DNA from: Polytrichum commune
Lineage: Eukaryota > Streptophyta > Polytrichopsida > Polytrichales > Polytrichaceae
NCBI GenBank assembly: GCA_950295325.1
Contig: OX485803.1
Location: 35,975,554 to 36,039,553, forward strand
Direction: 5' to 3'
Length of the DNA: 64,000 nucleotides
The notes beneath the pieces were generated by a model. The model was not told the DNA's origin. It searched no databases and saw only the letters and a list, made by a program, of their open reading frames with translations. Position numbers and translations under genes: made by a program. The first letter of the stretch is position 1. Every line of letters begins with the position of its first letter. Below are positions 1-64,000 of this stretch, in pieces.

Positions 1-3000
1 TCCCAATGATGCAATGACATCCTGGTTCCAGATACTGAACTTGTTCTTGCCGACAGGAACTTTTGCATACCAGACATCTCGGTCGCTCCACTTAGGCAGG
101 CTTGTTAGAAACAGTGCATGCGGTGGTGGCTCTGTGTCCAACCAAAGTGGTCGATGTGCCATGAGGATTTGATACGTCTCCAAAACATCTGGATTATAAC
201 ACCTGATTGAATGACGGGGCTTATCATCGATATTCAGTTTCCAGTTCACTCCCATATGTTGAGTGTACCTGTACATAAGAGTCCTAAGTCAATGGATGTA
301 GGTTACAGCAAGTCAGCATCAAAAGAAACACATCACAGCAAGAAATATAGTAATTACGCATAAGCTCAAGGAAAAGAGCTTTCTTGGAGGCCTCTTTACT
401 TACCTTAAGCAATCGCCATGTTCATCAGTGTAGAGCTCAAAATCAACATCAGAAAGTTCTCGCAGTTCACTGCGCCCTTTCACACAGAAATCACGCAGGC
501 AGAAGTAGGCAAAACGCCTACTACAACCCTCTGGATGTGTTTTTGAGAACTTGCACTGCCTCAACATCTCAGCCTCATCCATTAATGGACGGGCCTCTAG
601 AGCCATCACTTCCTGAGCAGACTCCATTGTTGCAGATTTTAATACAGCCTCCTCTACTGCCAGTTTCACCTTCAGATACCGAGGATCAAGGGAAATGTTG
701 AAAGGAACTTTTGCAATGCCAGTTTCCGCTGTCCTTTTTGTTTCACGTGCTCGAATGATACGCCCAATAGCTCTCAACATTGCTTGGATACTGACAAACA
801 AGTAAATGACTATGATTAACAACCAAGGCCACTGTCGTAGAAAAACAGTTTATGAGCAGCACATAAACCAAAAGTATCCACTGGACTATATGCACAACAA
901 TGAGTTACAAGATTGGAACCAGTCGTAAAAAAGTCACCAAATATACATGGAGGCCATCTCCACCTTACAGGATTCAATGTGCCAAACGGTTCTGATTCTA
1001 CACATTTCATTGCAATGCCTAGGCATGAACTGCCATATGCATGCACAAAAGTAAAATATGACAAACACTGACTGATAAAAAGTGAGCACCTTGTTGGCGG
1101 ATACAACTGCCCATTCTGTTTTGTGAGTTGTGACATAAACTCGCATAACTGATCAACAAATGGTGTCACATCCTCTTGTTCGGACAAATCCTCAATTGAA
1201 AGCTCTGTGGGAACACCATTTTGAGCCCTCCATGCATCAAAAGATTTCCTGGCCCACATTTCAGAGTAGTTGCTTGCGCTCCTTTCTCTTGGTTCAGGAT
1301 GTAAACGGTATCTGGAAGGGGGCTTTGGCCGAGCTGCTCCAATAAGAGCAGCTCTTACAGCAGCAACACTCTTCATAGCATGAGGACCAGTAACTCTCAT
1401 ACGCTTGTACTGCTTAGCACCAGGTTCGTAAACAGTTGTAAATTTTCTCTTCTCAGATAATGGAGTAACTTCAAGTACAATATCTGTTTTCTCAGCATCA
1501 GGTTCATCTGTGACAGTAGACTGGTTTTCCTCTGGATTTGGTTTCTCTGTCACTACACTCTTCTCAACAGTACCATCAGCAGCATCAGTTTCAAGGACAT
1601 CTTGACCATTGTCATCAAGGACAATGACTTCTGGAACTGTTAGCACAGATGATTCAGTGCCTTCTTCCTTCTCTTCTTCACTTTGAGGTGCCTGTGTCCC
1701 ATTTTCAGGGCCTCGTACCTCCACACCACCTGATTGAGTTGGAGTATCAGGGCAGGGTGCTTGAGGAGGTTGGGGAGTTGTACCAGCCTGTGGAACCTGG
1801 GAACCCTGTGGAGTGGATGAGGAAGGTTGTCGGACAGAAATTGGTCCTGAAAGGACATCCTCAATAAGGTGAGCAGGGACAAACCACATAGTCATGAGAC
1901 ATCAATGTGCACAAATTTCTACATAAGTCACCCCAGAAAATGTCATGAAAACAACAAGATTCCAGCCCTTCTTTATAGCAAACAACAGACAAAAAAATAT
2001 CACAAATATATTACCTCTATTCAAATGGTAAGAAGTAACATCAATGGTCGGAAGTGGACCATTTGGGCCTTGAACATGAGTTCGCAAAGTGCCATTGATA
2101 TCCTTCCTGTTAACCACTTTCAGTTTGTTTGGAACTCCCTCTCTGGACTGCAGTGATCCTGGTGGCAGTGATATTGGTTCCACCCTTTTCTGTCGCTTCA
2201 CACTACAAGAACCAATCCAGAAGCATACTTAGCACAAAAACACCAACAAGAGCATTGGAATATAATTAGTGAAATGGCTTCCTTTGGTTCCTGCAATTAT
2301 TGGAGTGTGAGAACTGCGGGTTTGCCATTCAAGGACTCTTTATGTTGATGACACATGAATAGAACAGTGTAGAAAGATACTGGCATTCTTGTGCAGACCT
2401 AATGTCACCTACATTAATGGCCAGCCCCTTTGATAAATGACCCTGGGACTAGAATTTAGTTACTAGAATACATCATCAGAGAATAGGCGTACTCTAATTG
2501 GGGCTGGCAAAAATTGGCATACTTCGAAAGAAAAGAGTGCAAATCCAAGGGGCAATTTCAAATGCAAATAGAAGTGAGAATTAGAGTTTGACATTATCAG
2601 ATCCTTTTCTACCTCTGTTCAGTCCAAACTTAAGAATATGGCTATAATATAAGCAAACCTGATTAGATCTGAATCTTGAAGAAGACTAGGCAGCTCAGTT
2701 GGAGGTAAAGCATAACCATCCATCTGCAATTGTGAACACAAAGTCAGTGTGCTGAAGACTTTGTTCCTGACAATTCAGAGGAAGACAGTCCGCAGGCATA
2801 GCCAGAACCTAACAAAAGATGCACCAAAGTAGTTACTCTTACTCTGCTCAAAAGAGAAGGACTAATCCAGCCCAATTAGCAGTATTATATTATCTATGAC
2901 GAATACCTAAGTCATTCTATGGCCTGCTCTTTTGTTGATCATCATGACGATCACAACAAATATTTGCACAAATTGTTGAAGGTACTGAATTAACAGAATT

Positions 3001-3624
3001 AAATAAAAGTAGTTTAGAGACAAGATATGTAGTAACACCAATGGAGATTTCTAAGCAAGATGATTGCATGATTTACGCCATGCACCTTCAAGATGATTCT
3101 AACTTGGTTCTTTAATATGATATGAACATCTAAAGAACCTGCAAGAAATATTGACATAGAAATCTACTGTTTAAGATGCCATTGATCTCAAAAGAGTTAA
3201 GACCACTAAAAATCATGGCCTTAGAAATCAGATAGCTGATCCTCGCCCCTTTCTTGAAAACCCAGACTGAAAGCCATCTGGACAAAATAACTCAGAATGT
3301 AACCCGTGACAATGAGTATTCAGCTGTTGTAATGGCAGCAGACTAGCCAAGGATTCAACTATGAGCTCAGTGTGGAGAACCAGTCATCAGTGCAATATGA
3401 GATGTTACCTCAAGGGAGATGCCGTCCCGACAAGAATGTTGCAGATCAAACTTAACAGCAATGTGGGCAGCAAGATGACCGATTGAAAGAATGTGATTAT
3501 GTACAAGAATCCAACATTTTGAGAGCCCTTGCTCAACTTGGAGTGGTGTGAGCATGCCCGCCTCATCAAAACTTAGCCTGATCCTCACCCCCTTCTTGAA
3601 ATCCATATTTGGCCGAAACTCCAT
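1..3624 (-). CDS. Coilin N-terminal domain fused to QRICH1/ZMYM-type (Crypton-like) domain, 3' end outside window
   Basis: Minus-strand exons, all GT-AG with matching phases: 3624-3409, 2723-2659, 2202-2015, 1846-1090, 790-404, 268-1 (at least 627 residues). Residues 1-105 look like the coilin N-terminal self-association domain: VRIRLSFDEAGMLTP, QGLSKCWILV, FDLQHSC then MDGYALPP and a DSDLIS-VKRQKR end, close to the plant coilin pattern. Residues 158-350 are a Pro/Ser/Glu-rich linker with VIVLDD (230-235), a SUMO-interaction-like motif. From about 353 (MWARKSFDAWRAQNG, then LYPPT, a block with IGRIIR, FNISLDPRY, and VWYAKVPVGKNKF near the window edge) it resembles the C-terminal domain of QRICH1/ZMYM proteins, which is related to Crypton tyrosine recombinases. 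Coilin organises Cajal bodies; the second half's role here is unknown. The start is the first in-frame ATG, 12 codons before the domain. The usual plant coilin C-terminal Tudor-like domain is not seen. Two separate genes remain possible. Confidence 0.72.
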
Positions 3625-5450
3625 CTCTTCCCCAGTTACATGCGGCGTTGGTTCTTGATCCTTGGTACCGGGTTTGTCACCTTGATATCTTGGAGGTGGA
3701 GACTTCCCATGAGAGGGTGGTAGGCATCTCTTGTAGGGCCTGACGGCCAACTGTCTGTACCGGGGTGCCGTGATTGCCCACTTCTTACTCTGAGCATTAC
3801 CCAACGGTCTCAGCGCACAATCTTCGTGACAACATATACAACAAGTAGTACTCTGATAAGAAAGATGAAACGCCTACTATGACACAAAACTAATTTCCAG
3901 TCTCCTGTAAAACTCTCAAGAACCACCAGTAAAATCCTACACTTGACAAGTAAACTAGCCTCAACCTGGCCCTCGGTACATTTGGCAAAACGTGCTGTCA
4001 TATCTCCTGAGAACTCCTGATATATTTCAATCTCAAACGCACATTCACTTCCTTACTACTGAAAGTCATCTTAGCCAGACAAATCGTAAGAGATGCTCAA
4101 AATAAAACATATGATTTTCTCTCCAGGTTTTTTAACTCCTACTGCCCAAAGCTGCAGCATTTCCCAGTAATATAGACCTTAAGACCATTCTGCGACCTGT
4201 TGTAATGGAGTATGAACCAGGATATGCTTCTACCGTATCTAAACAGGCGTAGGGGCAATTTTCTTTAAAATTCGGGCATTGTTTCTCGACGCTCTCAATT
4301 TATATGTTTCATTAGGTTTATCCTCCCATGAGAGCAAGCAATCTTCGCTGGGTGTGAACATAGAACCTAATGCATGGTCGTCATGAAAGACATTCGTCTA
4401 TAAATAGATCTCATACAGCTTGGACATAAAGCCCTGCAAAGATTAGCTACTTGGACGCAGAACTTCCATGCATTGGTCCAACTTAACCTTAATTCTTCCA
4501 TGGCCGACCTACTTCTTCACCATCACAACATAGAATGGGATCACAAGGGCGCTGCTTCTACTCCATAATTAAACATCATAATGCCCCCTGCACTTTACCA
4601 GGGAGCAACTAAATTACCTACACGGTTGAAGCATGATCACAGTCATGTCAAATTCAAGGTTCCCCGTGACCAATTAAGGAAGTAATGAACCTCCATAGAT
4701 GACCTTCAATTATAGGGTTCCGCGTGCAAACATCATAATCAGGAACACGTATAATCTCCCTCCACTAAAAGGATGCACCGAAGGCTGGCAATCACCCCAA
4801 CGCTGCATAAGCCAAAGTAAAAAGGAGGACCAACAAATTGGGGTTCCGAAGCCAGGGCGCAAACTAGGGTTACCTCGGATCCGACTTCTAGAGCATGAGA
4901 GCACGGCAGAATTGGCAGGCCACTTCAGCGCCTCGGCAGTAACTGGTAGAACGCCATGAAGAACGCCACCGGAAACCGCAGACGACAATTTCCCAATTGT
5001 ACGCACACGGCTCGGTTATTGGCCTTAACTCGATAACTTGCAGGTTAGAAAGGCTGGTTCGACGCGCCAGCGGAGGGGAAAATCATTTTTAGTACTCAAG
5101 AGTGCGGCATTGTCGAGGAAGGGAAGAATTGAGAAAGCGGGAGCTTGGCAGGCAAGGAAGGAAGGAAGGAATCGCGGGCAATGGCGATGGCGATGGCGAT
5201 GGCGAGGGTTTGGGAAGCAAAGCGGAAGGGTAGACGGAGGAGATCTTGGCTAACAGGGTCAACACAAGCCAGATGGATGGATGATTTCTTCATAAGTGGA
5301 TGGATGCAAAGATGGATGGATTTCGTTTCCCAACACCTAAGCCGTAGAAACCGGTATTGGGCTCGTATACGTATAGGCGAATGCTTTGATTCTTTTTTCC
5401 AAGTTTTGAAGAGTGCAGGATAGGCTACAACTATCGGAGTGATGAAGCCA
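3625..5450 (-). promoter_or_regulatory. Probable 5' leader and promoter region of the coilin-type gene
   Basis: No protein of recognisable family is encoded here. The stretch 4850-5270 is richer in GC than its surroundings and carries a GATGGC hexanucleotide repeat (5181-5205) and scattered GGATGGAT units (5270-5320), the kind of composition seen around plant transcription starts and leaders. The open frames in it start with GTG or TTG, not ATG. Assignment to the minus-strand gene is inference from position; a leader intron is possible but I could not fix its borders. Confidence 0.35.
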
Positions 5451-7655
5451 CATATGGATGATTATAAACATATTCATCCAAATTTTGGCAATCTCATCCA
5501 ATTTTGTGAATTTTAGGGATACTTCTAGCTATTTCATCCACATAAACGTATAATATCTTACATTCTAGTTTAAGACTATCAATCATTGGCGTGTAGTCAT
5601 ATGAAAATTCATTGGGTGAGTGCATGGAATCAATAACTAACATTATTAATGTAATCAAAAGACTAACATGTGGGTATCAAATTTATATTACCAATTGAAT
5701 ATTGATATTTAGTGGGTATATGAAACTTTGAGATCATCTTTGTATATCCAAGTTATTACTTTGGTCAATACCACTCTACACCATATTGATACTAGGATAA
5801 TTTTTCCCATCTATAAGTGTTCTTGCATAATATATATATTATTATTATTATTATAATAACACAAGTCCAACACCAACAAAAATTGACCCCTATAAGTTTG
5901 TTGTTGGTTCATTGCAATTTAACTCCAATATGAATTTCGGGTCTATGACCTCGATTTAGGGCATATTTTTGCTTTGATTCCTAATCTCCAAGTCCCACAT
6001 AGCAATCAACACTTCCGCCTCCTGGGGGGGTAGATTCTTCATTGAATGGTTGAATGACTTGTATGGATCGCTATGACTTTAAAACCCGACTCCATGGCAT
6101 ATGCAAAATTTAAATGATGAAATAAATCAGCCTATTATTACATATAAAATCCACTTTCATTTGCCAATGAGAAAGTCATTGAACATTTTCCCATCCATAG
6201 GATTGGACTCAATGGTTGCATCAAACAAACAAAGGGAAGAGTACAATAACTCCAGCCACAATCCATAGAGCTAAACTCAAGGGAGTCAATGAGCACTCTA
6301 AGAGCCTTCATTTTGTAAAAGACCTAGAACCCAAATGCAAACCATAACAAGAATGATTATGGCAGTCATTAGGGATTATAATCACCATATGACAACAACG
6401 GATGAAAACATAAAATGAATGAAACTAACACATCTATTGTCATTTTTTTTTCTCTATACACCAAGGCTCCCCTTTTGTATATATACCTTTAGTTCAAAAT
6501 ATTTCATAACCTTTTTACATGTACATGACAAAAACAACAATACACTTTCTTGTGTAACCTATCGTACGCTAATGCCTGATTGGATAAGAAGCATGAGGGC
6601 CAAGAAGAGTCAAACAACATGGTGCTTGAAAGTGCCAAACCTCAAATCCCCAAATGAGGTGTCAAACCTACCCGTCATTGTTTATGGTATTTAGTGTCAC
6701 TTGAGCAATAGTGCCACATACTTTATTATGAGGCCTATGATAGGTTACACTAGTGGCCAATAACCTGATCATTAGAATAACCTTCTCCCACTTGACGTGG
6801 GTGTGCTTACTAATATCTTTAAATTAATATGCTCGATTATATTATGAGGTTTATGACAAGAATACACAATGATCAACAAGCTGACAATAAGTGTAAACAT
6901 ATGACACTTGGCGTAAGTATGCTCAATAATATCTTCCTCTTGAATACTAAAACGTTTAACTATCAGCTCAAGCACTCTAATGTGCTACTCCAAATATCAT
7001 ATTGTAAGCAGTTACACACTTCAAGAGTATTAATGTTGTCAAATAATGTCATGTTCACAACTACTAGTGGACATGACACTGCTAAACCTCTAGGCATCTA
7101 GTTTAGATAGTCCGCCAATAGTGCACATGACACTAAATACCATGAACGGTGCATACTCCACATTAAGCTTCCATTGAAGTACCTAAGGTATGTGGGTGTT
7201 ATTTGGTTCATTTTTCATGTTCTCCTACATCTACCAATTTAGATTTACACAACAAAACTCGTGTTGCATCAGCAAATCTACGATGAAACACATGCAAAAA
7301 CCGGATTGAAATTCAAGGTTTCCTTGATTTAGTTATGGTTATCAGAAGTGCATGTTTGTTGATTTCTCAAATGGATACATAAGTCCTTCTAATTGTATTC
7401 ATTATTAAGAGTAAAATAATTATTAATATACGAAGACGCAGTCCAATCTCTTTTAAACATGTATCTTTATGATGTTAGCTAATTGATCCTCACCAAACCA
7501 CATACCAATCAAATAAAGGAGCCCAATTAGAAAATAAGTCGTTTAAGACCCACCTACCTTAAGTTAGTGGCAAACTTGTGAGAGCAACATGGCCATGACC
7601 AAGAGTAACAACTAATCATATCAACAAATACAACACTAAATACAACACTAAAATT
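5451..7655. other. AT-rich intergenic DNA, no gene seen
   Basis: No open frame here resembles a known protein and none shows exon-like borders. An ATT/TA microsatellite lies at about 5829-5860. The part after 6680 is dotted with the words TTTAGTGTCA and its complement, as in the repeat at 28.6-29.4 kb, so it is probably decayed transposon sequence. Confidence 0.5.
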
Positions 7656-7900
7656 TGCATCCTAACATTTATGTAATGGAATATTATCATGGATGATTTA
7701 AAATTTGGATGTAAAACTACGTGGTATGTGACAATAATTATGACATTATAACTCTATAATGCCAATTTTTGTTTTACAAAGGAATGAGAAATAATGTTAG
7801 GGTTACATGTAGTGTTGGTGACACTTACACAGGCGGTTTACAAGTAATATTGAGCAAGACAACTAGAATTGGTGACTCTAAATGCAAATGTTTAGTGTAT
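7656..7900 (+). repeat. Dispersed direct repeat, copy 1 (partner at 29141-29370)
   Basis: Begins GCATCCTAACATTTATGTAAT and includes ATCATGGATGATT, ACAAGGAATGA-like and TTAGTGTTGGTGACAC words in the same order as in the stretch at 29141-29370 on the same strand. Both copies are diverged and non-coding. They look like fragments of one transposon family rich in ATTTAGTGT words; the family is not identified. Confidence 0.6.
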
Positions 7901-8204
7901 CAACAATGTGATACTTTACAATATTAAGCCCTTTGTGAAGAGACGGAGCTTTATTTATTCAATATGTGTTCATGATTATGCTCAATTGATGTCTACAAAC
8001 AATAATCGTGTCATTGGATAAACCAAATCAGTATTATGGTATACTGGAAACGTGTGCATCATCGAGTCCCAGGAAATTTGGAATGCACATATTTTTCTTG
8101 ATGATTTTTGAAGCAGATGTGGTGTAAGATTTCGAGGTGATATAGAAAGTAGGTAGAGAAGGGGATCCCATGTGTGTTGTGTACGAGGAAATGGGATTTT
8201 GATA

Positions 8205-8615
8205 GCCATCAAGGGCCAGTTTAGACAACGGTGAAGAAGTGCATCAGTCAAAAAATTTAGGGATATGGAACAAAACGGTTGGCTATGAAATGGGTTCTTC
8301 ACCAGCCGACGTTTACACTACAGTCAAGAGTTCTTTGGTGGAGAACTTCAAACGTAGATGAAAATATGACACGGCTATCAACATGGCAACACTTTTTGCT
8401 AAGGGAGTCCTCTAGAGGTCAAGTGTCTTGGACAACCTCAAACCCTCGGACGAGAAACTTGACCTCAAGAGAACTCCAACTTGAGGCATTTATTTTTTTA
8501 TTCTAATTTTTATTATTAAAAAACTCCATCTTTTTCACCATACCAACCGCTGCCTTAAATAACCTTGTCTTGGACTGAAATTCTTGACTAACTAACTGGT
8601 GCACTTCTACACTAA
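8205..8615 (+). repeat. Dispersed repeat R1, copy 1 (uninterrupted)
   Basis: This stretch aligns by eye with the reverse complement of 32150-33075: shared words include TCAAACCCT, GAACTCCAACTTGAGG, CCATACCAACC and AACCTTGTCTTGG in the same order. Copy 2 carries an extra block of about 470 bases between the last two words, while copy 1 has them nearly adjacent, so copy 1 preserves the empty site. No coding capacity is recognisable. Confidence 0.65.
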
Positions 8616-9512
8616 AGTCTAGAGTGGCCCCAAGTTTACACTAGAGCTTGAGGGCCTAAGGATGTTTTGATGGAGGACAAACCTAATTAGAGTCCGGCAT
8701 GGCATGCAATGGATAATGTTCTGTGGTCTACCAAATTTTGTGCTAATCCTACCTCAAAGAGGTGGCTTTGAAACAAAACAAGGACAATATATCAAGTCGA
8801 TATAATTATTATATCTTATTATGTAGAAGGGCCAACATGAATAGGCCGGTAATGAAATAAGATTCGATTGAGAGCCCAGACGCATATGGTCCTTAAGCAC
8901 AACATTCAAACCTTTATGTTATCCATGGCTCGACATTCGCATGAGTTTTCAAGGGAGTTCATAATTTCATTTCAGAGCCCTTGGCCATAGTGTGGAATGG
9001 CCCTAAGATACATAGGCATTCTCATTGCCGCGAAGCTTGAAAATCTGCATAAATAAAGAGTACATCAATTGTTGCCACAATTTCTGGTTTCCAAGTCGAA
9101 ATTTCTGATTTCTGCATACAAGCCACAGGTGGCGGTGTGGTTTACCCATACAACATCATCTATGCACCTATCAAGCACTTTCTGCTACAGACATGAGCCA
9201 CAAGTCAAGAGGTTAATTAAATTTACATTGAAACATGGAGAGTGCTACCTAGTCACAGATAATGGGGAACATATTGAACAGGCAGTGCCCAATCCTGTTT
9301 GAACATCTTTGAATCTGTGACTTGCGATTGCTAGCTCTGCAATATCTGAATTATCCAGTATGACATCCACCTATGAGTACCCCTTCGACCTCAACGCACT
9401 TCGTATTTTCATCATACAAAGGACAACTACCTACTATATGTGCAACAAAATGTCGTTCTTGTAACCTACACGTGTTATAAATGACTCTTTTGGGTTAATT
9501 CTCTACCGTTGA
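8616..9512. other. Intergenic DNA downstream of the DUF7356-type gene
   Basis: No gene is visible. The part adjacent to 9512 lies just 3' of the minus-strand stop codon and should contain that gene's 3' untranslated region and polyadenylation site, which I could not place. Confidence 0.4.
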
Positions 9513-12500
9513 TTAATCATCCCAGCTGCTGTCCCAGCCGTCCTTGTTTGCTCGTCGCGAGTTCAGCCCCTTTGCAGAGAGGGTGAGAGAACTCGATGTC
9601 GATCGCACCGCTCCTGAGTCCTGCCAATCGTCATCTTCCCAAACCTCATCCCACCCATCAGCTGACAGTGGGATCTCATCCTCGTGATTTGAAATACCTG
9701 CTGTAGGTATGCCCATTTCTAGCTCCTGGTACTTCACATCTCCTTCACCGCGCCGAGTCTGTGCGCGCCACGAAGCACATCGCCACGCACCCAATATGCC
9801 TGGAAAACATCAACTAAGGTGTGTGGGCCAACATGTAATCACTCTTCTTGATTGGATAAGGATGGACACCAAAACACTACATGTGTTATGATGAGATTGG
9901 ACTATGTGCTCAAAACACAGACACCATTCTAGTTTCAATAGTGAACACATTGGGAGGGCCTATGCAATCACTTAAAAAGACAGAAAATCTTCACTTTGGA
10001 GTCAAATTAGATCAACAGTGAAGATTCTCTTTCTGACTGAGTTTTCTTCATCCCATCATGGGTTCAAGGATCATGGTCTGATGACCTACTTTAGAACAGT
10101 GATACGATTTGATAAATTTGGTTAAAGTGGACAAAAGTTGATACATTGATATCATTTTGATGTTAGCTGGTGTATCAGTAAGTTTTAATTTTATAACAGG
10201 AAAATTAAGTAAGTCAAATTGCTGCATAAGATTAGAAAGGATTAAGCCCTTTGAGAATCGCCGCTTAAGATGAGAAAAGGATTAAGCCCTTTGAGAGCTA
10301 AACCTTCTACTTAAACTGTCCTCCACAGAAACTTCTAACAGTCTGTGTTGATGAAATTCAGGAAATGTACTTTACCTAGTAATAAAACAACCGTCAAGGA
10401 GCCTCCAATTACAAGAGCGCCAACTCCTGGTGTAGAAAAGAAGCTTAAATATGCTGATGGCGGAGTAACAATGCCTATATTGATTCCACGAGGTACGTTG
10501 ACCTGACAGTCATCTTCACCCCAGCTTATGTTGATGCTTGCTCCAGATTTTGCAGCTTCTCTATCAATCACAGATATTGTCACCTACAAAACCAGGCAAT
10601 GCAAAATCTAGGTTAAGATGACAACAGCCCTACAAAACTGTAACAGGTTGTCAGTCTCATCCTAACTACAGAGAACATGGAATAAGTGCTTGACTGGTGA
10701 GGTACCTGCTTGCTCTCGCCTTTAGGCAGTACTAGCTTGTCTGGCGTTGCTTTCAAGACACTTGTGGTCCCAATGTTTATATTCAATTGTGATTTTCCAC
10801 CATCATTCCGAACGTCCAGAGTATAGTCATCATTACCTGCATACATAATGGTATCGTAATATCTGTGAGAATGAATACAAAGGCTTAACCCTTGAAAGTC
10901 CAAGAGGCCCATTTGAGTTTCAAGGTGTCATATGGAGGGGTTTAAGATTATTTAAGCTAAAAGTGTCAAAAGGGACCCTATATAAAAAAAGCCCATTGAT
11001 TATATGCATTATTCCAATCAGAGCATACATATGTGTAAAATGAGAGTGTATAAATGACCTAGACTTAACCACATACCACTTATATCTAATCATTGTTGTC
11101 ACTTATGACTATATTTTCACTTCCTCTTCTTAGTACGTTGTGTTGGAGATGGATTCTATATCATTGACCTAATAAAATCATCATTGCTATACTTGTTGGG
11201 GTTTTGTGCAAAACGTTATGCATCCTATAGAAACACACCGTCGGTACTTTAAGGGTTAATTTTGCAGACTTGAGAAAAAGAACAGAAGCATCAACTGATC
11301 TCAACTCTACTGAAACTCACCATCATCACCAGTCGCCTGTAACTTGGCAACCAAAGGTCCAACTTCACAAGTTTTTCGGGTAGCTGCAGTTCCCTTCACT
11401 CTGTCAGCTGTGGCCACCTCGGAATCTGGAGGGGGAGGTGGAGGAGAGATATCTGTAACCACTACTGAATCATTTATTGCCATTTTGTTCTTCACAGTTA
11501 ATGGTGGAGGAGCAGGGCTCTTCTGTCCAGTCCCTGTCTGTGTGGTAATTGGAGTTGTATTTGTTTGGGTCATATCTGCTTTGACGTTTGCAGAAAGCCG
11601 CCTCCTGCTAACACCTTGAGCCTGCCAGTGACATCAAGAAGGATAAACCCTCAGAATTACTATGTTTATTTTAGAGATGGACAAATTTACAGAACTTCAG
11701 CGTAGAAGCTCCACCTAAAAGCCTCATTCTGTATTAAAACTAAATAGTAAGTATTTCTCCATCCAGGCAACTCTACACAAATAGCAAATACAAAATCACC
11801 AGACCTGAAAAGTTAGAATCAGAATATCAAGGAATTGTGGTACATAAGCACTCGCTGACCACCATCCTTCAGTCAACGATAGTACGACATCCGTGCAGAT
11901 ATAGACATTGTTTTTCAGAGAAGTGGGCTCGGCAAACAAGGCTGCCAGCAGCTAGCCATCAATTGATGTATCGGTGAAGCCTAATGTAAGTTGAAGCTTC
12001 CTTGAATTGGTCAAGAGCATTTTCTTATGTGTATAGAGGAGACTAACATGCCCATGAAGAATCGCCTACATGGAGAACAGTATTGAAATCACTGGAGAAC
12101 AGGAGCACATTACTGGAATGCACGGGCATGCAAAAAATGAAAAATTATAATTTGAATTGGTCTAGTTTATAACTACATACCTATGCACTGATCGCTGTAC
12201 CATCACTTAATTGTGCATAAACCCAATCTGCTGCAATTCTTACTACCTTTAACTCCCAATTGATATATGAATTCAAGAATGCTGTTGCAGTCCAAAATTA
12301 CTGCCAAAATGTCCCAAGAGAAGGGGCTACAAAACAAACATAAAAAACAACAAAACCTGTGTGCATGACAGAATTTGTTACCTTGATGAAATTAGAAAAA
12401 CACAATTATCAGGTCTAGCGCAATAGAAGAGGATAAATTAATTACCTGAGAGCGCCTGTTGGTTTGAAGAGATGATTGGTCATCAACAAATTGACTTTCT

Positions 12501-12775
12501 ATCTCCCTACTGCTACTCCTGGTAATATATGCATCGCCCATTTCTCCATCAAGTTTCCCTCCTATCTCTACCTTTTCCACCCTGGTCTTCAATTCCCCAT
12601 CCACCTGGTCATCGATTTTTCTGCTTACTCCTAAACCTTGATCTTCATGTGCTGCACTTAGCTGTGCACAGTTTATGAGACAGAGCAATGCAAACACACA
12701 GAGTGATGTGCTTCCGGGCCTTCTCCTGGTCTCTCTCATCTCTCTAAGCTTTCGCAATCCAGACTCTAAAATCAT
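9513..12775 (-). CDS. DUF7356-type single-pass membrane protein
   Basis: Five minus-strand exons join in phase: 12775-12446, 11621-11321, 10836-10706, 10583-10376, 9799-9513 (about 418 residues). Near the N-terminus CVFALLCLINCAQLSAA is a signal-peptide core with a likely cleavage site. An acidic, proline-rich lumenal region (with a run of six prolines) precedes a beta-rich block holding YTLDVRNDGG, LNINIG, LVLPKGESKQVTISV and a late cysteine in DDCQVNV. A membrane segment follows (VGALVIGGSLTVVLLLG), then a short cytosolic tail with KYQELEM, tryptophan/aspartate clusters (DGWDEVWEDDDW), the conserved-looking LSAKGLNSRRANKDGWDSSW and stop. This order is that of the plant family now called DUF7356, whose function is unknown to me. 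The start could be the second ATG 13 codons in. A 20-base word (around 10237 and 10276) is duplicated in the intron between exons 4 and 5. Confidence 0.82.
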
Positions 12776-14292
12776 TACAACGTTACGATCCCTGAAAAAA
12801 CCAAAATTAGGGCTCGTCGAGTGGCGAACAGGAATGGCAGGAATGATGCTATCGGAGGATGTTGAAACATAGTCGTCTGCCTTCCAAGGCAGGTAATTAT
12901 CCACCTAGAGCTGTATGTGAGTTATGACGATGAAATTATTGTAAACCCATAATAACCAGGGTCATACTCAGAGAAGGTGAAAATCCTTCATTGCAGATGT
13001 TTGTTATCACCTTCCTCAGCTCCGTCATCTTCCATCCTGCAGCTCAATCAAGTGCGGGAAGAAAGAAGTCCACTTAGTCGTAGAGCTATAAATTCCCTCC
13101 AAAAATACCTAAATAAAGAGATTCTCGATGCCATAAAGACCATTCAGAGTAAGTGGTTTTCCAACAATGCAGCTGCAACAGATAGGTGACCTTGATCACG
13201 ACCGAAAATCACCACAAATAGGAGTTATGCATATGTAGGCCAGTCGACCTTACAACACGGTGAAAGGTGAAGTTAAGTCACAAAAATGCCCTGGCCCAAA
13301 AAGCTTCCCTCACCAAAATCACGTGAAGTTTGGAGGCGGGAGACATGTTGCACAGAAATCTCCAATCACAACCAACTCGGCTTCGCTGGGTCCAACGAAT
13401 CCTGAGTTTCAATAAAATCGCGCCTCGTTCGAGTGTTTCAATGACAATCTCAAGATATACAATGACTTCTACCGACTTTCTTTGCAAATATACACGATGG
13501 TGGCATATGGAAGACCTCGTTATTGGTTCACCGATTCTTGCAGGAAAGCATGAGAAGGCAGAGTGACCAGGATGGAAAAATTTGCCCACCTGGCACCAGT
13601 CAAATTACAGATTCGGCCTGAAGAAGCTTGGAACACTGTTGAACTCCTCGCCGTACCTTGCTTGCCGGTCCATGGGTCGGTTCACATCCAAGCCCAAATT
13701 CCTTCATAAAGCCGGTTCCGAGCCACACAAAATCAATCTGCGGCTCACATAGGTATCGAAGCTCTTGGGATGAATTTTTCGCCGTTCTGATGACTGCTGA
13801 TGAAAATGATGATGCGACGACTTCTTCAAACTTTGGACCATGTCGCTTTGCTAAAGAAAGGACGAAGGAACACATCAACTATGACCTTCTGGGCTCGGCC
13901 GGGGACCACGCCATGTGACAATAACCACGTTAAAAGAGCAAGTAGGTACTTCAGTTCGAATTCCAATGTGCAACTACGCAAGCCGAAGTAGAAACTCACT
14001 GTTCAGACGCAAGAATAGGTGCTTTCATCCAAGCCCGCCACCTACAGTACTAAAGTCACGGTAACAGGGCCCATACCAGGAAACAGAGGAGAGGACACAC
14101 GGAAATAGGGCGACATGAGCTTTTCAGAAAGCCTTCCAAGGAATCTCAGAATGTGGCACAAGGAACCGAGCTGAGCGCCCGCCAGTCTGCATCGTGGAGT
14201 TCCTCGGAGCTGAAGTGGTGGTGGGTTTGTCTGAGAAGCATCAGAAATCCGATCAATCAACGCAGGCTCGGTTGGGTTGGTCATTTGCCACC
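12776..14292. promoter_or_regulatory. Divergent promoter region between the DUF7356-type and DUF3783-type genes
   Basis: The start codons of two oppositely oriented genes flank these 1.5 kb, so both promoters and leaders must lie here. I see no protein-coding signal: the open frames on both strands are short, overlap one another and match no family. I could not assign a TATA box or transcription start with confidence. The ATG at 14293 has a favourable context (GCCACCATGT). Confidence 0.5.
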
Positions 14293-17200
14293 ATGTCTTC
14301 AATGTACACCTTGTCGCTCTGCCCGGTTGCAATGTCCGCGGCATGCATCCGGGCTTCGACCACATCTGAATTGTGCATCCAGCAGCATGGAGTGGTTGGG
14401 AAAATGGCGCCTATCCCTCTTCTTCAATGCAGGTCATCATTCAGTTCGGATGTGTCACGGCGAATGACAGGAATTCCTCGGAATGCCGCGTGGACACGGA
14501 TCATGGCTTCCCCAGGAGGTCGGCTAAACCTCAGTCCGATTTTTGAAATTGTTCACCAAACCTATAGGTTGTACTTATAGATTGCTAACCCCGAAATATA
14601 GCTGTGTATCTGGGTTTTAGGAATTGCTCACAAAACCTATATGTTATACATGCGGATTGCTATCCCTGAAGTAGCTGCGCTCCTGGGTTTTGAATTGTTC
14701 ACTAAGCCTTAAGGTTGCACTTGTAGATTATCCTCGAAGTAGCTTTGTTTCTGGGTTTTGAATTGCTCACAAAAGCCCAAAGGTTATACTTATAGATTGC
14801 TATCCCCAAAGTATAGGTGTGTATCTGGGGTTCAGGAATTGCTCACAAATATTGTATGTTATACATGCGGATTGCTATCCCTGAAGTAGCTGTGCCCTGG
14901 GTTTTGAATTGCTCAGTAAAAATTTAGGTTGCACTTGTAGATTATTATCATCCCCGAAGTAGCTTTGTTTCTGGGTTTCGAATTGCTCACAAAAGCCCAT
15001 AGATTACACTTGTTGATTGCTATCCCAAAAGTAGAGTCTGTGTTTCTGGGTTTTAGGATTGCTCACAAAACCTATACATTGTAGTTGTGGAATGCTGTTA
15101 TCCCCACATAAGCTGAGAACAAGAGGTGTTGACTCTCAGAAGTGCCGCAAGAGATTTTGGAGGACAGCAAGTTTGTGGCAATCAACAATGAAGATCCGAG
15201 GTTTGGTCCTGCAGTAAGTAAGCTCCACTTTACAGCTAATGGATGCCTTGAATGTCTGTCGCACTTGTCCAATGTTCGTTTGAACCTGAAGCGCGTATAG
15301 ACTAGTTACACAAGTATCTGTGTGACCAACTCTGCAATGTAATGAAATTTTATTTTCCTGTATACAAAACACCTTACAGAACATAACAAGTGTTCTTACG
15401 CCTGGTGGATCTAGCCTGCTCATGTGTTGCCATATCTAGACTTATCCTCACTAGTCTGATACATTACAGGGTCATTTCTAGGATGTCAGTTGCTTCATCG
15501 CCGCCTTCACACACTAATTGTTCCTTTCGCCAAATTCTGCGCAGGCCATTTTGCTAATAGGATTCAGTCCGGAGGAGATTGCCACAGTAGGTCCCTAACT
15601 TCAGTGCCTCTCTCCCACTCCTCTGAAGTGAATTCTTTAATATGAGAATCAAGATCCTTAGCTCTTTGCATAGAACACGTTGAATACATCTGCAAAATAA
15701 GTTCTCTTTGAGGTCCAATTCAACCCCTAAATATATTTCGGCAATACAACACCGAAGTGTAGAATCTGTGCAACGTTATTCAGCTTCCAAAGTGATTGGA
15801 AAGCGATGAATGGACTACTGTTCAACAAAGTGTGGAAACCTAATCAACCATAGGTCAGATTTCGCTGGAAAATATGCTGGCCGTATTTTGATTAGAAGAG
15901 ATTTGAAATTTGTGAGCAATAACAAGTCTCCTTGTTCACGTTTCCAGACACAGGAAATGTTAGCAGACATGGGTGGAGACTTCATGACGGTAAGTATCGT
16001 CTTTTGGAGGATAACTGTAAGAAGATGTTGTCCGCCTTTCAGCTTTTCCTTGGGCGTTGAGCTCACAATCATTTCTGGTTTAAGCGACTGCTGGATTTTC
16101 CATGCATGCGCCCATCATCACTCTGTTTATCCTGATATAGTTGTATATGGCTGAATCTACAGGTGCTTTTGGCTACTGCTGAGATGATGAAGGGAACTTT
16201 GAATGAAGCATTGAATACCTCACAACCAGATCTGTCTGAAGTTGAGGTACTAATCTGATTTTATTCCCAAGCTTAGTCTTGCAGTCGTACAATCATGGAA
16301 CACCTAAGTGAACTACTCTAATGAAATACAAGTGAATTGACTAAAACAATCAACTGAACTAGTGGTTGTTGTAATTGTGGTGAAGTCAAGCGGCCACTTG
16401 AAAAAAATAGCTGGAATTGCACAAATCAATAGCAACCTCTTGATATATATACGTGGAGCACAGAGCTTATTTTGGTTTCGATGTAGCCTTTATCTCCCCA
16501 ATTAGCAAATCGTGCCATTTGGTCGGTGATGCTATTCTTTAGCAGTGAATTTATTCCAATTCACAGTTTCTTTGCTAGCTTGTATCAATTTCCTGTATGT
16601 CTGCAAGGAGCAAAACACAATGACACAATTTTATCCTTCATGTCAGTGGTGTTTTCCATTGCACATACGATAATGATCAAAATTTACCAGATCTCTGCTA
16701 ATTCCATAATCTCAAGGCGCCAAATGTAGTCCTACGTTTTCTTATCCTAGCAGAGGTTAACGTCCTTTAGTTAAGTTTTTTTACAATTCTGATAGCTTTC
16801 TTGCATGCCTTCCCAATTCTGACTTCGTACAGCTGGCTCGTAAGGTCTCCTACCTTGGTCTAGTATCTTGTTTCCCATGTTTGATTCGAGAAGGGTGTCT
16901 TGAGAATGATCTGGTCATGTCTCAACCTTGCAGGTGGTGAAGGGGTTGTCAAAGATATGCTTCTTATCAGGGCTAACTGGTGAAGAACTTATGATGCTTG
17001 TCCGGGCTTTTCCTGAAGTCGGTAATACACTCACCCTTCCTTTATGCAATGTTCTTATGCAGGCCCCTACGATTCTTGACCAATTTAAGCAAAATGTCTG
17101 TACTAAGTTATCTACTACTACTTTCAATCTAGCTTAAAAAAGTTACCCTTCAGCAATGCCTTGTTGAGCTGTAGCTCTGGAGAAAGTCATACTGAGAAGT

Positions 17201-17643
17201 GAGATATGTCTCCATCACTATTATCTATTTATCAAGTAGATCTTCCTTTCCTCCCTTGGAGGTTTTCTTGGATCAAAAGAAATATTCCCTGTGTCTGCAC
17301 CTTGAAGGTCAATAATGTGACAGTACGCTTTTTCTATAACAACCCCTACACCATTTTGACAACAATATTCATCACAAGGAAATAAAGTTGCATTTTGAAG
17401 TATATTGTTAGATATACACATCTTTTGCCAGTTGGAGTGTGCCATAGTTTTTATCGAAAATGTTTATTTACTTTGGATTTCAATGTGGTGCTGACAGGTT
17501 TAAGTGGCATAGCATTTGCTGCTCATGTGCCAAAGAACAGCGATAAGCAGATGGAGCAACTTGTCGAGGAGATTATGGGTGACCATGAGAGACTGGTACT
17601 GGATCTTCTGACTCTTCCCTTGCAGATGTTACTTAGACTATGA
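14293..17643 (+). CDS. Probable plastid protein with DUF3783-like C-terminal domain
   Basis: Seven plus-strand exons join in phase: 14293-14518, 15140-15213, 15545-15586, 15948-15989, 16163-16246, 16934-17021, 17498-17643 (233 residues). The first 75 residues are rich in Ser, Arg and Ala with few acidic residues (MSSMYTLSLCPVAMSAAC...), a typical transit-peptide composition. Then come VPQEILEDSKFV and DPRFGPAAILLIGFSPEEI, a central block with EMLADMGGDFMTVLLATAEM, and a C-terminal part with ICFLSGLTGEELMMLVRAF, AAHVPKNSDKQMEQLVEEIMG and DHERL. The last part matches the bacterial DUF3783 pattern, and the whole resembles a conserved plant chloroplast family of unknown biochemical function. Several exons are only 42-84 bases. 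The last 14 residues are unlike the family; a donor after GAGAGACTG (17595 region) joined to an acceptor near 17672 would give a different short end. Confidence 0.8.
14545..15120 (+). repeat. Satellite of ~72-bp units in intron 1, with a three-unit higher order
   Basis: The phrase GAATTGCTCACAAAA or a variant recurs at about 14545, 14621, 14690, 14759, 14835, 14905, 14980 and 15055, giving units of 69-76 bases. Units three apart are more alike than neighbours: the units at 14621 and 14835 both continue with a TATGTTATACATGCGGATTG word, and those at 14690 and 14905 with AGGTTGCACTTGTAGATTAT. The super-unit is 214-221 bases. The array almost fills intron 1 of the DUF3783-type gene. Confidence 0.85.
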
Positions 17644-20125
17644 TCAGTTTTGCATTTTCACTGCACCACCAGGTGCCACACCATCTGGAGATATAAGTAT
17701 GCAGAATGTGATAACTGCTATTCTCACTGCCTGATTTCCTTGTATGCATAGCTCATGCTGAAAGTTCTAGTATCTTGCGAGCTATACTTGGTGAGTTGTA
17801 GAGTATACCTACTGCAGCTGCAGTGTGTTGCCTAGCACTACCTATGATGAAAGTAATGACATTCCTTCTGAGCCTTTAAGAATTCTTGTTGGGAGAAGGT
17901 GGGGTTGGACCTCTGAATGCTTTGAGATTGATAGGAACACTTTCCTAGGAAATGAGGAAGAGATCTTTCTGTGGAGTAAGTTTTTGTACTTGAACCACGG
18001 ACTTCTCACATCCCCTTTTCGCAACATTTGAACTTCTTACCTTTTGGCAGCATTCATCTTGCCAACTTCTCTCCTGGATGCCCCGACCATCAAAGCAAAT
18101 TCCTCATTAATGTACTGCATTCATATGTGCAGAGTAAACCTCGACAAGGAGCTGGAGAAGAACAACCTGCCTAGATGCTGAAGAAGCCATGAACTATAAT
18201 TGTTCATAAATCAAAGTTGAGATTTTGGTAGTGTAGGGCTAAAGATATCGGCCAAAGGGTCATCAGATCGCCAAAGAGGGGTCTGAGGAACCAAATGACC
18301 CCACGATGTCTTATAGCCAGTTCTGGACCTTTTTCACTGGAAAACATGGGTTTGATGGCCTGCCATTCCTGATGTGTGAGTGCATGCTGTTCACTAGAAT
18401 CAAAGACCTTACATCTACTTGATTACCAAAAGCCATTTCTGCTCTAATGAGCAGATCACATCATGAAGATTTTTGAATCGGGGGGAAGGTGGTGATGCAG
18501 CTCTGAGCATGGGATAGTTTGTTAACAATTACTCACAGAACTGACTACTGACCAGGGAGTGATGCCTGTCTTCTTCTGGTGGGCGGAAATAAATCTGTCG
18601 GAACCAGTAATTAAGATGGGGGGATAAGGAGGAGGTCAAATCAGGTAATCAAATCTATGAAGAGTCATCAGTGCCTTTAGGTAGCTTTAGTAGTACAAGG
18701 TAGCAATTTAAGCAGCCTGCTGGAAAAATCAACCAAAAAGAATGATGAAAATCCATGGAAATCCACTTTTGCAACCTGCGTGACCTCGAAAGGAGCTAAT
18801 TATTTGTTGTCTCTTTTGAGGTACGATCCAGCAGGCCCATATTCGAAGACATTGCTGGAGGAAGGCAGGGGATGGGGATGACCTCGATAGAGCAGGTGAT
18901 GCATTGATGCCACCTGTGAGAATGTGGGTAAGGTTTGTGTGCCAACTGACAGATTTTATCTTCTGCATTTATTATTTGCTCACTCCCAGCATCCAAAAAG
19001 ATTTTAAGAATTTTATTGATAGTGAGGTCCAATTCTGAGCAAAATACTGTCAGCGTAATTTCATGGAAAAAGCGAACTGCTAAGATGACCAGGAGCCGCA
19101 TCCCTCGCTTTTATCTTTCTGTACCTTACCCTCCTTCCTTCGTTTGCAACATCACCGGGAATCTGGTCTCCCAGTTCCATCAACAGCTCACAACACCCAC
19201 TGCCCTTTTTTGACGGAATATACATGCAAAAAATAACCTTGTCCTTGTGGCTCGGCCTGTGGCATTCATTCAACCCCTACGTCATAAAATAAATAAAACA
19301 AACAAACAGATAGATAAAACATGCATATCCAGAAGTCACATGCTCGTGCAGTACCTACGTGACAGTGAAGAATTTCGAGCAACTGATTATTCTTTCCAAA
19401 TCACTGATATACTTGAGTGCCATCGCGGCTTATTCCCAATATATTGCACAATCAACAGTATTACAAGGCACAGCCCCATAAAGTCGTCAGAAGGGGCGAA
19501 AAGGCCCCATCCTTGATTTTTCTCGAAATGGAACTCGAATTGAAAACCCAACTGTAAAGTACGTCGTACTCCTCCAAATGCTGTGGAAATACTAAATAAA
19601 AACTGCGTGTCACCCATGGATAATACGGTAGGCTCTTCTACAGGACAACTTCCCGCCTTGCCTTGCCTTGCCTTGCCTGTGTGCCCTGGCCCCAGCTACT
19701 TTGGGCCTGAAATGAATGATCTCCATCTCCACTCAACAACAACAACAAAAGCTCAGAATATCGTCGATTGTGGTCTCTGTGCACCAGGCCATCACGTTCA
19801 ATGAATGGAAAGCATCACCGCCCCATCTATGCATTCAACCCCAACCAAAGCAACAGGGCCACCGGGGCAAAGGTGTGGAGGCCTTATGTGGTCACTTGTC
19901 TTATGTGGCTAAGCTCCGCTACATACTCTTATTAGTGTGGGTGGAAATTATTAGAGTGGAAATAAGTAGCGTGGGCAACAATAATATTGTAGTCAAAGTG
20001 GACTTGACTCGGGTCTTCTCTTAAGTCTTCATGAAGCCTTCCAACCAACACGATGAATATTAGTTGTAGGATAAAAGCAGCACAAAACAATGTGATCACC
20101 CACGTTGAATCCTGGAAAAACAATT
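17644..20125. other. 3' flank and intergenic DNA, no further gene seen
   Basis: The beginning should hold the 3' untranslated region of the DUF3783-type gene. Short open frames on both strands are unremarkable. A CCTTG repeat lies at about 19652-19678 and an ACA repeat near 19737-19750. I recognise nothing else. Confidence 0.4.
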
Positions 20126-20275
20126 AGTGTGGCCCACGCTAGTTTTCTACTGGAAAATCAGCGTGGGTTGGACATTAATGTGGCCCATATCAATTCTCGG
20201 TGTGAGAATTAGTATGGGTTTTCTGAAGTTATTGTGGCCCGTAGTAATAGGACTAGTTAGTGTAGTTTCGGGTGT
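20126..20275 (+). repeat. Three tandem ~52-bp units, each holding a 35-base hairpin-like block
   Basis: Each unit carries GTGGCCC followed by a 35-base block: 20133-20167, 20184-20218 and 20238-20272. The first pairs CCCACGCT with AGCGTGGG and TTTTC with GAAAA; the second pairs CCCATAT with GTATGGG and AATTCTC with GAGAATT. The third keeps only the CCC/GGG ends. Stem bases differ between the first two units on both sides together, so pairing is retained. No promoter or gene is evident at the array. Confidence 0.7.
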
Positions 20276-20589
20276 TAATTGGACTTTGATGAAAGTTAAG
20301 TTGGCTATATTCTGGTCTTGTGCGTATGACATGTGAACATGTCAATTTAGGCATATAACAAGAGTCTTTTCATCCACAATCACTTTTATTTACGAGGTTT
20401 GAAGGAGGTAGGGGGCACTTTGAGGTTCACGCGTGCTTAGAATGACATTTCTATGTGCCCACTCAAGTGTCACGTGGCGTTTGAAACAAAAATTTGCCAC
20501 ATTCAATGAAGAGCGCGGTGTGTTTGAAACCTTACACATGAGGTGCTTGTGATATGCATGGAGTTGTTGTTATTTTGTTACGTTTTCAC

Positions 20590-20590
20590 A

Positions 20591-20632
<42 letters not shown>

Positions 20633-20633
20633 A
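20590..20633 (+). repeat. (ACA)n microsatellite
   Basis: An uninterrupted run of AAC/ACA triplets of about 44 bases, in non-coding DNA. Confidence 0.95.
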
Positions 20634-21689
20634 GAGTGTGTTTTGATCACGTTAACATATAAAAGTCCTTGTAATCTCAACACTGCTTTGATTGCCTTCC
20701 ACTAATTATTTTTGACATCAACACGGGCTTTAGGGTTTAACGAGCATATTATGAGACACCAGTGTCCCTCCATAAGGTTCATATAGTGAAGTGCCTACAA
20801 TGGACACACATTAAATGTCTTACTCTTATTGCATATCTAACCAACATGATTGGGTATTATTCAAGACCCATGGAGAATATCAATTCCTTGTCTTTTGTAA
20901 TAAGCATGCATTAGAATTGGGTGATCCTTGCTCTCCAAAGTTCTCCTTCCTTGTATTATCTCCTCCTCTCTTTCCCTTCCATTCTTCGGTATGCATTCCT
21001 TGGGCCTTTGCCCTTGTTTCATTAGGTCCATTGAAAATCTAGTAGGTTCCAAGATTATGACCGTGTGACCCAAGGAAAAGGGAGAGACATGTGAACAAAA
21101 ACAAAAGACATTCAACTACTAGTTGCCATATTAAATACCACATTTGTGGCCTTGATCATCCAATGCCTTTTTTTCAATTGAATTGCAATGGTCTTGATTG
21201 CTTGAGGAATGCACACATAACCAAAGAGGTCCTTACCACAATTGTCCTAGCCCTATCCTTGGTTTTCACACCTCTTGTTGCCCCTTGCTTTCATTAGTTG
21301 TTGCAAATTAATTGTTTAATGCTCCATTGGTAAGTTGACTACACAAAAGTGCAAACTCAATTTCATGAAGGTTCCAAGCTAGTTCATAAACCTTCCAACC
21401 AACATTATCATAGTGTTTTACCAATTTCATGAACTTTCTAAATTAGTTCGTGATTCTTCTAAACTGACTTGATTGACTGTGGCACACCTCGTTTTCATGA
21501 TAGTGGACCTTTACCTCTAGCAACTTCATGAATCTTCCAAACCAATTCCATAAATCTTTTCACAATCTATGGTTTTCATATTCTCAACTTCCCGCCTCCT
21601 CGTTTCACATTCTTCGAGTTCTAGTTGTTCATTGGTTCCTCTTCGTTACTATATGTGTTTACCAGGAAGCCTCCACAATGGAAACAACC

Positions 21690-21960
21690 TTGTTGAGGCC
21701 TCAACAATTTCATTGTTTCACGGATCTCGTGAAATACAAAGCTTTAAAAGACATTGGATACATCCGCTTCCATTTGCCATCGTATAGTCCGTTTCTCAAT
21801 GCTGCATAATGGGTATTTGGACACATCAAAAGCCATGTCTGACCGAATGATCTCCAAAATCATCGCACATTATTAGGTCACATTAATGACGATGTACAAG
21901 CAATCACTAGAGACATGGTCCAAGGTTGGATAAGAAAGGTCAATCGAAATTTTGATTGAG
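21690..21960 (+). pseudogene. Tc1/mariner (IS630-like) transposase C-terminal remnant
   Basis: The plus-strand frame reads IRFHLPSYSPFLNAA, then a stop where the family has a glutamate-tryptophan pair, then WVFGHIKSHV, a second stop, then a helical tail ending WIRKVNRNFD and a stop. The LPxYSPxLNxxE-W...K pattern around the third catalytic acidic residue is a hallmark of IS630/Tc1-type DDE transposases. The catalytic acidic codon is replaced by TAA and a further TGA follows, so this is dead. I could not trace the N-terminal part clearly; it may extend upstream to about 21550. No terminal inverted repeats were found. Confidence 0.65.
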
Positions 21961-22734
21961 CTAGTCATGGGGAGTGATTAGGAGAATCTTATACATGATG
22001 TACCATTCATTGTGAAATAAAACTATACAATTCATGAAATTGTTCACAACATGTAGTGAAATTGGTTGAAAGTTCAAGTTACATTGGTTATCTATATAAT
22101 GAACTTGACTCATGATTCCAATGAAATTGGTAAAACCTATTACTAAATTGATCTGTAAAATCATGACATTGAGTTTGCACTTTTGTGAAGTCATCTTACC
22201 AAAGGAGTATCTATGGGGCTCCCCAAATTGATTTGCTTCTATGGTGATGAGCCATCCGCCACTCTCCAAAGCCTCCTCCATTCATTAGTGTAAAGTCCCT
22301 TTATTGATTAATGTATATGCGATGCCTCCAACATAATGGACTTCCGGAGATGAGTCCTCCATCACTCTTCCAAAAACCCCGCAATTCTTCTACGCAAAGT
22401 AGCGGGCAAGAATCACACCAATATCATCCATGCACTACATTGATCATCCCAATTAGTGAGGGAGGGCTAATAGTGTGTAAGAAGTTAGTGAAGGTGATGC
22501 TAACTTTCTTATGCTATAAAATTAGTGCCACCAAAAGCTCTAGGGAGCATTGTTCATCCCACCATTATTCACTGGAAAGACTATTCATAGTAGGTATTGT
22601 TCACTTTTGCATACAACTTTGCTTATCACTCTACAAACGTCTCAAAGCACAAACTAAATTGCTTGAAATGTATGAAAATTAAATATTGACACTAAATACT
22701 GAGTACGAATAATATGCATGGTTGAAATCGGAAT

Positions 22735-24165
22735 TCAACTCCACTGTGCATTGATTTGAAGTTCACGAATAAAATTCCACCCATAAACAAGCATATTAGC
22801 AAAGGAGTCACTAAATGACAAGTTTAAAACTTCATGAAACAAGGCTTGAAATTGCTGCCAATTTTTTTCATTCCATGATGTACCACACCGCAATAGATTT
22901 CGACCAAACCAGTCCAAAATTAAATGAGGACATTCTAGAGGGAGGTTAAGTAAAAAAATAAAAAAAAATAAAAACTTTTCAGTTCGATGACATCGTCGTA
23001 AGGTATCAAAATAAAGTTTATGGATGCATGAAATTGAGATTCTGCTACACCAAAATTTGTGAAAATGTTGATAACTCTTCATAAATTGTTTGTCCAGCTT
23101 GCATTGGAGTCCCATACTCGCCAATGGTAGTTTAGATATCTCTTTCATAAACAAACCATGTCTTGCTTTACTTGTTACATTTGAGTTGTCATTATATCTT
23201 GTTATCTGATGATGATTGTCAACTATAACACAAGCATTTGGATATTTTGTTTTGAACCAAACCGCATCTTCACAACACTTGTCCAAGTAAATTATTGGAT
23301 CGTCCAATTGAGACCAGTCTATAGAAAAAATTACATAAGTCTTGTGCCAATGGTCCTCATTCTTTGTTGTTGGTTGAATAGGTCCACTGATGGGCAATTA
23401 CTTGATGTCGCTTGTTCACCACCGTGAATGTTCCATTCATGGAGCTATATTTTTGTCCAATGGAATCAACATCGATCTGGAGTTTTACTAGCACGTTATG
23501 ATGATGATTTGTTGCCAAGTGTGTGTTTACTAAGCCACATTCATATCTTTGAAAAAAAACACATGTTGTTGGTCTACAATTGTATAAAGAATGAACATTG
23601 TTTGTTGATGTGAAGTGCCCAATGTATCATTAAACCCATTGCAATGTTGATAAAATTAAGGAAAATCAAGAATTGCCTATTTGTTTTTGCCAAATGCATG
23701 TCCTCTAGCAACATTATTGCAATAATCTACATGACCCTACCAAGCAAGCGATGCAGTCCAAGAATTTGAAGTACATTAACCCTGGCACAGCTTGTCACCG
23801 TATCAAAGCATAATTGAATAAGTGGTGTTGTCCATGTGCTTCTTTGAAATAGTTGAACTGAACATTGTAATGCAACCTCGTAGGGTATGAGGTTGTTGTC
23901 CAAACCCTTGTCCGCAACCGTGAAGGTATTCTTACAACTTGACTTGCTACAAATATATTGTGGATATGTGAAATAGCAACCACCCTCTAACCCATGCACA
24001 TGCCTAGGTGAAATGAATTTGTTGAACTATAAGAATCTTGATTTTTTGCAATGTGGACATTGCCTTTTTGAGATAGGGATTCCATAATGATATTTTGGGT
24101 CCCACATTCCTAAAGGCTTTAGCAAATATGAGTTCCATTGTGGCCTTGGCGGATGTGTCTAAATG
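22735..24165 (-). pseudogene. DUF6729-type transposable element protein, decayed
   Basis: Read on the minus strand from 24165, a frame gives MWDPKYHYGIP, a CPHC zinc-ligand pair, one in-frame stop, then GLEGGCYFTYPQYIC and CSKSSCKNTF, in the order of the DUF6729 zinc-binding domain found in some plant, algal and animal mobile elements. After a gap, around 23520-23360, comes FTVVNKRHQVIAHQWTYS, resembling the core of the associated DDE-like domain, ended by a stop. A long uninterrupted frame (23397-22735, no ATG start) continues with YPNACVIVDNHHQITRYND and a tail rich in Trp and Phe. The frames need one or two shifts to join, so it is a remnant. Family identity is by recalled resemblance only. 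Confidence 0.5.
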
Positions 24166-26586
24166 GAAGTGTCGTTATTGTCATTATTCTTATGAAACTC
24201 AAACAACTTAATTGACCCATTGAGCTTGTATGTCATTGATTATGCCTCACATTTTATCACACGAGTCACACAATTTTTTTGTGGGGCCATCTAGTGGTGA
24301 GAGATATGTAACTTAGGTAACAAATGTTGAATCTATAGTCTTTGCCGGTACAATAAGGTATTATTCCTTCGCTCTTTGAAATGCAAAAAGCCTAGCCAAA
24401 ATTGGTGAAAATTTTCATACATTGTGATGTATGAAATAAAAATATGCTATAATGTTGATATTAAAGGAAATATGTGTGGGAACAAATTACAGCTTTGGCA
24501 TGCGATATAAAACTTAAAGTAAAAGGTAGAAAAAGTCTAGTAAAAACATGACCCTTGTAGGGTGTTGTAAGGGTTTAAAGGATGATCCCTTAAACCCTCA
24601 CATTAACAAATGACTCTATTGTGGCAAAATTTTCTACCATTTGGGTTATGATCCCTTCATAACAATCTTACTTGGCATAAATGGGATGAAGAAACACCCA
24701 TTTCCTACAACTATTTGAAATACTTGAATGTATTTTTCCTAATTCTAGTATGATCATTCCCCACGCAATTTGACCTCATTTGAAATACACATGCCGGTAT
24801 GTATCAAAGGACACGAGTCTAGCTTACTAGATAGGTATTGGTGATTGGACTTGAGAAGCTTAACCCTTAAAGGACAATGCTGCCCCACGGGCTTGGTATT
24901 ATTTTGGGAGAATCTTGTTCAAAACTTCTACTCCATTGCACCAAATGGGGTTTTTAGAATGCCAAATCGAGCACCTTAGCAAGATCTATACTTCTTTAGA
25001 ATAGAGCCTATGTAAATTAATTGGTTAATCATGCTTAAAATATATTTTGGGTGTGGTATCGGGAAAACATATGTCCTTTAAGGGTTAAGAGCCTACTTCC
25101 CGCTTAAGTCACACGAGTCTATGTCATTTCAAACCATGAACTTAACCATAAATGGTGGTGATTATGATGGCCAAAGTATGTGAAGATTGGCTACTTAGAA
25201 TCGGTTTTACAACTTCATGATCGTCCATAGAATGTTTGTATCGTAAGTGGGAGGCGTTCATATAGGGTACGAAATATTGGCCAACTCACCAAACTTAAGT
25301 CATGCCGACGCCCAAGAGTCATTTCCAAGTGACCCACACTAGTGAGCTTTCTAGATGCTTATAATATCATCAAAACGTTCGTGCTATAAGTCGAAAGAAC
25401 TCGTGATTGGTAGGTACACACACCACGATAGGTTACAATCATTCAATAGCTCAACATGCAACATTTAAGGTAGTAAGAAAAAACATTATATTACCACCAA
25501 CAACAACAACAACAAAAAGTATTCGATCACATCTTCACATGGAACTTTGACACGCGTAATTGTAGTCTTTAAAGTTCATGTTAGTTGGGCACACGTGTCA
25601 ACATCTTATTTACACAATATGTAGTTGATCTTTAATTGCATGAATTTCAATTGTGTATGTGTAGAACTATAGGTTGGATACATGTTGATTAATAAGGTTT
25701 CAATGTTTATTATAGTTGGTCCATGGCTACATATTGGGATGAAAATGTAGAGAACTTGATGACCCCTCAATCATACATACTAAAATTGGGGTGGTAATAT
25801 TATACATATCTTAAAGGTTGTGTCAACTGAAGACGTCCATGACATATCTACCGTGTTCTCTAATTGACTTTTGATTTGGAGTTCATTTCTCTCATGTTGC
25901 ATATAGTTTGGACCCGATATGGGCATCGTAAGATTGAGAGATACACATTACATATATCCAAACATCATTCGATTCTGCTCTCAAATGGTTATTGTAGCTC
26001 TCTAGCAACTTGGGCAGAAAATAATTCATTTGAAAGGCGTCCAGATTTTTGGGAACTTAATTTCGTTGAGTGTCACAACAAGAATCAAAAGACAAAGAAT
26101 GCCTTAAATCACAATAATGCAAGTGACATTCACTGGAATCAACAAAGTAGCATCAAATCACTTGAATCAACAAGTGACATACAAGTAAAATACAAACTTT
26201 AGGGCAAGGAATGTTGGTTAAAGGATGTGTTTAGGTTAATCGTAGCCACTATAGATGAAATTAGGAAAAACATTCATGAATCGTAAAATTGACTTGGATG
26301 AATGTCTTACTTATTTGAAATTACTTTTTGAATATGCCCAATTTTAGAATATTGTTTTTTGGGTTGCTTAACTTACTTTTGTGCTTTAATTAATTACGAG
26401 TTAGAAATGTGTCCATGCTGCTAGAGAGCTATAGTATTCCATCATATGTATTGGGTACATTTTGTCCAAGTATTTGAAACTTAGGCTTTGGTCCACACAT
26501 GTAAAAATCCACGCATAAGAAAACGGTGCACCCAACAAATCCTTCCTAAAAGTGGGCCACGTTGGTTGGTTGATGCAATTAAGTAC
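24166..26586. other. AT-rich intergenic DNA
   Basis: No gene recognised. A short ACA repeat occurs at about 25498-25516. Short open frames (for example 25864-26202, which begins with TTG) match nothing I know. Confidence 0.45.
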
Positions 26587-26948
26587 GCCCTAACCTCTGT
26601 AATACCTCCCTCCTTAATGTCCGTCCTCCTCCTAATATCCCGAAACCTTAAGGAACAAACGTCCTCAGTTTTAAGTCTCACTCCTTGTTGTCACGTTTCT
26701 CTCCCATATAACATAGGTTTTCATATTAAGGTAATCCACCAACGAATTCAAACCCCACGCTTACACACATCACGTTCTTGTCATTGTCATTATTGTAATG
26801 TTGGGTTTTGTGTTCTTCCATACTGTCACATGCTAGACTACTTCTCTTTTATCACGCGCCCATGTTAACACTACCTCCCTCCTTAATAGCACGTACACCG
26901 TGGTTGCCACAAAAGCATGATATTAAGGAGGTTAGAGGGCATGTCGCC
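26587..26948 (+). mobile_element. MITE family B, copy 1
   Basis: Ends are near-complements: CTCTGTAATACCTCCCTCCTTAA on the left and GATATTAAGGAGGTTAGAGG on the right. Internal words shared with the copies at 27.9, 32.2, 38.2 and 53.5 kb include CTCCTTGTTGTCACG, GAATTCAAACC, ATCACGTT, CATGTTAACACTAC and GGTTGCCACAAAAGCATG. It is about 360 bases with no coding capacity, as expected for a non-autonomous inverted-repeat element. The transposase that mobilised it is unknown. Confidence 0.7.
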
Positions 26949-27169
26949 CAACGTATTAAAATCGTGACTTTTCACCACCTCAAATATATTTGGTTTTTTT
27001 TTTTCCTCTTCTTTCAATTTTAATATCCAAACCCTAATGCTTATCTTGACAACAAAGCAACCTAGTAGGTACCTCCAAGAAGCAAAAGAGCCCCAAATCA
27101 TTGACCGTGCAACAAACGAAACTTGTACATAGACGGAATATCATCCGGCAACGTGCACTTTCATCCATC

Positions 27170-27320
27170 CTGCAGTCCCCTAATATCGCGGCCCGGGCGA
27201 AGTACGCCCGGGCTCCCTTGGGGAAGGGGTGACCGGATACCGCCGGTTCCCCCACGGCGAGCTTCCCAACGGTACGTTGCTTTTTATCTCCCTTTTTCAA
27301 GCGGTCACGGTGGGGCCCAC
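27170..27320 (+). other. GC-rich islet with a perfect 9-bp palindrome
   Basis: Within AT-rich DNA this stretch is strongly GC-rich. Bases 27191-27199 (GCCCGGGCG) are the exact reverse complement of 27205-27213, separated by AAGTA. The surroundings carry further short G/C runs (CCTTGGGGAAGGGG). There is no gene. Comparable GC-rich phrases with GGCCAAGGG and CTTTACC words occur near 37.44-37.70 kb, so it may be a fragment of a dispersed repeat. Confidence 0.6.
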
Positions 27321-27812
27321 TCCCTTGGCCCTATGCCAAAGACCCCCCCCCTATGCTTGGGGAGCCTACATTAGGAAGGGATGGATTTTTTTTTAATGTT
27401 TTTTGGACCAACCGTTGCTTGACCCAAATCACCGCGTTTCGGTAGCCTAACCCGGGCAGGCTTACGTTTCCTCGTTAATATCGTAATGCCCGTTTTATTC
27501 TCATCTACAAGTAGGGTTTGATTTCATAACACCTACCAAGGGGATAATAGTATTAGAAAAAACAACTTGGCTCCTTACATGTTGCTTGTTGATTCATATC
27601 ATTTCAGCCCACTGCACTCATTCGGGGATCTCCAAACTCATTTAGAATGTAATTTAGTTGAACAATCATGTCTGATAGTAATAATCATTGTTTTCACCCT
27701 TCCCCTCCCAATTTGCCATGATGTACTCCTTTCCCTCAATAGGTGTTATAAAACACTCACCCTTGTAGTTACTACAGTATATTGCAAACCCAATAACGAC
27801 AGGCTTCTGGCC

Positions 27813-27814
<2 letters not shown>

Positions 27815-27842
<28 letters not shown>
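27815..27842. repeat. (TA)n microsatellite
   Basis: About 28 bases of alternating T and A in non-coding DNA. Confidence 0.95.
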
Positions 27843-27843
<1 letters not shown>

Positions 27844-27892
27844 AGCCTACGTACTCATTATTATAGAGAATCGTGAGAATACACTCTAAACT

Positions 27893-28255
27893 TAGTAATA
27901 CAACCCCCCCCCCCTAGATCTTACTCCTTCTTCTCTTATATCCTAGAACCCTAGAGAACGGATGTTCTCAATTTAAATCTCGCTCCTTGTTATCACACTT
28001 CCCTCTCATATATCATTGGGTTTGACTTTAAAATTAACCAATGAAGAATTCAAACCACATACTCGCACGCATCACATTGTCATCATTATAATTATTGTCA
28101 TTATGGCAATGTTGACTTTGTGTTATTCAATAATATCACAAGCTACACTAATTCTTTTTTAAAGACGCATCCATGTTAACACTACATAACTCCTCAATAT
28201 CATGTGCACTTTGGTTGCTTGCCACAAGCATGATACAACGTAGTTTAGGGTGTAC
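27893..28255 (+). mobile_element. MITE family B, copy 2
   Basis: Same internal order as copy 1: an AACCCTAGAGAAC word, CTCGCTCCTTGTTATCAC, GAATTCAAACC, CATGTTAACACTACATAA, GTGCACTTTGGTTG and CACAAGCATGATAC, ending GTTTAGGGTGTAC. The left end is degraded into a run of Cs (about 27904-27914). It is about 360 bases and non-coding. Confidence 0.7.
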
Positions 28256-28619
28256 AATGAAGTGAATTTCCAACCATGTATTCTCATAATACACCCTTGT
28301 TATTTAGGTCAACTTGGAATAACTAAAATTTTGAGGTCATTTGACACATGTCGTCACCACAACAACTTTACCCTTAGGCTAAATGGTATGTGGTTGTGTT
28401 GGGTCTCTCTACTTGTCGCAACATCGGCATGGTCTTTGTGGAATCCCAAGTCGTAAACCTTTTTGGTATTCAAAGTGTTGAACCAATTGGCATCGTACAT
28501 GTGTATTCATATTGACATTATGATGTGGTTTTAAAAGTAAGAACAAGAAAAGTGTGAACACATGTCCTTTTCACAATCATCGATAACTTATGATGCATAC
28601 ACAATGGTTGGATGTACAC

Positions 28620-29370
28620 TAAAAAGGATATTTAGTGTTTGGTACACTAAATATGAACACATGCACTAAATGTCAATAACCCTATGATAGTAAGTAACGT
28701 TAAGTGTAATTCAAACACTAAATATCAACTATGGTAATATGTGGAAGTCATATGTTTGAATTTAGTGTTAATAAGGATATGAAATTCATACTTCACAAGA
28801 GGGGAGGTGGGCAGTAGGGAAGGTAGTGGTACATTTATGTCTAACACTAATTATCAAGGAATTATAGATTAATGTCGAGCAAGGGAGGGTGGTAACAACG
28901 TTGAGCATAATCAAACACTAACTGCCCTTTTTAGTGTAGTGATTTTTTATTTATTTATTTCAACTCCTCAAGAGAGGAGCACTACACAAAATGTTCTATT
29001 TAGTGTCATATGGTAATTTATGTCACTTGTGTTTACTTTTCCAGTAACACTTCTTATAAATAAAGATTACAAGTATTATCGTCCCAAGTTACTTTTAGTT
29101 TATCCAAATGCCAAGTATTGAAACAAAGTTCAGTATATTTTGCATCCTAACATTTATGTAATGAAATGTTGTCATGGATGATTGACATTTGGATGAAAAT
29201 ATCAGTTAGTAAGTGCCAATAATTACAACACTGTAAATCTATAGTGCCCAATACTATTTACAAGGAATGACAAATACTATCATGTTTACATTTAGTGTTG
29301 GTGACACTACGTGGGAGGTTTACAATTCGTATTCAGCACGATAATTGGAATTGGTGACACTAAATACAAT
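28620..29370 (+). repeat. Stretch dense in ATTTAGTGT / ACACTAAAT words, with direct repeat of 7656-7900 at its end
   Basis: The words ATTTAGTGT and its complement occur many times, often as close inverted pairs (for example 28620-28670). The last part (29141-29370) repeats the sequence at 7656-7900 in the same orientation. Clusters of short motifs in both orientations near element ends are typical of subterminal regions of some DNA transposons; which superfamily is unresolved. No coding sequence is seen. Confidence 0.5.
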
Positions 29371-29374
29371 ATTT

Positions 29375-29525
29375 ATTGTAGTTGGTTAAAATGACCACAA
29401 AGATGTATCACGCGGACACATGACCCGTGAACTTTTGATTTTTCATAGCACACATGAAGAGGAGCAATATATCAGCTCAACCTCCTCTTTCTTTACATTT
29501 CAACTTACAGCTAGAACTATTCAAA
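29375..29525 (+). repeat. Dispersed direct repeat (partner at 38840-38995)
   Basis: Shares ACCACAAAG, GGACACATGACC-like, ACACATGAAGAGGAGCAA and TTCAACTTACA words in order with 38840-38995 on the same strand. Both are non-coding. In both places the repeat follows MITE- or transposon-like sequence. Confidence 0.55.
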
Positions 29526-29809
29526 ATTTGAAATGTCATTTGACAATGCAACTTTCTGGTGGTTTTAACCAGCGTGTGGTCAATTTAACGAAGAAGTAAT
29601 TAGGGGCTAGCACCAAGCCAACCATGTTTATGCTTTGATTGAAATCAATCCCAAATTAACTTATGGTTGTGTGTGTTCTTCTTTTCAATGGAAATAACAA
29701 GTTTTGTGTGTATGGTTACCGTTGAATGTTTATTATGATTGACTAAATTGTTCTAGTTGTGCTTCAATTGAAATGTTTTGCTTTGTCATCTTTGGTGAAA
29801 AGAGTAAGG

Positions 29810-30209
29810 TAAGGGTGGCAATTTCCGTGCGGGTCCTAAAGTCGACCCCTATGTCGGAGGCACCTATCTAGGTGCTTATACCTGGGTTTACAAAAGCACC
29901 TATCAAGGTGCTTTTACCGTTCACAACGCTGCCAACATTTCATTGGCTGCCAGCGGTTGGTTTAATGCTGCAAGCGGTCGGTTTTAGAAATCCACTATGT
30001 GGATATACCACGTACCCTATGTACGAGTGTTGGTCACTCTACAAGGTTTCCTTTAAAATTTTGTAGGAAATCATAAACATGCTGGAGATTTTTGATTTTT
30101 TCATAGTTGCTCTTGCACCAGCATTGCGGAGCGCTCAAAATTTATAAAAAAATAATTTCAGCATCCCAACTAGGCACATCTGAAATTTGGACGGAAATTG
30201 CCACCCCTA
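29810..30209. mobile_element. MITE of 400 bp with 19-bp terminal inverted repeats
   Basis: The left end TAAGGGTGGCAATTTCCGT (29810-29828) is answered at 30191-30209 by ACGGAAATTGCCACCCCTA, with one mismatch. Termini of the form TAGGGGTGGCAA are common among hAT-superfamily non-autonomous elements in plants. Inside are two AGGTGC-type phrases (29870-29915) and no open frame of note. No convincing target-site duplication is visible next to the ends. Confidence 0.75.
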
Positions 30210-32149
30210 CCTAGCATGTAAGAGGTGTATGGTGTTGAAGGTACTAGGGGTTTCGACATTGATGGAGGTTGCGGGAATCAAGTGCAATGTGACCCAACCT
30301 AATTGAGAACTTCATTGGAGTGGAAATCCTTGCATCAAGTGATTATGCAATTACATATGGAGTGGAATTGTTCAGAGCCACTAAATCTCATGGGAGCTAA
30401 TGTGGGTCATGGACAATAGTCACATCATGAACTTTATGATCCCTACTTGTTCAGAATGCTAGAGAATGGCACATTACATGGGCATGATAATAACTAATGT
30501 AAATGTCTTAGCCTTATTGTGTGATATTCTAACATGTGTTTTTGAACACATCAGGAATGCAAAGCTACATCATGCATGTTTGGCATATGATTAACCTTGT
30601 GTGAGACGGGGAGTTAATGAATCTTCACACATATATTCTTAAATTTTGCACGTCAATGCACGTTATTGTTGGACAATGTAGGTAAATTTCTTTTAGGTTT
30701 TAATAATCAAATTAGGGATATATTAAAGAAATGGCTAAAAAAAATGAAGTGGGTGATTACACAAAGTGCTAGAACAACTTATTCATGCAGAAACTATGAT
30801 TACTAGGGTTATTCATGTATCATTCACATAATTAGACCATGATGAAATACCTAGTTAACGCATGTGTATACTAAACATAAGGCTAAATGAACTCCACATA
30901 TTTAAATAAAATATGTTTAACAAAATGTTGGTTAGATCAAATGATACACCTTAATTTAATGATACGTTAATTAAGATATTGAATGTGGGCGATAGTCGTT
31001 GTTAGTTGAAAATTAATGCCACACAAGTTGCTTTTCAACTACTTCAAGGTTGACCAACCGACCATTCCTTTGGACGACATGCATGTACTTATCTTTTTGG
31101 ACCCATACTAAATACCATAATCAACGGTGTTATGGTGTTGCAAAGGAAACAAGGGTGGGTTGTTTCGACTTTGTCTTCATGGACTAGGGTTCAACCCTAT
31201 CATGATGTGAATTGAATGTGTCAAAATTACCAATCTAGTCTATGGACTCAAGTAACGCAAATCTAGGACCCCCAAGGAATCACTAATTTACAATAGCCAT
31301 TATGAATGAGAGGTCCTTAAAGGTCACGGAGTTGTGTCTAAAAATTTGAAACTTTCATTAAAGTAGTCATACGGGTGGTGTTGATGATAGAACACCTCCC
31401 ACAATCACTCTAAAATTAGTCTCTCAATAATTGGTTATAGTGTTATTTTGAAGCAAAGTTGCATACTTTTCCGAGAGAGAGAGAGAGAGAGCTCCTACCC
31501 ACCCTCAAAAATAGAGTGACTGGGAATTATAGAGGATTGTCTCCTGGCCAAGACTAGAAGCCCACCTTTTTGAGTTGGCCCCCAACACTATAACCAAGGT
31601 AGAGAAGGTCATGTTAAAACACGGCCCTTGTAGGTTTGTGGAATAGATCTCAAGTGGATCACTTTAGACTAATTCATGATCTATGTTGGTAATTGTAGGA
31701 TCACTTATCACAAGAATGTACAAGTTACGATAGAATTGCTTGCACTTTCACCTAGGGTAACGGTGTTAGAGACCCAGTTCAAAGAGGTGGACATCTAACC
31801 TTGGCCATTGTCTCTCTCTTTCTCTATAATCAGCGTGCAATGAAGATTTATGATGAACATGAACTTTATGGATGGGATGAGCATGCAACACCATTCTAAA
31901 AAACTTTGGAAAACCGAGTATTAGGATAACTATATACGGTAAAGATAATGCTCTTAAGTTGAGGTTACCTTAATGTGGATATGACCGTTGTTTTCAAGCT
32001 GCGAGCATGAAAAAGGAAGAGGAGAAGCACATTAGCTTGAGTTGAAGTACAAACTTATTAAGATATATATGTACACTTTGCGATGTATGATCAGATTGCT
32101 TCACTTCAATTGGGGTGGTTGAGGCTAAGGGTTTAGGGTTTAGGCTACA
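30210..32149. other. AT-rich intergenic DNA
   Basis: Nothing recognised apart from a short GA run at about 31474-31490. No frame suggests a gene. Confidence 0.45.
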
Positions 32150-33075
32150 ATGAAGAAGTGCACCGGTCAATCACAAATTACAGCCCAAGACAAGGTTACA
32201 TTCTAAATTCTGTAGTATCACACATGTGGCAACCAAAGTGCACGTGATATTACGGAGTTATCTAGTGTTAACATGATTGTGTAATACTATAGAATTAGTG
32301 TAGCATGTGACATTATGGAATAATACAAAGGAGATGTGAGGACGATTTGAATTCATTATCATGTCACCTACGCTAGTGTGGTCCACTCCACTTGGCCTTC
32401 CCGGGCGATGTAGCGGACGCATGCACCAACATTCAACAAGTGGCATAAGAAGAAGAAGAGAAGAAGAAGATGACACTCCACATGTTGACACATGGCACAA
32501 TGTGAGGGTGTGGGTTGACTTCTTGGATGTTTTGCATTAATGACAAATTTCATGATATAAGGGAGAGAAATGTGACAATAAGGAATGAGATTCTAACTAT
32601 GAACATCCGTTCCCTAAGGTTTTGGGATATTAGAGAGTATGTGACATTATGGGGGTTGATATTATAGAGTTTAGGGTGTCTTTCAGGCAATGGTTGGTAT
32701 GGTAGACAAGACGAGGAGAGGAGGGGTGGAATAAGAAGAAGAGACATGAAAAACAATAAAAGAAGATAAAAAATAAAAACCTCGAGTTGGAGTTTATTAG
32801 GATTCAAGTTTATTGTCCAAGGGTTTGAGGTTGCCCAAGAAAATTGATCTCTAGGGAACTCCCCTAGCACAAAGTGTTGTCATGTTAGCATCTATGTCAT
32901 TTTTTTGTCCATGCTCAAACTTCTCCACTAGAGAAGTATTGGTTGTAGTGCAACTCCGCTCGGTGAAGAACCTAGTTTGTAGCCAATCATATTGCTCCAT
33001 TCCCCTAAATGTTTTGACCAATGCACCTCTTCAGTATAGTTCAAGGGCCACTTCAAGCACGAGCCAAGAGCCGTG
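32150..33075 (-). repeat. Dispersed repeat R1, copy 2, split by a MITE
   Basis: Reverse-strand counterpart of 8205-8615. The homologous parts are 32150-32210 and about 32685-33075. Between them lies a family B MITE (32212-32682) that is absent from copy 1. The opposite orientation of the two R1 copies makes them a 24-kb-spaced inverted pair. Confidence 0.65.
32212..32682 (-). mobile_element. MITE family B, copy 3, inserted in repeat R1
   Basis: Read on the minus strand it begins ACACCCTAAACTCTATAATATC and ends GATACTACAGA, with internal family words (CATGTTAACACTA, GTGCACTTTGGTTGCCAC). The uninterrupted R1 copy at 8205-8615 shows the empty site between CAACCGCTGCC and AACCTTGTC. It holds extra sequence in the middle, with an AGA/AGAAG-rich run at about 32450-32470. 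Confidence 0.7.
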
Positions 33076-34429
33076 GCCATGAAATTGTGAGAGCCCATAA
33101 GAAGTGTCCACATGAAGTCCCAAGACACTTCCAAAATCATGTAGTGTGGTCACGGGACCTCAAGTGTAGTTTGAAGCCATATGTGACCGGGCCCTCAACC
33201 AAATGATAGTTCAATGAAAATCTATTCATGCGGGGTCATCACACATGATGAAATAATTGGTGGCTCCCAATCTGATCTATTTCACACTAGTAGGGGACAA
33301 ATGGGCAGGCAGGGGTTTGGATTACCATAGGCCTAAATGCTCAGTTGCTATTGCAAGGATTGAAATTGGGAACTAGATTCAAGAGTTTCCGAATTCAAGG
33401 CTCTCATGTTTGGGGTGGAATCTAGAACTAGATTCAAATGGGTAGTTATATGACTAGCTACTGAGATCAACGTATAATTATTTGGGGTGAGGAGGAATGT
33501 GGTGGGGTAGCAACAGGGGAGGGTCAATGGTTGCAAGCATACTTGTAAGGATGATTTCTTCACCGTGTAATTTGATCAAGCGATATTGGTATGTTATGGA
33601 TCAACCTTCGTGGGCACTTGTGATGATCATCATCTTCTTAATTGTAGAAAGTCATTTTGCTTTCGTTGAGTTATGATGTTAAGCCCCCAATGACATGAAA
33701 TGACGCACAAAAGTATTCTAGGATTATTGTAAACATGCATCGATGATGGTTATAGGGGTTAGGGATGTCTCAGTTCATTTAAGTAACTATGTTAAATGAT
33801 TTTGTAGTACCAGAGCTCAAGAGAATGTTGAACATGCAAATATAGAACTAATTACGAGGGGTTATTCAATGCAACCAAGTTTTTTTTAACCTGAAGCACT
33901 ATCTTGTAGATGAATTGGACAAAGGGATATTAACGTAGCCATGGTTGAAGTGGTTGGTGACACATTTCCGTTGGAGTGATGACCTTGTTAATCAATGCAA
34001 TGTGGAATTGCTAGAATTCGTGGTGATGTTATCTATTGTTTGTGAACACTGAGGTATGCATGAAGCTTGGGTTTTTTGTGGCAATGACCGGGACTTTATG
34101 ATTAATAAACCAACTCTAATGTTGCTACGGTAAGCCATACTTGTGATCTCAACTAGCACTGTTGTTTATGAGCATGGTTTTTCGAAGCATAATTGGGTTA
34201 AGAGCAAAAGAAGAACTAGACTCAACCTTGACACACTAGATGCTTTAATGAGGGTCAGTCTAAATGGGTTTGGAGTTGAATTCATGAATTGGAATGGCAT
34301 TTTTGAATCTTGGAGAACCACCACAAGAACCAACAAACGTGCGGCATTATCACAACAGAAATTGAAATCAAATGGTTGATTCTTAATTCTTCACATTATA
34401 TACCCTATAATTCATGCACAAGTCTAATA

Positions 34430-34479
<50 letters not shown>

Positions 34480-35559
34480 ATCTTGCTCTTGTTTAAAGCC
34501 ATATGTTCAGTCTAAACTTGTATTCCTTTACTTTATACCTTTCATGTACACATGGATGAAAAATATAGTTAATATATGGACTAAGTTTTCATAAGCATAG
34601 ATGAATGGTACAAGGAGACTAGGGTTAAGAATGTAGAACACATCCCTAACACGTGGTAAAATTAGGGTTGTACAGAACTTACCTTGGGTAAGATCTCCAA
34701 TATAAACCCGTAAACCCTAAAAGAGGCTCTTTTTTACCATTCGCACAAGGGCTTGGTGAGGTAACTTAGAGCACACTTACTGGGATACTAGATACGTGTG
34801 CCAAGTGAAGTAGAGGATACTAAGGCTATTCACCAAGGAGAGCATTCTACTTGTGGTGATACAATCATGGCTAAAGAACATGTTTGAACACCCATTTGAC
34901 ATTTTGTAATGAGTGTTACTATTAGAAATACTACTATGCATGTAATGTAAGTTTAATGTGTGTGACATGGATAACAACTGGGTCCTGCTGTTATTTACCT
35001 CGTGTACGTAACTAATCCTCAATTATTTGTTGGTTGGTTGCATGGGCACAGGTGAGGCAGGCCCTTCACACTCTCAATACTACGAAGTATTGTGAATATG
35101 ACATTTTATGCATTTCTTTTGGTTGATACTACTAGGCATATCTCCTGGTATGTTTTCCATATATATATTAGATAGGGTACATCCTTGCTGGAACAATGCA
35201 TGAAGATGGGTAATTAGATCTACAAAGGTATGATGGGGTCAGCCACAATTTGTTTTTGGATATTTAGGAACCATGTATGAAGCACTGAAACCCTAAGTAT
35301 GATACAAATACTTATGAAAGTACAGTATATCGTATTGTTACATGCTTGTATTGTTTACATACAATTAGACATGAGCATTTGCAATGAGCATTGAGCATAC
35401 TTAGCCTTAAAACGATATGATGAGAAGGTTAGACTTGAGGTAATGAGGGTTATGAAAAAGTTCCCACCCACCCACCCTTGCATTGCAATGAAGAAGACAT
35501 TGAAGGATTAGGCCTCTGAAAAGAGGAAGTTCAAGCTTTGCAAAAAGCATTGAAAAGTC

Positions 35560-35606
<47 letters not shown>

Positions 35607-37639
35607 AAATTTCTCTATTCTTGGATTGACGTCTTGAATTTGAACCAACCTTTCAACCGAAGGGCTAAAATTCGAGAGCCCTTCAAAATGAAACTAAAAA
35701 AAAGGCTTCAATCTTGAACACTAGATGGGAGGGATCTTCTCGATCCGGCCTGCAATTCAATCCAACATTGGTCCCAAGGGCATCATAACTTGGGTTGACC
35801 TCCAAAATAAGTAAGCCTCGGTTGTTTACCCTCCATGGATCCGGGATTCGAGCACCAAAAAACGTGCCTTCGTTTACCAATCAAAACAGTTGCAATTCAC
35901 CACTGCATGCATGCGATGGTCAGTCATTCATGTAAAGTATGTAAAAATAAGTATGTAAGTTAACTTAGACTCTTTCTCCTCTTTGGTGTGGGCTTCATTT
36001 CTTTCAAAAATTTGTCAACCACTTTAGTTTGCTCGATTCGATGTGGTGCACATTCTACCAAGATATCCTAATATTTTACCAAAACTGTAGACGTTGGCGT
36101 AGTGTGGAAGATACTACATTTTCCTAGTTTAACGTGGGTTCAAACTTAAACGATTTGAATTTATTTATTTATTTATTTAATGAATCCCTAACTTCTCAAG
36201 CCTATGAAAGGGGTGTTTTGAGTGCATTTCATTTATTGTTGGTTGCAATAATTTGATGGATACATATCGAATGTAGGATTTTGAGACATATTTAATGTAT
36301 TCATTCAGGGATAAAAATGGGCACAAAATAGCCTAACATTTGTAGGAAGGGGTGTAAATGGTAGCGACACATTTTACCCTCACAAACACATGCATTGGAC
36401 CAATCCTATCCACTTGGGAAATGAGTGAAATGTGTGTATGATCCATTGGATGGGAGCAACTCAATAGCTTATGTACTTCCACATAATTCTCATGCCAAAA
36501 TGTCCAAATGACAATGAGCTAGCCACCTTGGGAATGTGAGTATGTAAATTGTCCCATATTGTTAAATACATATATGCGTAGGATTTCTTAAAAGCTAGAG
36601 AGCGACCAAAACTTAATATGAAGGTTGATGCAAGCATGAAGACCCTGTATATAAGAACATCAAAAAAAATTCACTTTCACCAAAATAAACACCATTGATG
36701 TTCATGCAAATAATTGCAATCGAAACCCTCGCATGAACTCCCAACACAAAAACATGACCGCTTTCCATGTATATATATCTTAATATATATTCCAATTATC
36801 CCTTAAATTCACGTTTCAAGTGTATATGGTTGGATGTTGGCTTGATGTTTGGAGTATTCCCGATTGCAAATGAATAAGTTAGGTGAGGTTTATGTAGGGT
36901 AAAAATCATCCATCAACCAAAAAGTGGTTACTTGGGAAGTTAGGGGTTGTAGACAATGTTTGCTTTGCTGGTGGTGGCAAGACAATGTGCAACGAGTTTC
37001 CTTGTCTTTTCAAAGCAAAAGCTATTTGTACATGTTGTTTGTACGCATGTTGTTCATCTTGACAAGTGACGAGATAAGCCCATGCAATCACACATGTGGA
37101 ATTCCCAAATTTGGGTGACAATAATTTTAGTAAAAGACTTTGTTTCAAGACTTTTAGTAAAATACTTCAGTTAAAGTCATAACATCATTAAGGAGTGTGC
37201 GTTTGTTCGTGTGGGCCTGAATATATAACCATGGGATACCACAACTAGTGCAAATTTAGTGGGCAAATTTAGTTGGGCTCCCACCACCTTTACCCAAGGT
37301 GGAAACGATTATACTTTTCTTATAGTCAGTCTTATTATTACTTTAGACGATTCGACCTCGTTGAAATGAACATAAGAAGTCATGAATTAGTGTAGAGTGA
37401 CACATTTAAGTTGAATCAATCACAATTTTATGAAGGTCGAGTTTTTATCAGACCCCCTTTACCTTGGTAAAGGTGACGGGGCCTAGCTCCAAGAGGCGGG
37501 TGTCTAGCCCGGGTCGGTTTTTCCAACATTCAACGGTTTTGCAGTTTTCTACCAAACTTCAATGTGTTGGTTTCAATATCACATGAAGCTCAATACCCAT
37601 TTAAATGCTCTCCCAAAGGGTGAAGTAGTATTACACCCA
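33076..37639. other. Intergenic DNA with CT and TA microsatellites, no gene seen
   Basis: Contains a (CT)n run at 34432-34476 and a compound (CT)n(TA)n run at 35561-35606, plus an ATTT repeat near 36164-36180. Open frames are short and match nothing. Confidence 0.5.
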
Positions 37640-37735
37640 ACGCCATTACCTTGGGGTATGGCCAAGGGTGTTCTACGAACAAACACTTTATTCACTCCGG
37701 CCCCCCTAAAAGGGACCAGAGTTCTTCTTCTTAAA
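37640..37735 (+). repeat. SINE 3'-part fragment
   Basis: Carries ACACTTTATTCACTCCGGCC, then a short C/A run and AGGGACCAGAGTT, matching the 3' part of the SINE at 42108-42480. The tRNA-like head is absent, as expected of a 5'-truncated or decayed copy. Confidence 0.6.
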
Positions 37736-38108
37736 TGCTCTCCTCGTGTTCGCATTATTTTTATTCACCAACTTGATCCCGACCCTTAAGTGCATGCCTC
37801 TTACCTCGTCAATTCCAAGAATACGACATGTTCTTTTGTGAGTTCCATGATGCATCCGGGAAGCATACAAGTTTGATGTTCAAAGGACTTAAAATACATA
37901 GACAAACGGAATGTCCTTGCGGCATATCATCAAGCAAGAAGTGTACCCAAACACGAGATGCCATGATTGAGTGAAAATTTGCACCAAACCTCATCAACAT
38001 ATGAATTTAAAATCTCTTATACTAATACTCCATCCACGTGATGTTCCATTGACGATCTAGACCTAGACTGAGATGATTTAACTTAGTGCAAAGTTGAAAC
38101 ACATTTTG

Positions 38109-38141
38109 TGTTGTTGTTGTGGTGGTGGTGGTGGTGGTGGG
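38109..38141 (+). repeat. (TTG/GGT)n microsatellite
   Basis: Triplet run shifting from TTG to GGT units, non-coding. Confidence 0.9.
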
Positions 38142-38224
38142 TGAGAGGGGACAATTGGTGGTTGCACCTGAACCAAAACTTTGTTCCGTTGTCACTAAAT
38201 TGATCTTATTTACACACCAAACTC

Positions 38225-38574
38225 TGTAATATCAACCTCCTTAATGATGCTCCTTCTATGGTATTTCAAAACCCTAGGGAACAAATGTTCTTTGTTTAAA
38301 ATTCACTCCATGTTATCATGTTTCCTTCCCATATATCATGGGTTTTGACATCAAACTATACGACCAAAGAATCCAAACCGCACGCTTGCACACATCACGT
38401 TATTATCCTTGTAATTATTTTTCATCGTTGCAATGTTGACTTAGTGTTGTTCCATAATGTCACGTGCTACACTAATTCTCTTTTATCATGCATCCATATT
38501 AACACTACAAAACTCTTCAATATCACACGCACTTTGGTTGTCACAAACATGATATTACATAGTTTAGAGTGTAC
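38225..38574 (+). mobile_element. MITE family B, copy 4
   Basis: The best preserved short copy: left end CTCTGTAATATCAACCTCC; right end CATGATATTACATAGTTTAG and AGTGTAC; ends are complementary over about 15 bases. Internal words match the other copies in order, including CCCATATATCATGGGTTTTG and CACTTTGGTTGTCACAAACA. Length is about 350 bases with no coding capacity. Confidence 0.75.
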
Positions 38575-38839
38575 TTTTCAAATTCTTATCCAACAAGGAT
38601 ATAACCAAACATATACTACGTGACATATATGATTTAGGGTGATCCACACTATTCATCATCAACCTACATAAATAATATTGTAATTAGTGAGGGACAACTA
38701 TAGTTCATGGCATGGGATAAGCATAAGATACTTATTACTACAAAGAAAGTTATAGAGATAGAGAGTACTTTGATCATCAACACAAAATTCGTAATCCATT
38801 GTCACATTTCAACTCACACATGTATATAAAGGAAACTGT

Positions 38840-38995
38840 TAAATCGACCATGTAGTTTGTTCAAAAAGACCACAAAGTCAAATCGCGTGGTCACATGACC
38901 TATCAAAATCTATCACACACATGAAGAGGAGCAAGGTATCAATTGTGCTCCCTCCTTCCTTCAGAGTTCAACTTACAACTTAGAATTGTTCTAGT
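38840..38995 (+). repeat. Dispersed direct repeat, second copy (partner at 29375-29525)
   Basis: Carries ACCACAAAG, GGTCACATGACC, CACACATGAAGAGGAGCAA and TTCAACTTACA in the same order as the partner. Confidence 0.55.
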
Positions 38996-40095
38996 TTTAA
39001 TAGGTTATGTGTACACACACTTATAGTATTTTATTTGTATTTTTAAATTTGGAACACATGAGGTGCTTGACCACCTGGCTAGTTTCTCGTGAAGTGAGAG
39101 ACGATTTCATAGCTAGGAATCGAATTGCCAACTAGTCCATTTGGGTTGGGTACCTCTCCACTATCATCCAGATACACACACTTATAGTGTAGAGTGGGAT
39201 TTAACGTGATTCACACTAATAGAATTATAGACATGGTTGGTGAGGGTGGGAGTAAGTTGCCACTGAAGCATTGAAGGTCACTCGTTAATTATTGACAAGA
39301 TAAATGAGTCACACCCAACAAAATTTGCACACATTAGAGATGCCTACTAAGTATCACCAATCACTTTTCCATACGTTGGGTGCACTCTTGTATGTTTGAG
39401 GGGCCTAGTTACAAGAACAATGGTATTAGGGTCAAATAATAAGGTTTACAAATTGATGGGGCCCAACATCCTCTCTTTTTTCTAGCTACTAGTAACCACC
39501 TTGCTATGGTGAAGTGAATTGATTTACACACATGTTAAAAATTTGAATTTTCCGTTTGTAAGGTGCCACTTCCACTCTTTGTGGATAAGAGGTGGTGCCA
39601 ACTAGCTTCTCATGGGCAGAGTGGAGTCGCCGAAAAGTTGGGATTTGCCACTAAGCTTCATTAATGAGAGTAGCCAATGAACTCCAGTATGAGGTGTGAA
39701 TGAAGCCCATCCTCCCATCCAAGGGCTCACTTTGCCTAGGGTTGAGTTGAGTGGGGTGAATGGTGTCATCACTTTCTCCTCAAGTCTTTACCCTTTAGGT
39801 CACCAACCTCTTGCTCTCTTAGCTTGTACCCTTGTAGCCTCTTTAGTGATGCAATGTCAATTAATGTTGCCATGTTTTGATTATAGTGGAGTTTGAGCAT
39901 TTTGGGGATTAGAATTCAAGATTAAGAGCCGAGTGCATTGGTGATTCTTGAAGGTGGCTTGTGGACTTGTTTGGGGTTTGTAGTGGGTATATATTCCCGA
40001 AGGCAATTCAACCTCAAAGGTTTTTGATTCATGAAAAGGAGGTGTCATGTTCCTCTTTTATGCAGGAATAGCACAAGCATGAATGCACATAAGAC
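38996..40095. other. Intergenic DNA, no gene seen
   Basis: Two words resembling pol III A and B boxes occur around 39070-39125, but in the wrong order for a tRNA on either strand. No gene is supported. Confidence 0.4.
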
Positions 40096-40165
40096 AGATA
40101 GATAGAAACTCCAACCCCTTTCAAGCAAGGGGTCGGCGTGAATAAAGTGTCCGTTCGTCAACACA
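40096..40165 (-). repeat. SINE 3'-tail fragment, inverted
   Basis: On the minus strand it reads ACGAACGGACACTTTATTCA, CGCCGACC, AAGGGG and GGAGTTTCTATCTATCTGTC, matching the end of the SINE at 42108-42480 including the TATC tail. Confidence 0.65.
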
Positions 40166-40479
40166 TAAGACACCAATGTTAAGAACTTTCAAACTTTGTA
40201 CATCATTGAAAGATTTACAACTTAATGACAATGTTGTGATTGCTATGAGCTCAAACCACCCGACCATAAGAGAGACACAAAGATGATTCTCTCTCCTCCC
40301 ATGAGATCTCTCTTGTACCCCAAATGCACTCCTAGTTGTATCCACCTTTATCCATAGCATCTACAAGATATTCCTAGAAATCTCAATTCTTACCAAATTT
40401 AGATTGAAGCTTCCTTATCTATATACATAGATCGTTTCACCCTATGATATTTTCTTATCTTTTGGCTCCATAACAATCC

Positions 40480-40895
40480 TCTAGCTGGAACTAACTAATT
40501 CCAACAACTTGATGTATTCATTTCATTCTTCTTGTTGGAATTGCCTTATTCCAACATCATCCAATCATTCGTTTTTCTAGTTGGAATCGTCTAATTCCAA
40601 CTATATTTATTCATTGAGAGTTGTCTAGCTCCAATGAATACCATCCATCCATTGAGAGTTGTCTAACTCCAATTTGTATCTTCTAGTTGGAGTTCTCTAA
40701 CTCCAACACAAAGATCTTCAAGAAGGAGGTGTTAACTCCCAAATGGAGTTGTCTAACTCAAATGCAAAGATCTTGTATTTGGAATTATCTAACTCATGTG
40801 CACAATTTCTTCATGGGTTGTCTAGCCCTTGAGCACCATTGTCTGTTGGTTGTCTCGCCCAATTATTTCGTTGGAGTTGTTTGACTCCAATCACC
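40480..40895 (+). repeat. Array of ~11 short palindromes with variable spacers
   Basis: Near-palindromes of about 20-22 bases recur at about 40484, 40533, 40580, 40614, 40651, 40686, 40742, 40778, 40813, 40848 and 40870. Clear members are TTGGAATCGTCTAATTCCAA (40581-40600) and TTGGAGTTCTCTAACTCCAA (40687-40706). The centre is usually GTCT. Stem bases vary between copies (GGAAT with ATTCC, GGAGTT with AACTCC, GGGTT with AGCCC), mostly changing on both sides together. Spacers of roughly 0-35 bases are unrelated to one another. There are no adjacent cas-like genes, and the context is a plant transposon-rich region, so this is not a CRISPR array. Confidence 0.8.
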
Positions 40896-42107
40896 ATCTG
40901 TTCACATGCTAATCACAACAAAATATGGTTAGTCTTTATTTATTGCACGATCCGACATTAAATCCTTTAATCCGGGTACATCATAGGAGGAATGGAATTC
41001 TAACGGTGTGGAATTGAGAGTTGACCTTGAATAGTAGGAGATTTTGATACCTACTAGCATCACAATATATTGAAAACGAAGTTGCACCTTTGGATGCAAT
41101 TATGTTGATGCAAATGCCAACCTCTCTCCCTACCTATTTGTATCTATATGTATAATTACATGCGTGGTCTTTTTAATCAATGATATGCATTTTGAGCATA
41201 TTCTCTAATTCAAGCGGGCTAGTCCAATCTTTTTGGGTGTAGAAATGCACTAGGTACCTCAATGTATGATGTTTCAACATTGATCATTTTATATGTGTAC
41301 AAATCGGTTCAATTTGGGTGCACATTGATGTTTTGAAAGGGTCGATGGCCTAAGATGTTGCTAAGTGCTCGAAATGTATGATACGTGCATGTTGATCCTC
41401 TCATACATTTGGAAACTAGTTGAACTTGGAGGCCTCTAGAGGTTTAAGGTACTAATGCATTTTTTTATGTAGCCAATTTAATGGGTTTGTTCAATGTCAA
41501 CACATAGCCAACTTCCCCCCTTAGTTTGTGGTGTGTGTGGCCACATCTAGGATGCAAATATATACTTGGGCCACTTATTTGCTTATTGTTTTATGTGTGG
41601 GACCATTGTGCATCTTATCAAAACATACATGTAGCCTTAAATATTTCCCATGTATAATTAGAAGTCGTCACCCAAATTAACACACATGTCATGTGAAATC
41701 ACCAAATACTCCCTTAAATTCGTCTAAATGTAGCCACCCTAAACCCCACAAAAATCTCAAAGCTCGCCACCTTGGCTGCTCTAAAATTGAACATGTAGCC
41801 AACCTACTAGTTTCCAAAAAACCAAATAATAAGGGTCGGGGCCAAGTGACCAACCAAGAGGTGACACATTCCTTGTGGTGGGTGGAGGGGTTGAGGGGTT
41901 ACTCTATGAAGTTGGGATGACTGGCAACAAGTGATGGGCGTGTTGTTGCATGGGTAGGGCATGGCATGGCAAGGTTGGGTTCTTCACCATTCTTATGATA
42001 TGGTTGGTGCAATGCCCATGTTGTGGAGGCTATGGTAAGGGAGGCCATGGATGAAGATGGTTATGGTGGAGGACCTAGGCGGGTGCATTGTATTGTACGC
42101 ATGTGAC

Positions 42108-42480
42108 AAGGCACCACAGGCCTTGGCTTGGTGGTTAGGGCTCATGGCCCCCGATGAGGAGGTTGTGGGTTCTATTCCCCATGCCAGCGTGGTGCTCACC
42201 ACCTTAGTCCACCCAATTATGGTGGGGGGTCCTTGGACCTTGTTGTATGGGTACCTCAAAGCCCTTTGGGGGGATACCATGTCCGGTATCTTCAAGGCAC
42301 TAGTGACTAGCTAGGACCTAGTATTGTGTGTCACTATAGTGACCATCCTCGAAAGGGGAGAGTAGTATTGTCCCAATGTCCCCTTGTCCAGTGGGCATCG
42401 GGTCATTGACATTACGAATGGACACTTTATTCACGCCGGCCTCTTGCTAAAAAGGGACCGGAGTTTCTATCTATCTACAC
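42108..42480 (+). mobile_element. tRNA-derived SINE
   Basis: An A-box-like TGGCTTGGTGGTTAGG (42124-42139) and a B-box GGTTCTATTCC (42168-42178) lie 44 bases apart, the spacing of internal pol III promoters in tRNA genes. The body shows no tRNA-like cloverleaf I can complete, and continues to ACGAATGGACACTTTATTCA, CGCCGGCC, AAAAAGGGACCGGAG and a TATC-type tail at 42469-42478. Two partial copies of the 3' part lie at 37640-37735 and 40096-40165. The exact 5' end and target duplication are not resolved. Confidence 0.7.
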
Positions 42481-45400
42481 ATGTGACTATACGTGAGTGC
42501 ACAAAAAGGGTATTGATTTGAACTATGTTGCACTATATATAAATATGATACACAAATTATAACTTATAGTTGTGTACATGTATGTAGGACCTTCAAAACA
42601 TATGCAAAATTTGGATTTGTATAATAGCGTCACTTTGTTAAATCTTGGTTGTGATTGTGATGTGTGGTTTTTGAGCACATGTGAAGCCAAAATCCTAAGA
42701 AAATGAGGCAGACCAATAAATTCAGCTCCAATTAAGGTTTGCTTTGTTGGGAGGGTTTATAGGATGCGTACAAATTTGGTAATCGTTGGGTGGAGAATGG
42801 GAACCCAATTGACTTGATGGACCCTCCATCAAACATGGAAATTCACTTATGTTGGTATAAAAAAGGAACCAACAACAAGTGGAAACACCATCTTACTGAT
42901 GATTTGGTGGTAGGCTTAGAAGCAATTATTGCATTGAACACCTACTTTTGAGTGGTGTATGGCAAGGCTGAAGAACATACATCACAATACATGTGGTAAA
43001 ATGAGATTGGGCTATGTGCATCCACCCACTTTCCATGGAACTAAGTTGAGCTCAATAAATCTATTTTATCGAGGCCCTCTTGTATTAGGTTGAGGAGAAA
43101 GAAGATTTTGCATTGGTAGGAAGCCTCTTACATATGCTTGTTCACTAGAATCCACTTTACACACAAGCATCCAACTTGGGAGCAACATTTTTTTTCTTTT
43201 TTCTTTTGGCTATCTATCACTTGTAAGCTAAAGCAGTCTTGGTCGTGCAATCTAAGCGTGTAAAATCCAGGTAGGGCGGCATGCAAGATCTCGAAATAAA
43301 GAGGGAAGGCCAAGCAGCAACAACCAACCTGTCCACCCACCCACCCACCCGCAATTGGTTAGTGTGTGTTGGCCATATGTGGGCCGTTGAGATGGTGCCC
43401 TAACATCTGCACCATTGATGTGCTTGCAAATACACCCCACCTTTCTAGTCATGAGTCACCAATTTTTTCATGGTCTAGTTTGGGTTAGCACACCACATTT
43501 TTTAAAGTTGCCTCACGCCATAGCCACAATGTATTTTTTGGGAGTGTCGAGGGTGACTGCACCTTCATTGCTTCTTTTTTTTCCTCAAAAGCAAACTCTG
43601 CAACTTGCTAACCTCCCACCTTGACCTCGTTGTGCAGATGTTATTGTAGGATTTCTACATAGGGAAACCCTTATCATACCAATTTGCCATCTCCATTTGG
43701 AAAGGTCAAAAAGTTTGTTATGCTAGAGAGGAATGATTTCACCACCACAACATCCATTTCAATTAGCCACCAATCCATAGTGTTTTTCTTGTTGTTGTGT
43801 AGCCACCAAGTGCCAATTTGTAGATGGCATTGTAATCTAGGGCTAGGGAAATAGCATTTTAGTATGCGCATTGTTAGGCCATAAATAGGGTAGAGGGCGA
43901 GAAAGGTAACCCGTGTGTTTGCTTTTGCCAATATTTTGTAACGAGACAATGTTGAGGCTTCAATGACAATTTGCAATTGCTTATGGCTTTACTTATGGGT
44001 GTTCTCATGTGTGTGTGTGTGTGTGTGTTTTAATTTTTTTTTGGTAATTTTTAATAATCCATTTCCATGCCTTCGTGTTGGTGCAAGTTACCATTGTTGA
44101 CGTGTGCGATTATAACAACTAGTAGGCAAAGTTGTTGGGAAAGGGCCATGACATCTTCGCATGTTTGCGTGTTGCACAAGGTAATTTGGATGCACACCCA
44201 TTTAAAACTAAATATTGGAATCCTTTCTAGTTGTGGATTCTTGTTTTTCCAAATTGGCACTAGCGGGCGTCGAAGGGTGGTCGTAGTGTTCGTTTTGCAC
44301 GTTTCAACTAGAAGGTCATTCACATTGCAATTTCCAACCTTTTTTGAGTTTTTTTTTGTGTTTGATTTACTCACTTTGGCATCGAAGTGGGTGTTATGTG
44401 TTTGTTTTGCATGTCTAGGGTTCTTTCCAAATTGGGCACACAAAGAGGAAGCAATTTAGTGCCAAGTATTGTTGCAAACATTGGCACACTATAACAATTA
44501 CAAAATGTCAATCAATGGAAGTTAGGGCCTACATTTAGATTGGTTCAACAATGCAATTCACATGTCAGATATGTGCCAAAATTACACGTTTCTTGAACAT
44601 GAATTTGGTGACTTCTTTGATGGCTTGTGGCAAAATACAATGTCATTTTTTGCAAGTGTATTGTGTGCAAGACATTATTTTATTTTCCTTCCCCATTGTT
44701 GCATAGCCACAATGCACATTTTATGTCTTCATTTTAGCCACACCCTCCCATTGTCTTTCTTGCCGATTAGCACTTATGCAAGACTGCCTTTAGTTTCGTC
44801 ACAAAACTATAGATATAGTTTGCGAGCTACTAGCCTAGCGTTGTTGCTATTGGCTCCTTCTCTATAGCTGACTCTACCTCCCCAAAGGCCACCTTTGGCC
44901 ACACAGGTCGACAATCTTCCTTTGGCAAGGGCCAATCACGATGCCCCCACGCTACCCCTATCACCACACAACTTGTCCATTATATTCAGAATTAAAAAAC
45001 ATGCATGGGAGCTTGAACTTTTTACCTAGCTTGCAATGTTCGGATGACTATGATAAGTTCTCGATCAAAATCACCCCCCCAAGGAGTTTGACCTCTCATT
45101 TTGTAGGCCCCTTGGTGTCTCAAACATGGCCACTTGACACTTTCTCAAACTATTTAGATCTCAAAGATTAGTGAAACTCTTGAAACTCTTGACATGAAAT
45201 TTGTCATCTTCGAGTATCAAACTCCCCAAAATTTGCACTCTCAACCAAAGGTCCATTGTAAAGGGGGCCTAAGTTAATTAGTGCCCCTATAAATCATACC
45301 ACCTTCTAGAAGTTGGGCCTAAACGTGATCATTCCATATGGAATCAAATAATTATTTCCATGTATACACAAGATTGCTTGAATAAAACTATTCCTTAGTC

Positions 45401-46699
45401 TTACTAATATTATACTCACAATTATGTTGTCATTCACTACTTGGAGTTAGGCAACGCTATGATTTTACATAGAGAAAGAAATCAAAGTTTTGGTAAAAAT
45501 ATATCTTTTACGTTTTATGATGTCCAAACTTTTAGATTTGCCCGTGAAATTTGAATCTTACATAAAAAATGCTATAGCATTATGTATGTCTACAATCAAT
45601 TCAATAAATGCTTGCAGATCAACTCGTCACCGTCTTTGTCATTCATTACCATTCACAAACTAGATGATAATTACATCTATTATTGGTTGCTTACATATTT
45701 GTGAATCATCGGTCCAAGAAGACCCTAAATTACCGGGTGATAATGGAAAGGTACCCAATTCTGAATGGAGTGGGTGACAATTCGATTCATGTTGTGAAAA
45801 TATCACTCTTCTTGACATAAGAAAGAGCGGGAAAAAAAACAGCTAGATAAGTAGTAAGCCAAGAGTACACCCACCGCAAGGTAGGTAGTAAACCCCACCC
45901 TGGATCAAGAAGATTCTTGAGCAAGGTAAGGCCAACAGGCTCAAATTCACCTTGGATTGCATGTTGTTGGATATTTATTTATTTATTTGTGAATCATTGT
46001 TGGAATTTCTCAATTTTCAAATTTCACATTCTCAATGTTTCCGTAAACCCTAAAACTTCATGGTGTACAAGTTCATGATTGATATTAGATGCTATCAAAG
46101 TAATGTATATGTTTGGGAGGCACTTGGTAACTTTTTAAAAAAGGACATCTACAATATAGTTTTTCGAATTCTAAAAAATAGGTGGCCAAAGGCTTTTGAG
46201 GCTCACATAGGGTTTTCTATGTACAAGATTTGGATTAATTCCCATTGAAGGAAAATGAAATGAAACTTCTTACACTTGAGAATCCCTCTACACATGTTTT
46301 TAATCCTCTATAATGTCTGTTAAACAAAATTCAAGATCATATGTAACTCATGACTTGTATCCTCTTTCAAAATACTATTGAATGATGCTCAAATTATATA
46401 TATATATATCACTTAATTTTTCTAAAAATAATGAATATTGTAGACCTCAACCCGTTTGCATCTTTGCGTTTGGATTATGTTGAAATTTCTTGTAAATTCT
46501 ATCAAACGAGGGGGTTTGCAAGATGGCCTATTTTGGACTTCAATCTCTTTTCAAAATAGATTGACTGATAATATTTGTACACACATGTGTTTGTGTGGGG
46601 TTGATGGCAACATACATTCATGGGGAGTACGAGGTAATAGTACTGTTACTCTAGCCTATTAGGCTAACCACATTGAAGGCACTTGGGTGGTGGGCCTTG
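42481..46699. other. Intergenic DNA, no convincing gene
   Basis: Contains a GT repeat at about 44009-44028, CACC repeats at 43334-43350 and T-rich runs. Frames of about 130 codons lie on both strands at 44051-44459, are antisense to one another and match nothing. A degraded MITE A-like word (ACTTGGAGTTAGGCAACGCTAT) occurs near 45440. Confidence 0.45.
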
Positions 46700-47290
46700 A
46701 CATGGAGTTAAGTGTTAATTTACACCATGGACCATGAAGTCGGACCATGGAAGATGGCCTTTTCCCATGGTCTGACATGATGGTCCAACTTCCATGGTCT
46801 GATTTCTTAAAAATCAAGTTATAAAGCCCTTGGGCCCTCACTAGGTGTAAAACTAATGTGGACCAAGTGGAATGACCATGCACCGAAAAGTGAATGTGTT
46901 ATATATATATATACATATATATATGCCCAAAAAAGGCAAATTTGAAAAATTCAAGTTTGATTGTTCTTTCGTCTTCTCTTGTCTCCATCTTCTCTTTCCC
47001 CAAAAAAAATCATTAAAATTTGATTTTAACAATATTTCTCTGCGAGAGGCCCTTGTTTTTTTCTACCATAACACCTCTTTTGTCATTCCCACTACAAAAC
47101 CCATTGGACCATGTCATTGGATAATGTACGCCTTAATCTATGTCTTTTGGGGACCTCAAACTCCATGGTCACTCTAACCATTTTTTCTTGGTGTAAACCG
47201 AAGTGGTCCCGGGACGAATTTAACATCCAATCACATACTTTACAGGGCCTTGGGATGACTTTGCAGTCCATGGTGTAAACAACCCCAAAG
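46700..47290 (-). mobile_element. MITE family C, copy 1
   Basis: The left end TTTACACCATGGACCATGAA (from 46719) faces TCCATGGTGTAAACAACCCC at the right (to about 47284). About 120 bases inside the right end are highly similar to the copy at 53588-54172 in the opposite orientation, including a shared minus-strand reading GVTMEFEVPKRH-like segment. The TIR-proximal regions repeat GGACCATGGAAG-type words. It is about 570-590 bases and too small to be autonomous. Confidence 0.7.
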
Positions 47291-47918
47291 TAATTAATGG
47301 TTTGCTTGCTCCATAAACATAACATTACACAACTCTTTGGATGTGTTTTGTGGGACCAAGTTTCACATGAACATAATTATCCTATAATTCCAAGATTTTC
47401 CATTTACGAGAAACACTCAAATTGTGTATTGTGAACTTTTTGACAAGCAATTATAAATCATCAAAGTTTTTTCATCAAAACCTTTCTTTTTCTTTGGAGG
47501 AGACCACCGTTTAGTTGTTTAATAATGCTATGCATTCACTTGTGCTTGCATATTCTTTATAGTTATCAATGACAATAGCTATAAATTTACCATTTAAATT
47601 TTTGCCAATCATAAATAGCCTACTTGGATGTTACCATCTGAATTCACACATGGACCAACACACGATTACTATGTCAAAAGGAAAGTTACACATGTGCTAG
47701 TGCATGGAGTTTGCATGAGTGACCATTCTAGCATTTGTTATCCAGTGCACCCTACCACCTATAAGTCACCCAATCATAGTGTGGGTATTTGAGTGAATTG
47801 GATGTTTTCAACTAATCATGTGTGTTTTCAAGCAGAGGCTTACCCTTACATGGAGATAAGTGCAAGTTGACTTGTCTACGCCCATCTCTTCAAGATATTC
47901 ACGTTTGAAAGTTAACTA

Positions 47919-48134
47919 CATTGAAATCCTAATTTCCTACATGCTATTATTCGGAGTTATGCTATGCAATGGTGTTGTACTCTGAAATTAATTATTACTA
48001 ACAAAACTTCACTAGGTTGTTTTGGAATTATGGAACATAAAAGACTTTTCTTGGTAGCATATTACATTCTCAATAAATAGTTATAACGTTGTGTAACTCC
48101 GAATAGTAACATGCAGTAATTGGGATAATCAATG
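47919..48134. mobile_element. MITE family A (Tc1/mariner-like), copy 1
   Basis: Flanked by TA on both sides (47917-47918 and 48135-48136). The left end CATTGAAATCCTAATT is answered by AATTGGGATAATCAATG. A second internal inverted pair reads CATGCTATTATTCGGAGTTA against TAACTCCGAATAGTAACATG. It is 216 bases with no coding capacity. The TA target duplication fits the Tc1/mariner (Stowaway-like) class. Confidence 0.8.
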
Positions 48135-50572
48135 TAGCACTAGTTAGTGTTTGGGCCATTTCTAAATCTTTTGATTTTTGTTTCGAGATTACACGTTGAC
48201 TTAGATGAACTTGTAGATAAAGCGGCAACTTGATGACGAATCAACTTCATAGTTCACATTGGTGACAACATCGGAATCATCTCTCTTTTTTTACTCTCTT
48301 TTCCTTCTATACATTTGACAAAGGCAAAACTAAATCACTTCATAGTGACAACCCAAGAAGTTACCAAAACAAATTTCACCTTCAACACCTATTAATGTGA
48401 CCCACTATAGTTTTGTCATGCCATGTTGGTTTTGGTCAATGTAATTCTTCTTGACTGACACCATTCTTGAGCCCACAATTTATATGTTTAGAATGAGGAA
48501 TATTAAATACAAACACGAGATATTGTGATGTGAAAATATAATATAGTTTTAAATTATATCATATTTGAATATAAATATTTTATTCAATATAAGCCACCCT
48601 AACCTAAAATATAGTGGACCACTATATCGAATAACTCGTCTCAATCAATCATCCACATGTTAATACAAAATCAATGCATCATCAACTAGGCTATATCCTT
48701 TAATTAAAGCTCTATTCTATTGTGATATCTAAACGACTTGCGTTTGGTAAAGTCTTACTTCAATAAGGCAATTTCTCCTCCCTTTGGACGTACTATTCTT
48801 ACAACTTGTAGCCTACTTCTAATCCCATCCAGATCTTGCATATAGATGATAGACATTCCATTATGTAAAAGACTACTACTTTACTTGGCCAATATCCTAG
48901 TGTGACCAAGACGGTTGTCCTAGCTATGGACTACCAGACGTTTCTCCTTCCTGACATTACTCGTGCTAGGTCTCTACATTTTTTTCTCTATCCTAAATAG
49001 TGTTGGCAACTTAGCCTTGCTTTGTCCACTGTTGACTATTGCCCTTACATATATTTTTGACCCACTTTTACTTTCATCATATTATCACCTTCTTACCTTA
49101 CTATAGATCATCAATCACTATCCTTTTGATTATTCTCTCAAGATTATTGCTTTGATGTTTTCCACACTTGGCTAATTGCCTGCACTCACCTCTCTCACCT
49201 AAATGTTTCCTTCTATACACATTGCCTCTCAAGTTTATGCTCGACATAACTATTGTCTTGCCTTCTTCTCAACAAACTCTTTGTATGTGTTGAGTTTTTT
49301 TTGCCACTCTTTGGTCACTTTCTCAAACTATTGCTTCATACATTTTCACATTATGACACAACCTTCATCACTAGTTCATATTTCAAACATTTATTTCTTT
49401 AAGTTATTTCTAAGATTTTTATGAGTTTTAACCCAAAAGCCAAAGTAAGTTTCACTCTCTCTCTTCAACTTTGGCTCGCTCAACCTTCACCGAACTCAAT
49501 CAATGATACAATATAAGATTATTTGTCTTTGTCAACATCAACATTGACAATCTTTACTTTCACATATCACAACTTCATACACAACCATACAACATCAAGA
49601 CTTGCACTCTCTTCTGAAAAAAAAGAAAAGAAAGACAAGTGCTCATACAACTTCCAATCTTTACTTATCAAAGTTTCCAAAACATTCATGAGTTTGAATC
49701 ACTCAAATCTTATGTCTATTGCTAATCCTTGCTAGCCTCACAATTTGGGATTGGACTAAGGCCTCACTTAATCATCGAGTCTCGTGCCCTCTAAGACTAT
49801 TGCTAAAGCTAATATTGAGACCACATTGGATCTTTGCAAAATGAAAATAGCATGATGTTCCAATTGCCGACCTCCTCTTTATCAAGGGGGAGGAGAAGGT
49901 GGTTACGGCAACTATCATGTAGCGGCAATAACCCCCTAAATCCACTCAAGATGAACTTCTAATTTCTTATTGCATGCTAACTCTCATTAATTTCTAAAAT
50001 TTAGCCTGCATGCCATGCTATAGCCAATAATTTGAGTTTGCAAATGTCTCCTAGGATTTCAAGGGGTTTGGATGTGAGAAAGTAAGGAGCTTTGCAAGGA
50101 GTGGAGTACTACAACCTTGGACTTTAAATTTTGGTAAGCCAAGGTTGCGGTGAGAACACAAATTTATGTTTTCTTGTTGCTATTGTTTAATATTTAGATT
50201 GCAATCAAATATTAACTTCTGGCTACCAAGTATTTTCAAGTATGATATGTTGTATACCAAGAGAAAGTTGTGAATTGGAAAGTGAATGTTGGAGATACGA
50301 TTGTCTTGTTAGAATTTGTGTGTGTGAAAGCATGTAGAGGAGCAAGAGAACGAAGAGGAAGCCGACCATGTAAACAAACCTCTCTTGACCGTAGATTGGA
50401 TTGCATCTTTTGTTTCTTTGCCAATGTTCATTAGTCTTCAACAATTGGAGCAATCGGAGGCATTCTATGGGGTTGTATTGCATTGGATCTAAATTATAGG
50501 ATGTAGGTCAAAATTTTGTTAGGTGCTTGGAGCAATTGAGTTGGACACATGTAGGTAAATGTGTTCTTACAA

Positions 50573-50574
<2 letters not shown>
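48135..50574. other. AT-rich intergenic DNA
   Basis: No gene recognised; the open frames are short and compositionally biased. Confidence 0.45.

Positions 50575-50610
<36 letters not shown>
50575..50610. repeat. Poly-T run of about 36 bases
   Basis: An uninterrupted T tract. It could be the complement of a retroposed poly-A tail on the minus strand, but no retroposed gene is visible next to it. Confidence 0.9.
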
Positions 50611-50612
<2 letters not shown>

Positions 50613-52119
50613 GTGGTTTCCTTGATAGGGTTATACTTGGTTGATAGTGTGAATACTTTGTTAGAGCTCTATGTTTTGTCTATTTGTTCTCATGATGTTG
50701 TTGACTCTAGTTGTTACAAGTTTGTTTTGTGGTTACGAGCATTTTTGTGGCACTAATAAATCCCATTGAAGCAATGTCCATGGATATTTTTGGACATAAC
50801 CAGTAAATTTTTGAGTGTTTCTAAATCCAACATGTTACATGTTGTGATCTCTCGGTTCTTCTTTGATAGTTTGAGACATGTTCCATAGATTCCTATGAAA
50901 TTGATGGGCTTGAGGTGCTAATGGGTTTAATTTGTGGGCATTGGGTATTGTAGATGGACAAATGTACAAAGACCATAAGCAAAGAAAGATGGCTTTGGTT
51001 ATTGTGCAACATTATTTGCAAGATTGGCAAGAACATTATCAAGTGTAGATATAACTAATTATTTAGTTTGTTTTTTATGCATTTGTCTAAATTCTTTGCA
51101 CTTTGACAAAAAATGATCATATTGAGTATCTCAACATTTTGGTCACTCTTGATTTGTTAGTTGATCTCATATTAGTTAAATGCCATTTAGCAAAGTGTTT
51201 GTAGTATGTATATCAAATGGATGTTGTATTAGGTTTATGAGTTGTTAGTTTTAATACGGAGTTTGAAAGTTGATGGTGTGCTTGTTTTTGTGTGATTTGC
51301 ATCTGTGGTAGTTGTTGACCTTGCATTTGTGAGTTCTCAACAATTTAGTTGGTTCTATTTCAAGTTGTGGTACTAATAAGTGGAGGACATGCGATATCTA
51401 CATGACTTCTTTGGATGCTTTGGCAGGGTTTTGGAAATTTATGCGGATACATAGTATACACATTATTTTTTGTAAGGCTTGTGGGAACCTTGTAATTATG
51501 ACTTTTAAACACATATGGCTAGCCTTTGAAGCATGACATCAAGGTCTCTAAGTACGCCATATTTATGAAACCCCTTAAATTGTGCTAATGAACACAATAT
51601 TTGTATTCTTGTCTTCCTTTGTTTATGACATGCACATGCAATTCACTATTGCTATTAATATACTACTATGTTGTTGTGGACTGGGCTTAAGTACGATTTC
51701 AAACAATAAAACTTGAACCCTATAGTTTGTTTGTTTTCCTTGTTTTGTACATGTGCTTCTTGCAAGGCTTATAGTTAGTCATACACTTTAAGACCTTTGG
51801 GGAATTGAGGATTTTTTTACAAATAAGTAATATAGTGTACCATAAAGCAATCATTCAACAATTTATAATTACCCGTAGGGTGCCAATAATCACAATGATT
51901 TACCATTATTTTGAAAATTAAGATGCCTTATAATCCATTACAGTAGGTAAATAACCCACCCAAAATGATTACATTATCGCACATATATACTTAATCCAAG
52001 AGGAAGTGACCCCCTCCCCCCGTGGTAATTCCTTGCCATATACTAGGTTAAACAAAGTTACAATGATGAGATGAGGAAGAAGATTATTTGACAGGCCTAG
52101 CCACCCACGGTATTACATC
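50611..52119. other. AT-rich intergenic DNA
   Basis: Nothing recognised. Short open frames only. Confidence 0.45.
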
Positions 52120-52475
52120 ATAGAAATTTAGATAGTGGAGGATGGACCACGGTATAATCTACCCATGCTAACTTCCAACCCACGTTAATAAGTGTAGGTT
52201 TGGAATTCATGGCATCATGTGAACTCATTCTTCGTGATAAAGGGGCTTCAATAAAAACAAGCCCCATGTAAGATTGAAGGCCAATTTATTCCAACTAGAC
52301 TCCACTGCATTAGTTTGGGTCTCTGATAGTACTTCCATAGTCAAATTGTCCAAAAATGGTTTCATTTATAGACTATGATATAATTCACTAGGTTTACATC
52401 TACACAATGGATGAGTTTACGTAGACACCACGAATCCCTAGCCCCATAAGGTTAAAAGGTGTACATGGTCAACAA
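52120..52475 (+). repeat. Local duplication, copy 1
   Basis: Matches 53000-53540 in the same orientation: GGTATAATCTACCCA, GTGTAGG, GAAGG/GAGGGCCAATT, ATAATTCACTA, ACACAATGGATGA, TTTACGTAGACACC and CGAATCCCTAGCCC in order. Copy 1 has AACTAGACTCC where copy 2 holds a MITE, so copy 1 is the empty allele. A GA microsatellite lies between the copies (52746-52770). Confidence 0.8.
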
Positions 52476-52999
52476 CGATTAGGTTAAACAAGAAAACGGT
52501 AGAACTGTGAGGCTCTGTCCTTTACTATGAAAGACTACAATTGTAGTGGTCCACTTTGCTCATGCCAATCCACGGTTATTCACTATACCAAACCTTTCTT
52601 GGATTTTGAGCACCTTCTTCTCAAATGCGGGTCAAGGATTGAAGCTACTCATTTATCACTCAATTTTTTGTAAATGAATAATCAAGAACTGCCGAAATAA
52701 CTACAATTAACTAGACTTCTTTCAATGCATTTTAGGGAGTAATTAGAGAGAGAGAGAGAGAGAGAGAGAGTCCACATTAACTAAAGTGGACCAAAAATAA
52801 CAAGAACAAGTAACGTCCAAGTGTGAACGCAAAGTGGTTAGGAAATTTGCTCTTGAAACGAAGAAGTTGATGCATAGTCTCTATCCTACAGACAGAGCCA
52901 ACAAAGTTATGCCCTTGGTAGATGAAGAGGATTATATACATGACAATCTTGGCTAGTTGCCTGCCCACAATACAATTGGGAAAATGTGGAGAATGCAAT

Positions 53000-53540
53000 G
53001 TGGGCCATGGTATAATCTACCCACTCTAACTTTCAGCCCACATCAATAGGTGTAGGCTTGGGAATCGTGGTGTTTACAAGTGCAAACTCATCCTTCATGG
53101 ATGAAGGGGCTCTATTATAGACAAATCCTCCCCAAGATTGAGGGCCAATTCATTCTAACTACACTAAGTATCCCAATCAATGCATGTTACTATTTGGAGT
53201 TACGCAATGCTATAACTATTTGATGTAACACTTTACCAAGTGTAGTCATTTATGTTCTAAAATGTCCAAACAACCTATTGAACTTTCATTAGTAAAAATT
53301 GAACTCACGAGTAAGAAGTTGTTGCATTGTGTGACTCCAAATTATAGTACTAGATGGGATACTTAGTGTAGACTCCACCCCACTAATTTGGGACCAAAGA
53401 TGCTATTTCTAGAGTCATATCATATAAAAGTAGCCATTTACAATCTATAATATAATTCACTATGTTTACACTAACACAATGGATGAATTTACGTAGACAC
53501 CGCGAATCCCTAGCCCTATAGGTGTAGAAGGTGCACACTT
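53000..53540 (+). repeat. Local duplication, copy 2, interrupted by a MITE
   Basis: Paralogue of 52120-52475, carrying a 207-base family A element at 53162-53368. Outside the insertion the two copies differ at many positions, so the duplication is not recent. Confidence 0.8.
53162..53368. mobile_element. MITE family A, copy 2, with empty-site paralogue
   Basis: Terminal repeats CACTAAGTATCCCA and TGGGATACTTAGTG are perfect complements over 13-14 bases, with the one intervening GAT offset. TA flanks both ends, and the paralogue at 52.3 kb reads AACTAGACTCC with a single TA, which proves insertion by TA duplication. Inner words (CATGTTACTATTTGGAGTTA; TGACTCCAAATTATAGTAC) match copy 1 at 47.9 kb. 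Non-coding. Confidence 0.88.
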
Positions 53541-53587
53541 TGAACTGTGTAATACCATGCTTGTGGCAACCAAAGCGTGTGTGATAT

Positions 53588-54172
53588 TAAGGGGCTGTTT
53601 ACACCATGGATCATGAAGTCGTCCCGAGGACTTGTAAAATTTGCGATTGGTTGTTGAACTTGTCTCGGGACACTTTGGTTTGCATCAAGAAGAAAATGTC
53701 GGAGTGACCATGGAGTTTGAGGTCCCCAAAAGACATACTTTAAGACCTACATTATTCATTGACATGGTCCGACGGGTTTTGCGGTCGGAGAGGCAAAATA
53801 GGTGCTCTAATAAAAAAAGGCAAGGGCCCGTGGCAGAGAAATGTTGTTATAATAATTTTGAATGATTTCTTTTTGGGGAAGAGAAGGTGAAGACGAGAGA
53901 AGACAAGAGAATGATCAAACATGGATTGTTCTTCTTCTAAGAATTGCCTTTTGGGGGCATGTATTTCAAAAATCAACACATTCATTTTTTTGGTGCATGG
54001 TTGTACCCTCTTGGTCCACATTTGGTTTATACCTAATGAGGGGGCCAAAGGCTTCGTAATTTTGATTTTTTGAGAAATTGGACCATGGAAGTTGGACCCT
54101 GAAGTTGGACCATGGAAAAAAAAGGCCATCTTTCATGGTCTGACTTCATGGTTCATAGTGTAAACTGGCTCT
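53588..54172 (+). mobile_element. MITE family C, copy 2, nested in family B element
   Basis: Left GGGGCTGTTTACACCATGGA and right CATAGTGTAAACTGGCTCTC are imperfect inverted repeats; ATGAAGTC on the left pairs with GACTTCAT on the right. The element separates two halves of a family B MITE that are contiguous in other copies. A segment at about 53660-53780 is near-identical to the inverted copy at 47.1 kb. Confidence 0.75.
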
Positions 54173-54606
54173 CAGGGTGTTGTGTCGTGTTAACATGAAT
54201 GGGTTACAAAAGAAAATCCGTGTAGCATGCTTCATCACGGAATCAAGTAAAATGCAACATTGCAATAATGACATTAATTACAAACGATGACAACGTGGTG
54301 CGTGCGAGTGTGTGGTTTGAATTCTTCGGTGGATTACTTTAATGTGAGAACATGTGACATGTGGGAGGGAAACACGACAACAAGGGGCGAGATTCAAACC
54401 GAGAACATAGGGTTTCGGGATATGAAGAGAAGGAGTGACATTAAGGACGTTGATATTACCGGGGTTGTGTAGTGTTTAACATGGATGGGTTGCAAAGGAT
54501 AATTCATATAGCCTGCATCATCACAAAATCACGTCAAATGCAAGATTGCAATAATGATATTAATTACAAACGACGACAACGTGATGCGTGCGAGTGTGTG
54601 GTTTGT

Positions 54607-55246
54607 AGGCTTTGGTGGATTACTTTGATGTGAGAACCCGTGACATATGAGAGGGAAACAACACGACAACAAGAGGGTGAGATTCAGACTAAGAACTTAG
54701 GGTTTCAGGATACAAAGAGAAAGAGTCACATTACAGACAGTGATATTACGGAAGTTGTGTAGTGTGAAGGCTTTGGTGGATTACTTTAGTGTGAGAACTT
54801 GTGACATATGAGAGGGAAACAACACGACAGCAAGGGGGTGAGATTCAGACTAAGAACTTAGGGTTTCGGGATACGAAGAGAAAGAGTCACATTACCGACA
54901 GTGATACTACGGAAGTTGTGTAGTGTGAAGGCTTTGGTGGATTACTTTAGTGTGAGAACCAATGACATATGAGAGGGAAACAACAGGACAACAAGGGGTG
55001 AGATTCAAACTAAGAACTTAGGGTTTCGGGATACGAAGAGAAAGAGTCACATTACGGACAGTGATACTACAGAAGTTGTGTAGTGTGAAGGCTTTGGTGG
55101 ATTACTTCAGTGTGAGAACCCGTGACATATGAGAGGGAAAAGACACGACAACAAGGGGTGAGATTTGAGCCGAGAACATAGGGTTTCGGGATACGAAGAG
55201 GAGGAGTGACATTAAGGACGTTGATATTACAGGAGTTTAGAGTGTA
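54607..55246. repeat. Tandem array, four units of ~161 bp
   Basis: The phrase AGGCTTTGGTGGATTAC starts at about 54607, 54768, 54929 and 55089. Each unit also carries GTGAGAAC, GAGAGGGAAA, ACTAAGAACTTAGGGTTTC (last unit diverged), GGGATAC and GAAGTTGTGTAGTGTG. A divergent unit precedes the array at about 54320-54470. Units are segments of the family B MITE. Confidence 0.9.
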
Positions 55247-57018
55247 CAGTGGTTACCAAGGATTAAATTAGGTCAAGTTCACGAATGAAAGAGGACTCTC
55301 TCTCTCTCTACACTATCTCTCTATCCCTCTATCTATCCCTCTATCTACACTATCTCTCTCTGTATCTATGAGTGTAACCTAGGTATCTGACAGGTCCGCC
55401 CGGCCGCCCGGCCGCCCACAGGAAAGTACAGGCAACAGGGAAATTTGGACAGTGGCTGGGCTTGGCCTGGCCTGGGCTGGGCTGCCGGCCGGCGCTTGGA
55501 AGCACACGACGACCCCAACAAACAGGGAGAGACCACACACAGACAGACAGACTTTTTCCATCTCTGTGTTGCCATTCGACAGCTGGGGAATCCGCCCGCT
55601 CCCCTTGCTGCTGCTGCTGTTGTTGTTGATGTTGCTGTTGGTGTTGCTGTTATTATTGTTGTTGTTTCGCCTGCCCTGCCTGCCTGCCTGCGTGTGGTGG
55701 GTTTGATGAGAGCCCGCCCCTGTCTCTGTGCGCACTGTCCGTCTCTGCCTCCCTCCCATTAGTGAGGGCCTCCCCGCGGGCCTCTCTGCCTGCCTGCCCT
55801 CCTGCCTGCTCCCCTGCTTCAGGAAGGAAGGAAAACAAAGACTCCTGCTACTGCAACCCAACCCATCACGAGCCTTGCGGAAAAGGGATAGAGGGAGGGA
55901 GGGGAAGGGGGGGGGGGGGAAAAAAAAAAACGGTTTTCCCGACTCACGTGGTGCAAGTGTTGTGGTGTAAGTAAAGAGGGAGGAGGAGGAGGGAGTAGTA
56001 GTAGTAGTAGGAGTACGGCGATGACCTTTTTTGTCCGCTTGCCGCCAGCCAACCCTCGGGCGCTTCACGGCGGTGGCCAATTAACTTAACTTAGGCATGG
56101 CGGAAAGGAAATCGATGACGCAGAACAGCAGGTCCGTTCCGTTCCGTTCCGTTCCATGCTGTGCTGTTCCTTTTCTTTCCTCGTCTTTCCTTCCCATTTT
56201 CTTCCGTCGCTTCGGTTCGGCACTTTTCGGTCGGGTTGGCTTGTGTGTGTTTTGGTGTTGTGGGTTGTCTTGGTGGAGTGATGGGAGCTTGGGCGTTATA
56301 AAGTGTTTGGGTTGTAGATTCGATCGCCATCTGGGAGTTCATGACAACGATGATGATGATGATGCCGCTCCCTATCTTGCGTGGAACGGGTCGTTGGTAA
56401 TTTGGCAGCATGCTGTTGTGCCAGCAGGGTAGGGTAGCGGCTGCAATTTGACTCGGTGGCTTCTTAGTTGAGGAAAATTTAGGCACTAGGCCATGCATGG
56501 GGCACATACATACATGCTGACGGCTAATGGTTAAGGCCATTGTGGCGATGTGGGAGCTAGGGGAAAGAAATTGGGCTAACAGGTGTGAGAGAGCACGTGG
56601 GCAAACCAAACCCCAGTTGATGATTTTCAGCCTGCTTGGTTTGTTGCGGTCGTCCTGTTCGGTTTGTCGTTACCCTTGGTTAATAATCCGTCTACTCGGA
56701 TCATTTGGGCCTTTGTATGTGATCGATGTATGTTGCCATGTGTTGTTGTGAGACTATGCCCTATCCGTTGAGGCTGTTGAGAAGGTCATAATGTGTGTGT
56801 GTGTGTGTGTGTAACTATGTATGATGTCTGATCCTTGTTCTTGTTATTGGAATGCAGCATGGGTTTTAGTATTTCATATGGAATAGCTGGTCCGAACAAA
56901 TTATTGGGAGGGGATTTTGAAGAAGCAGTTCCTTGTTGGTGGATGATGCGGAGAGGAGGAAGGCAGTTTGAATGTTTCACCTACTACTACTACTGGGGCT
57001 AGAGGAGGGGTAATAGAT
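55247..57018 (+). promoter_or_regulatory. GC-rich promoter and leader of the CHD-type gene
   Basis: From about 55380 the base composition becomes strongly GC-rich with CTGCCTGCCTGC and GCCGCCCGG runs, a G11/A10 tract at 55908-55930 and GGAGGAGG/GTAGTAGTA runs, typical of plant transcription starts and long leaders. A long minus-strand frame here (55379-56080) is low-complexity and judged spurious. An acceptor-like TTGTTATTGGAATGCAG ends at 56857, implying a leader intron and a second leader exon from 56858. A GT microsatellite at 56791-56812 would lie in that intron. Confidence 0.5.
56859..57002 (+). other. Upstream open reading frame in CHD leader
   Basis: An ATG two bases after the putative splice acceptor opens a 47-codon frame (MGFSISYGIAGPNKLLGG...) ending at TAG 57000-57002, 16 bases before the main ATG at 57019 and in a different frame. 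If the leader exon is right, ribosomes meet this frame first, so it could reduce translation of the main product. It could instead be a coding exon if a different splice were used; a one-base difference in the ACT repeat near 56983 would also change the frame relation. Confidence 0.4.
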
Positions 57019-60000
57019 ATGCAAGCAAAGAAGAAAGTGAAGGTAGGCGATACAATCTCAGTTTACTGGCCCGATGACCGGGTTTGGTATAAGGGTGAAG
57101 TGTTGTCCACCGATGGGGCCTTGGACACATGTGAAGTTCTCTACGAAGATGGAGAGAGGGAAGTGCTGATACTTACCAAGGAAATATATAAGGTTCACGC
57201 GGGAAGCAGGAAGCGACTCTTTGATAAGGTCTTGGGAAGTGATGGAGATGTTTCCAAACAGCTTGCAGCTATTGCTGCTGTTCTATTTGATATGGGTATG
57301 TAATAATGGTAGCTCCCCCCTCCCCCCCACCCCCTGCTCAGTGTTCCTTAGCTGGGTTGACATTATTGACGGGCTCTTTGTGGAAGATAATTACGACAAA
57401 GTCAGGTCACTTTATGTACTTGACCGTGCCTGAAAGTGTGCAAATTGGCTATATGATGTTACGCCTGTCGTAAAATGTTGCAATTCTCTCTTGGGACCTT
57501 CCCCCCTGCGCCAATGAGAATGAGAATGTCTCACTTGAATTGTTTAAAATTGAAGCTTGAAATCCCAAGTCCTGGTTTTCAGTGGTGGATAACATTCTCA
57601 AGTAGATAGGTTTTTGATGGTTAGTTTTTTAGTTGTAGGGAAAGTGTCGTGTGGCTATGAAATTTAAAAGAAAGAAAAGATTCTGTTGTCCTTTCCATTG
57701 CGTTGGAATACAATTTTAATTTCTCAAAAGCAGGGGTTAAATAATCAATATACGATAATTTTTTGGTCTATGCAACTCAGGAATCTCTCATCCATTCTGA
57801 TTGGCGCAATATTGCTGTATGTTTATGTTGTGTGGTCATAAAAGTTAGGCAGGCATTCATGAATCCAATCAAAAGATCCTACAGGTTCAGATGGAATGTT
57901 TAAAGAGATTCACATGCATTTACAATCAATGCAGTCTGGATTTTCTGTTGTGTTGCATATTCTTTTCTGCACCTATCATTCTCTCTTCTATTTTGCTAGA
58001 AGTATATGTGTAGTCTGGAAAGATTCGGTCTTGTCCTCATTTGTAATGTGGCTAATTTTTTTAAGATCTGACATCAGATTTTGCTCTGGCTACAATTTTA
58101 ACTGGTACCCAATGTTGTGTGTAGAGGACAGGCTACCCTCAAAAGGAGTGTGCTCAAGCAGAGTAGGATGGTGGTCTGCTTGGCATTCTGGTGCAGTGTC
58201 TGCCGTGCAAGCAGAGAGTGTGATATTGTTGGCAAAATCTGCTCGGGAGCTTTCTTGCCAGCTAAGGCCTAATGTTACAACATCCTGGTGGAGTTCAAAT
58301 GTAATGAATAGTCAGTTATGGCTCATCTGCTAGTTTTTTGGTTTGATGGTTTCCTGTGACTTGGAGGGTTCCCACTTTCAGCTCTGCAAAGCAGCCTCTG
58401 AAGTTTGATGTTATCCAGGGGCCAGACTGGCGGGAGCGTGTACGAACGGTGAAAACCTGTGCAGAGCTGATGAGCTTTGTAACTGAACTGTTGACAAAGG
58501 GGGTTGATTGGACACGTGCACGGCAGTTGTTTCCCATCTCAAATGGACGCTCTGGTATGCGGCTAGGATGACTTGCTGTCTGATAGGTGTTTGGAGCTGA
58601 TGGAGTGTGAGAATGGTGGTATTTTCCTATGACATGGACGACAAAGTTATATATATTTCACACCAAGTCATGATTACAGTGGTTCTATATTTCAACATTT
58701 TGTGTTATCTGTATCCAGTAATGAGTTACTTATTGAATCATTTCTGAATCTGTTAACATGTAATATAGGGGCCCCAGTATGAATCTTTTGAATTTTGATT
58801 GGTCATGCACATATTTAGTTGAGCCAAGGATGTCTAGAGTCCTTGGTGTGCATTGGATTCCTTTTTGGCTGTATAACTTACACTGGTTCTGAGTTTTGAG
58901 TAAGCATGATGTGCATGAGATATTGTGATGGTTCTCTTGAATACCTGTCAGTGCATCGTGGGCTTTTGTAACTCCCATTTGTTACTTTGTTGATTAACAA
59001 CACAGGAGTCTAGCTAGCAGTAGATGGGATTATTGGGTCATTTATTGGTCATTTCTAGAACCTATTGCAAAAGTATAGGTCATTGAGGTCAAACATTACA
59101 TTTTTGTCTCTTTGGATAATGAGATTGCCCCCCTTCAAGGATATGTATACCTTCAACTTTTAATGCTTACTGGCAGGTTTAGTGGCCGTGCAAGCATATG
59201 AAAGCTGTTCATGTGTGGTCCAATGATAGCTAAAGATCCTACTGACATTTTCTTGCTCTGAACAGATGCGGGAGGTAGAGATAGTGGGAAAGATTCAAGG
59301 AGACAATCAAGGAGGAAGTCTATAGAACCTTGTAGATTAGAGAAGGATCAATGTCAACCTGTGAAGTCTTCTGTAATTTATGAAGCTGCAAAACTGAAGG
59401 CTCTGAAAGAAGCTAGTAGAGGACGGATAAAGCAAGTGACAAGAGTGTCATCAAGTGAGGACAGGATGGAGCACAATAATGAGGATACTTGTCCAGATGA
59501 GGAGGAGAAGTTTTCCGGAAACAACTCTAGTCCTGAGGACAATGTGAAATCTAAGACTGATCAGAAACAGCATGGTAGAGAAGGGCGGAGAAAGAAAATT
59601 GCAAAATCTCTGGATGAGGTTCAAAGGGAAGAGGATGGATCTGGAAATACATCCTCTTTGTCAACCAGATCAAGAAGAAAAGTTGAACTAAAAAAAGAGA
59701 AGACAAAGGAATCAATCTCCAAGGAGGAGATGCAGCTAAATCGTGTTTGTTCACAAACTGGAGGGGGAAGAGTTGGAAAGGCTGCTGTGAGTGAACAAGT
59801 CAGGGGTGGTTTAACAAACAGGCTCAGAAGGAATGCTAAACAGGACCAGCTCCATAAGGGTGATGCAAATGAGGATGATGATGATGATGATGACGATCCA
59901 AGTTCTCAGGAGATCACAAATGCAGATCAGGATGGGCAGAAAGGAAAGAAGAGAGGTGCAAGGGTAGGAAAGGAATCTGTGAGTGAGGATGAAAGTGGTG

Positions 60001-63000
60001 CTCCTTCTAGCAGACTGAGAGGAAATGCAAAGTCTATCAGTCGAAGCTTGCAGGAGAAACGGGTGAAAAGGCAAAGAGGAAATGTGAAGCATGGGGTGTC
60101 TGACAGGGAGGAGGAGGATCCAGAGGAAGAAAGTGGAGAATCTGGTGGATTTTCTAGCAGATCTGAGGACTCTGGAGATGGAGATGCAGAGTATGAGCAG
60201 CGTACACATAAAGAGGAAAACAGTGCAAGAACTAGGTTATCAAAGAGAAAGTCAGATGAAATTAATAATGGCTTGGGGAAGAAAACAAGGAGAGAAGGAA
60301 TTCAGACACGGTGTGAAACTAATTCCAGGTATAGATGCCACTGTCCTTAGAGCTGCATTTTATGTCCAGCATCAGTAATAGACTTTACCACACACCACAC
60401 ACCGCAACAGGGGTGTGGTGATGGTAACCATTATTTGTCCGATCAACATTTTATGATCATGGATCAGAATAACTGTTTGATGGGCATCAAGAATTTTCTG
60501 ACAAATAGGTGTAAGGTCCAGAGATGAATAGTATTTAACCAACTTTTTGAGCTTGTGCAGGCATGGTACTTCTGGTGCTGCTGGTCTTAGAAAACCTCCG
60601 CTGAAATCACAAAGCGATAGTGATGAGGATTTTGTTATGGAGGGCAGCGAAGAGAGTTCTTCCAGCAGTGAAGATGGCAATGGGAGGAGCAATGAAGCTA
60701 GTGATGGGGCTAGTGATGACACTTCATCTCAAGAAGAAAGGAAGAAGTCTCCTAGTAAAAGTAAAGGAGCGGGGAACGCCAAAACAAAATTACCACTAAG
60801 CCCTTCCCCTCAGTCTGATGAAGAAGTTTGCTCTGTCTGTGAGGTACTTATTACCATTGTGGGATCATTCCACTCCTATTCCTCAGTCTATCCATCTTGA
60901 TTCTGATCAAATTGGCAGTTGTGTTTCTCTGATTCCTAAGATAATTAGGTAGAGTTACATAATTCTTAATAGATGCCCTGTGTTTGGAGCATTTTCAAGA
61001 CTGAATCATATAGATGATTGATAGACATTAAGTGGGGAGAGGTGACACCTTATCATCATAAAATGGGATATAGGTGTATTGTAAGACCCTGTGGTCGACA
61101 TTACATTGCTGGGATATGATCTGATACCTGACTCAATTGCCTGCTTATAACCTTGAATCTGAATGTATGGTCATAATCTTCAAGAGTCTTTTGTTTATGT
61201 AGTTACTGGATGAGATAAATTCATGCTTTTTTCCTCTAGGATGGCTGCAGCCATTTTAAGTAGTGATGTATGAATGTCCAATGGTTCTTGGTGTTGGTAG
61301 ATTTTGGTACGATATCAAACATGTTGGTACCATATTATTGAAGAACAACATATTGGTACCATTTCATTAAATGTGGTCTAATCCAATTATGTCCTTAAAA
61401 TTGCTCCTCATTTCAAATTGTGTTCCTGCTCATCATTTAGAGTGCACTGCTTATGACTGACACACTGATTGTTTCTTCTGCAGTTTGGGGGAGCTGCAGA
61501 TTTGATGCTATTGTGTGATGGGGAGAACTGTGAAGAAGCGTTCCACTCATTTTGTCTTAAGCTTCCTCTTCAATCTATCCCAGAGGGTGACTGGTTGTGC
61601 CCTCTCTGCTTGGAGGAAAAGCAGACAACATCAAAGACCAGTAAGAAGACTTCCAAGATGCGGGCAAAACTGATTCCTACTCTTAAGAAAGCGGAAGCCA
61701 TCATTGGGTGGCGTGACGACCCTGCTACTGTTAGTAGTGAAAATAAACAGGATAGGAAACTACAATATCTTGTCAAGTGGACTTCTCTTTCACACCGGCA
61801 TGATACGTGGGTAGGTTTTCAATCCAAATAAAAAGGGAGAGGCATTTGTGGTACCATGTACAATCTGATGTACCTTTTATGTGGCTATTGTGTTGGTGTT
61901 TGTGGAAACTTGGATGTGCTCCTGCTCCTATTTTCAGTTCTCCCTTTTCTGAAATTTTTAATAGTACGTTTCTACACATGTCAGGTTCCTGAGGAATGGC
62001 TTGCTTTTGTTGATCGGGCCCGTCTATTCAACTATCAACGTGGCAAATCCTTGTAAGTGACACTTTGGTACCTCACTTGATCAACTTCATGTTGGTTTTC
62101 TCATAAATGTACTCGTGTTACATCCACCGACTGTTCTCTTACATATGTTCCTTGCAATGTGTTGAAAGCAAGCTTCTCACTGTGTAGGGTGAAGAGTTCA
62201 AAAGGCTGTAGTTTATGTTTATGTCTTGGCTTAGTCTATATCCTGACAAGGATATGTTTTCAGTTTGTGTTTGTGTTTTGACATCTGACTGGCAGTGATG
62301 GAGATGGAGATGAGCTGGCTGATGAGCGCAGGCCGGAGTGGGTACAAATGGATCGTGTTATAGCCTGTCGTGATCAAAAAAGTCACGCTGAAGCTTTCCC
62401 ACCAGTGTGTGCCACTGGAGAGCTCAAGGAATCCAGGAGCAGCAAACTGGAGTATCTTGTCAAGTGGACTAATATTGAGTATAATAGTTCCACATGGGAA
62501 GAAGAGAACAATGATCAGGACATGCAGGAGGCTATTGAAAAGTTTACAAGGAGGTATGCAATGGCAAAAGAAAAGGCTTGCATGAAGCTAACAGAGAGGG
62601 CAGTAGCCCCTGCAATCAAGCAGCAGCCAAAATATATAACTGGAGGCACTCTGCATGGGTATCAGCTACAAGGTGTCAAGTGGCTTCTGAGTAATTTTCA
62701 ACAACGCAAAAGTGTTATCCTAGCTGGTATGTTCTTTAGGATTCAGCCAGTTTACAGATGATAACTGTTATCAGTTGAATATATTGCTAACTGTACACAT
62801 GTTGGGGCTGTTAAAATAGGAGTTGACCAAGGAGGGGTTGCAATTTGCATTCTCATTATTGAGGGTAATATGCTAGTGGTGTCCATTACACTAGGGCCCT
62901 GGTCTCACTTCTTTTGCATCTTCATTATCAAAAATTACTTCAGTTTATATAGTATCGGGTTGTCCTCCATTTATATGATTCTTCTGACAGCGTCTCTCCT

Positions 63001-64000
63001 GGAACTCCAAATCTGTCTGGAAGTTGTACAGTATCGTGAGGGTTGCTGGATTATTTATGTTACCTTCAAAAGTGAGATTAGAAATTGATGTTCACACAGT
63101 AAGTATAATTTTGAAGATTATGCATTTATCTTCATGGGCTGGTTGTGTTGCATTTATTTCCCACTAATGTTAACTGCAAATTTATGTTGGTGCAAGCAGA
63201 TGAGATGGGTTTGGGAAAGACAATTCAAGCTGCAGGCTTTATTATGGCTCTCAAGCATGAAAATCTTAGTAACAAGCCTGTCTTGGTGATTGGTCCAAAG
63301 AGTACACTGGTCGGCTGGGAGCAGGTTGGCTTCTTAAAGCTTCACTCATATTCTATTGGCCCTATTCACCTTATTAGTAGCCTGATTCCCGGATTTTGAC
63401 TATTCTCTAGGCTTCTGTTCCTGGTGGTCGTCCAATTTTCTTTGGACATTTATGATATGTGATTACTAGCATTCTGGATATCAATCAGGGTTTCTGCTTG
63501 AGTTCTTTAATGTGTTGAAACTGAACAGAAATTTCATGGTAATGACCACTCCAGGAATTAAGGCAATGGGGGGCAGATCTGAACTCTGTAATATATCAAG
63601 GCGAAAAAGAAAGTCGTGCAATGATACGGAATTATGAGTTTTACACCAAGGAGAAAACTCCACTGTTTGATGTCTTGGTCACATCTTATGACCTTGCAAT
63701 GCTTGACAACTCCCTTCTGCAAAAATTCCAGTGGTCTTGCATTATAGGTACAGTACTTCTTATATAAGAGTTAAAGCTGGTGTCATTATGTTTGTGTATA
63801 TGAATTTTGCTCTCAACGCCTTTATTCTGAATCTTAATGTTTTGTATTCGTTAATGCTAATAAAATATATCTGTGACTAACAATAGGGCAGGCTCTGAAG
63901 TTTTGTTGCCCCTTTTCTTGTTTGTTTTGTTGTTCATTGTGAGAGATGTGAAGGCAGCTTCTTGATTACTTTTATGGGCCGTGGTTTCCCGCTTTCTGAT
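57019..64000 (+). CDS. CHD-type chromatin remodelling ATPase with Tudor-like and PHD domains, 3' end outside window
   Basis: Ten coding exons: 57019-57295, 58125-58300, 58395-58554 (start could be 58382 or 58392), 59266-60328, 60561-60843, 61484-61810, 61985-62052, 62296-62726, 63200-63324, 63555-63747; about 1034 residues. Residues 8-60 (VGDTISVYWPDDRVWYKGEV, CEVLYEDGEREVL) form a Tudor-like domain. Residues about 205-640 are a disordered Lys/Glu/Ser linker with an acidic run. A C4HC3 PHD finger spans about 649-695 (CSVC, LLCDG, CEEAFH, CPLC). Two chromodomains follow (LQYLVKWTSLSHRHDTW; LEYLVKWTNIEYNSSTWE). The SNF2 ATPase begins near 895 with LHGYQLQGVKWLL, motif I DEMGLGKTIQ, LVIGPKSTL and VLVTSYDL; the DEGH-type motif II must be in the next exon. 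PHD plus double chromodomain indicates the CHD3/Mi-2 side of the family (PICKLE-related in plants), acting on nucleosomes in the nucleus. An N-terminal Tudor-like domain is unusual for it. The junction of exons 2 and 3 is the least certain. Confidence 0.85.

Follow-up and report, generated by a model that had tools for sequence, protein, structure and literature searches.

Gene structure of the locus

The window, the whole stretch of 64,000 bases that was analyzed (C1:35975554–36039553 of a source genome of 407.8 Mb in 64 contigs), carries on its minus strand, from position 3624 to position 1, a six-exon gene in which the N-terminal domain of coilin is followed by a recombinase-like region. 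The exons form a single open frame of 627 codons in the window with consistent splice phases, which bears out the earlier claim of one frame across the junction of the two parts. The adjoining stretch (L001) adds 22 codons and then TGA; the stop lies 66 bases beyond the window, and the full protein has 649 residues.

Exon 1 (3409–3624) contains the ATG, encodes the beginning of the coilin N-terminal domain, and ends in phase 0. Exon 2 (2659–2723, 65 bases) encodes the end of the domain and carries Asp91. The final coilin residues (VKRQKR) and the start of a linker are encoded by exon 3 (2015–2202). Exon 4 (1090–1846) encodes the linker, rich in Pro, Ser, Thr, Gln, Gly, and Asn, and the beginning of the recombinase region, which continues in exon 5 (404–790) with Lys513 at the place of the first catalytic Arg. 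Exon 6 (1–268) encodes the end of the DUF3504-like region and extends 66 bases beyond the window up to the stop, without a GH..Y motif. In the protein, Coilin_N occupies residues 13–100, the linker residues 102–347, and the recombinase-like part residues 348–649. The six residue types named above make up 45.9% of the linker.

All five introns are GT-AG. When the splice sites were scored with generic plant weight matrices, four of the five donors ranked among the best 1.6% of GT sites; that of intron 4 reached only the top 11.5%. Codon-usage scores are mixed, and they are independent for exons 3 and 4 only, exons 1, 2, 5, and 6 being among those used for training. In exon 3 the model frame has the best score, and intron 3 scores below zero in every frame, while in exon 4 a frame other than that of the model scores higher. 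The tRNA and Rfam scans gave no matches.

Coilin domain, resident coilin, and second fusion gene

The coilin N-terminus recognized in the preliminary description is a significant Pfam match: Coilin_N aligns with residues 13–100 at E 1.9e-12 and 47.7 bits (cut-off, 32.9). No Tudor domain was found in the window gene, the frame of which stops right after the recombinase part. The same description had proposed a check for a separate full-length coilin in the genome, and one is present (L024, C1:13.24 Mb). This resident coilin resembles Arabidopsis coilin, and its Tudor exons match PF23086 (Tudor_Coilin) at E 4.4e-24. A genome search with PF23086, in which only the best candidates were scored, gave two matches, both in L024. 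The idea that the genome's sole coilin had lost its Tudor domain was considered as an explanation and rejected, as L024 is intact.

The same architecture recurs in a second gene, L023, at C3:49.38 Mb, where recombinase-like exons lie approximately 2.4 kb downstream of a coilin exon on the same strand. Its model has eight exons, 613 residues, and consistent phases, with a TAA directly before the ATG. L023 and the window gene share part order, strand, and N-terminal exon boundaries and are on different chromosomes. Coilin_N scores 33.2 bits on the N-terminal piece of L023 (cut-off, 32.9) and 30.6 bits on the whole protein. The first three exon boundaries of the resident coilin match those of both fusions, and exon 2 has the same length (65 bases) and phases in the window gene, L023, and L024. 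Both fusions lack a Tudor domain, and a complete coilin is kept in the same genome. A Coilin_N profile search of the genome missed even the exons of the window gene, so its result is no evidence of absence.

No shared neighbor genes were seen among the window, L023, L024, and L001, as far as their short flanks reach. The flank open reading frames of L023 (36) and L024 (17) gave three matches in the window, one of which is weak (E 9e-4) and two of which are repeat-like. Two weak matches were found between open reading frames of L001 and L023.

In the three pairwise comparisons of the coilin parts, pN/pS values are 0.258/0.732, 0.307/0.816, and 0.278/0.688, with dS near saturation. The coilin parts appear to be under purifying selection at the protein level, because pN is well below pS in all three pairs.

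In an alignment with human coilin, Arg14 and Asp91 of the window protein presumably correspond to human R8 and D79, respectively, and the second fusion presumably has Arg and Glu at these places. At the place that we take to be human R36, Arg is absent from both fusions and from the resident coilin. Loss of R36 was dropped as a trait specific to the fusions, since the resident coilin also lacks Arg there. In human coilin, R8 and D79 are described as mediating self-association and R36 as mediating the contact with Nopp140, in the part of PMC9556525 that concerns these residues. Basic residues in the N-terminus of Arabidopsis coilin are likewise described, in a part of PMC3539977, as being behind RNA binding. 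By eye, these basic residues are mostly absent from both fusions and from the resident coilin.

Recombinase part and its relatives in the genome

The preliminary description had assigned the second half of the gene to the QRICH1/ZMYM type. The descent from Crypton recombinases implied by this assignment is supported, but the type is not. A Pfam scan of the whole window protein found neither DUF3504 nor QRICH1. On a 145-residue piece, DUF3504 gives E 0.012 and 16.1 bits against a cut-off of 29.7, colinear with profile positions 22–153 of 162, and on the preceding piece QRICH1 gives E 0.14 and 12.7 bits against a cut-off of 30.8. The QRICH1 match in the second fusion is also below that cut-off (13.0 bits). 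Plain membership of the QRICH1/ZMYM type was rejected on these scores, and the best interpretation of the second half of the window gene is a tyrosine recombinase of the Crypton type. The assignment is made because relatives in the same genome match at E values down to 6.5e-42.

A genome search with the 627-residue translation produced 46 matches (E up to 10): six in the window gene, three at C3:49.38 Mb, one in the coilin at C1:13.24 Mb, and 36 in 29 other places. In 26 of these other recombinase-like places, at least one match has an E value of 0.001 or lower. The best relatives are L025, L026, and L027 (E 6.5e-42, 6.7e-41, and 8.3e-41, respectively). Their DNA is nearly identical, L026 sharing 98.8% with L025 over 2,818 bases and L027 sharing 98.2% with L025 over 3,199 bases. 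A fourth copy, L029, contains a stop. These four loci represent a Crypton-like element of approximately 3.2 kb with one intron in frame, and the three copies compared (98–99% identical) show that the element multiplied recently in this plant-type genome. Two more groups of near-identical recombinase relatives, L030/L033/L034 and L031/L032, were also observed.

A protein piece of L025 reaches DUF3504 at E 1.1e-4. The C-terminus of L025, with NKTAR, TGH, and YMRY, matches Phage_integrase at E 0.077 and 13.2 bits (cut-off, 27.1), and the C-terminal pieces of L031 and L030 match it at E 8.1e-6 and 1.9e-4, respectively, both below the cut-off, the former slightly. The Phage_integrase bit scores obtained for the relatives in this set are 26.2, 21.7, and 24.3 against the same cut-off. 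In L030 and L031, the C-terminal frames are open, with GH..RY. No likeness to reverse transcriptase was seen by eye in open reading frames of at least 110 residues in L030, L031, and L036.

L028 (C7:14.42 Mb) is a recombinase relative without a fusion, and its three introns are at sites also found in the fusions or in L025. Near its end, it has TGP instead of TGH. L028 may be a domesticated gene and may show what the donor was like. The PDB sequence searches and the viral-contig scan found no relative, and a fold prediction for exon 5 alone (pLDDT 37.9) was of no use.

Catalytic residues

The catalytic motifs are referred to here as the first Arg, the Arg II box, and GH..Y, names in use for the tyrosine recombinase family. 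In the 11-row alignment, the window protein has Lys513 where all seven rows checked (the second fusion, L025, L028, L030, L031, L036, and L037) have the first Arg. The window protein also lacks the Arg II box and ends before GH..Y. The first Arg and an SKSRR box are present in the second fusion, which likewise ends before GH..Y. The catalytic GH..Y end is kept in the element copies of approximately 3 kb. The window gene is not an active Crypton element, as it is a single gene that stops before GH..Y. Its recombinase part is very probably Crypton-derived and unable to recombine.

The missing catalytic residues would also suit a decayed pseudogene, that is, a chance juxtaposition without expression or selection. 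However, 649 codons are open over six exons, though the coilin part is 49–54% identical to its paralogues. The excess of pS over pN in the coilin part, albeit with dS near saturation, and the open frame of the second, diverged copy in L023 likewise argue against decay. We consider a pseudogene highly improbable.

Junction of the coilin and recombinase parts

The two parts meet at intron 3 (1847–2014), a T-rich GT-AG intron. In the splice model, the donor follows 2015, the acceptor precedes 1846, and the gap between the exons is 168 bases, all as first described. The T content is 43.5% in the intron versus 22–24% in exons 3 and 4. Ranked by the same generic matrices, this intron has a donor among the best 0.9% of GT sites and an acceptor among the best 2.3% of AG sites. 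None of the four poly(A)-type hexamers searched occurs in intron 3, in line with the claimed absence of a polyadenylation-like break, and exon 3 has no in-frame stop of its own. The further claim that no strong new ATG intervenes stands in part. One frame runs through the spliced gene, but if intron 3 is retained, an in-frame TGA (1904–1902) is followed by in-frame ATGs at 1895 and 1889. A shorter separate product from these ATGs is possible.

These codons in the gap, together with the existence of L028 as an intron-bearing relative without a fusion, are what might be seen if the locus held two adjacent genes, a truncated coilin duplicate (exons 1–3) and a domesticated recombinase gene starting at an ATG in the 168-base gap. 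Such an arrangement is unlikely because a second gene with a coilin N-terminus, a recombinase, and the same splice positions exists. The second locus, L023, is the strongest evidence for one gene. The small size and T-richness of the gap, its good splice sites, the lack of the four hexamers, and the absence of an in-frame stop ending exon 3 also argue against separate genes. Furthermore, each of the two non-canonical coilin N-termini has a recombinase place no more than 3 kb downstream on its own strand, and the chance of this happening at both is roughly 1e-8 if uniform placement is assumed. Two neighboring genes were rejected on the second locus, the splice signals, and the short gap, and we regard them as quite improbable, if slightly less so than a pseudogene.

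As predicted from gene structure, the coilin N-terminus and the recombinase very probably form a true fusion gene. The proposal that a Crypton-derived domain replaces the Tudor C-terminus of coilin is supported by the end of the gene after the recombinase part and by the same architecture in L023. That the gene is a true fusion and that its recombinase part is Crypton-derived and unable to recombine are, taken jointly, likely.

Number of captures

Trees of the recombinase part sample 11 or 7 rows out of the 29 other places and the two fusions. Only the 11-row tree includes L032, L033, L034, and L037, and no tree includes L029, L035, or L038–L040. The 11-row alignment was anchored on the best query, and the 7-row alignments were unanchored. 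In these trees, the window gene groups with L025 and L028, and the second fusion groups with L030, L031, and L036. Clade support for this split is 99/100 in the 11-row tree and 100/100 in the 7-row trees. The split of the fusions was first noticed in pairwise identities, before the AU tests. With seven rows, holding the fusions together was rejected at AU p 7.3e-6, and the same constraint gave AU p 1.4e-11 on gap-free columns, 1.4e-6 under a simpler model, and 7e-4 on columns 1–190. One fusion followed by simple gene duplication was rejected on the basis of the different clades and these tests.

The intron site YPP^S (phase 2) is found in both fusions and L028. The site L^Y (phase 2) is found in both fusions, L028, L030, L031, and L036. 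The site V^W (phase 0) is shared by L025 and L028, and the second fusion has it to within about one codon. The L^Y and V^W sites probably predate the fusions, because they are present in relatives without a fusion too. The tree of the coilin part (five rows) gives AU p 0.41 and favors no single topology.

The YPP^S and L^Y introns common to both fusions and the stop at about the same place could point to one old fusion that predates the split of the recombinase branches, with the coilin part lost from the relatives without a fusion. The coilin-part tree is compatible with such a history. However, elements with a full catalytic end are on both sides of the split, and they are unlikely descendants of a dead fusion. 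In addition, the branch lengths of the coilin part are short beside those of the recombinase part. An old fusion is accordingly unlikely in our estimate. The trees and introns would be explained best by two captures or by a single capture plus a replacement, and the recombinase module was probably captured twice.

Proposed origin and function

A duplicated coilin gene may have supplied the N-terminal part, with three exons and their introns, which a low-complexity linker connects to an inactivated, intron-containing recombinase of the Crypton type. The second gene, on another chromosome, would have received its recombinase from another Crypton branch, so that a coilin N-terminus would have acquired such a module, or had it exchanged, on at least two occasions. 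The coilin domain would self-associate, perhaps joining the resident coilin in Cajal bodies, and the dead recombinase might bind DNA or partner proteins without cutting. Both parts together could act as a multivalent nuclear regulator.

We tentatively suggest, at somewhat less than even probability, that the window protein is a self-assembling, DNA-binding nuclear regulator. Whether its targets are the related Cryptons is more doubtful. It is similarly speculative that the coilin domain was joined twice independently to dead recombinases of two Crypton branches and that the products bind Crypton-type sites and hold mobile relatives or adjacent host genes in or near nuclear bodies.

Comparison with known systems

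Animal KCTD1, KIAA1958, ZMYM2/3/4, QRICH1, and WOC are domesticated Crypton recombinases with DUF3504, and Kojima and Jurka suggested DNA or protein binding for the animal DUF3504 domains, as given in sections of PMC3212892. The window gene resembles these genes in having a Crypton-type recombinase without catalytic residues and with host domains attached, for which DNA or protein binding is proposed there (PMC3212892). It differs from them in its coilin domain, in its Pfam scores below the cut-offs, and in the active-looking relatives in the same genome.

With coilin, as far as the relevant parts of PMC3539977 and PMC9556525 describe it, the window gene shares the N-terminal self-association domain, and its exon boundaries are those of the resident coilin. 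Unlike coilin, it ends in a recombinase part and lacks the Tudor C-terminus. Like KRABINER, SETMAR, and CSB-PGBD3, as outlined in part of PMC12062965, it is predicted from gene structure to combine a host domain with a transposon enzyme that may be capable of DNA binding. However, the enzyme is a tyrosine recombinase rather than a DDE transposase, and the host part is a nuclear-body scaffold domain. The land-plant ALOG proteins, as characterized in part of PMC3537659, likewise have a tyrosine-recombinase-derived domain domesticated in plants, but they are without a coilin part (PMC3537659).

In the sections concerned, PMC3212892 describes domesticated Crypton recombinases mainly from animals and yeasts. 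No description of a fusion between coilin and a recombinase or Crypton was found among the open-licence titles and abstracts searched. The present case is a plant-type genome with two putative Crypton-derived fusions to the coilin assembly domain, beside an ordinary coilin and Crypton-like elements that multiplied recently. If transcripts confirm the fusions, a nuclear-body scaffold would have been united repeatedly with a transposon enzyme. Two questions would then become testable: can the coilin N-terminus serve as a portable assembly module, and do domesticated recombinases control the elements to which they are related?

Other features in the window

On the plus strand, positions 56947–62758 contain exons of a chromatin-remodeller-like gene. 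Its scanned open reading frames give a weak Tudor-like match, a PHD finger match at E 2.1e-9, and two Chromo matches. Upstream of this gene, at 54595–55237, there are four tandem copies of a unit of 160–161 bases that are approximately 90% alike. Tandem repeats also form an array at 14541–15076, where the periods are 75 and 215 bases.
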